This document shows, piece after piece, positions 1 through 64,000 of a stretch of 64,000 bases of DNA. Positions within the stretch are counted from its first letter, which is position 1. Each line of letters begins with the position of its first letter. This stretch comes from Salinicoccus carnicancri Crm (GTDB taxonomy: Bacteria; Bacillota; Bacilli; Staphylococcales; Salinicoccaceae). The stretch spans positions 806,001 through 870,000 of the forward strand of contig NZ_ANAM01000008.1 of the NCBI RefSeq assembly GCF_000330705.1. Direction: 5' to 3'. A program made the position numbers and the translations under genes. The notes under the pieces are model-generated. The model ran no database searches and had not been told where the DNA came from. It was given only the letters and a program-made list of their open reading frames with translations.

Positions 1-567
1 TCCGCCTATACTCTTGATGATATCGACACACTCAAAGCACTGGATGAGTTCAATCTCATGATGATTGAACAGCCGCTGGCAGCAGGCGACCTCATCGATC
101 ATGCAAAGTTGCAGAAACAGCTGAAAACACCTGTCTGCCTGGATGAGAGCATCGATTCCTATGAAGCTGCTGTTGGGGCCATAGAACTCGGAAGCTGCCG
201 TATCATCAACGTCAAAGTCGGGCGCGTCGGCGGACTCACACAGTCGAAGAAGATCCATGACCTCGCCCAGAAACACCACATTCCTCTATGGTGCGGCGGC
301 ATGCTGGAAGCAGGCGTCGGACGCCTTCACAACATCGCCATCACTACCCTGAGCAACTTCACATTGCCGGGGGATACCGCATCATCCAGCAGATACTGGC
401 ACGAGGATATAATTACACCGGAAGTGACTGCAGAAAACGGTGTCGTCGAAGTCAGCCATAAGCCGGGAATCGGTGCGGAAGTCGACTTCGATAAGATGAG
501 ACAATACTTGAAGAAAACTGAAACAGTCACAAAAGAAGACACACCTGACATGATTTTCTACGATTAA
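1..567 (+). CDS. menC: MenC-type o-succinylbenzoate synthase, C-terminal part (5' end outside window)
   Basis: The frame is open from base 1, so about 188 C-terminal codons of a larger gene (family about 370 residues) are visible. It belongs to the enolase superfamily, MenC / N-acylamino-acid racemase branch, which dehydrates SHCHC to o-succinylbenzoate in menaquinone synthesis. Visible barrel motifs are MIEQPL and CLDES (acidic metal ligands), [10 protein letters not shown] (the catalytic lysine strand) and the family block [15 protein letters not shown]. It ends at a strong bidirectional terminator shared with the converging phosphoesterase gene. A racemase activity on N-acylamino acids cannot be excluded, because the two functions share these motifs, but menaquinone-dependent relatives make menC the better reading. 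Confidence 0.85.
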
Positions 568-571
568 AAAA

Positions 572-612
572 AACAGTACATCGGGCCCCTGTGAACTGCC
601 CGATGTACTGTT
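572..612. terminator. Bidirectional terminator between menC and phosphoesterase gene
   Basis: A 14-bp perfect stem (AACAGTACATCGGG at 572-585 with its complement at 599-612) carries A-rich sequence on the left and a T-run on the right. It can therefore stop the converging transcripts from both sides. Confidence 0.85.
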
Positions 613-621
613 TTTCTTCTA

Positions 622-1467
622 TTAATTCACTTCACGCTCGAGATCCACTATGACGATCTCAGGGTGGTTGAACACCCTGAATGGGAATCTGCTGTTTCCG
701 AGCCCCCTGCTGATTACGACACTCGTATCATTTTTCGTATGGACCCCTTCAGTATATTCTGGCAATATTCCCTGGTGCGGTGCGTAGAGGCCTTTGACAA
801 AGGGCAGTCTGATCTGTCCGCCGTGTGCATGGCCGGTGAACACAAGATCGATTGGAAACCTGCTGTACAGATCGATCTGATCCGGTCTGTGGGACATCAG
901 CAGGGTCAGCCGGTCATCCTTATCCTGCATTCTCTCCCTGAGTGACAATTCAAACCGCTCCATGATCATAGGGTCCTCTTCATCACCGTAGAACCAGAGA
1001 TCCTCGAGACCCAGAATATGGATGTACTCGTTGCCGATATACAGCCTGTCACTCGTCCGGCTGATATTCTTCATGGCCGACTGTCCAATCGCACGTTCGA
1101 GTGTTTCAAAATGTTTATAATGGGCTTCGTGATTCCCCGTCACATAATATGTCGGCAGTATTTCAGTCAGCTGGTCGATGAAACGGAGTGACCGTTTCAG
1201 ATAAGGCGTGCGACGGTCGATGATATCACCGGTGACGAAAATCACGTCACCGTCCGCTTCTTTTATTTTCTCGAGAAGATTTCTGGAACGCCTGCCGAAC
1301 CTTGCGTTATGGAAATCGGAAATCTGGATTATCCTGTAGCCGTCAAATGCATAGGGGACCCTGTCCGACTTGTGCACGTAGCGTGTCGTGACGATGTCCT
1401 TGTCCTCTTTATACAGGAAGCGGGCCAAAGCGATGAGAAACCCCAGTATGATGTGTGAATATTTCAT
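622..1467 (-). CDS. Membrane-anchored metallophosphoesterase (YkuE-like)
   Basis: A 281-residue calcineurin-like phosphoesterase. The N-terminus (MKYSHIILGFLIALARFLY) is a short hydrophobic anchor. The metal-site motifs follow in order: ISDFHNARFG, GDIIDRR, GNHEAH and the C-terminal GHAHGGQIRLP. This matches the D-x-H, GD, GNHE, GHxH pattern of the superfamily and of YkuE-type proteins, which act on phosphoesters at the membrane face. An upstream in-frame start at 1524 exists, but the ATG at 1467 follows an AGAGG site and begins directly at the anchor, so it is preferred. The substrate is unknown. The gene appears monocistronic, converging on menC and divergent from the aldo/keto reductase. 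Confidence 0.8.
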   Translation of the reverse strand: MKYSHIILGFLIALARFLYKEDKDIVTTRYVHKSDRVPYAFDGYRIIQISDFHNARFGRRSRNLLEKIKEADGDVIFVTGDIIDRRTPYLKRSLRFIDQLTEILPTYYVTGNHEAHYKHFETLERAIGQSAMKNISRTSDRLYIGNEYIHILGLEDLWFYGDEEDPMIMERFELSLRERMQDKDDRLTLLMSHRPDQIDLYSRFPIDLVFTGHAHGGQIRLPFVKGLYAPHQGILPEYTEGVHTKNDTSVVISRGLGNSRFPFRVFNHPEIVIVDLEREVN

Positions 1468-1492
1468 ATTGCTACCTCTGGTTTTTATATTC

Positions 1493-1521
1493 ATTATAAT
1501 GCAAAGCAGCGCATCTTGAAA
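1493..1521 (-). promoter_or_regulatory. Promoter candidate for the metallophosphoesterase
   Basis: On the minus strand a perfect TATAAT (1493-1498) lies 17 bp from TTTCAA (1516-1521). The -35 box is poor, so confidence rests on the -10 and its position about 26 bp before the chosen start. Confidence 0.45.
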
Positions 1522-1610
1522 CAATTATCATTCGCCGTCCCGCACCCGTTCATTTTTCGATACTGCGGCTGCCGTGCACTATGGTATCATCATACTTGAG
1601 GTGATATAAG

Positions 1611-2549
1611 ATGGAAAAGATAAATTTAGGCGGTTCGGAACTTTCAGCCTCCCGGATTGTCCTGGGATGCATGCGCATCAACCAGATGGACAACCGGTCG
1701 CTGTCGAAGCATCTGCATACAGCCTTGGAGCTCGGCATCAACAACTTCGACCATGCAGACATCTACGGAAAAGGAGAATGCGAGAGGAAGTTCGGTAAAA
1801 TCCTGAAGCGGGAGCTACAGCGGGAGGACATCATCCTTCAGAGCAAATGCGGCATAAGGTACGGACATGCGGCGGGAGGGGACATTGAATACTATGACCT
1901 GTCCAAAGAATCTATCATCGATTCCGTCGACGGTATCCTCCAGCGCCTCGGCACCGATTACCTCGACCTGCTCATGCTCCACAGACCGGACACCCTGATG
2001 GAACCCGGAGAGATTGCCGAAGCGTTCGATCATCTGGAACAGTCAGGGAAAGTGAGACATTTCGGCCTGAGCAATTTCAATGCTCCCCAGTTCGACTATG
2101 TACAGCAATACACCGATCAGAAACTGATTACGAACCAGATGCAGTTCGGACCGGCAGAGCCCAAAATCATCAACAGTGGACTGCAGGCCAACACTCCATT
2201 CGCGGGAGCAGCGGACCGGGACGGCGGCCTCCTGGATTATGTGCGTCTCAAAGATGTCACCCTGCAGGCATGGTCACCGTTCCATTACGGCTATTTTGAC
2301 GGCATCTTTCCTGATGACCCGAAGTATAAGGTCCTGAATGAAAAACTCGAAATGATCGGTGAAGCCCACAGCGTCTCTAAAAGTGCGGCAGCGGTGGCCT
2401 GGATATTGCGGCATCCGGCCGGCATGCAGACCATCATCGGTACGACAAACACCGAGCGTCTTACGGAAATTGCAAAAGCGGACGATGTAACCCTTTCAAA
2501 AGAGGAATGGTACAGCATCTATAAAGCCGCGGGACATGTGATTCCGTAA
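1611..2549 (+). CDS. Aldo/keto reductase (YdhF-like)
   Basis: A 312-residue NAD(P)H-dependent aldo/keto reductase. Visible family features are the N-terminal ASRIVLGCMRI strand, the catalytic Asp and Tyr in NNFDHADIYGKGECERKFG, the catalytic Lys in LQSKCGIR, LLMLHRPD (the usual catalytic His) and GLSNFNAPQ. The C-terminal cofactor loop reads IIGTTNTERL. The start is fixed by a GAGGTGAT site 6 bp before the ATG. It is monocistronic, ending in a terminator shared with the converging Gfo/Idh/MocA gene. The substrate cannot be read from sequence; relatives reduce aldehydes and ketones in general detoxification. Confidence 0.88.
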   Translation: MEKINLGGSELSASRIVLGCMRINQMDNRSLSKHLHTALELGINNFDHADIYGKGECERKFGKILKRELQREDIILQSKCGIRYGHAAGGDIEYYDLSKESIIDSVDGILQRLGTDYLDLLMLHRPDTLMEPGEIAEAFDHLEQSGKVRHFGLSNFNAPQFDYVQQYTDQKLITNQMQFGPAEPKIINSGLQANTPFAGAADRDGGLLDYVRLKDVTLQAWSPFHYGYFDGIFPDDPKYKVLNEKLEMIGEAHSVSKSAAAVAWILRHPAGMQTIIGTTNTERLTEIAKADDVTLSKEEWYSIYKAAGHVIP

Positions 2550-2551
2550 AG

Positions 2552-2583
2552 CAACACCCCGGCTAGACCGAGCCGGGGTGTTG
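2552..2583. terminator. Bidirectional terminator between aldo/keto reductase and oxidoreductase genes
   Basis: A 13-bp perfect stem (CAACACCCCGGCT / AGCCGGGGTGTTG) with a 6-base loop sits between two converging genes. T-rich tails are weak. Confidence 0.75.
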
Positions 2584-2591
2584 TCAATTCC

Positions 2592-3575
2592 TCATTTTTC
2601 ATCTGCAGGGTACAATATGCCTGCACTCTTTCGGGCAGCTTCCAGAAATTTCATCACTGTCGCTGAATGGTCAAGCAGCTTTAATGCCTCATTGCCGTCC
2701 CCGGTTTCAAAAATCTTCACGAATGCTTCAAGCTCCGCAACCATATTGTTCGTGTTCTGTCCGAGGTCAATGGTCTCTATTTCATCACCGGCATGGATTT
2801 CTATATAGTCTATCGTATTGGCAGCCCCCCTGACGCGGATATACCCCTTATCGCCCTGAAGCAGCACGAAGTTTTCAGATGCAGTGTCCTTGGAACCGAC
2901 GCATGTGGCGAAAAAGCCCTCATAATCGAGCACGCTGACCCCCGACGTATCCACACCATTTGCATGCCTGTTTGGTACATAGGTGATTTCCTCCGGCCCG
3001 CCGAACAGACCGATCATGAAATGGATGTTGTAAATATTGATGTCGGAAAGTGACCCGCCTGAAAATTCCAGGTTGAAAACGTTCGGTGTCTCCCCCGCCT
3101 TCAGCTTGTCATAGCGGCTGGAGTATTGTGAATAGTTGGACTGGACAACTTTGAGCTCACCAATTTTCCCGAGGTTCTCCCTTATGGCCTTAAAATGGGG
3201 AAGATGGATTGTCGTAATCGCCTCAAACAGAAAAAGACCCCTTTTTTTGCTCAGGGCAATCAGTTCCTCCAGCTCCCTGAGTGTCGATGTAAATGGCTTC
3301 TCGCAGATGACATGCTTGCCGTTCTCAAGTGCCCGCTTCACGTAATCGTAATGCAGACTGTTCGGCGAAGCCACATAGACCGTATCGTAGTTAGTGTCCT
3401 CCATCATTCTGTCCATATCCGTAAAAGTCATGCCTATCCCGAATTCATCAGCAAGCTGACGGGCCTTTTCCCCAGTTCTCGAATAAACACCGTAGCATTC
3501 CACACCTTCCACCTGTCCCACTGCATCCAGAAAGCGCTCGACTATGAATCCGGTACCGATCGTTGCTATTTTCAT
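2592..3575 (-). CDS. Gfo/Idh/MocA family NAD(P)-dependent oxidoreductase
   Basis: A 327-residue Rossmann oxidoreductase. The N-terminal dinucleotide fold reads MKIATIGTGFIVERFL, followed by YVASPNSLHYDY and the family signature CEKPFTSTLREL, whose EKP lysine is catalytic in this family. The C-terminal half is the mixed sheet domain with GGSLSDINIYNIH, where D/H residues line the substrate site. The start at 3575 is chosen because GAGGGG lies 10 bp upstream and translation begins at the Rossmann strand. A longer frame to 3635 has no ribosome site. Relatives act on inositols, sugars or trans-1,2-dihydrodiols; the substrate here is unknown. Confidence 0.85.
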   Translation of the reverse strand: MKIATIGTGFIVERFLDAVGQVEGVECYGVYSRTGEKARQLADEFGIGMTFTDMDRMMEDTNYDTVYVASPNSLHYDYVKRALENGKHVICEKPFTSTLRELEELIALSKKRGLFLFEAITTIHLPHFKAIRENLGKIGELKVVQSNYSQYSSRYDKLKAGETPNVFNLEFSGGSLSDINIYNIHFMIGLFGGPEEITYVPNRHANGVDTSGVSVLDYEGFFATCVGSKDTASENFVLLQGDKGYIRVRGAANTIDYIEIHAGDEIETIDLGQNTNNMVAELEAFVKIFETGDGNEALKLLDHSATVMKFLEAARKSAGILYPADEK

Positions 3576-3643
3576 GTTCCGTATTCCCCTCTTCTGCGAA
3601 TTTTCATAATCCATCCTATCATAAAATACATTCAAGCGTCAGT

Positions 3644-3672
3644 TTGCTCGATCAGGCAATCTATTATATAAT
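3644..3672 (+). promoter_or_regulatory. cadCA promoter
   Basis: TTGCTC (3644-3649), a 17-bp spacer and a perfect TATAAT (3667-3672) form a strong housekeeping promoter. The start point falls inside the adjoining palindrome, so a bound repressor would block initiation. Confidence 0.75.
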
Positions 3673-3674
3673 TA

Positions 3675-3696
3675 CATTCAAACATATATTTGAATG
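3675..3696 (+). promoter_or_regulatory. CadC operator
   Basis: The palindrome CATTCAAA-CATATA-TTTGAATG directly follows the -10 box. From memory the staphylococcal cad operator is built around TCAAATA...TATTTGA, which this closely resembles. It overlaps the transcription start and the cadC ribosome site. Confidence 0.8.
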
Positions 3697-3707
3697 AGGT
3701 GCATTTT

Positions 3708-4082
3708 ATGACGGAGACAAAACACACGTGTGAAGTGGAAAGTGTCGATACAGACAAAGTCAATCATGCGAAAGAATTCATAGATTCAGATGCCGTACGC
3801 AATGTTGCATCCATATTCAAGGCGCTCGGCGATACCAATCGGGCACGCATCGTCCGGGCTTTGAGTATAGAAGATGAGCTGTGCGTCTGCGATCTCGCCA
3901 ACATAATGGAAGTGAGCACCGCATCCGCATCCCACCATCTCAGAAGCCTCAGCAGGCAGGGGGTCACAAAATCCAGAAAAATGGGCAAGATGGTCTACTA
4001 TTCCCTGGATGACAATCACATCAGACAGATTGTGGATATGGCTTTCATACACCAGGAGGAGCTGAATGGGAATGCAGAATGA
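3708..4082 (+). CDS. cadC: CadC-type ArsR/SmtB metal-sensing repressor
   Basis: A 124-residue winged-helix repressor that leaves DNA when it binds Cd, Pb or Zn. The alpha-3N metal-site cysteines of CadC are present as Cys59 and Cys61 (ELCVCDL) plus N-terminal Cys8. The second N-terminal cysteine of plasmid CadC is Ser here (CEVESVD). The structural zinc site on the dimer helix is intact as Asp102, His104, His115 and Glu118 (LDDNHIRQI...HQEE). The recognition helix region reads STASASHHLRSL. The start is set by GAGGTG 8 bp upstream. It overlaps cadA by 17 nt and is autoregulated through the operator at 3675-3696. Confidence 0.92.
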   Translation: MTETKHTCEVESVDTDKVNHAKEFIDSDAVRNVASIFKALGDTNRARIVRALSIEDELCVCDLANIMEVSTASASHHLRSLSRQGVTKSRKMGKMVYYSLDDNHIRQIVDMAFIHQEELNGNAE

Positions 4083-6135
4083 ACAGAAGACATACCGGAT
4101 TGATGGTTTCTCCTGTGCCAACTGTGCCAAAACATTCGAAAAGAATGTGAAAGACATCAGCAGTGTCAAAGATGCGGCGGTCAACTTCGGCGCTGCACAG
4201 ATAACAATCACCGGGGATGCCACTGTACAGCAGATAGAAAAAGCAGGGGCTTTTGAAAGCCTCAAAGTGGTTGATAGAAACCGACCGGAACCAAAAAGGA
4301 CACCGTTTCTTCAAAAACACCGTGAGGTATTGATTTCGTCACTCTTCATGCTGACAGGTTTCGCCCTGGTCATCATAGGCGGTGGACAGACATGGACCAC
4401 ATCAGTGCTCTTCCTCGCGTCGATCCTCACCGGCGGACACCGCATGTTCCTGACGGGGATCGGCAATCTTGCAAAGCTGCGCTTTGATATGAAAACACTC
4501 ATGACCATTGCTGTCATCGGCGCTGCACTGATCGGGGAGTGGCCGGAGGCTGCAGTCGTCGTCGTTTTATTTGCCGTGAGTGAATCACTCGAAAGGTATT
4601 CCATGGAAAAGGCACGGGCATCCATCCAGTCATTGATGAACCTCGCGCCGGACACGGCAGTCATCAAAACAGTTTCGGGAACCAGGACCGTTTCTGTAGA
4701 AGATGTGGATATCGGAGACATCGTGGTCATCAAACCGGGTGACAAACTTTCCATGGACGGCATCATCAGATACGGTTCCACCGACATCAACCAGGCGGCC
4801 ATCACAGGGGAGTCACTGCCTGTTATGAAACTCGCAGGGGATGAAGTCTTTGCAGGCACTCTGAACGGTTCCGGCTACCTGGAAGTCGAGGTCACAAAAA
4901 ACAATGAGGATACCACGCTCTCAAAAATCATCCGGCTTGTCGAAGAAGCGCAGGGGAAACGGGCACCTGCTCAGCATTTCGTTGATCAGTTCGCAAAATA
5001 TTACACTCCTGCCATCATGGCCGCAGCCCTGCTTGTGGCAATCGTACCTCCGCTGTTCTTCGGTGCCCAGTGGACCGTATGGATCTACCAGGGTCTTGCA
5101 GTACTGGTCGTCGGCTGTCCCTGCGCCCTTGTCATATCGACCCCGATTGCCATTGTATCGGCCATCGGAAATGCTGCGAACAAAGGGGTTCTCATCAAAG
5201 GTGGTGTCTACCTTGAAAAAATCGGCCAGAGCAGGGCAATCGCATTTGATAAGACGGGCACCCTGACAGAAGGACATCCGCATATCACAGATGTCGTAAT
5301 ATATGACAATGAAAAAAAAGAAACCGTCCTCGCCATCGCCGCCGCCCTGGAATCAAGGTCCGGGCATCCTCTCGCCTCTTCTATATTGGAATATGCGGAA
5401 TCAGAAAACATTGATTATACCACGCTCCACATTGATAATTTCATGTCTGAGACAGGTACAGGCATCACCGGACGTATTGGTGGCAGGACATATACGATAG
5501 GCAAACCGGAAAAGTTTGAAGATGCCGCACGCTATCAGGCGGATGGCAAAACCGTCATGATAATGAAAAAAGACGGCCGCACAACCTGTCTGTTTGCAGT
5601 GATGGATCAGCCGAGGGATTCCAGCAGAGAAGCTGTTGAAAAACTGCACGATATGGGTGTCAAAACTGCAATGCTTACAGGCGACAATCAAAGGACGGCG
5701 GATGCAATCGCAAAATCGATCGGCATTGACGAAGTGTTCGCTGAACTCATGCCCGAGGATAAACTTGATGCAGTCAAAACAATGAAAGCGGAGGATAGTG
5801 TGGCCATGGTCGGAGACGGCATAAATGACGCGCCCGCACTGGCCACGGCGGACGTGGGCATCGCCATGGGGAAAGGCACGGATACAGCCCTTGAAACCGC
5901 TGATGCCGCACTGATGGGGAATGATATAAGACAGCTGCCGTTCACAGTTGACTTGAGCAGGCGTACGCTCCGTATCATCAAAGCCAACATTACGTTCTCA
6001 CTGGTCATCAAGCTGATTGCGCTGCTGCTCGTCATTCCGGGCTGGCTGACTTTATGGATTGCGATACTGTCGGATATCGGAGCAACACTCATAGTGGCCC
6101 TGAACGGCATGAGACTGCTCAGAGTAAAAGAATGA
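4066..6135 (+). CDS. cadA: CadA-type P1B heavy-metal ATPase
   Basis: A 689-residue cation-exporting P-type ATPase for Cd, Zn and Pb. It has one N-terminal HMA domain with SCANC (Cys17, Cys20), then two membrane segments and the P1B helices. The actuator motif is ITGESLP and the transmembrane metal motif CPCAL lies near residue 351. The phosphorylation site FDKTGTLTEG lies near residue 395, the SGHPLAS nucleotide motif near 432 and the hinge GDGINDAPAL near 585. CPC with a single HMA and cadC linkage points to the Zn/Cd/Pb subgroup rather than CopA. Translation starts inside cadC after AGGAGGAGCTGA, implying coupling. No mobile-element genes are near, so the pair looks chromosomal. Confidence 0.93.
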   Translation: MGMQNEQKTYRIDGFSCANCAKTFEKNVKDISSVKDAAVNFGAAQITITGDATVQQIEKAGAFESLKVVDRNRPEPKRTPFLQKHREVLISSLFMLTGFALVIIGGGQTWTTSVLFLASILTGGHRMFLTGIGNLAKLRFDMKTLMTIAVIGAALIGEWPEAAVVVVLFAVSESLERYSMEKARASIQSLMNLAPDTAVIKTVSGTRTVSVEDVDIGDIVVIKPGDKLSMDGIIRYGSTDINQAAITGESLPVMKLAGDEVFAGTLNGSGYLEVEVTKNNEDTTLSKIIRLVEEAQGKRAPAQHFVDQFAKYYTPAIMAAALLVAIVPPLFFGAQWTVWIYQGLAVLVVGCPCALVISTPIAIVSAIGNAANKGVLIKGGVYLEKIGQSRAIAFDKTGTLTEGHPHITDVVIYDNEKKETVLAIAAALESRSGHPLASSILEYAESENIDYTTLHIDNFMSETGTGITGRIGGRTYTIGKPEKFEDAARYQADGKTVMIMKKDGRTTCLFAVMDQPRDSSREAVEKLHDMGVKTAMLTGDNQRTADAIAKSIGIDEVFAELMPEDKLDAVKTMKAEDSVAMVGDGINDAPALATADVGIAMGKGTDTALETADAALMGNDIRQLPFTVDLSRRTLRIIKANITFSLVIKLIALLLVIPGWLTLWIAILSDIGATLIVALNGMRLLRVKE

Positions 6136-6140
6136 TCGAT

Positions 6141-6190
6141 AAAAGAGCACAGGAACAGCCATCCTCACGGAAGCTGTCGCTGTGCTTTTC
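6141..6190. terminator. Terminator between cadA and the CNNM-like gene
   Basis: AAAAGAGCACAG pairs with CTGTGCTTTTC, reinforced by an inner ACAGC/GCTGT stem. A T-run flanks it on the right and an A-run on the left, as expected between converging genes. Confidence 0.65.
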
Positions 6191-6199
6191 TGTTGTACA

Positions 6200-7435
6200 C
6201 TATTCTTCTTCGTCTGTCTTCGTGATATGGACTTTACGGATCATCTGATCCTCCATTTCAACCACTTTGAACACAAGACCCTCCTCTGTCAGAGTATCCC
6301 CTGCTTCAGGAAAATCGTTGAATTCCTTGAAAAGGTAGCCTGACAGTGTGTCCTCTTCCTCCGGAATACCGGTACGGAAAATCGAATTCAGCCTATGCAG
6401 TGTAATCTTGCCATCGCAGACGATCTCCACTTCCGTCATAGACTCGACCAGCGGATCATTCCTCAGATCCGTTTCGTCTTCTATCTCGAATCCGAGCATT
6501 GCCTCGATGATATCTTCATGGGTCAGAATACCTTCCGTGCCGCCGAATTCATCTATGACGATGGCCATATGACGGCGTTCTTTCGTCATTTTCCTCAGGA
6601 CATACTCCACAGATTGGAACTCGTGGATGATGATCGGGTCATCATCACAGTATTCCATCAGCGGCCTTTTTGGATCGGTGGACCACTGGAGCAGATACTT
6701 CGAATGGAACACGCCGATGATGTCATCCATATCCTTATCGTATACCGGATAGCGGGTATACATCTGATCAATGACAAAATCACGGACTTCCTCATATCCG
6801 GCATTCTTTGAAAGAGCTTCCATCTCTGTTCTCGGAGTCGTCAGAACATCTTTGACATTCAATTCACGAAAATCCAGCACGCCGCGTATCCTGTATGATT
6901 CATGCTTCGCAAATACACCTTCGGAATCCGCAATGTCCACAATCGTCCTGAGTTCATCCTTTGAAACCGATGATTTTTCCATCTCCCCTTTTGAGAGTAC
7001 CCTGGTAATCGTATCCGTCAGCCAATTCAACACGATTGTAATCGGTTTGAAGATGACAACGAAAAATGAAATTACCGGACGCACCGTGAGGGCTACCCGC
7101 TCTGGGAATGTTGCCGCCACCGATTTCGGTATCACTTCCGCCAGAACAATGATGGAAATCGTCAGAGAGGCCGAAGCGACCGCAACACTGATACCGTAAT
7201 CAATTGCCATTGCAGTCACGAGAGTCGGAAGCAGTATGTTCGCTATATTATTTCCGATCAGTATTGTCGTTATGAATTCACTCGGTTTTGAAGTAAGGGC
7301 AAGCAGTTTTTGCGCCCCGGTATCTCCATTTTCCGCTTTTGTGCGGAGTTTCATCGTATTGACGGCCGTCAGGGCCGTTTCACTTCCTGAAAAGAAGAAG
7401 GAAGTGAAAAATAGTATTATGATCGCTATGATCAA
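6200..7435 (-). CDS. CNNM/CorC (HlyC) family transporter, MpfA-like
   Basis: A 411-residue protein with a DUF21 membrane domain (residues 1 to about 180; SGSETALTAVN and IGNNIANILLPT are typical). It continues with paired CBS domains (about 200-320; TPRTEM, IDEFGGTEGILTHEDIIEAMLG) and a C-terminal CorC/HlyC transporter-associated domain (about 330-411; DTLSGYLFKEF). In Staphylococcus relatives (MpfA) limit toxic Mg accumulation; CNNM proteins handle divalent cations. The start is TTG at 7435, supported by AGGAGGAG 6-7 bp upstream and by the frame opening exactly at the first membrane helix. A U-tailed hairpin lies in its leader (7466-7495). Confidence 0.85.
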   Translation of the reverse strand: MIIAIIILFFTSFFFSGSETALTAVNTMKLRTKAENGDTGAQKLLALTSKPSEFITTILIGNNIANILLPTLVTAMAIDYGISVAVASASLTISIIVLAEVIPKSVAATFPERVALTVRPVISFFVVIFKPITIVLNWLTDTITRVLSKGEMEKSSVSKDELRTIVDIADSEGVFAKHESYRIRGVLDFRELNVKDVLTTPRTEMEALSKNAGYEEVRDFVIDQMYTRYPVYDKDMDDIIGVFHSKYLLQWSTDPKRPLMEYCDDDPIIIHEFQSVEYVLRKMTKERRHMAIVIDEFGGTEGILTHEDIIEAMLGFEIEDETDLRNDPLVESMTEVEIVCDGKITLHRLNSIFRTGIPEEEDTLSGYLFKEFNDFPEAGDTLTEEGLVFKVVEMEDQMIRKVHITKTDEEE

Positions 7436-7465
7436 TTTGTCTCCTCCTCATGAGTCTTCCTGAAT

Positions 7466-7495
7466 AAAAAACAGCCAGTCCATGAAACGGACTGG
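7466..7495 (-). terminator. Hairpin plus U-run in the leader of the CNNM-like gene
   Basis: On the minus strand CCAGTCC pairs with GGACTGG (7-base loop), followed by a nearby T6. It lies about 30 bases before the CNNM-like start and so is either a second terminator for prpD read-through or an attenuator of the CNNM-like gene. Confidence 0.5.
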
Positions 7496-7556
7496 GAATT
7501 TAACGATATGTATCTATTTTAACATTTTATAACAATATTGCTCATCTTGCAAAATG

Positions 7557-7592
7557 AATGACCGCCGATGGCACCTGCCGCCGGCGGTCATT
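7557..7592 (-). terminator. Terminator-like hairpin after prpD
   Basis: AATGACCGCCG (7557-7567) pairs with CGGCGGTCATT (7582-7592). It lies 27 bases beyond the prpD stop and has a T-rich but interrupted tail. Confidence 0.6.
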
Positions 7593-7618
7593 TTGTGTCA
7601 GTAATGCTCCTTCCGTAA

Positions 7619-9019
7619 TCACTGGAATCCATGCATAAAAGCACATATATCCATTTTCATCAGGGAATCAGGGTTCTCAAACATTTTTCCTATCCGTCCG
7701 ATCTTATCTTCGCCGAACCAGCCGCTCAGATTGTTTTCAAATTTCCTGTCGATGACCGGTATGGCCTCATGCCGTCTGAACCTGTGTCCTATGGGATATT
7801 CCACTTCCATCTTTTCAGATTCCTGTCCATCTTCAAAAATAAGCTGTACTGCATTCGGAACGGACCTTTTGGCCGGGGCCAGGTAGTCTTTTGAATACTG
7901 TCCATCCTCTTTGACAACCATCCTGCTCATAAGATGATCTATTTCCGGATGGCGGTCATGATAATCGTCTGCATAATACTCGGTCTTCAAGTCCCCGTTC
8001 AACAGGCTCACAGCAATGATATACTCCAGGGAGTGATCTCTGTCCGAAGGATTTTTCAGTTCCGATTTGCCGGCGATGATCCGGACTGCCGATTCATGTG
8101 TGGAGATACGTATCTCACTGATGAGGGCAAGTTTATCCCGGTATTCACTGTGCAGTGCCATCGCCGCCTCTGCCGCTGTCTGCCCGTGGAATTCTGCCGG
8201 GAAATCCGCCTTGAATAAAATATTGTTCACTACATAATCATCCAGTTTTCGTCGCAGTGTTATGTCATTGCCACCCATCATATTTTCATTGAATCCCCAG
8301 TCCGGTTCACTCAGTGCGTCCGGATAGCCTTCATTCAATTTATCAGTCAGCAGAGCCAGCCGAACACCTCTCATCGTCGCATCACCAGCCGCCCAGGATT
8401 TCCGTGTGGTTACGTTTGGTGCATGCCTGTATATACGGAGCGCTGCTCCGTCAGCGAATGCATTGCTTACCGTACTTCTTACTTTTTCCGCATCTCCACC
8501 GAGAATTTCGGATACAACTGCCGATGTGGCAAGCTTGACGAAAAACACATGATCATAACCCACTCTGTTAAGACTGTTGGAGAGCGAGAGGACACCCTGT
8601 ATTTCATGCGCTTTGACCAACGATTGAAGCACGTCCCCCACCGTCACTTTCTCCCCCCTGGAGGAGACGTGATATGATGCAGCAAGGATGCCTCCGAGAT
8701 TATCGGACGGATGTCCCCACTCCTCCGCTAAAAAGCAGTCATTATAATCCAGCCATCGGATGAGCATGCCGATGTTCCAACTGGCATCCAAAAGCCCGAG
8801 CGGCCCGCTGATGCCAGGGACCGGCATGCCATGTTCCCGGAAATCGCCTGCTTCTATGGGGCCGACCATCTTTTTACATTGCGGATTATCCAGGGACTTG
8901 ATCATGCAGCCCATACTGTCCTTCAGAATCAGGAGTGCAACATTCAGAGTGTCCCTGTCAAACGCTCTCTCCTCCGTGACGTACCCGGCAATTTCCTCAA
9001 TCACTTCATCGTATTTCAA
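7619..9019 (-). CDS. prpD: MmgE/PrpD family protein, probable 2-methylcitrate dehydratase
   Basis: A 466-residue MmgE/PrpD protein. Family landmarks are LKDSMGCMIKSLD near the N-terminus, RWLDYNDCFL with downstream HPSDNLGGILAA, KAHEIQG and the C-terminal sheet domain. Members dehydrate 2-methylcitrate to 2-methyl-cis-aconitate; some relatives decarboxylate cis-aconitate, and family alone does not separate these. The start is TTG at 9019, overlapping the prpB stop as TTGA, with GGGGGAT 6 bp upstream, so translation is coupled to prpB. It is the last gene of the tctCBA-prpBD cluster, which has no neighbouring prpC or prpE. Confidence 0.8.
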   Translation of the reverse strand: MKYDEVIEEIAGYVTEERAFDRDTLNVALLILKDSMGCMIKSLDNPQCKKMVGPIEAGDFREHGMPVPGISGPLGLLDASWNIGMLIRWLDYNDCFLAEEWGHPSDNLGGILAASYHVSSRGEKVTVGDVLQSLVKAHEIQGVLSLSNSLNRVGYDHVFFVKLATSAVVSEILGGDAEKVRSTVSNAFADGAALRIYRHAPNVTTRKSWAAGDATMRGVRLALLTDKLNEGYPDALSEPDWGFNENMMGGNDITLRRKLDDYVVNNILFKADFPAEFHGQTAAEAAMALHSEYRDKLALISEIRISTHESAVRIIAGKSELKNPSDRDHSLEYIIAVSLLNGDLKTEYYADDYHDRHPEIDHLMSRMVVKEDGQYSKDYLAPAKRSVPNAVQLIFEDGQESEKMEVEYPIGHRFRRHEAIPVIDRKFENNLSGWFGEDKIGRIGKMFENPDSLMKMDICAFMHGFQ

Positions 9020-9936
9020 TCTGCATCCCCCTGTCCCACCGGAAGCACGGTACGGTCGATTTTGGAATCCATCTCTTCGTAATCGTGCAGTTTCAGAATT
9101 TCATACAGTTCCTTTCGGGTCTGCAGACTGCTCAAAATCTGTTTCTGTGTACCCTGCTCCCTGATTGCCTTATAGACCCCTTCCACATTATGGGCAGCAG
9201 CCCTGAGCGAGGTGACAGGGAAAATGACAAGATCAATGCCGATTTCAGTGAATTTTTCCATATCAATATAATCCGTTTTTCCGAACTCAGTCATGTTGGC
9301 GAGTATGGGTATTCCAATCTCTTTCCTTACATGACGGAAGTCTTCGACTGATTGCATCGCCTCGGGAAACACGATATCCGCTCCTGCATCTGTGTATGAT
9401 TGCAGTCTGCCGATCATACCCTCCATACCTTCAACAGCATAGGAGTCAGACCGGGCAACGATTTTCAAAGTCGGAGCCACCTCCCTGATCATCTGGATCT
9501 TTTTGACCATATCATCCTCCGGTATCAGCCTTTTGCCGTTCAGATGTCCACATTTTTTTGGAATCTGCTGATCTTCGATCTGTACAGCAGCCACGCGGGC
9601 CTCTACCATTTCACGGGCCATCAGCGCCACGTTCAGAGGTTCCCCGAAACCATTATCGACATCGACCAGCAACGGCATGTTCGATGCACGGACGATTTCA
9701 CGCGCACGTCCCGCAACATCTTCAAGTGTCAGAAGACCGATATCCGGGATACCTTTGCTTGCAGACAGTGCACCGCCTGAGAGATAGAGTACTTCAAAAC
9801 CCGTCCTTTCTGCCAAAAGGGAGCTCATGCCATCATGAGCCCCTATTACCGGCAATGCCCTATTTTCTTTTACTTTTTCCATGAAGCCGGAAGCCAGCTG
9901 CTGCTGGCTTTTCGGCTGTTCCACTATCCATGTCAT
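9016..9936 (-). CDS. prpB: Methylisocitrate lyase family protein (PrpB-like)
   Basis: A 306-residue member of the isocitrate lyase / PEP mutase superfamily. The metal-binding VDVDNGFG (Asp92, Asp94) and the catalytic loop KKCGH (Cys129) are intact. ARSDSYAVEG and GADIVFPEA are the next barrel strands. PrpB splits 2-methylisocitrate into pyruvate and succinate. Other superfamily members cleave 2,3-dimethylmalate or decarboxylate oxaloacetate. Its coupling to a PrpD homologue favours the methylcitrate reading, though the tricarboxylate transporter next door leaves a different imported acid possible. It lies 6 bp downstream of tctA and overlaps prpD by 4 nt. Confidence 0.8.
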   Translation of the reverse strand: MTWIVEQPKSQQQLASGFMEKVKENRALPVIGAHDGMSSLLAERTGFEVLYLSGGALSASKGIPDIGLLTLEDVAGRAREIVRASNMPLLVDVDNGFGEPLNVALMAREMVEARVAAVQIEDQQIPKKCGHLNGKRLIPEDDMVKKIQMIREVAPTLKIVARSDSYAVEGMEGMIGRLQSYTDAGADIVFPEAMQSVEDFRHVRKEIGIPILANMTEFGKTDYIDMEKFTEIGIDLVIFPVTSLRAAAHNVEGVYKAIREQGTQKQILSSLQTRKELYEILKLHDYEEMDSKIDRTVLPVGQGDAD

Positions 9937-9942
9937 TTTTCA

Positions 9943-11448
9943 TCATCCTTTGTTATCGACTTTTACCCTGGACAGACGGTTGAAGAGTGCCGGAAGGAAG
10001 ATGGAAGCCACCGTCAATACAGCAAACAGTATCGCTATAGGTGACGCCGTTATCATTGCCCACAGACCGTCGTAGCTCACACTCGCCATCCTGTAGTTCT
10101 GCTCCATCTGATGACCGATGATCACTGCCAGAATCAGCGGTGCCGTCGGAATGTTCAGTATCTTCATGAACAGCCCGATGATGCCGAATATGACCAGTAT
10201 GAAGAAATCGATGATGCTGTAGCCGAGAGTATATGTCCCGATGAATGCGAGTACCAGTATGATCGGATACAGTACATGCGGCGGTGTCTTCAGTATTTTG
10301 ATCAGGAACCCGATGAGAAGAATGTTCATGATGACAAGCACAATATTTCCGATGAAAAGGCTGTTGATGAATGTCCATGCAACATCAGGCTGATCCTGGA
10401 ACAGCATCGGACCCGGCTGCAGTCCAAGCATAATCAATGCTCCGAGTATTACTGCAGTTGTCCCCGAACCGGGGATACCCATTGTAAGCAGCGGTATGAA
10501 TGCACCTACAGCCGCTGCGTTATTGGATGATTCCGGTGCTGCGACCCCTTCCGGCGCCCCTTTTCCGAATTCATCACTCTTTTTGGAAAGCTGCTGTTCT
10601 GTTGAGTAGCTGATCATAGATGCGATTGAACCGCCCGCCCCCGGGAGAATGCCCACCAGGAACCCAACCGGTGCCTGACGGACCATAGGCCAGAAGGAGC
10701 GCGTCCACTGTTCCTTCGTAATCCATGACCTTCCAACATCATCCTTTATACGCTGATCTTCATTATTGATGAGTAAAATATTGTAAAGTACCTCACCGAC
10801 TGCATAAATACCGATGATTACGACAAGAAAGTCGATTCCCTCACTCAGATGCGGTATATCAAATGTGTAACGGTAGACACCCGATTGGGAGTCGACACCA
10901 ATAGTAGTGATCAGCAGGCCGAGTACCATTGAGACGAACCCCTTGATCATATTCCCTTTGGACAGCGACACTACTGCTGAAAGCGTGAAGACAAGCAGGA
11001 AGAAATATTCCGCCGGACCAAACTGCAGGGCAAAGCTTGCCAGGGGCTTGGCCAGGAATACAAATCCTATGATAGCTACAAAACCACCGACCAGTGATGC
11101 AAGTGTCGACAGCGTCAGCGCCTGGCCCGCCTGGCCTTTCCTGGTCATCGGATAACCATCGAACGTCGCTGCGATTGCAGAGCCGTCACCCGGGGTATTG
11201 ATCAGGATCGAACTTCTGGACCCACCGTACATCGCACCGTAATAGATGGCCCCAAGCAGAATAAGAGCACTCGTCGAGTCCATGCCGAAGGTTATCGGAA
11301 TGAGGACAGCGACGGCTGTAGCCGGGCCCAATCCCGGAAGCATGCCGACAACTGTCCCGAGAAGACCCCCGATGATGATGAATATCAGGTTCTGAAAGCT
11401 CATGGCTGTGGTGAATCCTTCTAAGAAACTATTCCAATCTACTCCCAT
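9943..11448 (-). CDS. tctA: Tripartite tricarboxylate transporter, large permease TctA
   Basis: A 501-residue, roughly 12-helix permease of the TctA family. Conserved blocks are GTVVGMLPGLGPATAVAVLIPITF near residue 35 (shown in parts as GTVVGMLPGLG and PATAVAVL), GAIYYGAMYGGSRSSILINTPG and the second-half repeat GILPGAGGSIASMISY with PLLTMGIPGSGTTAVILGAL. It works with TctB in the membrane and the lipoprotein TctC to import citrate-like acids with a cation gradient. GGGAGG lies before the ATG. It is the third gene of tctCBA, followed at 6 bp by prpB, which ties transport to the PrpB/PrpD reactions. Confidence 0.93.
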   Translation of the reverse strand: MGVDWNSFLEGFTTAMSFQNLIFIIIGGLLGTVVGMLPGLGPATAVAVLIPITFGMDSTSALILLGAIYYGAMYGGSRSSILINTPGDGSAIAATFDGYPMTRKGQAGQALTLSTLASLVGGFVAIIGFVFLAKPLASFALQFGPAEYFFLLVFTLSAVVSLSKGNMIKGFVSMVLGLLITTIGVDSQSGVYRYTFDIPHLSEGIDFLVVIIGIYAVGEVLYNILLINNEDQRIKDDVGRSWITKEQWTRSFWPMVRQAPVGFLVGILPGAGGSIASMISYSTEQQLSKKSDEFGKGAPEGVAAPESSNNAAAVGAFIPLLTMGIPGSGTTAVILGALIMLGLQPGPMLFQDQPDVAWTFINSLFIGNIVLVIMNILLIGFLIKILKTPPHVLYPIILVLAFIGTYTLGYSIIDFFILVIFGIIGLFMKILNIPTAPLILAVIIGHQMEQNYRMASVSYDGLWAMITASPIAILFAVLTVASIFLPALFNRLSRVKVDNKG

Positions 11449-11460
11449 CGATATACCTCC

Positions 11461-11910
11461 CTATGGCAGACTGACGCTTAACAGTTCCGCGAATGTATAC
11501 CATGAAATGAATGAAAACAGGATTGTCACGATAATATTCATCAACCATTTGCGTCTTCCGTTTATCAAGAATAGTAATGCGCCTAAAAATAAGATTGTAG
11601 AAATTAAAAAGCCGATGCGTTCAAATATGAATGTGTAACCTAAACATAATACGAGCACAATGATTACCTTGATTGTCAGTTCCCTGTCCGAAAAAATCTT
11701 ATATGCCTCAAAGATTTTCTTCCTGTCCTTGATCTCTGACAGGATATAGAGAATGGACAATCCCAAAAGGGAAAATCCTATCAGCAGCGGATAATTCATC
11801 GCTGCTGTAGGGTTTCCTACTTTCGATTCAGGCAGATTGAATGTGAGTATCAGATAGATTACGGAAATTAACAGTATGATTGAAGGTACTATGAATCTGA
11901 TGATCTCCAC
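11461..11910 (-). CDS. tctB: Tripartite tricarboxylate transporter, small permease TctB
   Basis: A 149-residue four-helix protein of the TctB family. Hydrophobic segments are at about 6-25 (FIVPSIILLISVIYLILTF), 40-60, 80-100 and 105-145, which is the usual size and topology for this subunit. TctB is poorly conserved, and the call leans on position between tctC and tctA. The start is GTG at 11910 with only a weak ribosome site, so the exact start is uncertain. It probably docks the binding protein TctC to TctA. Confidence 0.82.
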   Translation of the reverse strand: MEIIRFIVPSIILLISVIYLILTFNLPESKVGNPTAAMNYPLLIGFSLLGLSILYILSEIKDRKKIFEAYKIFSDRELTIKVIIVLVLCLGYTFIFERIGFLISTILFLGALLFLINGRRKWLMNIIVTILFSFISWYTFAELLSVSLP

Positions 11911-11934
11911 CCACTTTTTCCGTATTTTGATATG

Positions 11935-12918
11935 TTATTCAGTCAGACCTGCAGTTTTCATAAGGTCTTCATACATTTCGTTCTGCTCATCCAGGAAAGC
12001 TTTCGTCTCCTCGCTGTTCATGTAGTAGTCCTGCCAGCCGTTGTTATCGAGGACTTTCTGCCATTCCTCGCTTTCAACCATTTCGCTGAAAGTTTCATCC
12101 CAGTATGCAATTTCTTCCTCGGTCATATCAGGCGGTCCCATGATGCCTCTCCAATGTGGGAAAGTGAAGTCAATTCCCTGATCCTGCCATGACTCAATGC
12201 TTTCATCTTCCGGAATCGGTTCATCAGCCGTGGTTGCAATAATGTCAAGGTTGCCGCTCAGATGCTGTTCCAGTGATTCTGAAATGGAAAGTGTCGCTAC
12301 GTCGACATGACCGCCGAGAAGTGCCGTCAATACATCGCCGCCACTTTCATAGATCATGAATTCAAGCTGGGATACATCCACACCATATTCATCGGCAACA
12401 CGGACGAATGACAGATGATCATTGTTGCCGAGTGCCGGCCCGACTGCGATTTTCAGTGACTTCGGATCTTCCTTTAGTCTCTCAAGCATATCCACACCGT
12501 CTTCAATGTCAGAATCAGACGGTACTGCAACGGATATCCATTCAGTAGCGAGTACTGCAAGCGGTGTGAAATCTTCATATGTAAGGTCACTCTGACCCAG
12601 AAGATTATTTGCAATTACAAGGCTTGAGTTGATTGAAAGTGAGTGGCTGTCCTTTCCTTTAAGGTACTGCCAGCCGACTTCACCGCCGCCGCCAGGTTTG
12701 TTTACAACGTTCATGTTCTGTTCCACAAGTCCTTCCTCGTCCAGAACATTCTGCAGAGCACGTGCAGTGGCATCCCAGCCGCCGCCAGGTGTTGCAGGTG
12801 CCACAATTTCAACGTTTTTACTCGGATAGTCAGACTCCGCAGAACCGTTGCCGCAGGCGCTGAGCACGAGCACCAGGGCGAGCATGATTACGGAAAGAAA
12901 CTTCATACGACTTTTCAT
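11935..12918 (-). CDS. tctC: Tripartite tricarboxylate transporter, substrate-binding lipoprotein TctC
   Basis: A 327-residue Bug/TctC-type extracytoplasmic binding protein. The lipobox is LVLSAC with Cys22. The mature N-terminus has the family loop PATPGGGWDATARAL, and the second loop reads KGKDSHSLSINSSL. These two loops hold the carboxylate in TctC homologues. It is the first gene of tctCBA-prpBD, with its own promoter at 12970-12998. The upstream two-component genes probably sense the same substrate. The substrate could be citrate, tricarballylate or methylcitrate; the sequence cannot say which. Confidence 0.92.
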   Translation of the reverse strand: MKSRMKFLSVIMLALVLVLSACGNGSAESDYPSKNVEIVAPATPGGGWDATARALQNVLDEEGLVEQNMNVVNKPGGGGEVGWQYLKGKDSHSLSINSSLVIANNLLGQSDLTYEDFTPLAVLATEWISVAVPSDSDIEDGVDMLERLKEDPKSLKIAVGPALGNNDHLSFVRVADEYGVDVSQLEFMIYESGGDVLTALLGGHVDVATLSISESLEQHLSGNLDIIATTADEPIPEDESIESWQDQGIDFTFPHWRGIMGPPDMTEEEIAYWDETFSEMVESEEWQKVLDNNGWQDYYMNSEETKAFLDEQNEMYEDLMKTAGLTE

Positions 12919-12969
12919 AGTTACATCCCCCTAAAAATATTCCTAATATTCTTTTTATTGCCTGAGTCC

Positions 12970-12998
12970 ATATTAAACAGCTCCAGCCCTTATGTAAA
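12970..12998 (-). promoter_or_regulatory. tctC promoter
   Basis: On the minus strand TTTACA (12993-12998), a 17-bp spacer and TAATAT (12970-12975) lie about 52 bp before the tctC start. The -35 box is inside a cre-like sequence. Confidence 0.7.
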
Positions 12999-13006
12999 CG
13001 CTACCA
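12993..13006 (-). promoter_or_regulatory. Catabolite-responsive element (cre) candidate
   Basis: TGTAAACGCTACCA (plus strand) fits the CcpA consensus TGWAANCGNTNWCA at 13 of 14 positions and covers the tctC -35 box. This predicts repression when preferred sugars are present. Confidence 0.6.
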
Positions 13007-13011
13007 AAATT

Positions 13012-13053
13012 AAAAATATAAAGAACTTTATGTGATTAAAAAACATAAAGTTC
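13012..13053 (-). terminator. Terminator after the response regulator
   Basis: GAACTTTATGT and ACATAAAGTTC (13023-13033 with 13043-13053) form an 11-bp perfect stem that begins in the regulator's stop codon. A T-rich tail follows on the minus strand. It separates the regulatory genes from tctCBA. Confidence 0.7.
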
Positions 13054-13723
13054 ACAGCGTGATTATCTTATACTTTTTTTCAGGACGTCCCTTATCCCCA
13101 AAATCCTGTGAGACAGCCAGTTTCCCAGATTTTCTCAAATACTCAAGATACCGTCTGACAGTCGTCCGTGATGTTCCAAGATAGTCTCCGAGTTGCGAGG
13201 AAGTCCATTCCTCTTCTTCAGAGAAAGCATTTTCTATCTTCTTCAATGTTACCGGGTCGATGCCCTTTGGAAATTCATCTTCTTCGATGCGCTTTTTTCT
13301 GCCAAAATAACGGTCTATCTTCTCCTGATCCATTTCAACGGATTCTGACAGCCCCCGGTTCCTCTCGGCATATTCATTGACCGTCTCGCCCAGTTTGTCC
13401 AGCTTCACAGGCTTCACCAAATAATAAAGGACACCGAGCTGCATCATATTCTTCACTTTCTCACTTTCCTGGCTGGCAGTGACAGCTATGAAATTCACAT
13501 AAGGGTATGCTTTCAGAACTTCCTCTATCAGCCTATCCCCTTGCATATCAGGCAGATAGACATCGACCAGCATAAGATCGATGTCCTTCTCTTCCAGAAG
13601 ACTTAGACTTTCCGTTGCATTGAGCGCTGTGTATATTTCATCCGCACATGTATTTTCCAGCAGATACTCCCTGTACATCTCCCCTATCCTGAAATCATCT
13701 TCAACTATAAGGATCTTCATCAT
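13052..13723 (-). CDS. CitB/DcuR-type response regulator
   Basis: A 223-residue response regulator. The receiver domain starts MMKILIVEDD, with the phosphoacceptor Asp54 in LMLVDVYLPD and the conserved LVKPVKL lysine near residue 104. The C-terminal half holds a helix-turn-helix (LGDYLGTSRTTVRRYLEYL), typical of the CitB/DcuR/DctR group that controls di- and tricarboxylate uptake. The start is placed at 13723 after GGGGAGAGG. The longer frame reaching 13792 lies entirely inside the kinase gene. It overlaps the kinase by 23 nt and probably activates tctCBA-prpBD and perhaps the upstream DASS gene. Confidence 0.88.
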   Translation of the reverse strand: MMKILIVEDDFRIGEMYREYLLENTCADEIYTALNATESLSLLEEKDIDLMLVDVYLPDMQGDRLIEEVLKAYPYVNFIAVTASQESEKVKNMMQLGVLYYLVKPVKLDKLGETVNEYAERNRGLSESVEMDQEKIDRYFGRKKRIEEDEFPKGIDPVTLKKIENAFSEEEEWTSSQLGDYLGTSRTTVRRYLEYLRKSGKLAVSQDFGDKGRPEKKYKIITL

Positions 13724-15329
13724 CCTCTCCCCTTTCCTGCGCCATCGGTATTTCGGCAGTAAATATGGTTCTCCCTTCCCGGGAGTGGACATCTATATAT
13801 CCTCCCAGCAGTTCAACATTATTATTCACATTGTAGAGTCCGTATCCCCGGCCGGGACTATCATTTTTGGTCGAATATCCCTTTCTGAACACTTCATCCG
13901 TATCGCTTATTCCGCTGCCGTTATCCTTGACTGCGATTTCCAGCCAGCCGTCGAACCAGCCGGTGTAAAATTCGATTTCTGATGATTTCCTGCCCGCCAC
14001 TGCATCAAAGGCGTTGTCGATGAGATTGCTGATGATTGTAATCAGTGCATTGATGGTGACCTTGTCCGAAATCTCCTCCATCCGGCTTTCCTCATCGACT
14101 CTGAAATTCACCCTTTTTTCTTGGGCTGTATTCATTTTGGCAATCAGAAGTGCTTTGACCCGGTCTTCCCGTATGCCGTGGAGGTTGTTCTGGTATGAAT
14201 CCAGGTTATCGATTTCATCATTGAGCACTTCTCTTATGGCCGTATATTTTTCCATCTCCAGCAGCCCTGAAATCAGATGAAGCCGGTTCTTATACTCATG
14301 GCTTTGCGCCCGGAGATCGTCAAACAGGGACTCTACGATGGTAAGCTTATTGGAGAGCTCCGACATTTCCGTCATATCCCTCAATATGACCACATGGCCG
14401 GAAAGCTCCCCCTTTATATACAGATCATTGATGATGACTATGATTTCCTTATCGTTGAGCTGGGTCTCGAAGTAGCGGATTCCGGGGGCGCTGTCCTGAA
14501 GCACCGAATCCATGTCATGTCCGAGATGGTTGCGTATATTACACGCATTCCAATCGGCTGATTCCGGGATATCAAGATATTTACGGGCAGCTCCGTTAAG
14601 ATAGATGATCCTGCCGGATAGATCGGCCCCTATGATCCCTTCATCCAGCGCAGAGAATATATTCTCCCTGTTCTTCAGGATCATTGTGATTTCTTTGGGC
14701 TCATAGCCGAGCGTTTCCGATTTTATGTATTTCCCGAACCATCTGCTTATGAAGAAACTGAGAATGATGAAGACCACGACAATGAAGGACAGCTGGGAGA
14801 GCTTTACCATTATCCTTTCGATGATCTTACTCTCGAAGTAGCCGACTTTCACTACGCCACTCAATTGTTTTGCCTCGTCACCAGCGTAGATGGGGGCAAT
14901 AGCCAGAATGGCCGGTTCTATATATTTGTCTGTCTCTTCGGTATAATATGCCCCGAATATGTTTGCCCGGGCATCATTGCTGAATGGTTCATGAGTTCCG
15001 ATCATTTCAGGATCAGGATGTGACATGATGGTGCCTTCCTTGTTTTTGACGATGACAAAATCTATGTCATTTTCAAAAATATACTGGTTGGTGAGCGTCT
15101 GGATCTTTTCATTGTCGCTCAGATCATCACCGTCGACCAGTGAAGGCATGAAGGAGATGGTTTTTGCAGATTGGAGCGTAAGCCTTCTGGCATTGTCATA
15201 GTATTCACTGCCGGAATGGTAGAGATAGAACACCGACAGGGAAATGATGATCAGACTCATCACCCCGATCAGTATGCCGTTTATCTTCGTTTCAAGACTT
15301 ACATCTAACAGTCGTTTCATAATAATCAT
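13701..15329 (-). CDS. CitA/DcuS-type sensor histidine kinase
   Basis: A 542-residue kinase with two membrane segments (about 15-35 and 175-195) that flank an extracytoplasmic PAS-like sensor domain. A cytoplasmic PAS domain follows (about 215-330; NIFSALDEGIIGADLSGRIIYLN in part). The histidine box is QSHEYKNRLHLISG near residue 345, and the ATPase has NLIDNAFDAV and GSGISD with GRGYGLYNV. This architecture is that of CitA, DcuS and DctS, which bind citrate or C4 acids outside the cell. Start choice is between ATG 15329 and ATG 15320; GGGGAAG lies just upstream. Confidence 0.9.
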   Translation of the reverse strand: MIIMKRLLDVSLETKINGILIGVMSLIIISLSVFYLYHSGSEYYDNARRLTLQSAKTISFMPSLVDGDDLSDNEKIQTLTNQYIFENDIDFVIVKNKEGTIMSHPDPEMIGTHEPFSNDARANIFGAYYTEETDKYIEPAILAIAPIYAGDEAKQLSGVVKVGYFESKIIERIMVKLSQLSFIVVVFIILSFFISRWFGKYIKSETLGYEPKEITMILKNRENIFSALDEGIIGADLSGRIIYLNGAARKYLDIPESADWNACNIRNHLGHDMDSVLQDSAPGIRYFETQLNDKEIIVIINDLYIKGELSGHVVILRDMTEMSELSNKLTIVESLFDDLRAQSHEYKNRLHLISGLLEMEKYTAIREVLNDEIDNLDSYQNNLHGIREDRVKALLIAKMNTAQEKRVNFRVDEESRMEEISDKVTINALITIISNLIDNAFDAVAGRKSSEIEFYTGWFDGWLEIAVKDNGSGISDTDEVFRKGYSTKNDSPGRGYGLYNVNNNVELLGGYIDVHSREGRTIFTAEIPMAQERGEDDEDPYS

Positions 15330-15353
15330 ACTTCCCCGGATGAATTAAGAACC

Positions 15354-15382
15354 ATTATACCAGTAATATATGCTTCATTGAA
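15354..15382 (-). promoter_or_regulatory. Promoter of the two-component system
   Basis: A minus-strand extended -10, TGGTATAAT (core at 15354-15359), lies 17 bp from a weak TTCAAT -35 (15377-15382). It is 25 bp before the kinase start. Confidence 0.6.
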
Positions 15383-15431
15383 GATACTCCGCACTTTTTG
15401 AAGGAATATTCAAACAACTTTCCTGTCTGCA

Positions 15432-16856
15432 CTACTGCCACAGCATCCAATATGATGCCGCAGCAATGATTGCGGTCATGATGAATATACAGGTGGAGAA
15501 AGAGGCGATGATGTAATGGTCCCTTTTACTGAGCACACCTGTCTGGAACGCGAAATATGACGTCGGTGAATGGATTGGAAATATGTTGGTCCCGCCAACA
15601 ATCATGATCACGAGGAATGCGATACTCACGCCAGGTATGCCCGTGATATCCGCATAGGAGATGATGACTGGGAAAATCACGATGATTGCAGAAGACGGGA
15701 CGACGAATATCATCCTGAACAGGAAGATGATGAGTGCAATGATCATGATTTTGAAAGTCATTCCGGAACCATCAGGCACAAACTGCAGCATCTGTTCAGC
15801 TATTACAGAAGCCGTCCCATTCTGATCCAGCAGTATCCCTATTGAAAATGATGCGCCCAGAAGCAGGAAATTCTCCCAGTCGAATGCCCGGATATCCTCA
15901 TTGCCGAGAAGTCCCACTTTAGGTAATGAATAGATGACCAGCAGAATCATCGGCGGCAGCAATGTCGGTACAGCATCATTGTTTGTGACAATCCACGTGA
16001 GTATCATCAGGGCGAAGGTGATGATTACGAACCAGAATTTTTTCTTTTCAGAGGGTGTTACGAAGTCTGATTCCGTCCGGGCTTGAGGATCCCGCACATC
16101 TGCAGGAATTTCCGGCGGATAGTTATGTTTCAGATATTTCCATGCAAATACATTCACCATCAACAGTGATGCCCAGAGCGGAGGCGCGACTATCAGGAAC
16201 CATTCCAGCCACCCCAGATCTGCAACATTGTAATCCTTCAGCAGCTGCGCTGCGAGAACCGGGAAACCACCACCTGTATAGACGATGATGGTGCCATTCT
16301 GGTTCATCAGACCGACCACGTACAGTGCATACTTCCTGAAGATGCTCCGGTCTGAAAAACCGAACGCATCGTTCAGCCGGTCAATGAACGGGAGCAGCAT
16401 TTTCAACCTGGCAAATGCAGAAGGCATGAGCACGGGCAGTATCGCAATCATGAGCGGCAATGCGACAGCTATGGCTTTGGGGCCTTTTCTATTCAGCCTG
16501 AGCAACTGTGAAGCGACGACCTTGTCCACCCCGGCCTTTACAAGAACTCTCGCAAGTATCGTCAGAATGAGGATGAAATACAGGGCTGATGACAGGAAAC
16601 CTGTCATCGCCCCCTCCACCGAATCCACCAGACCGAGTATCATCATCATGGCCAGAAGCAATATACTTGCAGCACCAGATGGCAGCGGCGAAATTGTCCA
16701 GAGATATATTGCAAGCACAAGCAGCCCCACCGTCCTTTGCTGTTCCGGAGTGAAGTCCGAGAGAAAGGTCGATGGAGCTATTAGTGTGAGAGCTGCAACA
16801 GCTGCCAGTATTAGGATATTGAATGTTTTCGTGAAACGTCTTCTGATAATTTGCAT
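15432..16856 (-). CDS. DASS (SLC13-type) di/tricarboxylate transporter
   Basis: A 474-residue, roughly 12-helix transporter of the divalent anion:sodium symporter family. The two re-entrant substrate motifs are visible: MNQNGTIIVYTGGG in the first half and GGTNIFPIHSPTSYF in the second, with LLPPMILLVIYSLPK between. It carries citrate- or succinate-like acids with cations. ATG 16856 is preferred because AGGTGA lies 5 bp upstream; GTG 16865 is the alternative. It lies 31 bp downstream of the tcuA-like gene, so it probably imports that enzyme's substrate. It is clearly paralogous to the DASS gene at 36923-38347. Confidence 0.9.
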   Translation of the reverse strand: MQIIRRRFTKTFNILILAAVAALTLIAPSTFLSDFTPEQQRTVGLLVLAIYLWTISPLPSGAASILLLAMMMILGLVDSVEGAMTGFLSSALYFILILTILARVLVKAGVDKVVASQLLRLNRKGPKAIAVALPLMIAILPVLMPSAFARLKMLLPFIDRLNDAFGFSDRSIFRKYALYVVGLMNQNGTIIVYTGGGFPVLAAQLLKDYNVADLGWLEWFLIVAPPLWASLLMVNVFAWKYLKHNYPPEIPADVRDPQARTESDFVTPSEKKKFWFVIITFALMILTWIVTNNDAVPTLLPPMILLVIYSLPKVGLLGNEDIRAFDWENFLLLGASFSIGILLDQNGTASVIAEQMLQFVPDGSGMTFKIMIIALIIFLFRMIFVVPSSAIIVIFPVIISYADITGIPGVSIAFLVIMIVGGTNIFPIHSPTSYFAFQTGVLSKRDHYIIASFSTCIFIMTAIIAAASYWMLWQ

Positions 16857-16887
16857 AGATATCACCTACTCCGCTGAACCCTGACTG

Positions 16888-18387
16888 CTATTTGTCAAAT
16901 GCCTTACCCCTGATCATTTCCGCTGCAGACATTCCTGCAGTCCTTCCGAAAACGGAGCCTGACATCAGCCCTGAACCGCCTGGATAGTTGTGATAGAACA
17001 ATTCGCCGACCATTTCCCCGGCAGCATACAGCCCTTTGACCGGCTCTTCCTTGTCACCCAGGACTTCCGCTTTACTATTCACCTTTACCGCACCGAAAGT
17101 AAATGTGATACCGCATGTTACCGGATAAGCATAGTAAGGCGGCCGATCGAAAGTCAATGCCCAGTTCGTCTTCTCCGGTGACAGGCCCCGGGTAGACTTG
17201 CCATCCTTGACACTCGGGTTGTAATCCCCCTCCTGCACGGCCCTGTTATAATCCGTGAGAGTTTGCATGAACGACTCTTTATCCACACCCATCTTCACTG
17301 CAAGCATTTCGGGTGTGTCCGCTTTGAATACTGTCGCCTCCTCAAGATCATACTCGGCTCTGAGCATCGGGCGCACCTGGCTGTCATACAACTGGAACGC
17401 TTTATGGTCCGGCTGCTTCAACGTCTCTTTACCATATTTGGCATACGTATAGTTACGGAAATCTGCACCTTCATCCACAAAACGCTTACCTTCCGTATTC
17501 ACAATCAGACCAAGCGGATAGGATGACTTCTTGTAGATATCCCCCGGCTTACTGTAATCACCGACTTTTGGAGCATTATAATCCGTCGTATGCGCATGGC
17601 ACCCGTCGTACTGTCCAGCACGCACCGCTCCAGCTTCAAGTGCCATTGCAATGCCATCGCCCGTATTGTATTCGCTGCCTCTGACCACAGCATCCTTCCA
17701 TTCATCACCGAGGTACTCCATGCGTTTTTTCTTATTTGCTTCAAACCCGCCGCAGGCCAGGATGACGGAATCTGTCTTTATAACCGTATTCCCTCCATGT
17801 TTACGGCCGATGTGTATGGCGGAAATTTTACCGTCTGTCTTCTCAAGTTTTACCGCCGGGGATTCATACCAGATTTCCACACCGTTTTCCCTGGCTTTCT
17901 TGAGCATCGCTTCAACGAGACCGATACCTTTGTTCTCTGTCTTTACAGGCAGGCCGCCCCAGAAAATCTTTTTGCCGTCTTTTTCAAAAAACTGGTTTTC
18001 ATTCATGATGAACTTCACGCCCTGATCTTTCATCCACTCTATCGTCTCATATGATTTGGAAACAAGGTGATCCGCAAGTTCCGCTTTACTTTTCCCCTGC
18101 GTCACTTTCATCAGATCGCCATGGAAATCCTCCGTTCCATATTCAGGCATTTCAATATCATCGTCTTCAGAAAGACCATCAACGATCCGTTTGATACCCT
18201 CGAGGTCCCTGTATGCAAAACGGATTGCACCGTCTGTGAAGAACGAGTTGCCGCCGCGTTTATGTTCAGGTCCCTTCTCCACCATCAGGACGCTTGCCCC
18301 TTTTTCACTTGCTGCGACTGCAGCACTCAATGCCGCGTTCCCTGTGCCGACTACAACCGCATCAAATTGCTTTTCTGTTTCTGCCAT
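16888..18387 (-). CDS. tcuA: FAD-dependent tricarballylate dehydrogenase (TcuA-like)
   Basis: A 499-residue flavoprotein of the fumarate reductase/succinate dehydrogenase superfamily, closest by eye to TcuA/CobZ-N. The FAD fold starts DAVVVGTGNAALSAAVAAS and continues VLMVEKG and RGGNSFFTDGAIRFAY. The family block FHGDLMKVTQGKS and the C-terminal VTCGITFTFGAVKVN follow, then LYAAGEMVGELFYHNYPGGS. TcuA oxidises tricarballylate to cis-aconitate; in Salmonella it needs TcuB to reoxidise its flavin. No tcuB lies nearby here. A DASS transporter follows and a LysR gene is divergent, mirroring the tcuR-tcuABC logic. A generic fumarate-reductase-like activity remains possible. Confidence 0.8.
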   Translation of the reverse strand: MAETEKQFDAVVVGTGNAALSAAVAASEKGASVLMVEKGPEHKRGGNSFFTDGAIRFAYRDLEGIKRIVDGLSEDDDIEMPEYGTEDFHGDLMKVTQGKSKAELADHLVSKSYETIEWMKDQGVKFIMNENQFFEKDGKKIFWGGLPVKTENKGIGLVEAMLKKARENGVEIWYESPAVKLEKTDGKISAIHIGRKHGGNTVIKTDSVILACGGFEANKKKRMEYLGDEWKDAVVRGSEYNTGDGIAMALEAGAVRAGQYDGCHAHTTDYNAPKVGDYSKPGDIYKKSSYPLGLIVNTEGKRFVDEGADFRNYTYAKYGKETLKQPDHKAFQLYDSQVRPMLRAEYDLEEATVFKADTPEMLAVKMGVDKESFMQTLTDYNRAVQEGDYNPSVKDGKSTRGLSPEKTNWALTFDRPPYYAYPVTCGITFTFGAVKVNSKAEVLGDKEEPVKGLYAAGEMVGELFYHNYPGGSGLMSGSVFGRTAGMSAAEMIRGKAFDK

Positions 18388-18411
18388 CCTTCATCCCTCT
18401 TTTATAAATAT

Positions 18412-18424
18412 TCTTGAGTCAAGA
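18412..18424. promoter_or_regulatory. LysR-type operator candidate between tcuA and its regulator
   Basis: TCTTGA-G-TCAAGA is a perfect 13-bp palindrome and fits the T-N11-A rule for LysR boxes. It lies about 25 bp before the tcuA-like start, in the divergent intergenic region. Confidence 0.55.
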
Positions 18425-18503
18425 TTAGAAGAATGCTTGACATAAGTAAAATATATACATTCAATGGTTATAGATAGAATAATTCAATGTCAGGGTGATG
18501 ATT

Positions 18504-19364
18504 ATGAATGAAAAGGACTGGCAGCTGCTCACACTCCTCTACGAGGAAAGAAATATCACAAAAACCGCGAAGAAACTCTACCTCTCCCAGCCTTCGCTCA
18601 CATACAGGCTTAAACAGCTTGAACAAGAATTCGGCATTTCTCTGATGCACCGTGGAAACAGAGGGATAACTTTCACCAGTGAGGGGGAATACCTGGTCAG
18701 GTACGCTGAAAAAATGCTCAAGGAACTGAAAAACACTGAAGACGCACTTTCAAACATGAACAGGGAAGTAAGCGGGACTCTTAGGCTCGGTTCTTCCAGC
18801 AACTTCGCACATTATGAGCTGCCGGACATACTGGAAGGATTCATCAGCCGGTATCCGGGCGTCGATCTTCAGCTCAAAACCGGCTGGAGTTCAGATATCA
18901 TCAGTCACCTGCAGGATGAATCCATCCACGCAGCATTCCTCCGCGGTGATGTCAGATGGAAAGGCAAAAAGATACTGATCGCAAGAGAACACATGAGCGT
19001 CGTTTCAAAAGAGGAGATAACGCTTGAAGAGCTGCCCCGCCTGAACTATATAAAATACCAGACAGACCCGCTCCTGAAAAACACATTTGATGACTGGTGG
19101 CTGAAAAACTTCGACAGGCCCGCTCATACATCCATGGAGGTGGACCGCATAGAAACATGCAAAGAGATGGTCAAAAGAGGCCTCGGGTATTCTTTGATGC
19201 CGAACATCAGCATCCAGGATGAGGATGATCTTTATACTCTGGATATGAAAGCGGACGGCAGAAACATCGTCCGCAACTCCTGGTTCCTGTATAAAGAAGA
19301 GACGTTGGACCTGAGAATAGTCAGCAGTCTGATGCAGTTCGTCAAAGAATATTACAGTATTTGA
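18504..19364 (+). CDS. LysR-family transcriptional regulator, divergent from the tcuA-like gene
   Basis: A 286-residue LysR protein. The N-terminal winged helix reads MNEKDWQLLTLLYEERNITK, then AKKLYLSQPSLTYRLKQLEQ, the standard recognition helix. The effector domain (about 90-285) contains LRLGSSSNFAHYELPDIL. Start ATG 18504 has AGGGTGAT upstream; two in-frame starts just before it lack spacing. It is transcribed away from the tcuA-DASS pair over a 116-bp gap containing a T-N11-A palindrome. This suggests it activates that pair, as TcuR does in Salmonella. Ligand assignment is inference. Confidence 0.85.
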   Translation: MNEKDWQLLTLLYEERNITKTAKKLYLSQPSLTYRLKQLEQEFGISLMHRGNRGITFTSEGEYLVRYAEKMLKELKNTEDALSNMNREVSGTLRLGSSSNFAHYELPDILEGFISRYPGVDLQLKTGWSSDIISHLQDESIHAAFLRGDVRWKGKKILIAREHMSVVSKEEITLEELPRLNYIKYQTDPLLKNTFDDWWLKNFDRPAHTSMEVDRIETCKEMVKRGLGYSLMPNISIQDEDDLYTLDMKADGRNIVRNSWFLYKEETLDLRIVSSLMQFVKEYYSI

Positions 19365-19386
19365 AAGGACTCACCCGAATATCAAC

Positions 19387-19415
19387 AGAGACAGCATCCA
19401 ATGGATGCTGTCTCT
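19387..19415. terminator. Bidirectional terminator after the LysR gene
   Basis: AGAGACAGCATCC-AAT-GGATGCTGTCTCT is a 13-bp perfect stem with a 3-base loop between converging genes. Confidence 0.75.
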
Positions 19416-19426
19416 GGTTTCATCTT

Positions 19427-20233
19427 TCAATTCATTTTTGCCGCTTCCGGCCTGTGGAGCGCATTGGTCACCTCTCCATGCTCACTTGCATGGGGACGGT
19501 CATCACCGTCTTCATATTCGTAGTCAAGCATGAGGTTGCGGTTCAGTGCCAGTTTTGTAAATGTCGGCCGCAGCAGATCGAACAGTTCGAATCTGCCGCT
19601 CAGGTGTGGAAATCTTTCCTGATAGGCAAGGATTTCATCCCTTACCATCTGCCAGAAGCCACTCTCAGGAAATCCTTCGTAATCTTCGAGTATATCCGCC
19701 AGGTAACGGAAATGACAGATGAAAAGCCCTGTAAGTATGAACTGGGTCAGCCCTTCAGGCGCTTCGGTACGCAGGACTGCTTTAAGATTGTCCGAGAGTC
19801 CGTCCAGTTCCGGCAGCGGCCGGTCACTTATATTGACATCATCCACAAAGTCTTTCATGATTATACGCTTCGGAATCAAATCTTTCAGTACGAGCACCGT
19901 ATTCTGTCCGTGCGGAGAGAACACAGTGCCATACTGGTACATGAAATGCACCAGTGGAGGCAACAGGGCATGCATCAGCCTTTTCACCCACTCCTCTGCC
20001 GTCAGCCCTGATTTCTCAATCAGTTTTGAAACAAACGGCGTATCTTCATGATCCACGTGCAGCAATAATGCCAGCGTAATCGCATGTTCCCCTGTTCCGA
20101 GCTCCCTGTATATGCTCTCCCGCCATACGACGCCCAGCAGTTCCTGATACTGGTATGGCACACCGGCAACACTGCTTGCCTTGCCGGGTTTTCCGGAATC
20201 AAAAAAAATTTTATAATGAATGTTGGCAAACAT
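19427..20233 (-). pseudogene. C-terminal remnant of an IucA/IucC-type siderophore synthetase
   Basis: These 268 codons match only the C-terminal half of an NIS synthetase (full length near 600). Recognisable blocks are ELLGVVWRESIYREL, EEWVKRLMHALLPPLVHFMYQYG, the nucleotide motif PHGQNTVLVL and IIMKDFVDDVNIS. The N-terminal domain with the other ATP-binding motif is absent, and sequence before 20233 is non-coding. No other siderophore genes are in the window. The frame is intact and starts after GGGAGGTG, but that site is buried in a hairpin. I read it as a decayed fragment; a retained short protein is possible. Confidence 0.75.
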
Positions 20234-20235
20234 AA

Positions 20236-20269
20236 AAAAGACACCTCCCTTTTACAGAAGATGTCTTTT
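20236..20269 (-). other. Hairpin sequestering the ribosome site of the synthetase remnant
   Basis: On the minus strand AAAAGACATCT (20259-20269) pairs with AGGTGTCTTTT (20236-20246), with one G-U, followed by a T-run and the ATG. The 3' arm contains GGAGGTG, so the structure could act as a terminator or hide the ribosome site. Confidence 0.55.
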
Positions 20270-20324
20270 CAAATCATTTCTTACATTTACCTTTTTCACC
20301 AATGAAACCCCGGCGGCCTGACGA

Positions 20325-20504
20325 TCATACCGCACTGAATATGCTGCGTATCGCCCTGAATATCAGACCCGCTGTCCCAAGGAATGCTTCAAACATGACT
20401 GAGTACCAGGCATCCTTTTTCCATGTATCCCGCTCCGCCGGCAGTTTTTCCGCTTCACTGTCCAGTTCGTTCCGCGTAATATTCCATTCAGCATCTCGTT
20501 GCAT
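20325..20504 (-). CDS. Small hypothetical protein, 59 residues
   Basis: The frame starts ATG at 20504, 7 bp after a very good AGGAGGCG site, and ends TGA at 20325. The product begins MQRDAEWNITRNELDSEAEK and ends in an amphipathic or hydrophobic stretch (FEAFLGTAGLIFRAIRSIF). The N-terminal half is highly charged. I do not recognise the family. The strong ribosome site, sensible codon use and position between ptsG and the synthetase remnant on the same strand support a real gene. It may be a small membrane-associated protein; no function is proposed. Confidence 0.6.
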   Translation of the reverse strand: MQRDAEWNITRNELDSEAEKLPAERDTWKKDAWYSVMFEAFLGTAGLIFRAIRSIFSAV

Positions 20505-20728
20505 GACATCGCCTCCTGTAAGAATATCCTATCTCAGTCATCTATACCCTGATTTTCTTGAATTAGTGTCATTTCATTGATGTTTCCCAAGAAGTTCGAC
20601 AGTCGCTGCATCCCCTTTTCATAAAAACAGATGTTTACACTTCCCATTTTAGACCGGACTTTAAAGTGTTACAACAAATGACAAAACACATCCGGATGCG
20701 ATATCGATCCGGATGTGTCCCCATAAAC

Positions 20729-22762
20729 TTATTTAACATTGATTACTACATCATCATTTGAAACAGTACCGTTTTCTCTTGCTGCGATTTCAGTGCCTGC
20801 CGGTCCTGTGATGATGATTGGTGTGATGTCGCTCTTGGCATTTTCCCTGATATATTCAAGGTCCACTTCCATCAGAACGTCACCTTTTTTAATCTTGTCT
20901 CCTGCTGCAACCTTCAGATCGAAACCTTCGCCCTTAAGGTTCACCGTATCGAGTCCGAAGTGAATGAGGAGTTCCAATCCGCCTTCATTTACAAGGCCCA
21001 GGGCGTGTTTTGTCGGGAAGTCTGTGACGACTTCACCGTCAAACGGCGCTTTTACGGTACCGTTTATCGGTTTGATCGCTATTCCGTCGCCCATCATCTT
21101 CTCGCTGAATACCTGATCCGGCACTTCAGATAGGCCGACCGCTTCGCCATCGATCGGGGAGTAGACATCTTTATGTTCGTCTGTCTGAATCTCTGTTGCC
21201 GCTTCGCTTACACTCTCTTCATCTTCAGTCACCGTCGTCTCTTCAGGCGAAGTGATCTCGCCGTCCATGATCTGCTGCATATCATTCTTGATCTGATCGG
21301 ATTTAGGACCGAAGATTGCCTGCATGTTGTTGCCGACCTTCATCACACCGGAGGCCCCGAGTGCTTTCAGTTCCGCTTCATTGACAGAACCTGTATCTGC
21401 AACTTCCACACGGAGGCGTGTGATGCATGCATCAAGATGTTTGATATTTTCCTTACCGCCCATTGCTGTAAGGACATTGAAAGGAAGCTCCTGTACATTG
21501 GAGGCCGTTGCTGTTCTCTCCTCGTCTTCACGTCCAGGTGTTTTCAGATTCATCACTTTGATCAGAACACGGAATAGGACATAGTAGACAACCGCATAGA
21601 CCGCACCGACTATGATGACCCACCACCATTCGGTTCTGTTCTGCAGAATACCAAAGAGGAAGAAGTCTATGAATCCCCCTGAGAATGTATAACCAAGGTT
21701 AAGGTCCAACAGGTACAGTATCAGGAAGCTGAGTCCGTCGAGTAATGCGTGAACGACATAAAGTATCGGCGCTACGAACAGGAATGAGAACTCGAGCGGT
21801 TCTGTAATACCTGTCAGGAAACTTGTCAGTGCGCCGGAAGCCATGATACCTGCAACATATTTCTTATGCTGTGGTTTGGCTGCATGGTACATCGCAAGAG
21901 CTGCCGCAGGCAGACCGAACATCATCACCGGGAATTCACCCTGCATGAAGTTACCCGCCGTCAGTTCCACTCCATCACGTATCTGCGCAAAGAATATGTT
22001 CAGATCACCGCGAACTATGTTGCCGGCAGCGTCTGTATATGTGCCGAACTCGAACCAGAACGGTGCGTGGAAAATATGGTGTAGACCGAACGGGATGAGC
22101 AGTCGTTTGATCATACCGAATGCGAATACGCCAATAGCCGTATTTTCTTCCATCAGCCATAATGAAACCTCGTTAAGGCCTGTCTGGATCGGCGGCCAAA
22201 CAATGTACATGCCGAGACCAATCAGGAATGAAAATACTGCAGTAACAATTGGAACAAAACGTTTGCCGGCGAAGAATCCCAAAAATGCCGGCAGATTGAT
22301 GTTGTAATACTTGTTATACGCCCAGGCGGAGATGACACCGATGATAATACCGCCGAACACCCCGGTCTGGATTGTCGGCACGCCGAGCACTGTGGCGAAC
22401 GCCGGATCATCAGCAGCCATTTCAGGTGTCACACCTGCCACCTGACCCATCGTCACATTCATGATCATGTAACCGACGAATGCCGCAATTGCTGCAACAC
22501 CGTCACCTTTGGCAAGGCCTACGGCCACACCAAGAGCAAACAACAGTGCCAGGTTGTCAAAGACGACGCCACCCGCTGCCTGAAGCATATCGGACAAGGC
22601 TACAAGCCATCCCGCTTCAAGGAAAGGCAGCCAGTCTATCATCGCTTCTGTCTGCATTGCCGCACCGATACCGAGCATCAGACCGGCAGCAGGCAGTATC
22701 GCGACCGGCAGCATGAGCGCCTTACCGATGCGCTGAAGCTGGCCAAAAAGCTTCTTGAACAT
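20729..22762 (-). CDS. ptsG: PTS glucose-type transporter, EIICBA
   Basis: A 677-residue fused permease that imports and phosphorylates glucose. EIIC (1 to about 400) starts [20 protein letters not shown] and contains [11 protein letters not shown] and [12 protein letters not shown] (about 425-500) has the phosphocysteine in [16 protein letters not shown] (about 525-677) has the phosphohistidine in [18 protein letters not shown]. Domain order and length fit GlcA/PtsG of Bacillales. The leader from the glcT stop contains a large RAT/terminator hairpin (22810-22862), so expression is controlled by GlcT antitermination. The ribosome site is AGGGGGAAT before the ATG. Confidence 0.93.
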
Positions 22763-22809
22763 AATAAATTCCCCCTGAAAATTTAATATTTACAGAATCA
22801 ACAGAAAAA

Positions 22810-22862
22810 GGGCATAAGTATACAGGTATAGTTAAATAAACTATTCCTATAAACTTATGCCC
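22810..22862 (-). promoter_or_regulatory. RAT/terminator element of the ptsG leader
   Basis: A long minus-strand hairpin (outer arms GGGCATAAGT and ACTTATGCCC, imperfect inner arms TATAGGAATAGTT / AACTATACCTGTA) ends in T5, 48 bases before ptsG. This is the arrangement of GlcT-dependent antitermination, in which GlcT stabilises an overlapping RNA structure and prevents the terminator. Confidence 0.8.
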
Positions 22863-22876
22863 TTCCGGTAACACGT

Positions 22877-23722
22877 CTATTTAGAATAATGCTCGAAATG
22901 TTGTATATGCATTGTCAAATAAACAACTTCAGATTCGTAGACTTTCCTCTGAAGTTTGTTCTGTATCATCTTAACTATTTTCACTGCTATATTATAGCAC
23001 ACCGGATATTGCGCTTTCAACAGCGAGTCAAAATGTTCCTGTGTCGGCACACTCTCACCGTTCATCACACGCTGCACGCAAAAGCTGATATGGCGGACAA
23101 ACCGGTCATACTGGATGGAACTCTGGTCCACTTTAGTATCCAGTCCGTACTCGATCATCGTAATGGCCTGGTGCACGACTTCGGACAACATGTTCATGTC
23201 CCTGACGGAACGGTTATAGATTGATGAATGCACATGCAATGCGATGAAACCCACTTCAGCCTCAGGCAGGCGGATGCCATATTTGCGGTTGAACATTTCC
23301 ACAACCGCCTCAGCTATTTTGTATTCCTTCGGATAGAGCGCCTTCGTTTCATTGACGAACGGATTGGAAATCTCCATCCCCTCCTCCATCCGCTTCATCG
23401 CAAACAGCAGGTGATCTGTCAGAGAAAGGAGTATGCGGTTATTGATCTTTTCGCTCGTCATGTCATCGATGAGTTCGATAGCTTCGAGGGTCGACTGGAA
23501 CAGCGTTTCATCCGCCATTGTAAGGAGTGTCTGGTACCTGCTCGTGTCCTGCTGCCCTTCAAGTTTATATACTTTTTCAGCCTGGTCTATCTCAAGGGTA
23601 TCCCCGGCCTTTTTCTTGAAGCCGATGCCGCGGCCGATGAGGACCACTTCCTCAAATTCATCTGTGCCTATGACTACATTGTTGTTTAATGCTTTTTCTA
23701 CAGTGACCACTATATATCCCAC
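22877..23722 (-). CDS. glcT: BglG-family antiterminator GlcT
   Basis: A 281-residue antiterminator. The N-terminal RNA-binding CAT domain (1 to about 58) includes KALNNNVVIG and VVLIGRGIGFKKKAGD, as in GlcT/SacT. Two PTS regulation domains follow: PRD1 (about 65-170, with LSLTDHLLFAM and EVGFIALHVHSS) and PRD2 (about 175-281, with YDRFVRHISFCVQR and VVYLTMHIQHFE). The conserved histidines are phosphorylated by PTS proteins to tune activity. The start is GTG at 23722 with AGGGA upstream; the first residues match GlcT proteins. It precedes ptsG in the same direction and acts on the hairpin at 22810-22862. Confidence 0.92.
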   Translation of the reverse strand: MGYIVVTVEKALNNNVVIGTDEFEEVVLIGRGIGFKKKAGDTLEIDQAEKVYKLEGQQDTSRYQTLLTMADETLFQSTLEAIELIDDMTSEKINNRILLSLTDHLLFAMKRMEEGMEISNPFVNETKALYPKEYKIAEAVVEMFNRKYGIRLPEAEVGFIALHVHSSIYNRSVRDMNMLSEVVHQAITMIEYGLDTKVDQSSIQYDRFVRHISFCVQRVMNGESVPTQEHFDSLLKAQYPVCYNIAVKIVKMIQNKLQRKVYESEVVYLTMHIQHFEHYSK

Positions 23723-23742
23723 TTTCGTTCCCTGCTAATTTC

Positions 23743-23771
23743 AATATATAGGAGGTTCTGCCGACTTACAA
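23743..23771 (-). promoter_or_regulatory. glcT promoter
   Basis: Minus-strand TTGTAA (23766-23771), a 17-bp spacer and TATATT (23743-23748) lie 21 bp before the GTG start of glcT. Confidence 0.6.
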
Positions 23772-23817
23772 GAACATAGGATGAAAAAGAAGGTTTTTTA
23801 CAATACGTCGGCATAAA

Positions 23818-24489
23818 TTACTGATTGGAAGCGATGCCGCAGGATTCCGCAACCACTTCCACTATATGCTTCACTTCAACCGGTTCATCCACTCCATCCA
23901 AATTCGCGTCCACCGGCATCCGGGCGCACCACACAGGGTGGGAGGTCACCACCAGATCCGGCTTTGCATAATCTTCTTCATGCTTCGCTTCAATATAATC
24001 GAGGCCCGGTATCTGCTTAAGTATCTTCACCGGTTCGTCGAAGACCTCCACCATATCAGAGAGCGGGTCCGGCGACTGATATACAGCTGTCCTTCCCACT
24101 TCATGCTTGAATTCAAGCTTCGCCATCTTCATGATATCCGATATATCCCGGACCTGTTCAGTAAACCGTTTTGCACGTTCATACCAGGCAGTACCCGGAA
24201 CGAATAATTTATCATATTCTTTCAGAGAGGTGCCGGGGCCACCGATTGTATTCACAATGTAATCAAAGTCATGCTCCTCAAAAACCTTGATATTTTCCAT
24301 GGCCATTTCCAGAGTCAGGTCAAATTCCCCTGTCATATCCCTCTCCGTACTCACACCAGCCGGAAATGCCATGCTGGTCACCCGAACATTCCCCGCCTCC
24401 ATGATCCTGATCACCAGTTCATTGATCTTTGAAAACGTCGGATTTGAAACAGGATCTTCAAATAATCCCACAGAAATAGTTTGTCTCAT
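23818..24489 (-). CDS. Cysteine-depleted paralogue of the GlcF C-terminal (CCG) domain
   Basis: This 223-residue protein aligns along its whole length with the C-terminal half of GlcF encoded at 25913-27193. Over a 60-residue block beginning EHDFDYIVNTIGG I count 41 identities. The cofactor cysteines are gone: GlcF FFEGC reads LFEDP here, QTCCG reads FPAGV, IGGCG reads IGGPG, and PSCHL reads SPDPL. About 30 residues containing the second CCG motif are deleted. Only a shifted WCAR and the terminal ESCG cysteines remain. The N-terminal ferredoxin domain of GlcF is absent. It has its own promoter, cre sites and a strong GAGGAGG site, so it looks expressed rather than dead. The role is unknown: pseudo-subunit, regulator or recently inactivated duplicate. 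Confidence 0.8.
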   Translation of the reverse strand: MRQTISVGLFEDPVSNPTFSKINELVIRIMEAGNVRVTSMAFPAGVSTERDMTGEFDLTLEMAMENIKVFEEHDFDYIVNTIGGPGTSLKEYDKLFVPGTAWYERAKRFTEQVRDISDIMKMAKLEFKHEVGRTAVYQSPDPLSDMVEVFDEPVKILKQIPGLDYIEAKHEEDYAKPDLVVTSHPVWCARMPVDANLDGVDEPVEVKHIVEVVAESCGIASNQ

Positions 24490-24508
24490 ACAATCCTCCT
24501 CTTCATGA

Positions 24509-24522
24509 TGAATGCGTTTACA
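24509..24522 (-). promoter_or_regulatory. Second cre-like site in the leader of the GlcF paralogue
   Basis: TGAATGCGTTTACA differs from the cre consensus at one position and lies between the promoter and the gene. Confidence 0.45.
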
Positions 24523-24577
24523 TTCACGAGTGGAATTCTCCCTTACAGGAGACTTCCAGGAATGTAAACCATCATTT

Positions 24578-24591
24578 TGTATACGCTTACA
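24578..24591 (-). promoter_or_regulatory. cre candidate at the start point of the GlcF paralogue
   Basis: TGTATACGCTTACA abuts the -10 box and covers the expected transcription start. It fits the relaxed cre consensus completely and the strict one at 13 of 14 positions. Confidence 0.6.
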
Positions 24592-24620
24592 TTATACCCT
24601 GTAAAATGGTTAAATATCAA
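24591..24620 (-). promoter_or_regulatory. Promoter of the GlcF paralogue
   Basis: Minus-strand TTGATA (24615-24620), an 18-bp spacer and a perfect TATAAT (24591-24596). The leader from here to the gene is about 100 bases. Confidence 0.7.
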
Positions 24621-24680
24621 ACTATTTTAAGTGAAATTTCGAACATTTTATGACAAAAGGAAATATTTTTATGCACTGAT

Positions 24681-24712
24681 AAAAAAACGGAAGATGAGAT
24701 CGTCATCTTCCG
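24681..24712 (-). terminator. Terminator of the TAXI-TRAP / oxidase operon
   Basis: CGGAAGATGA pairs with TCATCTTCCG, followed on the minus strand by T7. It lies 8 bases beyond the lhgO stop and separates the operon from the GlcF paralogue. Confidence 0.85.
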
Positions 24713-24719
24713 CGGAAAG

Positions 24720-25916
24720 TCACCGTATTTTCTTTGCAAATCGTTCGACTATTTCCCTCCCTATCTCTATTGAGCATGTTGCAGCAGGTGAAGGTGCATT
24801 CAGTACATGGAGACTCCTTGCATTTTCTTCAAAATGGAAGTCATCCAGCATACTGCCATCCGGTTTCATAGCCTGCGCCCTCACACCAGCTTCCATTGGT
24901 TGGATATCTCCTTCCTTCAGCAGCGGAACCAGTTTCCTGGCTTCTTTGACGAAAGCTTTCTTGTTGAACGAACGATAATACTCTCCCACGGCCTCTTTTA
25001 TATTTTTAAGACCCATTCTATAAAGGCCGGGGAAGGTGAGTATTTCTCTAGTTTCTTCAAAATGGAACCCCAGTTTTCTATATGCCTCTTTCCTGAAACC
25101 GAGCACCGCGTTCGGTCCGACATCGACGCCTCCGCCTACCATATTGGTGAAATGCACTCCCAGAAACGGAAGCTCCGGATTGGGAACCGGATAGACCAAT
25201 GTTTTTACATAGTGTTCAACACTCTCATGCAGTTTGAAGTATTCTCCCCTGAACGGTATGATCTTCACATCCGTGTCCACACCGCTCATTTTTGCCAGTT
25301 TATCACTGTACAGCCCGGCACAGTTTATCAGGTAGTCTGTTTGATACTGAACGGCGTCCGTACCTGCTGTGATTCTTCCATCCTCTTCAGTGACATATTC
25401 GACTGACGTATTGTAATGTATCTCTCCACCGTTTTGCTCAAATAATTCACCGAATTTTTCCGTCACAGCTTTGAAATCCACAATGCCGGTATTTTTCACA
25501 AGAATTCCACCGGCTGTATTCACGAACGGCTCAATCTCCCTGACTTCATAACCGTTCAGCAGTTTGACATCCAGCTGGTTCTCCAGGCCGCGCTCATACA
25601 GTTTCTTCATCCTCGGTATTTCTTCTTCATCTGTTGCGACTATGACCTTGCCGCATTGTGAATAATCAATATTATGTTTGTCACAAAATGCCATCATGGA
25701 CCTGGAGCCGCTACGTGCGAACCTTGCCTTGTATGAGCCTGGTTTATAATAGATTCCTGAATGGATTACACCGCTGTTATGTCCAGTCTGATGCTTCGCC
25801 GCCTCCCCCTCCTTATCCAGAACAATGATCTTTCTGTCCCTGAATTTTTCCGAAAGGTGATATGCTGTGCTCAGTCCTATGATTCCTGCCCCTACTATCA
25901 GTATGTCTGTTTTCAA
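24720..25916 (-). CDS. lhgO: L-2-hydroxyglutarate oxidase (LhgO-like)
   Basis: A 398-residue FAD oxidoreductase of the DAO family. The Rossmann start is TDILIVGAGIIGLSTAYHLS, and the LhgO landmark HNSGVIHSGIYYKPGSYKA follows. Further matches are INCAGLYSDKLA, IIPFRGEYFKL and the C-terminal NAPSPAATCSIEIG. LhgO oxidises L-2-hydroxyglutarate to 2-oxoglutarate and feeds electrons to the quinone pool. The start is probably TTG at 25916, overlapping the glcF stop as TTGA with GAGAGG just upstream; a further TTG at 25934 is possible. It is the last gene of the TAXI-TRAP operon, which supports 2-hydroxyglutarate as the imported acid. Confidence 0.88.
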   Translation of the reverse strand: MKTDILIVGAGIIGLSTAYHLSEKFRDRKIIVLDKEGEAAKHQTGHNSGVIHSGIYYKPGSYKARFARSGSRSMMAFCDKHNIDYSQCGKVIVATDEEEIPRMKKLYERGLENQLDVKLLNGYEVREIEPFVNTAGGILVKNTGIVDFKAVTEKFGELFEQNGGEIHYNTSVEYVTEEDGRITAGTDAVQYQTDYLINCAGLYSDKLAKMSGVDTDVKIIPFRGEYFKLHESVEHYVKTLVYPVPNPELPFLGVHFTNMVGGGVDVGPNAVLGFRKEAYRKLGFHFEETREILTFPGLYRMGLKNIKEAVGEYYRSFNKKAFVKEARKLVPLLKEGDIQPMEAGVRAQAMKPDGSMLDDFHFEENARSLHVLNAPSPAATCSIEIGREIVERFAKKIR

Positions 25917-27193
25917 TTTCCTCTCACCCCGCAAGCTTCTGCCGCTATTTCCACAATATGTTTCACTTCAATTTCATCAGCCAGACCTTCACGCTCCACA
26001 CCCAGTTTCATCTGTATATGGCAACCCGGGTTCGATGTAATGATAAGGTCCGGCTTTGATTTTTTAACATTTTCCATCTTGAGGTCAAGAATCTGCATGG
26101 ATTCATCGAAATGGAGGATATTATATATTCCCGCCGATCCGCAGCATAGTGATTTCTCATTCATTTCCATATAATTCAACCCCGGCACCTGGTGGATCAC
26201 ATCCAGCGGGGCTTCAAACACCTGCTGGACATTCTCAAGATGGCAGGAAGGCTGGTATACAGCATTCTTTTTAATCTCATGATTGAAATCAAAATCGATC
26301 ATCGCCATGATTTGGGAAATATCCCGTACTTTCCCGGTGAACTTCTTTGCCCGCTCATGCCAGCCTGTACCCGGCTCGAATAATTTGTCGTATTCTTTCA
26401 GTGTCGCTCCACAGCCGCCGATCGTGTTGACAATATAATCGAAGTCGTATTTTTCATATGCCTCTATGTTTTCCATCGCAAGCTTCAGAGTCTCTTCCGA
26501 TTCACCTGTGTGATGCTGCAGGGCGCCGCAGCATGTCTGACCCGGTATATTCGTAACCTGTATATTATTTTTCTGCATTATTTTCACAGCCAGCCTGTTC
26601 ACATTTGCGAAGAATGCATCCATGATGCACCCTTCGAAAAAGCCGACCGACAGACGTTTCCTTCTGAAAGGGTTGACGTTCCTCGTAATGCGCCTGCTTA
26701 AAATGATGTCAGGCATCGCCCTGTTCATCTGATCCATCTTTTTCGACTTTCCCAGGATACCTGTCATTTTTACAGCTTTTTTCATACCGGATGACTGGTA
26801 GGCATAGATGCCTCTGTTGATCAGTCCGAGCACTCTCTTATTCTTCAGCGCAAACTTGAATGATGATGTCCTGGCCGCCTTTTCCACGATATCCATCTGT
26901 TTGTTCTCTTTCAATACTTCCACCGCTGACATGAGGATGTCCCCGTACCTTACATTTGTCGGACAGACCGTCTCACATGCCCTGCATCCCAGGCACAGAT
27001 CGATGCCTTCCTGCATATCATCAATCGATATTCTTTCTTCCGCTGCCAGTTTGACGAGGTTGATTCTTCCCCGCGGGGAATGCTTCTCTTTTTTGAAAGC
27101 GATATATGTCGGACAGACCGGCAGACAATAGCCGCATTGTACACAGTCAAAAGTCGCTTCATAATCCAGTTTTTCAACCAATGATTCAGTCAT
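25913..27193 (-). CDS. glcF: GlcF-type iron-sulfur subunit of a 2-hydroxyacid dehydrogenase
   Basis: A 426-residue iron-sulfur protein. The N-terminal part has two ferredoxin motifs, CVQCGYCLPVCP and CLGCRACETVCP, for two [4Fe-4S] clusters. The C-terminal part has two CCG domains with TCCGAL and LCCGSAG plus single cysteines in FEGC, GGCG, PSCH and NPGCH. It takes electrons from the FAD subunit GlcD and passes them to the membrane. It overlaps glcD by 8 nt and lhgO by 4 nt. The substrate could be glycolate, D-lactate or D-2-hydroxyglutarate; the lhgO and TAXI neighbours favour the last. A cysteine-stripped paralogue lies just downstream. Confidence 0.9.
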   Translation of the reverse strand: MTESLVEKLDYEATFDCVQCGYCLPVCPTYIAFKKEKHSPRGRINLVKLAAEERISIDDMQEGIDLCLGCRACETVCPTNVRYGDILMSAVEVLKENKQMDIVEKAARTSSFKFALKNKRVLGLINRGIYAYQSSGMKKAVKMTGILGKSKKMDQMNRAMPDIILSRRITRNVNPFRRKRLSVGFFEGCIMDAFFANVNRLAVKIMQKNNIQVTNIPGQTCCGALQHHTGESEETLKLAMENIEAYEKYDFDYIVNTIGGCGATLKEYDKLFEPGTGWHERAKKFTGKVRDISQIMAMIDFDFNHEIKKNAVYQPSCHLENVQQVFEAPLDVIHQVPGLNYMEMNEKSLCCGSAGIYNILHFDESMQILDLKMENVKKSKPDLIITSNPGCHIQMKLGVEREGLADEIEVKHIVEIAAEACGVRGN

Positions 27194-28592
27194 TGCGCAA
27201 CACTAACCTTTTTTCTCCTTTTTCAGGAAATATTTTTCCCGGATTCAAAATGTTTTTTGGATCCAGGGCACGCTTTATCGCCTGTTGGAATGCCACTCCC
27301 TCTTCGCCCATCTCCGTGGCAAGGAAGGCTTTTTTCATCGTTCCTATACCGTGTTCGCCCGAAAGTGTTCCACCGAGTTCAATTGCATAGTTGAATATTT
27401 CTTCAACAGCCCGTTCCACCCGATCCACTTCTTCCGGGTCGCGCATATCCGTGTTGATTGTCGGATGCAGGTTTCCGTCCCCTGCATGGCCGAAGACTAC
27501 AATATTCAGATTATACTTCTTTTTAATCTCATCGATTTTCCTGAACATATCCGGAATTCTGCTGAGCGGTACGGTCGCATCCTCGGAAATTTTCGTATAA
27601 CCGCTTGAGACGACTGCAGGAGACACCAGTTTGCGCACCTGCCAGAGCCTGGCCTCCTCCTCTTTATTCGATGCTACCTGCACATTTTCCACTCCGATTT
27701 CACTCAATGCCTTCCTGACAATGCCCAGCTCTTTCACAAGTACGTCCGGATCACCATCCACTTCAACGAGTATTATGGCAACTGCTTCCCTCGGCAGACC
27801 GAGCCCGGCGTAGTCCTCCACCTTATTGATTGCGTTATGGTCGAGTATTTCCATTTTGGATGGCCTGACACCCGATGTCAGTATTTTTGATATGGATTTC
27901 CCGGCTGTATACAGATCTTCGAAAATTATCATTGCCGTCCTGGTGTCGGACGGTTTCGGTATCAGACGTAAAGTCGCTTCCGTAATGACAGCCAGTGTAC
28001 CTTCAGATCCGACAATCAGCTTCGTCAGATCATAACCCGTCACATTCTTGACCGTCCTGCCGCCTGTCCTCAAAACTTTCCCATCCGCCGTGACAATTTC
28101 CAGACCAATCACAAAATCTTTGGTGACCCCATACTTGACCCCCCTGGGACCTCCGGCGTTTTCTGCAAGATTCCCGCCTATGGTACAGATCGAAGAGGAC
28201 GAGGGATCGGGGGGATACATCAGATTATGCGCTTCGGCCAGTTTGTGTATGTCCCCCGTCCTGACACCCGGACTGACTTTCATGATCAGATCATCCGGGT
28301 ATATTTCAAGCTTGGTATCCCATTGCGAAAAATCGAGCACAATACCGCCGCGGACCGGCAAAGGTCCGCCCGACAGACTCGTACTCGCCCCGCGGGCACA
28401 GACTGGAATTTCATGCCAGTCCGCAATTTCCATTATTCTCTGCACTTCCTCAGTGGACATGACCTGGGCCACACAGTCAGGGATGTACTGGCCGAAAGAC
28501 CCGTCGTATCCATAGGACATCCTGTCGTCAATTTCAGTCAAAAGACGTTTTCCCATTATATTTTCAAATTCCTTCAAAACAACATGCTCCAT
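27186..28592 (-). CDS. glcD: GlcD-type FAD-binding 2-hydroxyacid dehydrogenase
   Basis: A 468-residue protein of the VAO/PCMH flavoprotein superfamily. The FAD-binding_4 domain (about 35-215) includes ARGASTSLSGGPLPVRGGIVLD in parts, PPDPSS and GGNLAENAGGPRGVKYG. The FAD-oxidase_C domain (about 225-455) includes VFGHAGDGNLHPT and LSGEHGIGTMKK, whose histidines line the active site. This fold serves glycolate oxidase GlcD, D-lactate and D-2-hydroxyglutarate dehydrogenases. With GlcF it would oxidise the D-enantiomer while LhgO handles the L-form. The ribosome site is GGGAGG before ATG 28592. Confidence 0.9.
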   Translation of the reverse strand: MEHVVLKEFENIMGKRLLTEIDDRMSYGYDGSFGQYIPDCVAQVMSTEEVQRIMEIADWHEIPVCARGASTSLSGGPLPVRGGIVLDFSQWDTKLEIYPDDLIMKVSPGVRTGDIHKLAEAHNLMYPPDPSSSSICTIGGNLAENAGGPRGVKYGVTKDFVIGLEIVTADGKVLRTGGRTVKNVTGYDLTKLIVGSEGTLAVITEATLRLIPKPSDTRTAMIIFEDLYTAGKSISKILTSGVRPSKMEILDHNAINKVEDYAGLGLPREAVAIILVEVDGDPDVLVKELGIVRKALSEIGVENVQVASNKEEEARLWQVRKLVSPAVVSSGYTKISEDATVPLSRIPDMFRKIDEIKKKYNLNIVVFGHAGDGNLHPTINTDMRDPEEVDRVERAVEEIFNYAIELGGTLSGEHGIGTMKKAFLATEMGEEGVAFQQAIKRALDPKNILNPGKIFPEKGEKRLVLRND

Positions 28593-28604
28593 AATTGCCT
28601 CCCG

Positions 28605-29306
28605 CTATATTCTGTCATCACCAAGCTTCCTTCTCATATTGAAAAGGTGCTCCTCCATCCTTCGGGATGCCATTCCAGCATCGCCATCCTTGATCGCTTC
28701 AAATACTCTGACATGCTCACCGTAGACCATTTCACGCTTTCTCGGTTTACCTATATTCAGTTTTAATGAAAACTCCAGTGCATCACGGTGAACACTCTGC
28801 AGATTGCTGAATGTCTGGATCATAAAATCATTATTGGTTGCTATGACGATTGCCTCATGAAAATCATAATCTGCTTTCATTCCTATGATCCGCTGGTTCT
28901 GGGTGATTTTTTTAAATTCACCCAGAGCAGCGTCTATTCTTCTCAAATCTTCTTCCGTACGCCTTTTTGCTGCCAGTCCTGCTGACTGCACTTCCAATGT
29001 GGTACGCATTTCCAAAAGATCGAACAACTCCTTTTTATCAAAGTCACCATAGGTATATCCCTTCATCTCATCGGCTACCGATATATTTTTGACATACGTC
29101 CCTCTTCCCTGGCTGGATTCCACGTATCCCATGGAAATGAGTTTGCTGATTGCCTCCCTTACAGGAGCCCGGCTGACTTCGTAGTATGCTGCCAATTCAT
29201 TTTCTGAAGGAAGTCTGCTGCCTATCTCGTATTCACCGCCCTTGATCAACCCGACTATATTCTCATAGATGAGTTCGGATAATTTCTCTTTTCTTATTGG
29301 CTTCAT
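28605..29306 (-). CDS. GntR-family regulator, FadR/FCD subgroup
   Basis: A 233-residue regulator. The winged helix (1-70) reads LSELIYENIVGLIKGGEYE, then LPSENELAAYYEVSRAPVREAISKL. The FCD effector domain (about 85-225) contains LLEMRTTLEVQSAGLAA and the metal-ligand histidines of this domain (DFHEAIVIATNN, EHVRVFEAI). FCD ligands are usually carboxylates. It lies inside the TAXI-TRAP operon, one base after the permease gene. It probably represses that operon through the TTGT-ATG-ACAA site near 32301, which matches the FadR-type consensus. Confidence 0.88.
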   Translation of the reverse strand: MKPIRKEKLSELIYENIVGLIKGGEYEIGSRLPSENELAAYYEVSRAPVREAISKLISMGYVESSQGRGTYVKNISVADEMKGYTYGDFDKKELFDLLEMRTTLEVQSAGLAAKRRTEEDLRRIDAALGEFKKITQNQRIIGMKADYDFHEAIVIATNNDFMIQTFSNLQSVHRDALEFSLKLNIGKPRKREMVYGEHVRVFEAIKDGDAGMASRRMEEHLFNMRRKLGDDRI

Positions 29307-31262
29307 TTAATTTTGCGCCTCCACTACTCTCTTACTTTTTACACAATGAATGGTCATCACACCAATGAACAATACAATACCCACCAGATCAAACATCGGA
29401 TCTGTAGTAATCAACAGGAACGCCACTGCAACAAACAGTATTCTTTCAACTATATTCATCCTGGTCCTTACAAAGTTGCCCATGCCTACAGCAAGGGCAT
29501 ATACACCGACGAGTGCTGTAGCGACTACTATTGCGAATCTCCAGTAATTGACCGGCCCTTCAGTTGTATCCAACAACAGGATGGGATCGTAGGCGATGAT
29601 GAACGGGATGATGAATCCGGGAAGCGCGAGTCTCAGGGCTGTCCATGAAGTCTGCATCGGATTGGATTTTGCTATCCCGGCCCCGGTATAAGCGGCAAGG
29701 GCTACCGGCGGGGTTACGTTGGACATGGCACCGAAGTAGAATACAAAGAAATGCGCTGCAAGCGGTGAGATTCCCGCTTCCACCAGTGCTGGTGCTGCTG
29801 TAACAGCAACTACAATGTACAGTGCCGTAGATGGAAGGCCAAAGCTCAGGATGATACAGGTCGCCATCACCATGACAAGCACCAGGAACATGCTGCCCCC
29901 TGCAATGTCGATAACATTATAGGCGAGCATGGAACCGATACCACTCATGGAAACGACTGCTATGATGATGCCGACGACAGCACAGGCAATAGCCACCTGT
30001 ATGGAACCTCTCGCCCCGTCTGATAATGCCCCGAAGAATCTTGATATGGTGATGCGGTTACTCCTGTCCCTGGTAAGATAGGAGGTGATGATGGAAGTGA
30101 TGATGCCGGCAAAACCTGCAAATATTGCCGTTTTTCCTGCAAGAAGCACTGCAAACACGACTATTATGGGAAGCAGCAAAGCCCCTCTCTCCATTAGCAC
30201 TTTCTTGACTTCAGGTATATTGTCCCTGCTCAGACCTTTAAGCCCCTGTTTTTTCGCTTCCGTATCCACTGCAAAAACAAGTGCAATATAATATAGGAGA
30301 GCCGGTACAATACCTGCAATCACAATGGTCGTATAAGGTACACCCAGGAAGCCCGCCATTATGAAGGCTGCAGCCCCCATTATCGGCGGCATGATCATCC
30401 CTCCGGTTGATGCCGCCGCTTCCACACCTGCTGCAAATCTCCCTTTAAGGCCGATGCTTTTCATCAAAGGAATGGTGAATGCGCCAGTGGTTGCCACATT
30501 TGCCACCGCACTCCCGTTCAGAGTACCTGTCAGGGCACTTGTGATCACTGCAACCTGTGCCGGGCCGCCGCGCCTCTGTCCCGCAATTGCAAGAGCAAGG
30601 TCATTGAAGAGCCTGCTTGCTCCACTTGCGCTCAGGAAAGCACCAAAAAGTATGAAGAGCACTATATAAGTGGATGCAATGGACAGTGTGCTCCCAAAAA
30701 TACCATTCGAGGTCATGTACACTCTGTACAGCAAGCGTTCCAGACTGAAGCCAGAGTGCGCAAAATCAATCGGGAAATATGCACCATAAATCGCATAGAT
30801 CATGGCAAGAACACTCAGCACCGGTATGAACCAACCAATCGCCCGCCTTGTTATTTCGAATAGCACAAGTATGCACAGCACCGCGAAAATATAATCCATA
30901 GTGTTTGCCTGCGACATACGATCAACATGCAGGTCGGTATAATTCAATGTAATATAACCGACTGAGATGACTGACATGACAATCATGAAAATGTCCAGAT
31001 ATGAAAATTTCTGCCCGGGTTTATTTTTATTGAATGGATAGATGAAAAAACCAAGTACCATTATCAGACCGATGAAAATGGTGTTACGGTAGAACCCCTG
31101 CATGTTCAGGTAACTGGATGTCAATAATACAAAAATGGATAAAATGATTCCTATTACAGCCGCAGCTTTGGATGGCCATCCTTCGAGCCTTCTTTGAGCC
31201 ATATCCATCTCAGCCTCTTCAGAAGCGGCATACCGTTGAGTGTTTTCATTCATTTTCTCCAT
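29307..31262 (-). CDS. TAXI-type TRAP transporter, fused membrane subunit
   Basis: A 651-residue, roughly 16-helix protein fusing the small DctQ-like part (about 30-190) and the large DctM-like part (about 190-651). The DctM half shows ITSALTGTLNGSAVANVATTG, GAFTIPLMK and PPIMGAAAFIMAGF, typical of fused TRAP permeases paired with TAXI proteins. It is a cation-driven importer that depends on the binding protein encoded next to it. The first 17 nt overlap the binding-protein gene. ATG 31262 is kept; ATG 31253 is a fair alternative. The substrate is inferred from the downstream oxidases to be a 2-hydroxy acid. Confidence 0.9.
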   Translation of the reverse strand: MEKMNENTQRYAASEEAEMDMAQRRLEGWPSKAAAVIGIILSIFVLLTSSYLNMQGFYRNTIFIGLIMVLGFFIYPFNKNKPGQKFSYLDIFMIVMSVISVGYITLNYTDLHVDRMSQANTMDYIFAVLCILVLFEITRRAIGWFIPVLSVLAMIYAIYGAYFPIDFAHSGFSLERLLYRVYMTSNGIFGSTLSIASTYIVLFILFGAFLSASGASRLFNDLALAIAGQRRGGPAQVAVITSALTGTLNGSAVANVATTGAFTIPLMKSIGLKGRFAAGVEAAASTGGMIMPPIMGAAAFIMAGFLGVPYTTIVIAGIVPALLYYIALVFAVDTEAKKQGLKGLSRDNIPEVKKVLMERGALLLPIIVVFAVLLAGKTAIFAGFAGIITSIITSYLTRDRSNRITISRFFGALSDGARGSIQVAIACAVVGIIIAVVSMSGIGSMLAYNVIDIAGGSMFLVLVMVMATCIILSFGLPSTALYIVVAVTAAPALVEAGISPLAAHFFVFYFGAMSNVTPPVALAAYTGAGIAKSNPMQTSWTALRLALPGFIIPFIIAYDPILLLDTTEGPVNYWRFAIVVATALVGVYALAVGMGNFVRTRMNIVERILFVAVAFLLITTDPMFDLVGIVLFIGVMTIHCVKSKRVVEAQN

Positions 31263-32265
31263 CCCCTTCCTTCACTTCTTCCGGAATCAGCCGTTCCTCG
31301 ATTTCTACTCCCTGTTCCTTGAAATATCGATATGCTCCTGCATGAAGTGGGGTGTTCAACCCATCAAGTGCAGTTTCGACCTGCATCTCCCTCGCGGAAT
31401 TATGTACACCGATCATGAAGTCCCTGTTCTCAAATAATATTTTTGTCAGGTTGTACACCATCTCTTCATCCATCTCCGTCGTTGCTACAAGGACGTTCGG
31501 CTGGGCGATGGTTTCGATATCTTCCTCCTGTTTCGGGTATGTTCCGGCTTCAATCGTATACCTGTACCAGGCATCGACAACTCCATTAATTTCTTCCAGC
31601 TGTTCATCAGTAACTTCAAGGATATCTGCCGAAAGCCCGCTTGCATACATATCTGTTATGGCTGAAACTGGTGTGCCTGCCGGCAGTGAACCGCCATCCA
31701 GACGCCCGTCCCTCATCGATGAAATTGTATCATCATAACCGAGGTATTCCGGACTGATATCACTCTTATCCATTCTCATGCCTTCCATCATCGTGAGGGT
31801 AGATTGCTCTGTTCCACTCGCCTGCGGCCCGACTGAAAATGAATTCCCTTCAATATCGGAGATGTCTCCGGATTCTATTTCAGAATCCATCATTACAAAA
31901 TGTTCAACATTTGGCCAGATCATTCCAATCGCTCTCAGTTCTCCGTAACCTTCCCCTTCATAGATTCCGCTTCCTTCAGAGGCCTGTGTGGAAATAAGAT
32001 TCTGTAGTATGGCCATATCGGCCTCTCCATTTTTCATCAGATCGATATTCTCAACAGAACCTGCTGAAGACTGGCCATTGAACTTGATATTCCGATCTCT
32101 GTAGTGCTCGGTCCATAGCTGCCCCATCCCTACACCGATAGGATAATAGGTGCCACCTGTTGATGCCGTTGCAATATTGTATATCTCCTTTTTCTCGAAG
32201 TTGCATCCGGCTAATGACAAAGACACCAGCATCAACGACAGGAACATGATGATATTTTTCCTCAT
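31246..32265 (-). CDS. TAXI family TRAP transporter substrate-binding lipoprotein
   Basis: A 339-residue secreted lipoprotein: signal peptide MRKNIIMFLSLMLVSLSLAG with lipobox Cys21. The TAXI signature is ATASTGGTYYPIGVGMGQLW, and the domain continues through QSSAGSVENIDLMKNGEADMAILQ in parts. It delivers substrate to the fused permease. It is the first gene of a seven-kilobase operon with permease, regulator, glcD, glcF and lhgO. The leader contains a promoter, a FadR-type operator and a cre site. Binding specificity cannot be read directly; C5 dicarboxylates such as 2-hydroxyglutarate fit the neighbours. Confidence 0.92.
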   Translation of the reverse strand: MRKNIIMFLSLMLVSLSLAGCNFEKKEIYNIATASTGGTYYPIGVGMGQLWTEHYRDRNIKFNGQSSAGSVENIDLMKNGEADMAILQNLISTQASEGSGIYEGEGYGELRAIGMIWPNVEHFVMMDSEIESGDISDIEGNSFSVGPQASGTEQSTLTMMEGMRMDKSDISPEYLGYDDTISSMRDGRLDGGSLPAGTPVSAITDMYASGLSADILEVTDEQLEEINGVVDAWYRYTIEAGTYPKQEEDIETIAQPNVLVATTEMDEEMVYNLTKILFENRDFMIGVHNSAREMQVETALDGLNTPLHAGAYRYFKEQGVEIEERLIPEEVKEGDGENE

Positions 32266-32285
32266 TACTCTTCCCTCCCACTATA

Positions 32286-32299
32286 TGAATGCGCTTTCA
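32286..32299 (-). promoter_or_regulatory. cre candidate in the TAXI operon leader
   Basis: TGAATGCGCTTTCA (its complement TGAAAGCGCATTCA) matches the relaxed cre pattern and lies about 13 bases into the predicted transcript. Confidence 0.6.
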
Positions 32300-32300
32300 C

Positions 32301-32311
32301 TTGTATGACAA
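32301..32311 (-). promoter_or_regulatory. FadR-type operator candidate of the TAXI operon
   Basis: TTGT-ATG-ACAA exactly fits the TNGTNNNACNA pattern of FCD-type GntR operators and covers the predicted transcription start. The regulator is encoded in the same operon. Confidence 0.6.
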
Positions 32312-32318
32312 CAAGACC

Positions 32319-32347
32319 ACATTACAACATAAAAACAGAAATTTCAA
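32319..32347 (-). promoter_or_regulatory. Promoter of the TAXI-TRAP operon
   Basis: Minus-strand TTGAAA (32342-32347), a 17-bp spacer and TAATGT (32319-32324), 54 bp before the first gene. Confidence 0.65.
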
Positions 32348-32439
32348 TATATTTAAGACGAAAGTTTTTTCCTTCCGAACCATATTCATTTGTAAAAATA
32401 CTATATGTAGGGTTATAATGTTCTGCGAGGAGTGATTAA

Positions 32440-32769
32440 ATGGATACTTCAATCTGTCCAAAATTTGAAAATGCCATGGGTGTCATCGGTCAGAGATGGA
32501 CGGGTCTGATTATCTTTCAATTGATTGACGGGCCTAAACGTTTCTGCAACCTCGAATCCTCCATGGGTGTGAGTGGCCGCGTCCTGTCCGAGCGCCTGAA
32601 GTCGCTGGAAGCGGAAGGTATTGTAGAACGCGAAGTTTATCCGGAAACACCGGTGAGAATAGAGTACAAACTGACTGAAAAAGGAAAAGCCATCGAACCG
32701 TTCATGAAAGAGCTCCAGAAATGGGCTGAAGAATGGTGCGAACCTGACAAAAGCCTGCAGGAAGCATAA
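32440..32769 (+). CDS. HxlR-family thiol-sensing regulator (YodB-like)
   Basis: A 109-residue winged-helix regulator. The N-terminus MDTSICPKFENAM puts Cys6 at the position of the redox-sensing cysteine of YodB/CatR/QsrR proteins, which respond to quinones and diamide. The HTH body contains IGQRWTGLIIFQLIDGPKRF, RVLSERLKSLEAEGIVER and PVRIEYKLTEKG, and the C-terminus has a second cysteine in EEWCEP as in YodB. GAGGAGTG precedes the ATG. It is divergent from the TAXI operon and monocistronic, ending at a strong terminator. Its targets are not evident here; no nitroreductase or dioxygenase lies beside it. Confidence 0.87.
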   Translation: MDTSICPKFENAMGVIGQRWTGLIIFQLIDGPKRFCNLESSMGVSGRVLSERLKSLEAEGIVEREVYPETPVRIEYKLTEKGKAIEPFMKELQKWAEEWCEPDKSLQEA

Positions 32770-32775
32770 CCGGAT

Positions 32776-32806
32776 AAAAACCCGCCCTGATAGGAGGCGG
32801 GTTTTT
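32776..32806 (+). terminator. Terminator after the HxlR gene
   Basis: AAAAACCCGCC pairs with GGCGGGTTTTT, with a T-run following; it isolates the gene from the metNIQ leader. Confidence 0.85.
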
Positions 32807-32913
32807 ATTGTAATGAATATCCTAATTTATCATTTTTTGAAAAATCTTATTGCTTTATAATTGGTTCCCTGTTAAACTTTCTCTAAATCATTAAACAGAC
32901 AACTGCATATTAT

Positions 32914-33017
32914 TTCTTATCAAGAGAAGCGGAGGGACTGGCCCTGTGATGCTTCGGCAACAACTCGCATGAGTGATGTGCCAAATCCAGCAGGCGTCGT
33001 GCCTGGAAGATGAGAAG
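32914..33017 (+). ncRNA. SAM-I (S-box) riboswitch upstream of metNIQ
   Basis: The conserved core is visible: CTTATCAAGAGAAG, GGAGGGACTGGCCC, GTGATGCTTCGGCAACA, then GTGATGTGCCAAATCC and CAGGCGTCGTGCCTGG, closing with GATGAGAAG. P1 pairs CTTATC with GATGAG. The 3' P1 strand ATGAGAAG is also complementary to CTTCTCAT in the downstream terminator, giving the usual antiterminator. High S-adenosylmethionine should favour termination and shut off the methionine transporter. Confidence 0.95.
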
Positions 33018-33042
33018 AAACTTTTTATAGATATATAATTAT

Positions 33043-33072
33043 AAGTCCTTCTCATTAAAAGAGAGGGACTTT
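33043..33072 (+). terminator. Expression-platform terminator of the SAM riboswitch
   Basis: AAGTCCTTCTC pairs with GAGAGGGACTT (one G-U) and is followed by T7. Its 5' arm is the competitor of the aptamer's P1 strand. Confidence 0.9.
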
Positions 33073-33115
33073 TTTTATGCGGCTGAAAAACGGAATGGTT
33101 TAAGGAGCGTTTTAT

Positions 33116-34138
33116 ATGATCGAATTCAAAGGACTGGAAAAAACATTCGAAGGGAAGCATGGTACCGTCCATGCTCTGAAGGATATAAACATGAAAGTGG
33201 GTAAGGGCGAAATCTACGGTGTGGTCGGCTTCAGCGGTGCAGGCAAGAGCACCCTGATCCGATGTGTCAACTATCTGGAACAGCCCACGGCCGGCAACGT
33301 GATTGTCGACGGCTCGGACCTCACCCGGATTTCCACAAAAGAAATCAGGAATGCCAAGAAGAAGATCGGCATGGTTTTCCAGCACTTCAACCTGCTGAAT
33401 TCAAAGACTGTCTATGCCAATATTGCGATGCCCCTCATACTGGACAATGCTCCAAAGCCGAAGATCAGGGAAAGGGTCATGGAGCTCCTCGATTTTGTCG
33501 GCCTGGCCGACAAGGCTAAAATGTATCCGGACCAGCTCTCCGGCGGTCAGAAGCAGAGGATCGGCATCGCCCGTGCGCTGGCGACCCGTCCATCGATACT
33601 GCTGTGTGATGAGGCGACTTCTGCGCTTGATCCACAGACGACCGATTCAATTTTGAAACTGCTCCAAAAAATCAACGAGGAGTACAATATTACCATCCTG
33701 CTGATCACCCATGAAATGTCAGTCGTCCGGGAGATATGCAACAGGGTTGCTGTAATGGAGCATGGCAATGTAATCGAGGAAGGCACCGTCTTTGAAATAT
33801 TCTCCAATCCACAGACTGTGACGGGACGGAATTTCGTCAATACGGTAATGCACACTGAAATCCCGAAATATGTAACCGATATGATTGCCGCCGATGACAA
33901 TGTCTACCGGATCAATTTCGTCGATCATACCGCAGCACGTCCTTTCCTGTCGCAGATTTCAAAGAAATTCGATGTGGAGGTCAACGTCCTGTTCGGCAAC
34001 ATCACTGAACTCCAGGGTGTGCCTTTCGGCAATCTCATTGTGACATTAAAAGGAACCGGCCAGGAGATTTCGGATGCTCTGTCCTATCTCGAAGATAACA
34101 AGATTGTCTACAGTGAGGTGAATACATATGCTGGTTAA
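33116..34138 (+). CDS. metN: Methionine ABC transporter ATP-binding protein
   Basis: A 340-residue ABC ATPase. Walker A is GFSGAGKSTL, the signature is LSGGQKQRIGIARAL and Walker B is ILLCDEATSALD. A C-terminal NIL/ACT domain (about 265-340) senses methionine in MetN proteins; its presence and the SAM riboswitch upstream make the methionine role firm. It forms a dimer on the inner face of the MetI permease. The ribosome site is AAGGAGCG. It is the first gene of metNIQ and overlaps metI by 11 nt. Confidence 0.96.
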   Translation: MIEFKGLEKTFEGKHGTVHALKDINMKVGKGEIYGVVGFSGAGKSTLIRCVNYLEQPTAGNVIVDGSDLTRISTKEIRNAKKKIGMVFQHFNLLNSKTVYANIAMPLILDNAPKPKIRERVMELLDFVGLADKAKMYPDQLSGGQKQRIGIARALATRPSILLCDEATSALDPQTTDSILKLLQKINEEYNITILLITHEMSVVREICNRVAVMEHGNVIEEGTVFEIFSNPQTVTGRNFVNTVMHTEIPKYVTDMIAADDNVYRINFVDHTAARPFLSQISKKFDVEVNVLFGNITELQGVPFGNLIVTLKGTGQEISDALSYLEDNKIVYSEVNTYAG

Positions 34139-34778
34139 TCAGGATCAGATTTTAAGTGCAGTCATCGAGACCGTGCAGATGGTCACGGTGTCATTCATTT
34201 TTTCAATACTGCTCGGGCTGCCGCTCGGTATCGCACTTTTTGTGACGCGGGCGGGTCAGATCCTTGAAAACAGGGCGGTGTTCAGCGTTCTCAACATTGT
34301 CATCAACGTTTTCAGATCCATCCCGTTCATCATCCTGCTTGTTGCAATCATTCCGTTCACAAGACTCGTCGTCGGCACTTCGATCGGTACAGCAGCAGCA
34401 ATCGTACCGATGATCGTCTATGCCGGGCCCTACATAGCACGACTTGTCGAGAGCTCGCTGCTCGAAGTCGATGACGGCGTCCTCGAAGCTGCCGATGCGA
34501 TGGGGGCCACCCCGCTCCAGACGATTCTCAGGTTCCTATTGCCGGAAGCCTTAAGCTCGCTCGTCGTCAATTTCACCATCGCAACAATCGGACTGATAGG
34601 CGCCTCTGCCATGGCGGGTACGGTCGGGGGCGGCGGTGTCGGCGACCTCGCCATCACATATGGCTACCAGCGCTTTGATACGGTCACCATGGCAATCACG
34701 GTGATCATCCTCATCGTCATGGTGCAGGGACTGCAGTCACTCGGAAACTTCGTGTCACGTGCTGTCGGAAGAAGATAA
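34128..34778 (+). CDS. metI: Methionine ABC transporter permease
   Basis: A 216-residue five-helix permease of the MetI family. The cytoplasmic EAA-type loop that docks MetN reads EVDDGVLEAADAMGATPLQTI. The N-terminal block FIFSILLGLPLGIALFVT and NVFRSIPFIILLVAIIP are typical of MetI. Two copies work with a MetN dimer. The start overlaps the end of metN, so translation is probably coupled. It is followed at 16 bp by metQ. Confidence 0.95.
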   Translation: MLVNQDQILSAVIETVQMVTVSFIFSILLGLPLGIALFVTRAGQILENRAVFSVLNIVINVFRSIPFIILLVAIIPFTRLVVGTSIGTAAAIVPMIVYAGPYIARLVESSLLEVDDGVLEAADAMGATPLQTILRFLLPEALSSLVVNFTIATIGLIGASAMAGTVGGGGVGDLAITYGYQRFDTVTMAITVIILIVMVQGLQSLGNFVSRAVGRR

Positions 34779-34794
34779 AAGGAGAAGATATATC

Positions 34795-35613
34795 ATGAAA
34801 AAATCAATTCTACTCACATTCATTCTTGTATTGTCAGCTGTTCTTGCCTCCTGCGGGGGCGGCAGCGAGGAAACGGTCAAAGTCGGAATCAGCGGAACGG
34901 ATACATCGACATGGGATTTCGTTGCTGAAAAAGCGGCTGAGGAAGGCATCAATATCGAAATCATTTCATTCAACGATTACGTACAGCCGAATACGGCACT
35001 CGCTGACGGGGAGCTTGATATCAACTCTTTCCAAACCGTCGCCTACTTCGATGAATTCATCGAAGAGCGCGATCTGGATCTCGCGCCGATTGCGACTACA
35101 TACCTTGCACCGATGGGACTCTACTCGGATTCGCTTGCAGCTCCTGAAGAAATTCCCGACGGTGGAAAGATTGCACTGCCGAATGATGTATCCAACCAGG
35201 GTCGTGCCCTGATGCTGCTTGAGGATGCAGGGCTCATCACTCTTGTTGACAACTATGACGGACTGGGGTCAATTTCCGACTCTGTTGTTGAAAATCCTAG
35301 AAACATTGAACTCGTCGAGACAGCGCCAGCACAGATCCCGAGGGCACTCGGTGATGTGGACGCCGGAGTGATAAACAACGGTATCGCAAGGGATGCAGGA
35401 TACAATCCGGTTGAAGACTCCATCTACCATGAAGATGAAACGGCCACTGATTACGTCAATATCATAGCTTCAAGAAGTGAGGATACTGATGATGAGACAC
35501 TGCAGAGAGTGGCTGAGCTCTTCCAGGAAGAGGATACCAAGCAATTCATAGAAGAAGAGCACGAAGGTTCTCTCATCCCGGCCTTCCTCCCGCTTGAGGA
35601 AATCGGCTGGTAA
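34795..35613 (+). CDS. metQ: Methionine-binding lipoprotein
   Basis: A 272-residue NlpA/MetQ lipoprotein. The signal peptide MKKSILLTFILVLSAVLAS ends at lipobox Cys20. The mature domain contains KVGISGTDTSTWDFVAEKA, NSFQTVAYFDEF and KIALPNDVSNQGRALMLL, the ligand-binding segments of the family. The ATG at 34795 follows AAAAGGAG and begins the signal peptide; an upstream in-frame start at 34759 lies inside metI. It is the last gene of the operon, ending at a strong terminator. It binds methionine outside the membrane for MetNI. Confidence 0.95.
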   Translation: MKKSILLTFILVLSAVLASCGGGSEETVKVGISGTDTSTWDFVAEKAAEEGINIEIISFNDYVQPNTALADGELDINSFQTVAYFDEFIEERDLDLAPIATTYLAPMGLYSDSLAAPEEIPDGGKIALPNDVSNQGRALMLLEDAGLITLVDNYDGLGSISDSVVENPRNIELVETAPAQIPRALGDVDAGVINNGIARDAGYNPVEDSIYHEDETATDYVNIIASRSEDTDDETLQRVAELFQEEDTKQFIEEEHEGSLIPAFLPLEEIGW

Positions 35614-35616
35614 CAC

Positions 35617-35646
35617 AAAAGCTCCCAGAAACTGGGAGCTTTTTTC
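35617..35646. terminator. Bidirectional terminator after metNIQ
   Basis: AAAAGCTCCCAG-AAA-CTGGGAGCTTTT followed by further T. It overlaps the stop of the converging MFS gene. Confidence 0.9.
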
Positions 35647-36817
35647 ATATTCTCTGTTTTTTGGATTCGTACCTGCCGTAGACCATGTAGTAGACCAGGA
35701 ACCCGAGTGCGACAAGCACGACCATTGAACTGTAGAGGCCGCTGTAGCCGAGTGCCGGTACGAGTACTCCGAGTATATAGGAGCCGACACCGAGTCCGAA
35801 GTCGAGGGCGATGAAATAAGTGGATGTGGCGAGACCCACATTTTTGGCATCTGCAATTTTTATGCAGAGTGCCTGGGAGATGGACTGGAAGTTTCCGTAA
35901 CCGAAACCGATCATCACACCTGACAAAAGCAGCATGAAGCCGGATCCTGTCTGTCCGAGTACGAGGTAGCCGATGGCGAGTACAATCAGCGATGGATACA
36001 TCACTACATTGGCACCTCTCTGGTCCATGATCCTTCCGGTGATCGGGCGTGTGATCAGGATGACGATTGCGTATACCAGGAAGAAGTAGGAGGAAGCGGC
36101 GACAAGACTCTGTTCTTCTGCAAACAATGCAATGAATGACAGGACCGTTGAATAGGCCATGCAGATGAGCAGCACGACAATCCCAACCGGCATCGCCTTT
36201 TTATCAATCCATTCGAACTTCGGCTTCGGTTCTTTTTCAAGATCGACTGTCGTATTATCCGTACGCACGAAGAGTGTAAATATACTGGCGGTCAGTACAA
36301 GGACGAAGACGATCAGAAACAGCATCTGATATTCGATGAACTGCAGCAGGTAGAAGGCCATGAACGGCCCGAGCGCTGTGGCAATGACGAAGCTCAGACT
36401 GAAGTAGCTGATGCCCTCCCCTCTTCTGCTCTGAGGCAGGGCGAGTGCCGCAAGTGTCCCGACAGCCGTCGTCGCCACACCGTTTGATAGTCCGTTGAAG
36501 AATCTCACTATGAGCAGGAGCGTCAGGTTGTCGGCGATAAAATAGAGGCCGTATGTAATGACGAACATGACCGTTCCGATGTACATGATCTTTCTCGCTC
36601 CGATCAGACTGAGCTGATGGCCGGTCAGTATCCTGCCGATCAATGATCCAACGATGAAGATTCCGGCCACCAGACCGGCGGTGCTCGTGGATATGCCGAA
36701 TTCATCCACGGCATAACCGCTGATCGTCACCATCAGCAGGAACATCGCCAGCATGATGAAGAAATTAAATATGAATATGATGATGAAATCTTTTGTCCAA
36801 AGCCTTTCCTTTGCCAT
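35645..36817 (-). CDS. MFS transporter
   Basis: A 390-residue, 12-helix major facilitator. The loop 2-3 motif is GRILTGHQLSLIGARKIM, a variant of the MFS motif A, with the second-half copy GRIMDQRGANVVMY. Helices are evenly spaced from residue 10 to 385. The drug-efflux-type arrangement is suggested by VRFFNGLSNGVATTAVGTLA on helix 4, but the substrate is unknown. A large cytoplasmic loop (about 185-205) is charged. The ribosome site AAGGA lies before ATG 36817. It stands alone, downstream of the second DASS gene on the same strand, and converges on metQ. Confidence 0.85.
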   Translation of the reverse strand: MAKERLWTKDFIIIFIFNFFIMLAMFLLMVTISGYAVDEFGISTSTAGLVAGIFIVGSLIGRILTGHQLSLIGARKIMYIGTVMFVITYGLYFIADNLTLLLIVRFFNGLSNGVATTAVGTLAALALPQSRRGEGISYFSLSFVIATALGPFMAFYLLQFIEYQMLFLIVFVLVLTASIFTLFVRTDNTTVDLEKEPKPKFEWIDKKAMPVGIVVLLICMAYSTVLSFIALFAEEQSLVAASSYFFLVYAIVILITRPITGRIMDQRGANVVMYPSLIVLAIGYLVLGQTGSGFMLLLSGVMIGFGYGNFQSISQALCIKIADAKNVGLATSTYFIALDFGLGVGSYILGVLVPALGYSGLYSSMVVLVALGFLVYYMVYGRYESKKQRI

Positions 36818-36922
36818 TCAACCATTCCTTAAACTAATATAATAAGCATTTCAGACCATACGTGAATCATATCATACTGCGCTTTATAACTCCTATGGAT
36901 TTTAAGGATGAGCCATGAAAAA

Positions 36923-38347
36923 TCAGCACCACATATTCCAGTAGAGGAGTGCCGCAAGTATCGACACGACAAGGAATGTAAGACTTGAGAATACCGCCAT
37001 CACATAGTGATCCTTCCTGCTCAGGACACCTTCTTTGAATGCGAAATACAATGTTGGGGAATGGATCGGCAGTATATTCGTACCACCGATTATCATGATG
37101 ACGATGAAGGCGAGGGTGAGCACCTGTACACCGGTCATATCCGCGTACGAAATCATGACGGGAAATATCACGATGACAGCTGAAGTCGGTACGATAAAAA
37201 TCATGCGGAATAAAAACATGATCACTGCGACGATGATGATATTGAGGACTGTACCGGCATCCTCCGGCACCAGACCGATCAGCTGCTCCGCAATCACACG
37301 TGCGGTGCCGTTCTGATCCAGTATTACACCGATGGACAGCGATGCACCGATGAGCAGGAAGTTTTCCCAGTTGAACCCACGTATATCCTTGTCGGTAATC
37401 AGCTCTATCTTCGGCAGTGCATAAAGCACGAGAAGGATCATCGGTGGCAAAAGCGTCGGCACTTTTTCCGGATCCGTGAATATCCAGGTCAGTATCATCA
37501 TACTGAATGTCAGAACTACGAACCAGAAGCGCTTCGTCGGCCTATATTCATGATGATCCATGCCGGTCAGATCCTTTTCCATGGTAAAGTCCTCCGCACT
37601 TTCTGATGGATAGGACAGTTTCAGATAAAACCATGAAAACATGCTTGTAACGATGATAGCACACCAAAGTGGCGGCGCGATGACCATGAACCAGTCAAAC
37701 CAGCCCAGGTCGGCAATTCCATAATCTTTCAGCAGCTGAGCCGCAAGTATGGGATAGCCTCCGCCAGTGTAAACGATCATCGTGCTGTTCTGATTGACGA
37801 ATCCCGTGACGTACAGAGCATACTTTTTGAACACACTGTCCCCTGGGAAACCGAATGCTTCATTCATACTGTCAACAAAAGGAAGTACTGTTTTCAGCCT
37901 TGCGAATGCAGAGGGCATCAACACCGGCAGCACAGACATGAAAACCGGCAGAATAAGTGCGATCTTACGGGGTGTGATGTTTTTGATCCCCAATATCTTT
38001 GTAGAAATCACTTTATCTGCATCCGCCCTGATAAGCACCCGGCTCAATATGGAGAGGATCAGTATGAAATATAGCGCAGAGGAAAGAAACCCGGACATGG
38101 CATCTTCCACCGAGTCTGTCAGGTTCAGGAGGATTATCATCGCAAGTATCAGTATGCTCGCCGCACCGGTCGGCATTTTCGAAAGTGTCCACAGATAAAT
38201 GGCGAGTGTCAGGAGCGAAACGGTTCTCTGCTGTTCCGGACTGAAGTCACGGAGAATGGAATCCGGGGCAAAAATTGCAAAAAGGATGATGCCCGCAATT
38301 ATTGCTGCATGTACCGTCCGGGACTTGAATCTGCCTGTAAACTTCAT
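36923..38347 (-). CDS. DASS (SLC13-type) carboxylate transporter, second copy
   Basis: A 474-residue transporter clearly paralogous to the product of 15432-16856: shared blocks include RDFSPEQQRTV, SGFLSSALYFILIL, VLPVLMPSAFARLK and LLPPMILLVLYALPK. The substrate motifs VNQNSTMIVYTGGG and GGTNILPIHSPTLYF are intact. It should move di- or tricarboxylates with cations. ATG 38347 is chosen because AGGTGA lies 5-6 bp before it, the same layout as the paralogue. It lies downstream of gltBD but beyond a terminator, so it is probably a separate unit. 2-oxoglutarate is one candidate substrate given the neighbour, which is inference only. Confidence 0.88.
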   Translation of the reverse strand: MKFTGRFKSRTVHAAIIAGIILFAIFAPDSILRDFSPEQQRTVSLLTLAIYLWTLSKMPTGAASILILAMIILLNLTDSVEDAMSGFLSSALYFILILSILSRVLIRADADKVISTKILGIKNITPRKIALILPVFMSVLPVLMPSAFARLKTVLPFVDSMNEAFGFPGDSVFKKYALYVTGFVNQNSTMIVYTGGGYPILAAQLLKDYGIADLGWFDWFMVIAPPLWCAIIVTSMFSWFYLKLSYPSESAEDFTMEKDLTGMDHHEYRPTKRFWFVVLTFSMMILTWIFTDPEKVPTLLPPMILLVLYALPKIELITDKDIRGFNWENFLLIGASLSIGVILDQNGTARVIAEQLIGLVPEDAGTVLNIIIVAVIMFLFRMIFIVPTSAVIVIFPVMISYADMTGVQVLTLAFIVIMIIGGTNILPIHSPTLYFAFKEGVLSRKDHYVMAVFSSLTFLVVSILAALLYWNMWC

Positions 38348-38438
38348 GTTCATCACCTGTCATGTTCCGGATTCATGTCACTTCCCAGATGCCGATTTCT
38401 TTAACATTACCCTTTACAGGGCATTCAGAACCCAAAAG

Positions 38439-38474
38439 AAAAACGGAATGCCCGCCGGGGCATCCCGTTTTTTG
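38439..38474 (-). terminator. Terminator of gltBD
   Basis: AAAACGGAATGCCC pairs with GGGCATCCCGTTTT (one mismatch), with T-runs on both sides, 5 bases beyond the gltD stop. Confidence 0.8.
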
Positions 38475-38478
38475 AACC

Positions 38479-39948
38479 CTAACCTGTCTTATGGAACATC
38501 TTGTTCTGCACAGCGAATTTATGGGCCGCCTTGGCAACGCCGCGGCCTTCCTTGATGGCCCATACGACCAGACTCTGCCCGCGCCTTGCGTCCCCAGCGG
38601 CAAACACTTTCCTTCTGTTCGTCTTATAGTTATCTTCGTCTGCAGCAATCTTGTTCTGCTCCATATGAAGGTTGAAAGCTTTCGGCAATTCGCTCTCCAC
38701 ACCTTCGAATCCGATGGAAAGCAGGATGAGATCCGCCTTGAAATACCTTTCCCGCTCCTCAAGCGTCATCCCGGACAGTGATTCCTGTCCGAGCACCTGG
38801 GTGTTGACCCCTTTCAGATCACCGATCATATCCACATCATACCCCATGGTCTGTACACCATAGGCACGCGGTTCGATGCCGAACTTCGCCTGGTACTCCG
38901 CATGCGCGTAGTCCAGTTTGAACGTCTGCTTTTCGAGCGGCCAGAATGGATTGCCCTTCATTTCATCAGGCAGACGGTCGTATTTATTGAACTGGAAGAC
39001 AGACTTGCAGTCTTCACGCAGGGCCATGGCAACACAGTCCGCCCCTGTGTCTCCGCCGCCAATGACGATGACATGCTTCCCTTCGGCGGTGACCCCGGGC
39101 TCATCAATCTCACCGAAATGATACTTCGTCTGCTCGGTCAGGTAATCCATCGCAAACTGTATGTCACGGCTCTGACGCCCTTCAAGCTTCAGATCCCTCT
39201 GCTTCCTGGCACCCACTGCGACAATCACTGCATCATATTCTGCGTCCAGGGTATCGTAAGTGACATCGGAACCGACATTCACGTCACAGATGAACCTGAT
39301 GCCCGCTGCCTGCATGATGCTTATACGTCGTTCCACCACTTCCTTATCCAGCTTCATGTTCGGAATGCCGTACCTCAGCAGACCGCCTGGTTTCGCATCA
39401 CGCTCATAGACATCCACATCATGGCCCCACGAATTCATCTCATCGGCGGCCGTAAGACCCGCCGGTCCGCTGCCGATGATGGCGATGCGGGTACCCAGAC
39501 GGTGTTTCGGTTTCCTCGGCTTAACCCAGTCCTGTTCGTAGGCCTCATCAATGATGGTCCGTTCTATCCCCTTGATTGCCACCGGTTCGCTGTTGATGGC
39601 GAGGACACATGAAGATTCACACGGTGCAGGGCAGACACTGCCTGTAAACTCAGGAAAGTTATTCGTTTCCGCCAGGCGTCGGTAAGCTTCCCTGAAATCC
39701 CCCTGGTGGACGAGGTCATTCCATTCAGGGATATAGTTGCCGATAGGACAGCCGACCGTTTCTTTGCCGACACCTGTGCCCGTCTGGCAGAACGGGGTGC
39801 CGCAGTCCATGCAGCGTGCCCCCTGCTCACTTGCTTCATCATTGCAGAATCGATGCTGGAAAGCATCGTAATTACCAATCCTTTCCCTGGGATCCGCTTC
39901 GTCCTGTTTCTTTCTGTCATATTTTAAAAACCCTTTGAATTCTCCCAT
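38479..39948 (-). CDS. gltD: Glutamate synthase small (beta) subunit
   Basis: A 489-residue NADPH-dependent beta subunit. N-terminal cysteines for iron-sulfur clusters are in ARCMDCGTPFC and GCPIGNYIPEWND with CPAPCESSC. The FAD fold is IAIIGSGPAGLTAAD and the NADPH fold is VIVIGGGDTGADCVA. It passes electrons from NADPH to GltB for glutamate formation from glutamine and 2-oxoglutarate. It lies 16 bp downstream of gltB in the same operon, and ends at the terminator 38439-38474. In Bacillus the genes are called gltB (small) and gltA (large). Confidence 0.95.
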   Translation of the reverse strand: MGEFKGFLKYDRKKQDEADPRERIGNYDAFQHRFCNDEASEQGARCMDCGTPFCQTGTGVGKETVGCPIGNYIPEWNDLVHQGDFREAYRRLAETNNFPEFTGSVCPAPCESSCVLAINSEPVAIKGIERTIIDEAYEQDWVKPRKPKHRLGTRIAIIGSGPAGLTAADEMNSWGHDVDVYERDAKPGGLLRYGIPNMKLDKEVVERRISIMQAAGIRFICDVNVGSDVTYDTLDAEYDAVIVAVGARKQRDLKLEGRQSRDIQFAMDYLTEQTKYHFGEIDEPGVTAEGKHVIVIGGGDTGADCVAMALREDCKSVFQFNKYDRLPDEMKGNPFWPLEKQTFKLDYAHAEYQAKFGIEPRAYGVQTMGYDVDMIGDLKGVNTQVLGQESLSGMTLEERERYFKADLILLSIGFEGVESELPKAFNLHMEQNKIAADEDNYKTNRRKVFAAGDARRGQSLVVWAIKEGRGVAKAAHKFAVQNKMFHKTG

Positions 39949-39964
39949 ACGGCAGTGCTCCTTT

Positions 39965-42900
39965 CTAATGGATATTCATCTTTTCAAGTTCATCATCCGC
40001 TACTTCCATTTCATTGTTGAATGCATTCAGTTCCGCCTCTTTTCTGGATTTTTTCGCCCCAAGTCCGAAACGGATCTTCTGCTGCATTTTTCTGTATTCT
40101 GCCGGAATCACCTTGATGATCTCCAATTCACCGCTCTCAATACGCGCGAGCGCCGTCCGTGCTTTATCACTGCCGGTAAAGTAATTGTGGCCATACAGCA
40201 GATGCTTCACCTTCTCCATCTCTTCGGCATCTGTGACATGTCCCAGTTCAATCATTTCACCGTTCATGTTCACTTTGTTTTCTGCAATGGATTTTTCATT
40301 GATGATATAAGCAATGCCGCCGCTCATCCCTGCAGCAAAGTTTTTACCGATATCCCCTAGTATTACAGCGCGGCCGCCGGTCATGTATTCAAGACCGTGG
40401 TCTCCTATCCCCTCGACGACAACTTCTGCACCGCTGTTCCTTACACAGAAGCGCTCTCCGGCCATACCATTGATGAACGCCTGTCCAGCTATCGCACCGT
40501 ACAGGCATACATTGCCTGTGATGATTTCATGGCTGCGGTTCACATTTGGTGCCTGTACGATGATGCGGCCGCCGGAAATGCCTTTGCCGACATAGTCATT
40601 CAGATCCCCGGTATGGTGCAGCGTGAGCCCCTGCGGTATGAATGCACCGTAACTCTGCCCTCCGTGACCAAACGTATTGACTCTGTAATGATCGTGCCTG
40701 AGCGTGTCCATGCCATGAGTGTTGGTAATGAGACTCCCCAGCCTCGTACCGACGTTCCTGTGCCTGTTCTTCACATGATAGGCCGCTTCGTGACTTTCTC
40801 CCATTTCCACCTGTTCTTTGAAATCCGGCAGCATCGTCAAATCATCGAGCGACCATTCGAACGGATGCTCCTGCCCCTTCGTCTTTCTTCTGTCCCCTTC
40901 GATCTGTATGAGGAGCGGGGCGAGATCAATCTCACTCATCTGATGCTGGGCCGTCTTGGCCGTATCCACCTCAAGATGTTCAACAGCGCCGACGAGTTCA
41001 TCCATGGATTTCAGCCCGAGTTCCGCAAGGATCTCCCTGATGTCTTCAGCAATGAAGTGCATGAAGTTGACGACATGCTCCGCCTTTCCGGTAAACAGCT
41101 TTCTGAGATCGCCATTCTGCGTCGCGATGCCGACAGGACATGTATCCTTATGGCACACACGCATCATGATGCAGCCGAGGACGACGAGCGGTGCTGTGGC
41201 GAATGCAAATTCTTCCGCGCCAAGGGCACACGCCACCGCGACATCGCGCCCGGTCATCAGCTTGCCGTCCGTTTCGAGTGTCACACGGGACCTCAGCCCA
41301 TTCAGCTGCAGTGTCTGATGCGCTTCGGTCAGTCCGAGTTCCCACGGCAGACCGGCGTGCTGAATGCTCGTGATCGGTGACGCCCCCGTACCGCCGTCGA
41401 AACCGCTGATGACGATCTTATCAGCATATGCCTTCGCCACCCCTGCAGCAATCGTCCCGACACCATCTTTTGCCACCAGTTTCACTGAAATATCTGCGTC
41501 CTTGTTGGCATTCTTAAGGTCGTGTATGAGCTGTGCCAGATCTTCAATGGAATAAATATCATGGTGCGGCGGCGGTGAGATCAGACCGACTCCCGGTGTG
41601 GAGTTCCGTATCTCCGCCACCCACGGATACACTTTCTGGCCGGGCAGCTGGCCGCCCTCGCCCGGTTTTGCACCCTGGGCAACTTTGATCTGTATTTCCT
41701 TTGCACTGTTCAGGTACTGGCTGTTCACACCGAAACGGCCCGATGCCACCTGTTTGATGGCGCTGTTCAGGTTTCTGCCGTCTTCATCCGCTTCAAACCG
41801 CTCCGGATTCTCTCCGCCTTCACCACTGTTGCTTTTGCCGCCGATCATATTCATGGCTTCAGCAAGTGTTTCGTGTGCTTCCTGGGAAAGTGACCCGTAG
41901 CTCATCGCCCCCGTCTTGAAACGTTTGACGATTTCCTCTTTCGGCTCCACCTGGCTGATGGGAATCGATCTGCCCGCCTTGAACCTGAGCAGATGCCTGA
42001 TGCTCGAATGATGGCTGTCGTGCATATAGTCCCTGTACTCCCTGTATGCCTCCCCATCATTTGTACGGCATGCCTTCTGCAGCAGGCGTATGGACTCCGG
42101 ATTGATTACATGATGATCGCCCTGCTGTCTCCACTGGAACTTGCTGCCCGCTTCAAGATACTCGAGTCTCACGTCCTGCATCTTTTTATTCCTGACGTCA
42201 ATATCCCCAATGGACAGTCCCCCTATTTTGGACGTTGCGCCATCGAAGTATTTCTCCATGACCGATGCCCCGAGGCCGACCGCTTCAAATACCTGTGCAC
42301 CATGATAGCTCTGGACTGTAGATATGCCCATTTTCGCCATCACTTTGATCAGCCCTTCGGTGAGTGCCTTATTGTAGTCGGTAACAGCTGTATCGTGCCC
42401 GCCGGATACACCCGCAATCGTCTCCTGTGCAATGTATGGGAGAACGGCATTGGCACCAAAGCCGATCAACGCAGCCACATGGTGCACTTCCCTCACCTCG
42501 GCAGTCTTCGTGACGATGCTGGTCCTTGTCCGCAGTCCCTCTCGGATCAGCGCCTGATGCACCGCACTTGTTATGAGGAGGGACGGCATGACATATACAC
42601 CATGATCCGAAAGTATCCTTTCATCCGTAAGAACCAGCACGCCATGCGTTTTTGCTTTTTCCACCGCTTCAGCAGCAGTCTGGCGGACCGCCTCCTCAAG
42701 CGATCCTGTGTACGTAATGTCGAGCTCGGCAATACCGAGCTTCAATACATCCTCACGGCCTAGTGTCCGGTAATCGATGACCGGACGCTCTATCTGCACC
42801 CTGTCCAGCGCGGAAATATCCGGCGCAACCAGGCTCCCCTCGCCGCCGAGGTAGGTGATTTCACTCGTCACGATCTTTTCCCTGTAGGAATCAAGCGGCG

Positions 42901-44434
42901 GGTTCGTCACCTGTGCGAAATGCTGCTTGAAATAGTCGAAAAGCAGCTTCGGACGTTCCGACAGGAAGGCAAGCGGCTGGTCAAATCCCATCGCGCCGAT
43001 CGGATCCTTCACTGCACTGGTCAGTGGCTGCATGTACTTTTTGATGTCCTCTTTCGTATAACCGAAGCGCACGAGCACATTATGCAGTGTCTCCGGATCA
43101 ATATTCATGCCTTTCAACGGAGGAAGGTCCACAGCCCCCCTGCGCTTTTGAGCCATCCATTCACTGTAGGGCCTCTCCGTTGCGATACTGTGCTTCAATT
43201 CATCGTTCTCGATGATCCTTGAGGCATCAAAGTCGACAAGCAGCAGTTTACCCGGACTCAGCTGGCCTTTGTACATGACATCATCCTCTTCGACATCGAC
43301 TACGCCGACTTCCGATGAATAGATGATTTCATTATCATTCGTGACATAGTAGCGTCCCGGCCTGAGACCGTTCCTGTCTGTCAGTGCCCCCAGTTTGTGG
43401 TTGTCGCAGAAACTGATCATTGTCGGACCGTCCCACGGTTCCATCAGATAGCTGTAGAACTCGTAGAAATCCTTGACAGCAGGATTGTCGTAGGACTGGT
43501 ACCTCCACGGTTCCGGAATCATGATCATCGCCGCCTGCTCCGGCGTCATCACAAGACTCATGAATTCCAGTACATTGTCGACCATCGCAGAGTCACTGCC
43601 GTCCATGTCGATGATGCTTTCTATTTTCCTGCCCTTCTCACCGAATGTGTCCATGAGCCACTGTTTCGTACGCGCCTTCATCCAGCTGGCATTCCCCTTG
43701 ATCGTGTTGATCTCACCGTTGTGCATGAGCAGCCTGTTCGGGTGCGCCCTGGCCCAGCTCGGAAAAGTGTTCGTGCTGAATCTCGAATGGACTGAGCCGA
43801 ACTTCGACACATAACGCTCATCCTTAAGGTCCACATAGAACTCCTTGATCTGGCCGGCACGCAGCCATCCTTTGTACACGATGGTCTCATTGGAGAACGA
43901 TGCCACATAATGGCCGACATCCGCTGATTCCAGATTCTGTTCAATCATCTTCCTCATATAATAAAGATCGGGTGCATCGCTCACATCCGTAATCACCTGG
44001 ATGAACTGGGGCATCGTCTGTTGAACATGGGAGGCAATCGCATCAACACTGACCGGGACTTCCCTGAATGCGATCAACCCATGCCCTTCCTCATCCACCG
44101 TGTTTTGCACGATTTCCCTGAATGACTCAATAGAGGCGTCCGTGTCAATCAGATACATACCCACTGAATATTCGCCGAACCCGGGAAGTTTCGGGTATTC
44201 TTCTTTTAAAAGGTCATGGGGAATCTCGGTCATGATGCCGGCGCCGTCCCCTGTCACTCCATCAGAACCGATGCCTCCGCGGTGATCCAGCCTCTCAAGC
44301 ATTTCGAGGGATTTATGGACGATATGATGGGAGCGCCTGTTATCCATATTTGCATAGAAACCAATACCACATGCGTCGTGTTCGTTTTTAGAGTCATACA
44401 GACCTTTTTGTGTGATTGATTGATATAAACTCAT
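39965..44434 (-). CDS. gltB: Glutamate synthase large (alpha) subunit
   Basis: A 1489-residue glutamate synthase. The N-terminal glutaminase follows a short propeptide; the nucleophile is Cys22 in HDACGIGF. Central and FMN domains follow (GISTVQSYHGAQVFEAVGLG in part, GGKSNSGEGGE). The 3Fe-4S cysteines are in CIMMRVCHKDTCPVG. The C-terminal GXGXG beta-helix domain contains YGGQ-type repeats (GHGGQSYGAF, GKGISGGRI, GGRAVILGDIGKNFAAGMSGG in parts). Length is normal. It starts the gltBD operon, divergent from gltC, with a promoter at 44476-44504. Confidence 0.96.
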   Translation of the reverse strand: MSLYQSITQKGLYDSKNEHDACGIGFYANMDNRRSHHIVHKSLEMLERLDHRGGIGSDGVTGDGAGIMTEIPHDLLKEEYPKLPGFGEYSVGMYLIDTDASIESFREIVQNTVDEEGHGLIAFREVPVSVDAIASHVQQTMPQFIQVITDVSDAPDLYYMRKMIEQNLESADVGHYVASFSNETIVYKGWLRAGQIKEFYVDLKDERYVSKFGSVHSRFSTNTFPSWARAHPNRLLMHNGEINTIKGNASWMKARTKQWLMDTFGEKGRKIESIIDMDGSDSAMVDNVLEFMSLVMTPEQAAMIMIPEPWRYQSYDNPAVKDFYEFYSYLMEPWDGPTMISFCDNHKLGALTDRNGLRPGRYYVTNDNEIIYSSEVGVVDVEEDDVMYKGQLSPGKLLLVDFDASRIIENDELKHSIATERPYSEWMAQKRRGAVDLPPLKGMNIDPETLHNVLVRFGYTKEDIKKYMQPLTSAVKDPIGAMGFDQPLAFLSERPKLLFDYFKQHFAQVTNPPLDSYREKIVTSEITYLGGEGSLVAPDISALDRVQIERPVIDYRTLGREDVLKLGIAELDITYTGSLEEAVRQTAAEAVEKAKTHGVLVLTDERILSDHGVYVMPSLLITSAVHQALIREGLRTRTSIVTKTAEVREVHHVAALIGFGANAVLPYIAQETIAGVSGGHDTAVTDYNKALTEGLIKVMAKMGISTVQSYHGAQVFEAVGLGASVMEKYFDGATSKIGGLSIGDIDVRNKKMQDVRLEYLEAGSKFQWRQQGDHHVINPESIRLLQKACRTNDGEAYREYRDYMHDSHHSSIRHLLRFKAGRSIPISQVEPKEEIVKRFKTGAMSYGSLSQEAHETLAEAMNMIGGKSNSGEGGENPERFEADEDGRNLNSAIKQVASGRFGVNSQYLNSAKEIQIKVAQGAKPGEGGQLPGQKVYPWVAEIRNSTPGVGLISPPPHHDIYSIEDLAQLIHDLKNANKDADISVKLVAKDGVGTIAAGVAKAYADKIVISGFDGGTGASPITSIQHAGLPWELGLTEAHQTLQLNGLRSRVTLETDGKLMTGRDVAVACALGAEEFAFATAPLVVLGCIMMRVCHKDTCPVGIATQNGDLRKLFTGKAEHVVNFMHFIAEDIREILAELGLKSMDELVGAVEHLEVDTAKTAQHQMSEIDLAPLLIQIEGDRRKTKGQEHPFEWSLDDLTMLPDFKEQVEMGESHEAAYHVKNRHRNVGTRLGSLITNTHGMDTLRHDHYRVNTFGHGGQSYGAFIPQGLTLHHTGDLNDYVGKGISGGRIIVQAPNVNRSHEIITGNVCLYGAIAGQAFINGMAGERFCVRNSGAEVVVEGIGDHGLEYMTGGRAVILGDIGKNFAAGMSGGIAYIINEKSIAENKVNMNGEMIELGHVTDAEEMEKVKHLLYGHNYFTGSDKARTALARIESGELEIIKVIPAEYRKMQQKIRFGLGAKKSRKEAELNAFNNEMEVADDELEKMNIH

Positions 44435-44475
44435 TTTGAGTCACCTCTTTTTTCAGAATATTTCTGTAAGTCTAT

Positions 44476-44504
44476 ATTATCCATATTTGATTCGATACAA
44501 TCAA
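44476..44504 (-). promoter_or_regulatory. gltB promoter
   Basis: Minus-strand TTGATT (44499-44504), a 17-bp spacer and GATAAT (44476-44481), about 42 bp before the gltB start. It lies next to the palindrome at 44513-44531. Confidence 0.65.
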
Positions 44505-44512
44505 TATATCAA

Positions 44513-44531
44513 TGATATAATATTGATATCA
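44513..44531. promoter_or_regulatory. GltC operator candidate
   Basis: TGATAT-AATATTG-ATATCA is an inverted repeat just upstream of the gltB -35 box, where a LysR activator would bind. It also contains a TATAAT (44516-44521) usable by gltC, which would explain autorepression. Confidence 0.55.
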
Positions 44532-44553
44532 TTATTAGATTGGTTGTGAGCGT

Positions 44554-45435
44554 ATGGAGATAAAACAGCTGAAATATTTCGTGGAAACCGCCAGACAGGA
44601 ACATATGACGGAAGCTGCCGTGGTGCTCAATGTTGCCCAGTCCGCCCTTTCCAGGCAGATCGGTCTTTTGGAGAGTGATCTGGGGACCGAATTGTTCAGA
44701 AGGGAAGGAAGGAACATCAAGCTGACAGATGGGGGCAGGTCATTTTACGAGGATGCGGTGCAAATACTCGACTCCATTGAGAGATCCAAAGAAAGGCTCA
44801 TCGATGTAACGGACAGGAAAGAACATACATTCAACATCCACATCACCCGGTCGGACATGACGGGCAAGGTACTGCAGTCATTCAACCACTTCATGAAGCA
44901 GGATGAAACCATCGACTTCACCATCCATTCCGAATCAGAGGAAACGCTCGGGGAAAAGTTACTGGATGAATCGCTCGATCTTGTCATATCACCTCAGAAA
45001 TTCAATGACGGAGATCTCCGGAGCACATTGCTGTTCGAGCAGAACTACTATTATGTCTTCCGGCAGAAACGCAGCCTCAACCTGCCCGTACAGGCTTCCT
45101 CCAGTGAGCTCGAAAGCCTGCCCCTTGCGTCTTTCGACCCAGTCATAGAGATGGAGCGGCTGTTCAAAAACAGCCGGATACACAACTATAAAGACCTTTC
45201 AATCATCCAGCACCTCCTCATCGATCACGGATACGTCGCAATCGTCACAAGTGATGAAGCCAGACAGCTGACCTACAACTATCCGAATTTCGCCGTGCAC
45301 AGCCTGAAACACCTGAATATAAAACATCCCATGTATGCAAGCATGCGCAAAGACAATGAAAAACCCTTCGTCGGAAAATGGTACGGACGGCTCAGACAGG
45401 AGTTCATGTCGATACATTCCCCCTATCCCGACTGA
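44554..45435 (+). CDS. gltC: GltC-type LysR regulator
   Basis: A 293-residue LysR regulator. The winged helix reads MEIKQLKYFVETARQEHMTE, then AAVVLNVAQSALSRQIGLLE. The effector domain spans about 90-290. Position divergent from gltB, the length and the N-terminal match to GltC make this the activator of glutamate synthase, which in Bacillus responds to 2-oxoglutarate and glutamate. The ribosome site is weak (GTGAG). It ends at a large bidirectional terminator shared with the converging tartrate dehydrogenase gene. Confidence 0.9.
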   Translation: MEIKQLKYFVETARQEHMTEAAVVLNVAQSALSRQIGLLESDLGTELFRREGRNIKLTDGGRSFYEDAVQILDSIERSKERLIDVTDRKEHTFNIHITRSDMTGKVLQSFNHFMKQDETIDFTIHSESEETLGEKLLDESLDLVISPQKFNDGDLRSTLLFEQNYYYVFRQKRSLNLPVQASSSELESLPLASFDPVIEMERLFKNSRIHNYKDLSIIQHLLIDHGYVAIVTSDEARQLTYNYPNFAVHSLKHLNIKHPMYASMRKDNEKPFVGKWYGRLRQEFMSIHSPYPD

Positions 45436-45468
45436 CGCCTCTGATGTGATCAGACTTTTTACAAAGGA

Positions 45469-45516
45469 ACTCAAAAAGGTGCGCCCCTGTAAAAACAAGG
45501 GCGCACCTTTTTGAGT
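45469..45516. terminator. Bidirectional terminator between gltC and tartrate dehydrogenase
   Basis: A 22-bp stem with one mismatch, ACTCAAAAAGGTGCGCCC plus continuation on the left and its complement on the right, with a 4-base loop. Confidence 0.9.
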
Positions 45517-46571
45517 CACCTCTTCAATCTTCCGATTATCTGCTCCGTCACTTCGTGCGTGGTGCTGGTTCCTCCGACATCCGGCGTGAGGAAACCATCG
45601 GCCGTCACACTTTCCATCGTTTCAAGCAGCAGCCTGCCCATCTCTTCCTCCCCGTGATGATCGAGCAGCATCTTCGCCGTCCATATCTGGCCGATCGGGT
45701 TGGCGATGCCGCGCCCGACGATGTCCGGCGCAGAGCCGTGGACCGGTTCGAACATCGACGGATGTCTGCCGTTCAAGTTGAGATTCGCCGAAGGCGCAAT
45801 GCCGATGCTGCCCATGATAGCCGCCCCGACATCCGTCAGGATATCCCCGAACAGGTTGCTCGCAACCACTACATCGTAACATTCAGGATAGGTGACGAAG
45901 TTCGCTGCAAGGGCATCGATATGCCTTGATGCCGTCTCTATCCCTTCGAATCCGGCCGCAGTCTCCTTGAACACTTCATCCCAGAATGGCATCGAATGGA
46001 ATATGCCGTTGGATTTCGTTGCACTGGTCACATGTCCCCGCCTCGATCCGGCCAAATTGAATGCATGTTCCATGGCCTGTTTCACCGCTCGTTTCGAGAA
46101 CACATTGTTCTGTATGGCAATCTCATCATCCCCCTGGTACATCCGGCCGCCGACTGAGCTGTATTCCCCTTCACTGTTTTCACGGACGACCATAATATCG
46201 AAATCCTTCGGGTTCAGAAGTGGTGAGCGGATACCGCGGAAAACTTTCGCCGGACGTACGTTGACCTCAAGCTGGAACTCCCTTCTGATCTTAAGGAGCA
46301 GACCCCAGAGGGAAATATGGTCCGGCACTTTCGATGCATCTCCCACCGCTCCAAGTAATACACTGTCCGACTGGCCCAGCCGATCCATACCGTCTGAAGG
46401 CATCATGCCGCCGTGTTCCATGTAGTAGTCACAGCCATAATCAAACTGTTCATATTCAAACTTCAGTCCGCCATGTATATCAGCGATCGTATCCAGCACC
46501 CTCAGGGAGGCGGGTACCACTTCCTTTCCGATTCCGTCCCCGGGTATCACCGCAAGCTTTATGTCCTTCAT
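45516..46571 (-). CDS. Tartrate dehydrogenase / D-malate dehydrogenase (decarboxylating)
   Basis: A 351-residue member of the isopropylmalate/isocitrate dehydrogenase family, closest to the tartrate/D-malate branch (Ttuc, DmlA, YcsA). Motifs are VIPGDGIGKEV, the substrate loop VNVRPAKVFRGIRSPL, VVRENSEGEYSSVGG, the metal region SNLFGDILTDVGAA and the NAD site EPVHGSAPDIVGRGIANP in parts. It would oxidise D-malate or tartrate with NAD and divalent metal. ATG 46571 follows GGAGG at 6 bp; ATG 46577 is too close to it. It is co-transcribed with the DASS gene 27 bp upstream, which probably imports its substrate. Confidence 0.87.
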   Translation of the reverse strand: MKDIKLAVIPGDGIGKEVVPASLRVLDTIADIHGGLKFEYEQFDYGCDYYMEHGGMMPSDGMDRLGQSDSVLLGAVGDASKVPDHISLWGLLLKIRREFQLEVNVRPAKVFRGIRSPLLNPKDFDIMVVRENSEGEYSSVGGRMYQGDDEIAIQNNVFSKRAVKQAMEHAFNLAGSRRGHVTSATKSNGIFHSMPFWDEVFKETAAGFEGIETASRHIDALAANFVTYPECYDVVVASNLFGDILTDVGAAIMGSIGIAPSANLNLNGRHPSMFEPVHGSAPDIVGRGIANPIGQIWTAKMLLDHHGEEEMGRLLLETMESVTADGFLTPDVGGTSTTHEVTEQIIGRLKR

Positions 46572-46598
46572 GTGCATCCTCCAAAATTTTCATATTTT

Positions 46599-48020
46599 CT
46601 ATGGCCAGAAACCGATCCATCTCCAGTAAGTATACGCCACCAGGGTGATGATTGCGATGCTCGCAAACGTCGCCCATATGCCCGGCCAGAGGAAATCCTT
46701 CTGCGTCACCCGGCCGGTGCTGTGGGCGACAACGTTCGGCATCGTCTCCACAACAAGCAGGAACCCCAGTAGCAAAGAAACCGCCGAAGCCACGGACATG
46801 ACGGCGGGATCCAGCCCGGCCTGTGAAGAAACACTGATGAGAACGGGCAGTATCGTTATGACCGCCGTCGAGACATTCGTCACTCCGAGGTGATAGATCT
46901 GTGACAGAATGACCACGATCGGTATCGCAAGCCACGGATTGCCGAACACCTCTATGAATCCCTCTGGCGACAACAGCGTCTCAAGCAGGTCGATTGCGCC
47001 GGATTCAATCAGTGAGTAGCCGAGGGACAGTGTCGCACCAAGCAGGAGGATCATACCGAAATTCACATCAAGAAGCTTCCTCCACTCTATGAACCCAGTA
47101 CCCGGCAGAGCCATCAGAACAACCGCACAAAGCGCTGCAAACGTCGGATGATATCCATGAAGGGACTCAGTCAGCCACAGGAGGATGGTAAAGAGAAGTA
47201 TCGCCAGGCACTTCTTCTCATCCAGTGTGAATTTACCGATGGCCCTGTTCTTGCGCTTCATTTCCTTATGGAGTTTCTCGAATGTTTCCACCTCCGGCGG
47301 ATAGCACTTCCAGACGATGTACATGATGACAATCACCAGCAGTATCCATATCGGTGCTGTATAGATGAACCATTGCAGATATGAAATCGACACATCCGCA
47401 TACAGCCTGAGTATTTCAACGGCAAGTATGTTCCCGATGGCAGCAGTAAGCACAGCCACACCACTGATGTTGCCGCCGAATGCAGATCCGATATACAACA
47501 ATCTGCTGAAATTCGAGTTTTTGCCCACACCGGTTTCTTCTATTATATTCGACACAATCGGCATCATCAGAGTCGCACGGACAGCGGTCGCCAGTATGAA
47601 AAATGCCTGGACCTGCATCAGTATGATGAACCCTATGTAGATGCCCTTTGCCGATTTTCCCATCACAGCAAGCAGGGAATACGTCATCCGCCTGATGAGC
47701 AGCGTATGATTCACACCGATTGCCATCATCATGCCACCGATGATAAGGAAAATCGCGGGGGAGGCAAAGCCGCTGAAGATGATCTCTATATCAACAGGTC
47801 TCAGCAGCAGAAGGAGCACCAGGACAAACAGGGCCGTCAGTCCGATCGGAATCGGTGCAAACGCCCACAGCACCAGCGCATACACCATGATCGCAATCGT
47901 ACTGCGGGCCGGCCAGCCGATACCCTCAGGAAGCAAAAAGAGGACTGCCAGGAACAGGAACGTGGCAGACAGAAGGATGAGCCATCTGCTGATCTGATAA
48001 TGCGTTCTGCCGTCGGACAT
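46599..48020 (-). CDS. DASS (SLC13-type) transporter, third copy, linked to tartrate dehydrogenase
   Basis: A 473-residue, roughly 12-helix transporter, more distant from the other two DASS proteins here. Features are FLIIGGMMMAIGVNHTLLI, YIGSAFGGNISGVAVLT (first substrate loop, variant), LLGATLSLGYSLIESGAIDLL and TNVSTAVITILPVLIS (second substrate loop). Strong GGAGGGGGAG precedes ATG 48020. It is the first gene of a two-gene operon with the tartrate/D-malate dehydrogenase, so tartrate, malate or a similar dicarboxylate is the likely cargo. The region upstream carries a TATAAT and a perfect 15-bp palindrome. Confidence 0.85.
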   Translation of the reverse strand: MSDGRTHYQISRWLILLSATFLFLAVLFLLPEGIGWPARSTIAIMVYALVLWAFAPIPIGLTALFVLVLLLLLRPVDIEIIFSGFASPAIFLIIGGMMMAIGVNHTLLIRRMTYSLLAVMGKSAKGIYIGFIILMQVQAFFILATAVRATLMMPIVSNIIEETGVGKNSNFSRLLYIGSAFGGNISGVAVLTAAIGNILAVEILRLYADVSISYLQWFIYTAPIWILLVIVIMYIVWKCYPPEVETFEKLHKEMKRKNRAIGKFTLDEKKCLAILLFTILLWLTESLHGYHPTFAALCAVVLMALPGTGFIEWRKLLDVNFGMILLLGATLSLGYSLIESGAIDLLETLLSPEGFIEVFGNPWLAIPIVVILSQIYHLGVTNVSTAVITILPVLISVSSQAGLDPAVMSVASAVSLLLGFLLVVETMPNVVAHSTGRVTQKDFLWPGIWATFASIAIITLVAYTYWRWIGFWP

Positions 48021-48052
48021 CGCTCCCCCTCCAATTTCCTGAATATTTTATC

Positions 48053-48091
48053 ATTATAACCATTATGCGCCTAATATTGTTTTGGAAACAA
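48053..48091 (-). promoter_or_regulatory. Promoter and palindromic operator of the DASS3-tartrate operon
   Basis: A minus-strand TATAAT (48053-48058) lies 18 bp from the palindrome TTGTTT-TGG-AAACAA (48077-48091), which sits at the -35 position. No regulator gene is adjacent. Confidence 0.5.
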
Positions 48092-48133
48092 GTCTTTCCG
48101 TCACATCCCAGCGAATTAAATACTGTATAAAAA

Positions 48134-48167
48134 AGACACTGAGTGCCCTGTTTAAGCATCAGTGTCT
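48134..48167 (-). terminator. Terminator after the Mqo/Lqo gene
   Basis: AGACACTGA pairs with TCAGTGTCT around a 16-base loop, with T6 after it on the minus strand. Confidence 0.8.
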
Positions 48168-48187
48168 CTCTTATAACCCGGGGGGCT

Positions 48188-49669
48188 CTACTCCAGTCCG
48201 AGCTCCCGGGAAGTTTCTTTCCTTATCTTCTTCATCAGCCCGCTGTCTTCTATCAAAGATTCGCCGTATGAAGGGATCATTTCTTTTATCTTCGGTGACC
48301 ATTCCTCCATGTACTGCGGGAAGTTGTTTTCCAGCACCTCGAGGGCGACGGAGACGGAGGTGGAGGCTCCGGGTGATTCTCCGAGCAGGGCCATGACAGT
48401 GCGGTCCTCTGAATTGACGGCTTCTGTCCCGAATTGGATGAACCCTTTTCCGTACTCTTTTGTATCTTTGATCACCTGCACGCGTTTGCCGGCAACAAGG
48501 AGATCCCAATCCTCATCTTTGGCACCTGGGACGAACTTCCTCAGCTCTTCCATCCGGTCTTCCTTCCTCATCATGACCTGCTGGATGGAATATTTGACCA
48601 GCGGCATATTCTTGGCACCGGCGGAAAGCATGGTCAATACGTTGCCCGGATTGATGGACTTGAAGAGGTCCAGGTTGGAGCCGTTTTTCAGGAACTTTGG
48701 ACCGATGGCCGCAAATGGACCGAACAGAAGGCTCTCCTCACCCTGTATATACCGCCTGTCCAGATGCGGTACAGTCATCGGCGGCGTGTTCGGCGGCTCT
48801 TTCCCGTACACTTTGGCGCCGTGCATACTTACCACTTCCGGGTTGTTGCATACCAGGAACGCGCCGCTGATCGGGAATCCGCCGAGCTGCCTGCTCTCCG
48901 GTATCCCGGTCTTCTGCAGCAGCGGAATCGCGTTGCCGCCTGCCCCGATGAATATATAATCTGCGGTATGGTATTCAATCTTCCCTTCCCTGATGTTGAG
49001 TATCTTGACTTCCCACCTGCTGTCTTCCAGCTGTTTGAAGTCAAGAACCTCGTGCTTGTAATGGACTTCTGCTCTATCATGCCCGCTGATATTCTTTGCC
49101 AGTTTCCGTGTGAGCTCCCCAAAATTGACATCCGTACCATAATCTATCCTGCTCGCTGCAACCGGGGTGCCTGAGGGGCGCCCCTCCATCATGAGCGGCA
49201 TCCATTCTGCCAATACATCTGGATCCTCTGAATACTCCATCCCTTCGAACATGTCGAACGGACGCATCGCTTCATAGCGTTTCTTCAGAAAATCCACGTT
49301 ATCCGCACCCTGGACGAAGCTCATATGCGGCAATGGCCGGATGAATTCCTCCGGACTTTCTATTTCCCCGGCTTTGACCAGATAGGACCAGAATTGCCTG
49401 GACTCCTCGAACTGCTCATTTATCTCCTTTGCCTTTTCAATATCTATGGATCCATCCTCCTGCTCAACTGTATAGTTCAGTTCACACAGCGCCGCATGCC
49501 CGGTTCCAGCATTATTCTTTTCATTCGAACTTTCTATCGCCGGTTTATCCAGCCTTTCAAAAAGCTTGATATTCCAATCGGGCTCTATATTTTTCAGCAG
49601 GGAACCAAATGTAGTACTTAAAACCCCCGCACCAATCAGAATGACATCTTTTGATTTTGCATTGACCAT
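48188..49669 (-). CDS. lqo: Mqo-family quinone oxidoreductase, probable L-lactate:quinone oxidoreductase
   Basis: A 493-residue membrane-peripheral flavoprotein of the malate:quinone oxidoreductase family. Motifs are [19 protein letters not shown] (FAD), [25 protein letters not shown] and [13 protein letters not shown], ending [10 protein letters not shown]. In Staphylococcus aureus one of two proteins annotated Mqo was shown to be an L-lactate:quinone oxidoreductase (Lqo). Here the gene lies 56 bp downstream of a lactate permease under an LldR-like operator with no obvious promoter of its own. That context favours Lqo over Mqo, by inference from linkage. Both use quinone as acceptor. A strong terminator follows. 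Confidence 0.82.
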
Positions 49670-49725
49670 TTTACGACCGCCTCTCCAAGTTAAATTTCAG
49701 ATTTTCATGTATCAGTTACTGCATA

Positions 49726-51474
49726 TCATCCCGTCTCCGAAGCTTTCCGTCTGTATGAGCGCAGAATCATCATCAGAATCGATACCAGTACGAGGACGAC
49801 GAGGATGAAACCGATATTGAAACCGATACCGTTCACCCACGCAAAGCCGATGGCACCGGCAAACACAAGATAGAATGCTGTCGGAATGAGCAGCTTTGTA
49901 ATTATCGTACCCTCTTTGCCGACCATACCGACTGCCGCACTCGCAGCGACAACATTATGCACACAGATCATGTTACCAGCTGCACCGCCGACTGCCTGGA
50001 GCGCCACGATTACAAGCGGACTCATATTGATCTGTTCGGCGACTCCGAACTGGAACAGCCCAAACATCATATTGCTCACCGTATTGCTTCCTGCAGCAAA
50101 GGCACCCATGCCTCCTATCGTCGGTGATATCAGCGGCCAGCTGTCCCCGAAGAGTATTGCTGCACCGTTCGCAAGCACAATCGGCATCGAATCATAGCCG
50201 GCACCGTTTATCCCAGAATTAATGAACACCTGCACAAGCGGTACGGAGACGATCAGTGCCGCCATCGCGGAGAGAATGGTCTTCCAGGACACCCGAAACG
50301 CATCCCCCATCCCCTTCATATCAAGTTTGTGTATCCATCCCGTGACCACAGCAACGACTATGAATACGACACCCGGAATCATGAGCGGCGTCAGACTGTG
50401 TTCTATTCCTGTACCAAGGATATCATCAAATGAAATGGTCCATGAAGACATCAGTGCATTCAGGCCCAGCGGCTCGATGCGTGTGATGACCAGAAGGACC
50501 GCAACCAATACGTACGGCAGCCATGCCTTGAACATCGATATCTCCTTCGGTGCCCGGGCCTCAGCCGCCATTTCGCTGACCCATGAACTGTCCCAGCTGG
50601 AGCGGGGTTCAAAATCAAACGTCTCCTTCGGCATGAGAAACCCTTTTCTGGCCAGGGGAATGACGATGATAAGCCCGACCAGACCACCGATGAGCGAAGG
50701 GAATTCAGGCCCCAGAAAGTTGGCAGTCAGCGTATACGGAATGACGAACGACAGTCCCGCAAATATCGCAAACGGCCATATTCTGAAACCTTCCGAGAAA
50801 CTGCGGTTTCTGCCAAAAAACCTTGTCAGCATCGCAGACATGAGCAAGGGTATGAATAAGCCGACCATGGCATGGAAAATGGATACCTGTCCACCGATAT
50901 TGAATATGAAGGAAGACAATTCCATACCTTCACCGTCCAGAAAGCTGTTTACCACCGGCTGATTTTCAAGACTGGTATTCACTCCGACCAGTATCGGTGT
51001 CCCGACGGCACCGTATGACACCGGTGTCGATTGGAGCATCAGTGCAATCATGACTGCGGCGAGCGCCGGGAATCCGAGAGCGATGAGCAGCGGCCCAACC
51101 ACTGTAGCCGGTGCCCCCCATCCGGCCGCACCTTCCAGGAAAGTTCCGAACAGCCATGCAACGATGATTGCCTGTACGCGTCTGTCAGGAGATATGCTTG
51201 TAAAGGATGTACGGATTGTATCAACCGCTCCACTCTCCTTGAGCACATTGAGCAGAAGCACTGCACCGAAGACGATAACCCCCACCTCGAGCGCAGTCAG
51301 TATTCCTTTGAAGGAAGCTGCTGTAATTTCGACTGCTCCCATCTGCCAGCCGAAGAACGCAATAAGTATTGTGATGATGAAACTGTAGAACATCCCCTTT
51401 TTAGCCGACCATCTGAGTATGACGAGGAAAAAGAAAATGGTAAGAATCGGTAGAAGACTTAAAAATATAAGCAT
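49726..51474 (-). CDS. lctP: L-lactate permease
   Basis: A 582-residue permease of the LctP/LldP family with about 14 helices. Conserved blocks are AWLFGTFLEGAAGWGAPATV, MLQSTPVSYGAVGTPILVG, TIGGMGAFAAGSNTVSNMMF and MICVHNVVAASAAVG. It imports lactate (and often glycolate) with protons. The frame stays open to 51567, but that region holds the promoter, so ATG 51474 after AAGGGGG is the start. It heads a probable operon with the Mqo/Lqo gene. Control is by the adjacent FCD regulator and a cre inside the promoter. Confidence 0.94.
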   Translation of the reverse strand: MLIFLSLLPILTIFFFLVILRWSAKKGMFYSFIITILIAFFGWQMGAVEITAASFKGILTALEVGVIVFGAVLLLNVLKESGAVDTIRTSFTSISPDRRVQAIIVAWLFGTFLEGAAGWGAPATVVGPLLIALGFPALAAVMIALMLQSTPVSYGAVGTPILVGVNTSLENQPVVNSFLDGEGMELSSFIFNIGGQVSIFHAMVGLFIPLLMSAMLTRFFGRNRSFSEGFRIWPFAIFAGLSFVIPYTLTANFLGPEFPSLIGGLVGLIIVIPLARKGFLMPKETFDFEPRSSWDSSWVSEMAAEARAPKEISMFKAWLPYVLVAVLLVITRIEPLGLNALMSSWTISFDDILGTGIEHSLTPLMIPGVVFIVVAVVTGWIHKLDMKGMGDAFRVSWKTILSAMAALIVSVPLVQVFINSGINGAGYDSMPIVLANGAAILFGDSWPLISPTIGGMGAFAAGSNTVSNMMFGLFQFGVAEQINMSPLVIVALQAVGGAAGNMICVHNVVAASAAVGMVGKEGTIITKLLIPTAFYLVFAGAIGFAWVNGIGFNIGFILVVLVLVSILMMILRSYRRKASETG

Positions 51475-51515
51475 AATACTGCCCCCTTGATTTAACGCAA
51501 TCGCTTTAATCATAT

Positions 51516-51530
51516 AGTCATCTGATGACT
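51516..51530 (-). promoter_or_regulatory. LldR/LutR-type operator candidate
   Basis: AGTCATC-T-GATGACT is a perfect 15-bp palindrome about 16 bp downstream of the lctP -10 box, suited to block elongation or initiation. It is the only such palindrome between lctP and the FCD regulator gene. Confidence 0.65.
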
Positions 51531-51545
51531 CAATGTCATGTAGCC

Positions 51546-51574
51546 ATTCTATGTAATCGCTTTCCAAATGTCAA
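51546..51574 (-). promoter_or_regulatory. lctP promoter
   Basis: Perfect minus-strand TTGACA (51569-51574), a 17-bp spacer and TAGAAT (51546-51551). Confidence 0.85.
51552..51565 (-). promoter_or_regulatory. cre candidate inside the lctP promoter
   Basis: TGTAATCGCTTTCC matches the cre consensus at 13 of 14 positions and fills the spacer between -35 and -10. CcpA binding there would exclude polymerase. Confidence 0.6.
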
Positions 51575-51593
51575 ATATTTTCGGCAAATTAAA

Positions 51594-51616
51594 GAGGGCC
51601 AGATTTCTGGACCCTC
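51594..51616 (-). terminator. Terminator after the lldR-like gene
   Basis: GAGGGCCAGA pairs with TCTGGACCCTC (one mismatch) starting in the gene's stop codon, with a short T-run following on the minus strand. Confidence 0.65.
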
Positions 51617-52304
51617 AATAATTGGCCAGCAGCACATCCTCAACACCCTTTAGATGGTCGTACATATACTTTGCAGCTGCTTCCGCATCTTCATTTTTTA
51701 TCGCTTCGAGAATGAGCTTGTGTTCATCATAGATTTTCTGGATGGATTTCTCCGTCTCATACAGCCATATACGCCTTGTTTCCTTCATGGTCCGGATCAT
51801 CGTCTCCGACACATCTTCGAGTAGGTTGGCGAGCAGCGGATTGCCGGTCGATACGGCGATTGCCATATGAAAATCGTAGTCGGCCTGTTCACCGAGTTCA
51901 TTGTTTTCCACTGCAGTCCACATCTTGCCGAGCGCTTCTTCCATTTTTTCATGGTGATGCGCTTCAGCTTTTTCACACGCCGCCCTCACACTGCCCACTT
52001 CTATGATCTTCCTCAGATCCAGAAGATTGGCGATATCCGCCTTTGTAATGATTTCGAAGTTCTGTTCAAAGCCTAAGGGCATCTGCTCATTGATGAAAGA
52101 GCCCTGTCCGTGCTTCACATGTATGACATCCAGTACTTTCAGACTGTTCAGCGCTTCCCGTATGGATGCCTGTGACACCTGGTACGATTCTGCCATTTTC
52201 GTAATTGCAGGCAGCTTGTCTCCGGGTTTCAGTTTTCCGGATCTGATTTCAGACAGTATGATATCCGCAATCTCTTCATATACTTTTTTCCTCGCCAGTG
52301 CCAC
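51615..52304 (-). CDS. lldR: LldR-type GntR/FCD regulator of lactate utilisation
   Basis: A 229-residue FadR-subfamily regulator. The winged helix reads VYEEIADIILSEIRSGKL, then LPAITKMAESYQVSQASIREALNSL. The FCD domain (about 80-225) has LLDLRKIIEVGSVRAAC and DYDFHMAIAVSTGNPLLANL, including its metal-ligand Asp and His. It is directly upstream of lctP-lqo and in the same direction, and the palindrome at 51516-51530 is its likely site. The start is GTG at 52304 with GGATGTGA upstream. L-lactate is the expected inducer, from family and context. Confidence 0.88.
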   Translation of the reverse strand: MALARKKVYEEIADIILSEIRSGKLKPGDKLPAITKMAESYQVSQASIREALNSLKVLDVIHVKHGQGSFINEQMPLGFEQNFEIITKADIANLLDLRKIIEVGSVRAACEKAEAHHHEKMEEALGKMWTAVENNELGEQADYDFHMAIAVSTGNPLLANLLEDVSETMIRTMKETRRIWLYETEKSIQKIYDEHKLILEAIKNEDAEAAAKYMYDHLKGVEDVLLANY

Positions 52305-52337
52305 TCAATCACATCCGTTATTGTTATTCTCATCTCA

Positions 52338-52343
52338 ATAATA
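52338..52343 (-). promoter_or_regulatory. Extended -10 candidate for lldR
   Basis: On the minus strand TGCTATTAT provides TGn plus TATTAT 33 bp before the gene; the -35 (TTGGAA at short spacing) is poor. Confidence 0.4.
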
Positions 52344-52471
52344 GCATATATCACCGGTTTCCAATCATGCTGAACATCATTTTCCCTCCATCACAATAAA
52401 GAATTTACACCCATCCGGAGCATGATTCATAATTTGCAACAAAAATATAATCATAATTATCTGAAAATACA

Positions 52472-52512
52472 TTGATTTCTGCGCTCAAAATTGTTAAGAT
52501 ATAAACAATTTT
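52472..52512 (+). promoter_or_regulatory. cstA promoter with overlapping inverted repeat
   Basis: TTGATT (52472-52477), a 17-bp spacer and TAAGAT (52495-52500). The inverted repeat AAAATTGTT (52487-52495) / AACAATTTT (52504-52512) spans the -10 and start point and is a candidate operator. Confidence 0.55.
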
Positions 52513-52532
52513 TAATTAAAGGAGGCATTCGG

Positions 52533-53972
52533 ATGCTAACACTTATTTTCGCAATCATACTGCTCATTGCAGGCTATATGGTATACGGAAAGATTATTGA
52601 GAAGATTTTTGTCATCGATGACAGCAACGGAACACCGGCTTATAAGAGCGGAGATGGTGTTGATTACATTCCAATGCATCCGGTAAAGGGCTGGCTGATC
52701 CAGCTGCTTAACATCGCAGGGCTCGGCCCGGTCTTTGGTGCGGTGGCGGGTGCGTTATATGGACCTGTCGCACTCATCTGGATCGTTTTTGGCTGTATTT
52801 TTGCCGGGGCGGTACACGATTATTTCTCAGGAATGCTGAGCATACGCAACAACGGTGCACAGTTCCCCGCCTTGGTGGAGAAATACCTCGGGAAAAGTGT
52901 CAAAGTCTTCGTCTATGTGGTTTCTTTGGTACTCATGATCCTGGTCGCCGCTGCATTCACTGCCGGTCCGGCTGAACTGATTGCACTTAAAACAGGCGGT
53001 GCCATTCCATTCGCAGCCGCTCTCATCATCATATTCGGTTATTTCGTCATCTCTGCAATACTGCCGATCAATAAGATCATCGGGAAGATCTATCCGGTCT
53101 TTGGCGCCATTCTTATCATCATGGCCGTCGCTGTACTGGCAGGTCTGCTCTTCTCAGAAACCAGGATACCCAACCTGACACTCTCAAACGCACATCCTGA
53201 AGAATTGCCTGTCTGGCCGCTGCTCATGATTACCATATCATGCGGTGCCATTTCCGGATTCCACTCAACACAGAGTCCGATCATTGCGAGGACCGTCAGA
53301 AAAGAGTCCGAGGGCAGAAAGGTCTTCTTCGGTGCGATGATTGCAGAAGGTGTCCTCGCCCTGATCTGGGCCACTGCCGGCATGACTTTCTTCGGCGGAA
53401 CCGGGGGGCTCGCCACAGCTCTCGCAAACGGGGGTCCGGCAGGCGTCGTGGACAGCATTTCCATCGGCTATCTCGGATCTATCGGTGCTCTGCTCGCATT
53501 TTTAGGCGCCGTCATCCTGCCGATAACTACGGGGGATACTGCGCTCCGCTCATCAAGGATGATTCTGACCGAAGCTGTAGGCGATTATGTTAAAGTGGGG
53601 GCAAGACCAAAACTCTTCATCATGACAATATGCGTCGGTGTCCCTGCATTCCTGCTCGCAACCATTGATTATATGTTCTTATGGAGATACCTTGGGTTCT
53701 CCAATCAGATGGTTGCCGCTACAATGCTCTGGGTCGCAACAGCCTATCTCATCAAAGAAGGGAAGTTCCATCTCATCTCAGGACTTCCTGCAATCTTCAT
53801 GACTGGAGCAGTCGGGGCCTACTTCTTCTATGCACCTGAGACATTGAATATGAACTATGAAATTTCCCTCACCCTGGGAATGATTCCCGTCGTCGTAACA
53901 ACCGTGCTCTATGCAAGAGCTGCATTCCGACAAAAATCAAGAAACCTGAAAGAGAACACCCAATTAGGATAA
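52533..53972 (+). CDS. cstA: Carbon starvation protein CstA family transporter
   Basis: A 479-residue polytopic membrane protein of the short, Gram-positive CstA type (the enterobacterial form is near 700). Matching blocks are [40 protein letters not shown] in parts, [19 protein letters not shown] and [17 protein letters not shown]. CstA proteins import pyruvate or peptides under carbon limitation. The start is ATG 52533 after AAAGGAGG; a longer frame begins inside the promoter. ilvE follows 19 bp downstream on the same strand, so the two are probably co-transcribed. Confidence 0.9.
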
Positions 53973-53991
53973 TAATCGAGGAGGAATTGCC

Positions 53992-55059
53992 ATGTCACAA
54001 ACACTGCAAATCGAAAGAGCCAATGAACTTAAGCACAAACCGGATGTTTCAACGGTACAATTCGGCACCGTCTTCACAGATTACATGTTCACAAACAGAT
54101 ATACACCTGAATACGGATGGTCCGGCGCCTCCATCGTCCCCTACCAGAACCTGCAGCTGTCACCGAGCGCCCAGGCCATCCATTACGGCCAGTCCGTATT
54201 CGAAGGCCTGAAAGCCTACAAACAGGGGGATGACATCCTTCTTTTCCGCCCCGATCAGAACTTCAAGCGGATGAACGAGTCACTGTCCCGCCTGTCCATG
54301 CCGGAAATCAATGAAGAGAATGCGCTGAATGCCCTGTACGAACTGCTCAAAGTGGAGCGTGACTGGGTGCCGGACGGCGAAGGACAGTCCCTCTATATCC
54401 GGCCGTTCGTTTTCGCCGATGAGCCGTTCCTCGGTGTAAGGCCGTCGGAAACGTATCAGTTCAACATCATCCTATCCCCTGTCGGCGGCTACTACGGTGC
54501 CACACAGCTCAACCCGACAAGCATCTATGTGGAAGATGATTTCGTCCGTTCCGTCCGCGGTGGCGTCGGTTTCGCCAAAGTGAGTGGCAACTATGCAGCC
54601 AGCCTGCTTGCACAGAAGAAGGCAAATGAGCTCGGCTATGAGCAGGTACTCTGGCTGGATGGTGTCGAGCAGAAATATGTCGAGGAAGTCGGCAGCATGA
54701 ACATCTTCTTCGTGAGGGACGGGGAACTGATCACACCGCAGCTGAACGGTTCCATCCTGCCCGGCATCACGCGGAAATCCATCATCGAACTTGCCAAGCA
54801 CAAAGGCTATACGGTAAAAGAGGAGAAAATCCACATCGATGATCTTGTGGAAGATATTCATGGCGGCAGGGTCACGGAAGTCTTCGGTGCAGGGACAGCG
54901 GCAGTCATCGCACCTGTCGGCAAGCTGAACATCCACGGCATCGACTATATCGTCAACGACAACCAGGTCGGCGAAGTGTCGCTTGACCTGTTCAACGACC
55001 TGACAGACATCCAGTATGGCAGAAAGGAAGATCCATTCGGCTGGGTCGTCAGACTGTAA
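53992..55059 (+). CDS. ilvE: Branched-chain amino acid aminotransferase
   Basis: A 355-residue class IV PLP aminotransferase. The cofactor lysine is Lys196 in [15 protein letters not shown]. Other family blocks are [41 protein letters not shown] and [16 protein letters not shown], with [15 protein letters not shown] near the C-terminus binding the cofactor phosphate. It interconverts Leu, Ile and Val with their 2-oxoacids using 2-oxoglutarate. The length and signature match the BCAT group of Bacillales. GAGGAGG precedes the ATG. It follows cstA closely and ends at a strong terminator. Confidence 0.95.
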
Positions 55060-55063
55060 AAGT

Positions 55064-55102
55064 AAAAATAACGCAGACAGTTAAACTGTCTGCGTTATTT
55101 TT
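55064..55102. terminator. Bidirectional terminator after ilvE
   Basis: AAAAATAACGCAGACAGTT and its full complement form an approximately 18-bp perfect stem with a tiny loop and flanking A/T runs, between converging genes. Confidence 0.9.
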
Positions 55103-55146
55103 ATGCCCCCACTGTTATTGTCCTTGAAATCGGGCAGAATGTATTC

Positions 55147-55893
55147 CTATTCCGTCACTTCAAACTCCACTCTTCCGATATTTTCATATTCCACGGTATA
55201 TTCACCCGCTTCAAGTTCGACCGGGATATTGAAGGTTCCCGCAGAGACGAACAGGCCGGCATTCAGCGTTCTGCTCCTTTCGGACAGTGCTCTGGCGAGC
55301 CACTTCACTGCTTTTGCAGGATGACCAAGCACTTCCGTGGACTGTCCTTCCTTGATGATTTCGCCGTCATGTGACAACGTTCCTCTGATGTCATCAAGGT
55401 CATCATATTCAAACTTCCGGGGTTCGCCGAAAATCACGGCACCGTTCACCGCCCCATCAGAAACGACTTCATAAAGGTCGATGTTCGGGAACCAGTCTTC
55501 ATATCGGCCGTCCGGAATTTCAGCCCCCGGCGCCACCCTGCATTTCCTCATGATATCGTCCACATTGTCTTCGGGAAACACGATTTCATCCACGATGAAT
55601 ACAAGTTCCATCTCAAGGAGCGGGATATTGAAGTCTTCGAGTGAGACCTTCTCCAGAATCGTGCGGTCCGTCATTGCACCGTACAGCGGCTGGTCACTCC
55701 TGAACAAATCCTGTGTTTCCCCGCTCGTCAGACTTATTTTATAGCCGCTCAGCACCTCTCCCGACTCTATTTTAAGGTCCAGCACCGCATCCTGGACCGA
55801 GTATGCTTCCTCCAGGTCAGTGACCCCGATGACTCCGCGCTTCAAAGGCTCATTTTTAGCATATGCATCATACAGTTTTTTTACAGCTGACAT
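55147..55893 (-). CDS. 2-keto-4-pentenoate hydratase / oxalocrotonate decarboxylase family protein
   Basis: A 248-residue member of the MhpD/DmpE/DmpH hydratase-decarboxylase family (FAH superfamily). Visible blocks are VLSGYKISLTSGETQDLF, PLYGAMTDRTIL, LEMELVFIVDE with the metal-binding acidic residues, APGAEIPDGRYEDW and the C-terminal VSAGTFNIPVELEAGEY. In aromatic meta-cleavage pathways it hydrates 2-oxopent-4-enoate, but no such pathway genes are in the window, so the physiological substrate is unclear. CGGAGG precedes ATG 55893. It is a single-gene unit bounded by terminators on both sides. Confidence 0.8.
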   Translation of the reverse strand: MSAVKKLYDAYAKNEPLKRGVIGVTDLEEAYSVQDAVLDLKIESGEVLSGYKISLTSGETQDLFRSDQPLYGAMTDRTILEKVSLEDFNIPLLEMELVFIVDEIVFPEDNVDDIMRKCRVAPGAEIPDGRYEDWFPNIDLYEVVSDGAVNGAVIFGEPRKFEYDDLDDIRGTLSHDGEIIKEGQSTEVLGHPAKAVKWLARALSERSRTLNAGLFVSAGTFNIPVELEAGEYTVEYENIGRVEFEVTE

Positions 55894-55947
55894 ATAAATA
55901 CCTCCGGGACATTTACTCTAAATATAACACAATTGTTTTGTCTGCAG

Positions 55948-55978
55948 AAAAACCCTCTCTGACAGAGAGGGTTTTTTT
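55948..55978 (-). terminator. Terminator after the cupin gene
   Basis: AAAAACCCTCTCT-GAC-AGAGAGGGTTTTT with T-runs, ending the TRAP-cupin operon. Confidence 0.88.
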
Positions 55979-55987
55979 TCGACCGTA

Positions 55988-56323
55988 TCAGAACACCACG
56001 GCGAGAAACTTCAGTTCCGTATCGCCGGTGTTCCTGATGCCATGTGACTGTCCTTTCGTTATCAGGCATAGTTCTCCGGCACCGACCGTCTTTACCGAGC
56101 CGTCGGCATCGGTGAATTCAGCGTCTCCCGACAGGATGTAGTACCCCTCCGAATCATTCTGATGACGGTGGTATCCGATGCTGGCACCTGTCGGGACTGT
56201 GACGACTGCGAAAAGGTGCAGCCCTTCGGCCACTCCCTTATCAAGCAGTGTGCTGATTGTGACCTCACCTTCACCGTCATGCAGTTCATTGTATCTGTCT
56301 GTTTCTTTCACATTAAGTATCAT
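55988..56323 (-). CDS. Cupin-domain protein at the end of the TRAP operon
   Basis: A 111-residue single-domain cupin. Motif 1 reads GASIGYHRHQNDSEGYYILSG in parts, giving the metal ligands His, His and Glu. Motif 2 is GQSHGIRNTGD, with the fourth ligand His. Small cupins of this kind act on sugar acids, as isomerases or epimerases, or as sensors; the activity cannot be set from sequence. ATG 56323 is chosen because AGAGGTG lies 6 bp upstream; a GTG at 56332 is less likely. It lies 12 bp after dctM in the same operon, suggesting action on the imported compound. Confidence 0.8.
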   Translation of the reverse strand: MILNVKETDRYNELHDGEGEVTISTLLDKGVAEGLHLFAVVTVPTGASIGYHRHQNDSEGYYILSGDAEFTDADGSVKTVGAGELCLITKGQSHGIRNTGDTELKFLAVVF

Positions 56324-56335
56324 TTCGAACACCTC

Positions 56336-57619
56336 TTATTTGAACAGTCCTGGCAGGAATGTGGAAATGGCCGGGAAGAATATGATAAGCAGCACCATGA
56401 TGGCCACGATGGCCAGGACATGGAGTACATAGGGCAGTGTTTCCTCTATCCCCATTTTCCTGTCGGTGATGCTGCAGCCTGCTATCAGGGAGAGCCCGAC
56501 CGGCGGTGTGATGTTCGCCAGGGCAAAGTTGATGATGAGCACCATGCCGAAATGGATCGGATCGATGCCGAATTCTGTAGCTATCGGCATGAATATCGGA
56601 CTGAGCAATATGATCAGTGACGTCACTTCGGTGAGTGTTCCCAGTATAAGCAGTATCAATGATACAATCAGCAGGAACATGAGCGGCGAATTTGCAAATC
56701 CAAGGAAGAAATCTGTGATCATCGCCGGGATGTGGTTGACAGTGAGCACGTATGTAAATGCATTTGCCGCAGAGATGATGATCAGTATGGTTGCTGATGT
56801 CACGGCCGAAGTGACCATGATATCCCTGTATTTCACGAAATCAAGTTCCCTGTAGATCATTGCCAGAACCAGACCGTATGCCACTGCAATGACAGCGGCC
56901 TCTGTTGCCGTAGCAAGCCCGCTGAATATACTGCCGATGATGAATACCGGAGTGAGGAGCGGGAAGAATGCCGCGCGCCCTGTTCTCCATATTTCCCTCC
57001 CCGTCACCTTCTCTGTTCTGATTTCCCCGTAACCTTCTCTTTTAGCCATGAATGCCACGTAGAGGCAGAGTGCTGCAGTCAGCAGTGTTCCGGGGATGAC
57101 GCCGGCGATAAACAGGCTGCCGATTGAAATGTTCGCTGTAATCCCCAGTATGACCATCGTAATGCTCGGCGGGATGATCAGTCCAAGCACCCCGGCCGGC
57201 CCCATTATACTGGCGATAAATGAATTGCTGTATTTCTCCTCCTGCAGCCTCGGCACCATCACCGAGCCCACAGCGTATGTTGTCGCCACTGTCGAGCCTG
57301 AAACCGCGCCGAATAATGCCGTAGTCACGACGGTGGTTATCGCCGTACCGCCGGCCAGCCTGCCGACCAGGGCACTGGAGAATGCCATCAGTCGCCTGGT
57401 CAGTCCCCCTTTGCCCATGATGTTTCCAGCAAGTATGAACAGCGGCAGTGCCAGATAGGAGAAGTTGTTGACGCCGGCAAACATCCGCTGCACCAGTATC
57501 TCAAGCGGTACGCCGCCCATGAGCAGCATCGCTATGGCAACGATGCCGATGACATAGCCTATCGGCATCCCCAGAAACAGCAGTCCGAAAAATACGACCA
57601 GTATCCCGAATATCATCAT
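56336..57619 (-). CDS. dctM: DctM-type TRAP transporter large permease
   Basis: A 427-residue, 12-helix large permease. Family motifs are LPLFILAGNIMGKGGLTRRLM, ALFGAVSGSTVATTYAVGSV, GLIIPPSITMVILG and NITPPVGLSLIAGCS in the second half. It transports a carboxylate with sodium. The start overlaps the dctQ stop by 4 nt (ATGA), with GGGGGAG before it. The substrate class is set by DctP; DctPQM systems carry C4 dicarboxylates, sialic acid or sugar acids. The linked cupin and FCD regulator make a sugar acid attractive but unproven. Confidence 0.92.
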   Translation of the reverse strand: MMIFGILVVFFGLLFLGMPIGYVIGIVAIAMLLMGGVPLEILVQRMFAGVNNFSYLALPLFILAGNIMGKGGLTRRLMAFSSALVGRLAGGTAITTVVTTALFGAVSGSTVATTYAVGSVMVPRLQEEKYSNSFIASIMGPAGVLGLIIPPSITMVILGITANISIGSLFIAGVIPGTLLTAALCLYVAFMAKREGYGEIRTEKVTGREIWRTGRAAFFPLLTPVFIIGSIFSGLATATEAAVIAVAYGLVLAMIYRELDFVKYRDIMVTSAVTSATILIIISAANAFTYVLTVNHIPAMITDFFLGFANSPLMFLLIVSLILLILGTLTEVTSLIILLSPIFMPIATEFGIDPIHFGMVLIINFALANITPPVGLSLIAGCSITDRKMGIEETLPYVLHVLAIVAIMVLLIIFFPAISTFLPGLFK

Positions 57620-58092
57620 ACCGCTCCCCCTCCTTCATCTTCCGTAGGAGATTTCTTCATGCCGCTCAGGATGAAATAAAGGGAGAACAGTCCACTGACA
57701 GGCAGTGCGAGATAGAAAATGCCCATCGGCAGCTGCAGTGCCGGCGACGATGATGACATGGAATCCGCCGCCAGTCTGAACCCGTACACAGTAAGAACCC
57801 CGTAAAACAGGGCGAGCAGTATATTGACGAACAGGTGGACGTACTTCCTTTTGTCCTTCCCGACTTTCCTTACAAAATAATTGACGGCAAGGTGCATCTT
57901 TTCATGTATTGCGAGACTGCTGCCAAGAAACGTCAGCCATACAATCAGCAGCCGGGCCAGCTCTTCTGTACCGGGCACGAAGATGTCCGATACCCTTGAA
58001 ATCACCTGCAGCAGGACAATCGCCGTAAGCAGAGTGATGGAGATGATACAAAGCCATGTCAATATGCTGACAAGCGTTTTTGTGAATTGCAT
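57616..58092 (-). CDS. dctQ: DctQ-type TRAP transporter small permease
   Basis: A 158-residue four-helix protein of the DctQ family. The typical segment VPGTEELARLLIVWLTFLGSSLAIHEK is present (quoted in parts: GTEELARLLIVWLTFLG, SLAIHEKMHLAV). The frame opens at 58158, but ATG 58092 after AAGGAGAA begins the first helix region and is chosen. It lies between dctP and dctM and overlaps dctM by 4 nt. It forms the small part of the membrane complex that receives the loaded binding protein. Confidence 0.9.
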   Translation of the reverse strand: MQFTKTLVSILTWLCIISITLLTAIVLLQVISRVSDIFVPGTEELARLLIVWLTFLGSSLAIHEKMHLAVNYFVRKVGKDKRKYVHLFVNILLALFYGVLTVYGFRLAADSMSSSSPALQLPMGIFYLALPVSGLFSLYFILSGMKKSPTEDEGGGAV

Positions 58093-58132
58093 ATGTAAGA
58101 TTCTCCTTATTGTAAAAGGAAGGGAAAAATGA

Positions 58133-59143
58133 TCATTCTTCCCAACCAGATGCATCATTATATATTCCCATTAATTCCTCTCCGAATACTTCCTGTTCCC
58201 ATTCTTCATAAATGGGCAGCATCTCTTCCCTGAATGCTTCAGTATCGACATTGTCGTTGATCTGTACCCCGTACTCTTCGAGTTCGGCCAGAAATTCCGC
58301 TTCAGCTGCATCATTTTCCTCTATCACTTTATCTGAGGCCTTCTCTGTTTCATCCAGTACGATCTGCCTGTCCGCTTCTGAAATCTGCTCCCAGGCATCC
58401 GTATCCACCGCAAGCATTACAGTGTTGTAGAAATGGCCGGTCAGGGATAGATAATCCTGGACTTCATAGAGTCTCGGAGCCACTATATTCGCAAGCGGAT
58501 TTTCCTGGGCATCAAGGGCGCCCTGTTGCAGTGCACCGTATACCTCACTGAAAGCCATCACAGTCGGCAGTGCCCCGAGCTGTTCGAAGGCGTCGACCCT
58601 GAGTGCCGTTTCAGCCACCCTGATCTTCATACCTTCCAGGTCTTCAGGCCTTTCAACCGGCTTTTTATTATTAGTAATATGACGGTTTCCCCACTCCATA
58701 TAGCCGATCTTGGTCATGCCTTCCTCTGCCATTATATCTGCCAGGTAGTCTCCGAATTCCCCCTTATACGCCTGTCTTGCATGATCCACATCCTGCCACA
58801 TGTAGGGCAGGTCTTCAATGGCCATCCTCAGGTCGAGGTACTGCATGGAACCCACCATGATCGCCCCGGCCTGCATGGAGCCGATCTGCATCTGTTCCAG
58901 CATTTCAGTTTCGGACCCCAGCTGTCCGTTGCCGTATATTTCGAACGCCACCCTTCCATCCGTCTTCTCCTCAATAACCCGGGCAAGTTCATCAATGTTA
59001 TCGGAAGCCGGAGTGCCGGGGGAAAGCGCATGTCCCAGCTGCAGTGTCACAGATTCCCGGCTCTCGGCCTGCTCTTCATTGCTGCATCCGTATAAAACGA
59101 TCATCAGAACCAGAAATACAGTCAGTGCCAAACATTTCTTCAT
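58133..59143 (-). CDS. dctP: DctP-type TRAP transporter substrate-binding lipoprotein
   Basis: A 336-residue solute-binding lipoprotein. The signal peptide MKKCLALTVFLVLMIVLYG ends at Cys20. The DctP signature is clear: LEGMKIRVAE, with the carboxylate-binding Arg, then TVMAFSEVYGALQQGALDAQENP, quoted in parts (FSEVYGALQQGALDAQENP). ATG 59143 is preferred because it begins the signal peptide; ATG 59161 is upstream and in frame. It is the first gene of dctPQM-cupin and is divergent from the FCD regulator across a 366-bp region with two identical GTATAC-rich sites. Confidence 0.93.
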   Translation of the reverse strand: MKKCLALTVFLVLMIVLYGCSNEEQAESRESVTLQLGHALSPGTPASDNIDELARVIEEKTDGRVAFEIYGNGQLGSETEMLEQMQIGSMQAGAIMVGSMQYLDLRMAIEDLPYMWQDVDHARQAYKGEFGDYLADIMAEEGMTKIGYMEWGNRHITNNKKPVERPEDLEGMKIRVAETALRVDAFEQLGALPTVMAFSEVYGALQQGALDAQENPLANIVAPRLYEVQDYLSLTGHFYNTVMLAVDTDAWEQISEADRQIVLDETEKASDKVIEENDAAEAEFLAELEEYGVQINDNVDTEAFREEMLPIYEEWEQEVFGEELMGIYNDASGWEE

Positions 59144-59280
59144 CAGATCCCAGCCCTCCATTTTCTCAAGAATATGTATATTTTATACAAAGAGGTTACA
59201 GCACACCTTTCTATTATGTTAATATAATTATAAATAAATATTAATAATTATGAATTACTATACGATTTATGGGGCATTTT

Positions 59281-59295
59281 ATGTATACTGTATAC
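59281..59295. promoter_or_regulatory. Operator candidate 1 (GTATAC tandem)
   Basis: ATGTATACTGTATAC consists of two palindromic GTATAC hexamers separated by T. It is repeated exactly at 59421-59435. It lies on the dctP side. Confidence 0.6.
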
Positions 59296-59420
59296 CAAAG
59301 ACTACAGTAACAGTTTTCAATCGTCAATGAATTATTAGAAAAATGGGATAAATCTGATTTAACCATGAATCTCTTGGTATATCGTTTGATTTTTGGAATT
59401 TTCAGTTTTATACTCACTCT

Positions 59421-59435
59421 ATGTATACTGTATAC
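59421..59435. promoter_or_regulatory. Operator candidate 2 (GTATAC tandem)
   Basis: Identical 15-mer to 59281-59295, 75 bp before the FCD regulator gene, so it could serve autoregulation and, with site 1, DNA looping. Confidence 0.6.
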
Positions 59436-59509
59436 AGGAAATTTGGAGCGTTTCTTAGCGCGGTAGAAATCATGATTGCCGTCTTTTGAACAGAACGGAG
59501 GTGATTTTA

Positions 59510-60169
59510 ATGATGCGGAAAATACCAAAAAGTACAAGCCTGTCAGATCAGGCATATGAGATTCTGAAAGAATCCATACTGCTTGGAGAACTGAAAGGCG
59601 GTGACCCTCTTCCTGAAGAGAAATATTCGAAACAGCTGGGCATCAGCCGGACACCTTTCAGGGATACGCTTGCCCGGCTTGCTTCCGAAGGACTCATCAT
59701 CCAGAAGACGGGGGCGCCGGCGGTCGTGGCTACATTTACCAGGGAAATGTCTCTTGAACACATGGAACTGAGGAATCTTCTCGAAGTGTACAATATGGAA
59801 AAAGTGATCACGAAGATGGATGAGACACTGATAGGCCGGCTGAAAAGGAATCTGGAAATGCAGAAAAAGGCGATTGATGACAACCGTTATGCAGAATTCA
59901 TGAAGCATGACAAGGAATTCCACCTGGCTTTGACAACTCCAAATATGAATTCCGAGCTCAGGAGAATGGTTGAAAAGCTCAATGCCGACCTCAGCCGGGC
60001 TTTCCTGATCCTGTCCAGGACAGTGGAGCAGAGTGCGGCTGAGGCCTATCAGGAGCACTGTGAAATTGTGTATGCCATCGAAAGAAAGGATGCTTCCGCA
60101 TCCAGGGATAAGATGGTAGTGCATCTGAACAACGTGGAAAAACGCTTCCTGCAGTATTATCAAGGATAG
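59510..60169 (+). CDS. GntR-family regulator, FCD subgroup, divergent from dctPQM
   Basis: A 219-residue regulator. The winged helix reads LSDQAYEILKESILLGEL, then LPEEKYSKQLGISRTPFRDTLARL. The FCD domain (about 80-215) has LEHMELRNLLEVYNMEKVI and KHDKEFHLALTTPNMNSEL with the usual Asp and His ligands. ATG 59510 follows GGAGGTGA. It is divergent from dctPQM-cupin and heads a run with the rocB-like gene 35 bp downstream. The duplicated GTATAC site in the intergenic region is its probable target, so it may link both units. Confidence 0.88.
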   Translation: MMRKIPKSTSLSDQAYEILKESILLGELKGGDPLPEEKYSKQLGISRTPFRDTLARLASEGLIIQKTGAPAVVATFTREMSLEHMELRNLLEVYNMEKVITKMDETLIGRLKRNLEMQKKAIDDNRYAEFMKHDKEFHLALTTPNMNSELRRMVEKLNADLSRAFLILSRTVEQSAAEAYQEHCEIVYAIERKDASASRDKMVVHLNNVEKRFLQYYQG

Positions 60170-60204
60170 AAACGATAGATTCATCAAAGGGGAGATTTTT
60201 TATC

Positions 60205-61806
60205 ATGAATTGGAATACAGAAAGTCAACTGGAGGACCTTATATGCCAGCTGGTTTCATGGGACAGCAGGACCGGCACCGAAGGGGAGGTCCTTTTCCCG
60301 TATAAGCTCAAAGATGAACTGTTCAAGCTGGATTATTTTATGGATAACCCCGGATTCCTTGAGCTCCATGATGCCGGCAGGGAACGGAATGCCCTATCAG
60401 GGCTCTATAGGTCCGGACAGACTGACAGGACGATTGTACTGATCAGCCACTTTGACACTGTACATACGAAAGAATTCGGTTCCAGAAGCCGGTTCGCGTT
60501 CTCACCGCGTGAACTGACCCAGCACTTCCGGGAAAAGATGAATGACTTCTCCGAAGAAGTGAAGGAAGATATAAAATCCGGCGACTATCTTTTCGGACGT
60601 GGAACGATGGACATGAAGATGGGACTCGCTCTCCACATCCACCTGCTTGAAAAGGCAATACAGGAAAGATGGCCGGTCAATCTTCTTCTCCTCACAGTGC
60701 CGGATGAGGAAGTGGATTCCGCCGGTATGCGGACAGCTGTTGAAAAGCTTGATGGATTAAAGAGAAAACACGGCCTGGATATATCCCTTTTCCTGAACAG
60801 TGAACCGAGCTTCACCCAGAGGCCGGAAGATCCAAACTACTATATATACTCAGGCTCCATCGGGAAAATCATGCCTTCGGCACTCTTCTATGGAATCGAG
60901 ACCCACGCAGGGGAACCGCTCCGTGGTTTGAACGCCTATTATATGGCATCATTTCTCAATCAGAAGATGGAGTTCACGGATGCTTTCTCCGAGGAGGAAT
61001 ACGGTGAGAAGACACCGCTGCCCCTGACACTGAAAAGCTATGATCTGAAAGAAGACTATTCCACCCAGACGTCACATCATGTCGCTTCCCTGTATAATGT
61101 CTTTACCATGAGGCAGAATGCAGAGGATATTTTCGTCAAATACGACTTCCTGGCCAAAGAAGCCATGAAGGAATGCCAGGAGCAATACGAAATGATCTGC
61201 CGTCGGGAGAACACCCGGCCGGTCGGGCAGATCAGAACGATGAGCTACCGCGAGCTTTACGAATACACACTGAAAAAACTCGGGGCTGAGAAGACGGATG
61301 CCATCATCGATATCTATGTGGACCGGGACGACTTGGACGACCGGGAAAAATCCATGAGGATTGCCAATCGGATGGTCACACATTGCAAGGAACTTGTCCC
61401 GCTTGCCGTAACTTTATTCGCGCCGCCCTACTATCCTTCAGTGAATGCCTCCGAAGATGGCCTGATCAGGGATATCGTCGGTTACACAAAGAGCTATATG
61501 GCGGAGCACCATTCGATCGACCCGATTGAAGTCCACTACTTCAACGGCATATCCGACCTCAGCTATGTAACGTACGACAGCCACGATGACAGCTGGGAAA
61601 CCTACCGGAACAATACGCCGGTATGGGACCGGACATATACGGTTCCATTCGAGGAGATGCAGAAACTCCAGGTGCCATTCATCAACATCGGTCCGTTTGG
61701 AAAGGACGCACATAAGCTGACAGAACGGCTTCATAGGAAAAACGCCTTCCAAGTAACACCTGAGCTGCTTGAAAATATATTGAAAGAATTCTTTTGGGAA
61801 GCATGA
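60205..61806 (+). CDS. RocB-like M20 family peptidase/deacylase
   Basis: A 533-residue member of the M20 metallopeptidase family, of the RocB type found in arginine catabolism operons. Metal-site motifs are SHFDTVH (His82, Asp84), GRGTMDMKMG (Asp136) and TVPDEEVDSAG (Glu168-Glu169). The middle region is the lid domain. Further RocB-like blocks include HYFNGISDLSY and PFINIGPFGKDAHK. The exact reaction of RocB is not established; the family removes acyl or peptidyl groups. No rocF, rocD or rocA is nearby, and an amino acid symporter follows 36 bp downstream, suggesting peptide or N-acyl amino acid use. GGGGAGA precedes the ATG. Confidence 0.85.
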   Translation: MNWNTESQLEDLICQLVSWDSRTGTEGEVLFPYKLKDELFKLDYFMDNPGFLELHDAGRERNALSGLYRSGQTDRTIVLISHFDTVHTKEFGSRSRFAFSPRELTQHFREKMNDFSEEVKEDIKSGDYLFGRGTMDMKMGLALHIHLLEKAIQERWPVNLLLLTVPDEEVDSAGMRTAVEKLDGLKRKHGLDISLFLNSEPSFTQRPEDPNYYIYSGSIGKIMPSALFYGIETHAGEPLRGLNAYYMASFLNQKMEFTDAFSEEEYGEKTPLPLTLKSYDLKEDYSTQTSHHVASLYNVFTMRQNAEDIFVKYDFLAKEAMKECQEQYEMICRRENTRPVGQIRTMSYRELYEYTLKKLGAEKTDAIIDIYVDRDDLDDREKSMRIANRMVTHCKELVPLAVTLFAPPYYPSVNASEDGLIRDIVGYTKSYMAEHHSIDPIEVHYFNGISDLSYVTYDSHDDSWETYRNNTPVWDRTYTVPFEEMQKLQVPFINIGPFGKDAHKLTERLHRKNAFQVTPELLENILKEFFWEA

Positions 61807-61842
61807 CAGGATCAGCAACTGAAATCGTAAAGGGGACTTATT

Positions 61843-63243
61843 ATGGAATTTATCACAGCAGTATCAGATTTTCTCTGGGGATATCCGGTTGTAATCATCT
61901 TACTCCTGACAAGTATATACCTCACTGTCAAACTGAAGTTTTTCCAGTTCAGATACCCGGTTCACATATTCAAACAGACTGTCGGTCAGATCGGCAGGAA
62001 AACCAGGGGGGACGGCACAGTCACCCCTTTCCAGACGCTGACCACAGCCCTCAGTTCGACGATCGGCGCCGCCAACATCGTCGGTGTACCTGTAGCCATC
62101 ATGCTCGGCGGTCCGGGTGCGGTATTCTGGATGTGGGTCATCGCCATACTCGGCATGGGGCTAAAATTCGGTGAAATCACTCTAGGTGCCCACTACAGGG
62201 AGAAGAATGCGATCGGCGAATATGTCGGCGGCCCGACATACTATATGAAAAACGGCATAAAGTGGCCGCTGATCGGTAAAATACTCGCCGGCTGGTATGC
62301 CATCTTCCTGATTCTCGAACTCATTCCGAGCATCATGGTGCAGAGCAATTCGGTTGCCAGTACGATTGAGGACACATTCGCTCTGAGCCCGCTTGTTACG
62401 GGTATCGTCGTTGCATTCTTCGTCGGGATTGTCGTATTCGGCGGCATCAAGCGTATCGGCGCAGTCAGCTCGATATTCGTCCCTGCAATGGCGCTGTTAT
62501 ACATCATTGCCGGACTCATCGTCATACTGATGAATGTGCAGGCGATACCTGCGGCATTCGCGCTGATCTTCACAGAAGCATTCAACCCGACCGCAGCGCT
62601 CGGCGGCGGCGCAGGCGCCGTGCTTGCAGAAACCATACGCTGGGGATTCGCACGCGGCATCTACAGCAACGAAGCCGGACTCGGTACATCACCGATCGCC
62701 CATTCCGCAGCCAAGACAGATCACCCTGTCAGGCAGGCGCTATGGGGCGTCATTGAAGTCCTCGTGGATACACTGGTCATCTGTACAGTCACAGCGCTTG
62801 TCGTCATCGTTTCCGGCGTATGGCAGCATGAAGATGCCACAGACGGAAGTGTGAGAGAAGCACTCACCGCCCGCGCCTTCGGTGAAACATTCGGACCCGC
62901 AGGCAGCACGATGGTATCCCTCGCCCTGATCCTGTTCGTATTCTCCACAATCACCGTCGTCGTATTCTACGGCGCAAGACAGGCAGAGTATCTCTTCGGT
63001 TTGTGGGCAGGCACCGCGATGAAAACAGTGTATGTCATTTCAATCATAATCGGTGCCATCGGAGGGGCCACTACACTCTGGACCTTCCTCGACATCATGC
63101 TGTTCATGATCCTCCTGCCGAACATAATTGCAATTGTACTGATGTCGCCGAAAATAATCGAACTCAAAAATGAATACTTCAAGTCCGATCACTATTACAA
63201 AAAGGACATCAGGGAAGAAAAGGAATTGAAGGCAGGGAAATAA
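61843..63243 (+). CDS. AGCS family sodium:alanine/amino acid symporter
   Basis: A 466-residue, roughly 11-helix symporter of the AGCS family (AlsT/DagA). Typical motifs are FQTLTTALSSTIGAANIVGV, GPGAVFWMWVIAILGMGLKF, GGPTYYMKNG and RGIYSNEAGLGTSPIAHSAA. It imports alanine, glycine or related amino acids with sodium. GGGGAC precedes ATG 61843. It is the last gene of the FCD regulator-rocB-symporter run and ends at a hairpin terminator before the tandem repeat. Confidence 0.93.
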   Translation: MEFITAVSDFLWGYPVVIILLLTSIYLTVKLKFFQFRYPVHIFKQTVGQIGRKTRGDGTVTPFQTLTTALSSTIGAANIVGVPVAIMLGGPGAVFWMWVIAILGMGLKFGEITLGAHYREKNAIGEYVGGPTYYMKNGIKWPLIGKILAGWYAIFLILELIPSIMVQSNSVASTIEDTFALSPLVTGIVVAFFVGIVVFGGIKRIGAVSSIFVPAMALLYIIAGLIVILMNVQAIPAAFALIFTEAFNPTAALGGGAGAVLAETIRWGFARGIYSNEAGLGTSPIAHSAAKTDHPVRQALWGVIEVLVDTLVICTVTALVVIVSGVWQHEDATDGSVREALTARAFGETFGPAGSTMVSLALILFVFSTITVVVFYGARQAEYLFGLWAGTAMKTVYVISIIIGAIGGATTLWTFLDIMLFMILLPNIIAIVLMSPKIIELKNEYFKSDHYYKKDIREEKELKAGK

Positions 63244-63248
63244 AAGAG

Positions 63249-63282
63249 AGTCCGGCACCAGACACTGTTCTGGTACCGGACT
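63249..63282 (+). terminator. Terminator after the AGCS symporter
   Basis: AGTCCGGCACCAGA pairs with TCTGGTACCGGACT (one mismatch) around a 6-base loop, followed by TCTTTG. Confidence 0.7.
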
Positions 63283-63306
63283 TCTTTGTAGTTAATTTTT
63301 ATATTA

Positions 63307-63750
63307 GGCGGACACCGCTATTCCCGCCGTGTCCGGCATCGCTCTTTGGCGGACACCGCAACCTCCGCCGTGTCCGGTATCGCTCTTTGGCGGACACCGT
63401 AACCTCCGCCGTGTCCGGTATCGCTCTTTGGCGGACACCGCAACCTCCGCCGTGTCCGGTATCCCACTTTGGTGGACACCGTGATCTCCGCCGTGTCCGG
63501 TATCGCTCTTTGGCGGACACCGTAACCTCCGCCGTGTCCGGTATCGCTCTTTGGCGGACACCGCAACCTCCGCCGTGTCCGGTATCCCACTTTGGCGGAC
63601 ACCGTGATCTCCGCCGTGTCCGGTCCCCCTCTTTGGCGGACACCGCTATTCCCGCCGTGTCCGGTATCCCACTTTGGCGGACACCGCAATCTCCGCCGTG
63701 TCCGGTATCCCTCTTTGGCGGACACCGTGATCTCCGCCGTGTCCGGTATC
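63307..63750. repeat. Tandem array of a 41-bp near-palindromic unit, eleven copies
   Basis: Ten full 41-bp units and a partial eleventh follow head to tail with no spacers. The constant parts are GGCGGACACCG and CCGCCGTGTCCGG; the loop (CTATTC, CAACCT, TAACCT, TGATCT, CAATCT) and the linker before CTTT or ACTTT vary. In each unit GGACACCGC can pair with GCCGTGTCC (one mismatch). Units 3-5 are repeated as units 6-8, a 123-bp higher-order step. Because 41 is not a multiple of three and the unit lacks stops, several long open frames cross the array on both strands; I treat them as artefacts. It lies between two converging genes. Confidence 0.95.
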
Positions 63751-63770
63751 CGCACCCCTCCCCCCTCAAA

Positions 63771-63810
63771 ACACAGAAATCCCGGAACCGAAGTCCCGGG
63801 ATTTCTGTGT
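63771..63810 (-). terminator. Terminator of the RpiR-family gene
   Basis: ACACAGAAATCCCGG pairs with CCGGGATTTCTGTGT around a short loop; it lies just past the stop of the minus-strand gene. Confidence 0.8.
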
Positions 63811-63816
63811 ATCTGG

Positions 63817-64000
63817 CTAGTCCATCTTATAATCCTGGACTGCCTCGTGTGTATCATTGATCTTCTCAAAAATATCGTCACCTGATTTGATTGCCGTCCT
63901 CATGAAAAGCACATCGACCAGGTAGAGCTGTGAAATTCTTGCTGTCATCGTGCCAATTCGGATATTGTTCTCTTCGAGTGATGTACTCATGACGATGCTT
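63817..64000 (-). CDS. RpiR/MurR-family regulator, C-terminal part (5' end outside window)
   Basis: The frame reads in from the right edge and stops at 63817, giving about 61 C-terminal residues. The stretch TMTARISQLYLVDVLFMRTA followed by FEKINDTHEAVQDYKMD is typical of the end of the SIS domain in RpiR/MurR regulators, where the last helices pack against the sugar-phosphate site. The DNA-binding domain lies outside the window, so the call is by similarity of this tail only. Neighbours inside the window give no sugar-linked context. Confidence 0.65.
   Translation of the reverse strand, partial: SIVMSTSLEENNIRIGTMTARISQLYLVDVLFMRTAIKSGDDIFEKINDTHEAVQDYKMD

Follow-up and report, generated by a model that had tools for sequence, protein, structure and literature searches.

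A relative of GlcF in Salinicoccus that has lost its presumed cluster cysteines and keeps a core under purifying selection

Pseudoenzymes that lack catalytic residues are well known. Among CCG proteins, subunit B of heterodisulfide reductase (HdrB) carries noncubane clusters. LutA is presented as mostly two CCG domains that likely bind iron-sulfur (PMC3924224), and in EtfD the CCG domains contain two clusters, a linear one of the 3Fe-4S type and a noncubane one of the 4Fe-4S type (PMC13083937). In the open-licence PMC literature, taken by titles and the starts of abstracts, we found no CCG-family protein that lacks the ligands of both domains and is under purifying selection; the open-licence PMC literature likewise yielded no paper joining Salinicoccus with glycolate oxidase.

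Here, we describe a 223-residue open reading frame, referred to as the ghost, in a stretch of 64,000 nucleotides from Salinicoccus carnicancri Crm (the window; its genome is G000). The ghost belongs to the size class of LutA, which has two CCG domains and no ferredoxin domain, but unlike LutA it has no CCG motif, and in contrast to HdrB it is without cluster ligands. It shares common descent with GlcF, from which it differs in four ways: there is no N-terminal 4Fe-4S part, only one of nine C-half cysteines remains, 28 residues are deleted, and the gene has a promoter-like site of its own.

Likeness to GlcF and loss of the presumed cluster ligands

The ghost gene and three genes near it are the following:

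23818-24489, minus strand: ghost gene, ATG start, 223 amino acids; GlcF-like C-half paralogue without the presumed cluster cysteines
24720-25934, minus strand: LhgO, L-2-hydroxyglutarate oxidase family (NF008726, 546 bits, cut-off 299)
25913-27193, minus strand: GlcF-like paralogue with 4Fe-4S part and two CCG stretches (PF02754 in two stretches, Fer4_8; NF008434, 226.8 bits)
27186-28592, minus strand: GlcD-like FAD subunit (PF02913, PF01565; TIGR00387, 469 bits, below the cut-off of 567.9)

Since the NF008434 score of 226.8 bits lies below the cut-off of 333, "GlcF" is used here as a family-level name only. This protein is the sole PF02754 match in the window genome. A second GlcD-like gene, with 53% identity, lies outside the window (G000 contig C10:46999-48357) and has a counterpart in another Salinicoccus genome, G001. 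At 32286-32299, a cre-like palindrome TGAAAGCGCATTCA stands directly upstream of the TAXI gene of a TAXI-TRAP-GntR-GlcD-GlcF-LhgO run.

The ghost aligns over its whole length with the tandem CCG half of its GlcF-like neighbour, which runs from about residue 179 to the C-terminus, and 100 of the 220 aligned columns are identical in a 32-row alignment, in agreement with the full-length alignment described in an earlier note on this DNA. In a search of the 2.67-Mb genome, ghost and window GlcF matched at E 8.1e-51 with 48% identity over residues 2-169 and a second time at E 1.2e-8 over residues 173-222, and with these values the likeness is not due to chance. The block of 60 residues for which 41 identities had been noted is indeed present, the count being slightly low: the best 60-column block holds 44.

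We searched 12 Salinicoccus genomes, that of the window among them, and found a full-length ghost in four, namely G000, G008 (S. sediminis, 89% identity), G011 (Ca. S. stercoripullorum, 83%) and G004 (64%), and none of these long copies contains an internal stop. The C-terminal half of GlcF has nine cysteines, each of them present in all 27 GlcF rows of the alignment. Every one of the four long ghosts has eight of these nine substituted or deleted and retains C217 alone. The second cysteine of the window ghost, C188, lies opposite a GlcF histidine, one residue off a GlcF cysteine, and two of the four have R or H at its position; because of this, the loss amounts to eight cysteines rather than the seven of nine counted before, when the loss as such had been recognized correctly. 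Both CCG motifs are gone, as had also been claimed: the first CCG loop has no cysteines, and the second motif falls within 28 GlcF residues that have no counterpart in the ghost. The segments concerned are, in order of the protein:

24331-24384, minus strand: former first CCG loop, residues 36-53; cysteines gone, constraint relaxed
24124-24303, minus strand: best-conserved block, residues ~63-122; 44 of 60 identical to GlcF
24046-24075, minus strand: former PSC loop, residues 139-148; Cys replaced by D or E, relaxed
23884-23988, minus strand: residues 168-202; spans the former GC loop and the point where 28 residues, second CCG motif included, are deleted; relaxed
23821-23883, minus strand: C-terminal segment, residues 203-223; 205-223 identical in all four long ghosts

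We take the assignment of the eight lost cysteines as cluster ligands from the CCG family. On these alignments, the ghost shares descent with GlcF and has lost its presumed cluster ligands, and since the second CCG loop is lost together with them, the protein should not hold CCG iron-sulfur clusters. As far as the sequence tells, the earlier view that the ghost is unable to carry out GlcF cluster chemistry holds, eight presumed ligands being absent. Further positions set the ghosts apart from GlcF: few or none of the 27 GlcF rows have S216, A220, S221, N222 or Q223, and ghost-specific invariants such as H73, P85, Y103 and H184 each occur in at most two of them.

Profile searches place the ghost at the margin of its family. 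By common descent it qualifies as a CCG protein (E 8.1e-51 to GlcF; alignment with 27 GlcF rows), and by the cysteines of the two PF02754 domains it keeps none of eight in any of the four long copies. Pfam assigned no family at E≤0.01. Scores for PF02754 were 15.0 bits (G004), 13.6 (G011) and 12.2 (window), all below the gathering cut-off of 20.6, and a search at E≤10 did not list the ghosts of G008 and G001. Against the GlcF family NF008434 the ghost, which has no N-terminal 4Fe-4S domain, reaches 27.3 bits, the equivalog cut-off being 333; its best NCBIfam matches, LdhH (NF045670, 53.2 bits) and TfrB (NF004898, 40.9 bits), remain far below cut-offs of 800 and 385 bits. A Pfam match to MoCoBD_2 (14.8 bits, cut-off 27) was taken as chance.

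It is plausible that the ghost retains the tandem CCG fold. AlphaFold2 with the 32-row alignment, in which 27 rows are GlcF, returned a model with pLDDT 78.6 and pTM 0.78 that is weak at residues 44-53 and 193-196; with the four ghost rows alone, the model was uninformative (pLDDT 32.5). The fold claim thus rests on homology, because the alignment behind the model consists mostly of GlcF rows and the ghost-only model failed. Of the earlier statement that the fold is kept, what stands is its plausibility by homology; the ghost-only model lends it no independent support. When the homology-guided model was compared by VIA-align, LutA was the best match (Z 10.8, 188 residues, rmsd 5.0), the target 9a6l being an integrative model, followed by HdrB chains (Z 10.1-10.5) and the CCG domains of EtfD (Z 9.0); the next match, a hypothetical protein of Helicobacter (3kwl, Z 8.4), is not a known CCG protein. 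Matches at Z 5.6-6.6, to FolD and further folds of Rossmann-like type, were taken as sharing a common arrangement and set aside. Foldseek with the same model ranked LutA first (E 1.1e-8, TM ~0.5) and EtfD second, LacI-type proteins filling the rest of the five matches at E≤0.001. A profile from the mixed ghost/GlcF alignment matched HdrB at E 4.5e-12.

Distribution of the ghost and its relation to the GlcD-GlcF-LhgO operon

Open orthologues stand at the syntenic locus in three of the 11 other Salinicoccus genomes. In G001, a 160-codon form (L038:9266-9748, minus strand) occupies the syntenic place between glcT/licT-type and TcuA-type genes, the neighbours of ghosts being named solely by likeness to window genes. 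This short form ends after the first domain, is without the cluster cysteines of that domain, has an N-terminus of about 36 residues unlike that of the other ghosts and shares H73 and Y103 with them; it may be a functional short version or a case of lineage-specific decay. No ghost match was found at 1e-5 in the remaining seven of the 12 genomes (six without any match, one with GlcF only), so that the ghost is dispensable. In the six genomes without any match, tblastn against the region that holds the HxlR-type and glcT genes turned up no ghost remnant, the best E values being 0.058 to 2.3.

A scan of the order (157 genomes, 34 matched at 1e-15) listed no ghosts beyond the four long ones and the short G001 form, and every non-ghost row has a frame of at least 419 amino acids. 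In a scan of the class (398 sampled genomes, 199 matched), which was judged by frame length, the matches listed outside Salinicoccus, down to about E 1.7e-23, all have frames of at least 417 amino acids. A scan of genome contigs gave three loci, one of which is the GlcF of S. cyprini. On inspection, the locus of an 832-codon frame in G024 reads as ordinary GlcF. In an unrooted tree, a split supported at 100/100 separates the four long ghosts, which sit on a long branch, from the 27 GlcF rows; when G001 is added, the five ghosts stay together (91/92), the G001 branch being long and its place unsure. Three of 27 computed GlcF stretches were omitted from the alignment: L017, L056 (a near-copy of L055) and L025 (the same place as L061).

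Does the ghost serve the operon beside which it is encoded? It adjoins the GlcD-GlcF-LhgO operon in G000, G008 and G011, and the earlier note named a regulatory pseudo-subunit among its proposals. In such a reading, the ghost would take the place of GlcF on GlcD, or bind to GlcF, and thereby block or tune electron flow. Besides this adjacency, the core block with its 44 of 60 residues identical to GlcF would be expected if the same partner surface were kept, and the cre-like site before the TAXI gene (32286-32299) also speaks for a link. However, the ghost of G004 sits between an HxlR-type gene and M20-glcT-ptsG genes with no such operon at the locus, and in the whole G004 genome we detected no PF02754 protein at E≤0.01, no GlcD at 1e-10 and no LhgO at 1e-20. 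This ghost is constrained all the same and is not accelerated: its distance to the Salinicoccus GlcF rows is 0.63-0.69 versus 0.68-0.82 for the trio of G000, G008 and G011. Conversely, S. cyprini (G003) has a GlcF and LhgO operon and no ghost, and the ghost has its own promoter-like site and terminator-like hairpins. Because G004 keeps an unaccelerated ghost without GlcD, GlcF and LhgO, a role that needs any of them is unlikely as a general one, and the pseudo-subunit proposal emerges weakened to the point that we consider it improbable. In G000, G008 and G011, there may be an additional role linked to these three proteins.

Purifying selection on the core and relaxed former cluster loops

For the close trio of ghosts, dN/dS by NG86 was 0.157, 0.220 and 0.201, against G004 it was 0.128-0.140, and YN00 gave 0.136-0.240 for the trio; the C-terminal half of GlcF in the same trio showed NG86 values of 0.112-0.140. 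In a codon model, lnL was -1990.7 with omega free. With omega 1, where kappa took five fixed values from a grid, the highest lnL was -2058.6, and neutrality thus costs ~68 log units. The codon tests cover the four long ghosts, G001 being left out.

Constraint along the ghost is inverted with respect to GlcF. The former cluster loops of the ghost have pN/pS values of 0.51 (trio) and 0.64 (versus G004), that is, they are relaxed yet still below neutral, whereas the cluster loops of GlcF, at 0.07 (trio) and 0.10 (versus G003), form its most constrained pool. The core, in turn, is no less constrained than that of GlcF, with 0.10 (trio) and 0.13 (versus G004) for the ghost and 0.17 (trio) and 0.19 (versus G003) for GlcF. 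All pN/pS values are uncorrected for multiple hits, and residues 2-35 and 220-223 belong to neither pool. The Fisher p obtained here, 1.5e-21 for one pair, overstates the certainty, as the segment borders were drawn after seeing the alignment. Within the trio, pN was 0.000 for residues 149-167 and 0.013 for the C-terminal segment 203-223, both of which are nearly frozen. Selection purifies the core of the ghost; a conserved core is expected of any folded protein, and the full-length ghosts number only four, all from one genus and three of them close.

Recent gene conversion from glcF was considered as the source of the conserved block and rejected: NG86 dS is saturated in all 16 ghost/GlcF pairs, and third positions agree at only 17-23 of the 41-46 residues identical between ghost and GlcF (37-55%). 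By this agreement and the saturated synonymous change, the likeness has not been refreshed by conversion.

Could the gene be a decaying duplicate that is open by chance? Fast loops (pN/pS 0.51-0.64), the truncated copy of G001 and the seven of 12 genomes that are ghost-free would suit such a history. It is nonetheless very improbable, given that the neutral codon model is worse by ~68 log units, the core stands at 0.10-0.13, all four long copies are stop-free, and the promoter and cre-like sites are conserved. The signs of decay that had been named beforehand, namely a lack of orthologues, neutral dN/dS and frameshifts, came out against decay, with the 160-codon form of G001 as the contrary point; the earlier argument against simple decay is therefore sustained by open orthologues in three of 11 other genomes and dN/dS of 0.13-0.22.

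A second possibility is that the emptied cluster pocket has become a new ligand-binding or catalytic site, in which ghost-specific invariants would bind a small molecule or a metal. H73, P85, Y103 and H184, invariant in ghosts and each found in at most two of the 27 GlcF rows, are candidates for such a site. However, the former pocket loops evolve fastest, the opposite of what a new pocket would lead one to expect, and among four sequences many positions are invariant by descent alone; we consider a new site of this kind unlikely.

Expression signals and a proposed role

Around the ghost, the following signals were found:

24591-24620, minus strand: promoter-like site TTGATA-18-TATAAT (11/12), ~100 bases upstream of the ATG
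24578-24591, unstranded: cre-like site TGTAAGCGTATACA, palindrome, one mismatch, touching the -10 hexamer
24509-24522, unstranded: cre-like site TGTAAACGCATTCA in the leader, palindrome, one mismatch
24495-24500, minus strand: ribosome-binding site AGGAGG, 5 nt from the ATG
24687-24713, minus strand: terminator-like hairpin between lhgO and ghost; one found versus 0.9 expected in shuffles, weak alone

The promoter, two cre-like sites and ribosome site that the earlier note had pointed out were all recovered, promoter and cre-like sites being conserved. When the regions upstream of the four long ghosts are aligned, the promoter reappears, with a different -35 hexamer in G004. The promoter-side cre-like site agrees with 13 of 14 positions of the cre consensus in all five ghost loci, G001 included. 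For the leader site, the scores at the loci of the four long ghosts are 13, 13, 13 and 12, and no such site was seen at the G001 locus. For comparison, when the window was cut into 523 half-overlapping stretches of 244 bp, nine contained a cre-like site scoring at least 13. A cre site at the promoter, as asked of a CcpA regulon member, is thus present at one mismatch to the consensus used. Since the -10 hexamer of the promoter-like site touches a cre-like site, CcpA probably represses the ghost when glucose is plentiful. Together with the hairpins, these sites suggest that the ghost forms a transcription unit of its own, subject to carbon catabolite control.

About 40 bases upstream of the -35 hexamer (24621-24660, TTTTGTCATAAAATGTTCGAAATTTCAC...) are well conserved in G000, G008 and G011 and mostly so in G004, and may contain a further regulator site. 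Directly after the ghost stop, a hairpin with a T run is found in G004, G008 and G011, in which an M20-type amidohydrolase gene lies between ghost and glcT; the window lacks part of this hairpin and the M20 gene, and 95 bases (23723-23817) separate ghost and glcT. An RNA element was considered and rejected: predicted leader folds differ among species, and the single Rfam match, below its cut-off and located between glcT and ptsG, was taken as chance. Between the glcT/licT-type gene and ptsG, a hairpin GGGCATAAGT / ACTTATGCCC (22810-22862) is possibly a ptsG antiterminator-terminator.

The ghost probably functions as a protein, in a new role that needs no cofactor. We put at roughly 55% the probability that it derives from a GlcF-type tandem CCG protein, has been retained without the cofactor and is most likely a protein-binding adaptor or regulator with a partner other than GlcD, GlcF or LhgO. 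In this reading, the ghost arose by an old duplication and then shed the ferredoxin part at the N-terminus along with the second CCG loop and the eight presumed cluster cysteines. Selection keeps the scaffold core and the C-terminal tail and lets the former cluster loops drift. Through a face of the old CCG scaffold, the protein could bind its partner, and its own strong promoter-like site with the cre-like site at the -10 would confer CcpA repression on plentiful glucose. More tentatively, and at something short of even odds, the ghost may exemplify a stand-alone, glucose-repressed, Fe-S-free regulator or adaptor, present in G004 without a detected CCG enzyme, in which a redox subunit has turned into a binding module by loop erosion with the scaffold held or tightened. 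The inverted constraint map separates the binding role of the CCG scaffold from its cluster role and names a surface to test, and G004 offers a clean background for a partner search.

TcuB is the usual partner of TcuA, and a further explanation makes the ghost an accessory of a TcuA-type FAD dehydrogenase. A TcuA-type gene (E≤1e-40) is present in four of the five ghost-bearing genomes and in none of the seven others, with an exact chance of 0.010 if the genomes were independent; in G001, it lies directly upstream of the ghost. The TcuB profile TIGR02484 found no match in the 12 Salinicoccus genomes at E≤0.001, no control genome scoring over the cut-off. However, relatedness of the genomes and linkage of the genes leave at most about two independent events, G011 has a ghost and no TcuA match, and the ghost is without a redox centre. 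The TcuA association is a lead only, and we judge this explanation distinctly improbable next to an adaptor or regulator on the CCG scaffold. In the window, the TcuA-type FAD dehydrogenase is encoded at 16888-18387 on the minus strand (NF006130, 560 bits, cut-off 369), beside a DASS-type transporter (15432-16865), a CcpC-like LysR gene (18495-19364) and a DcuS/MalK-like kinase (13701-15329), all three below the respective cut-offs.
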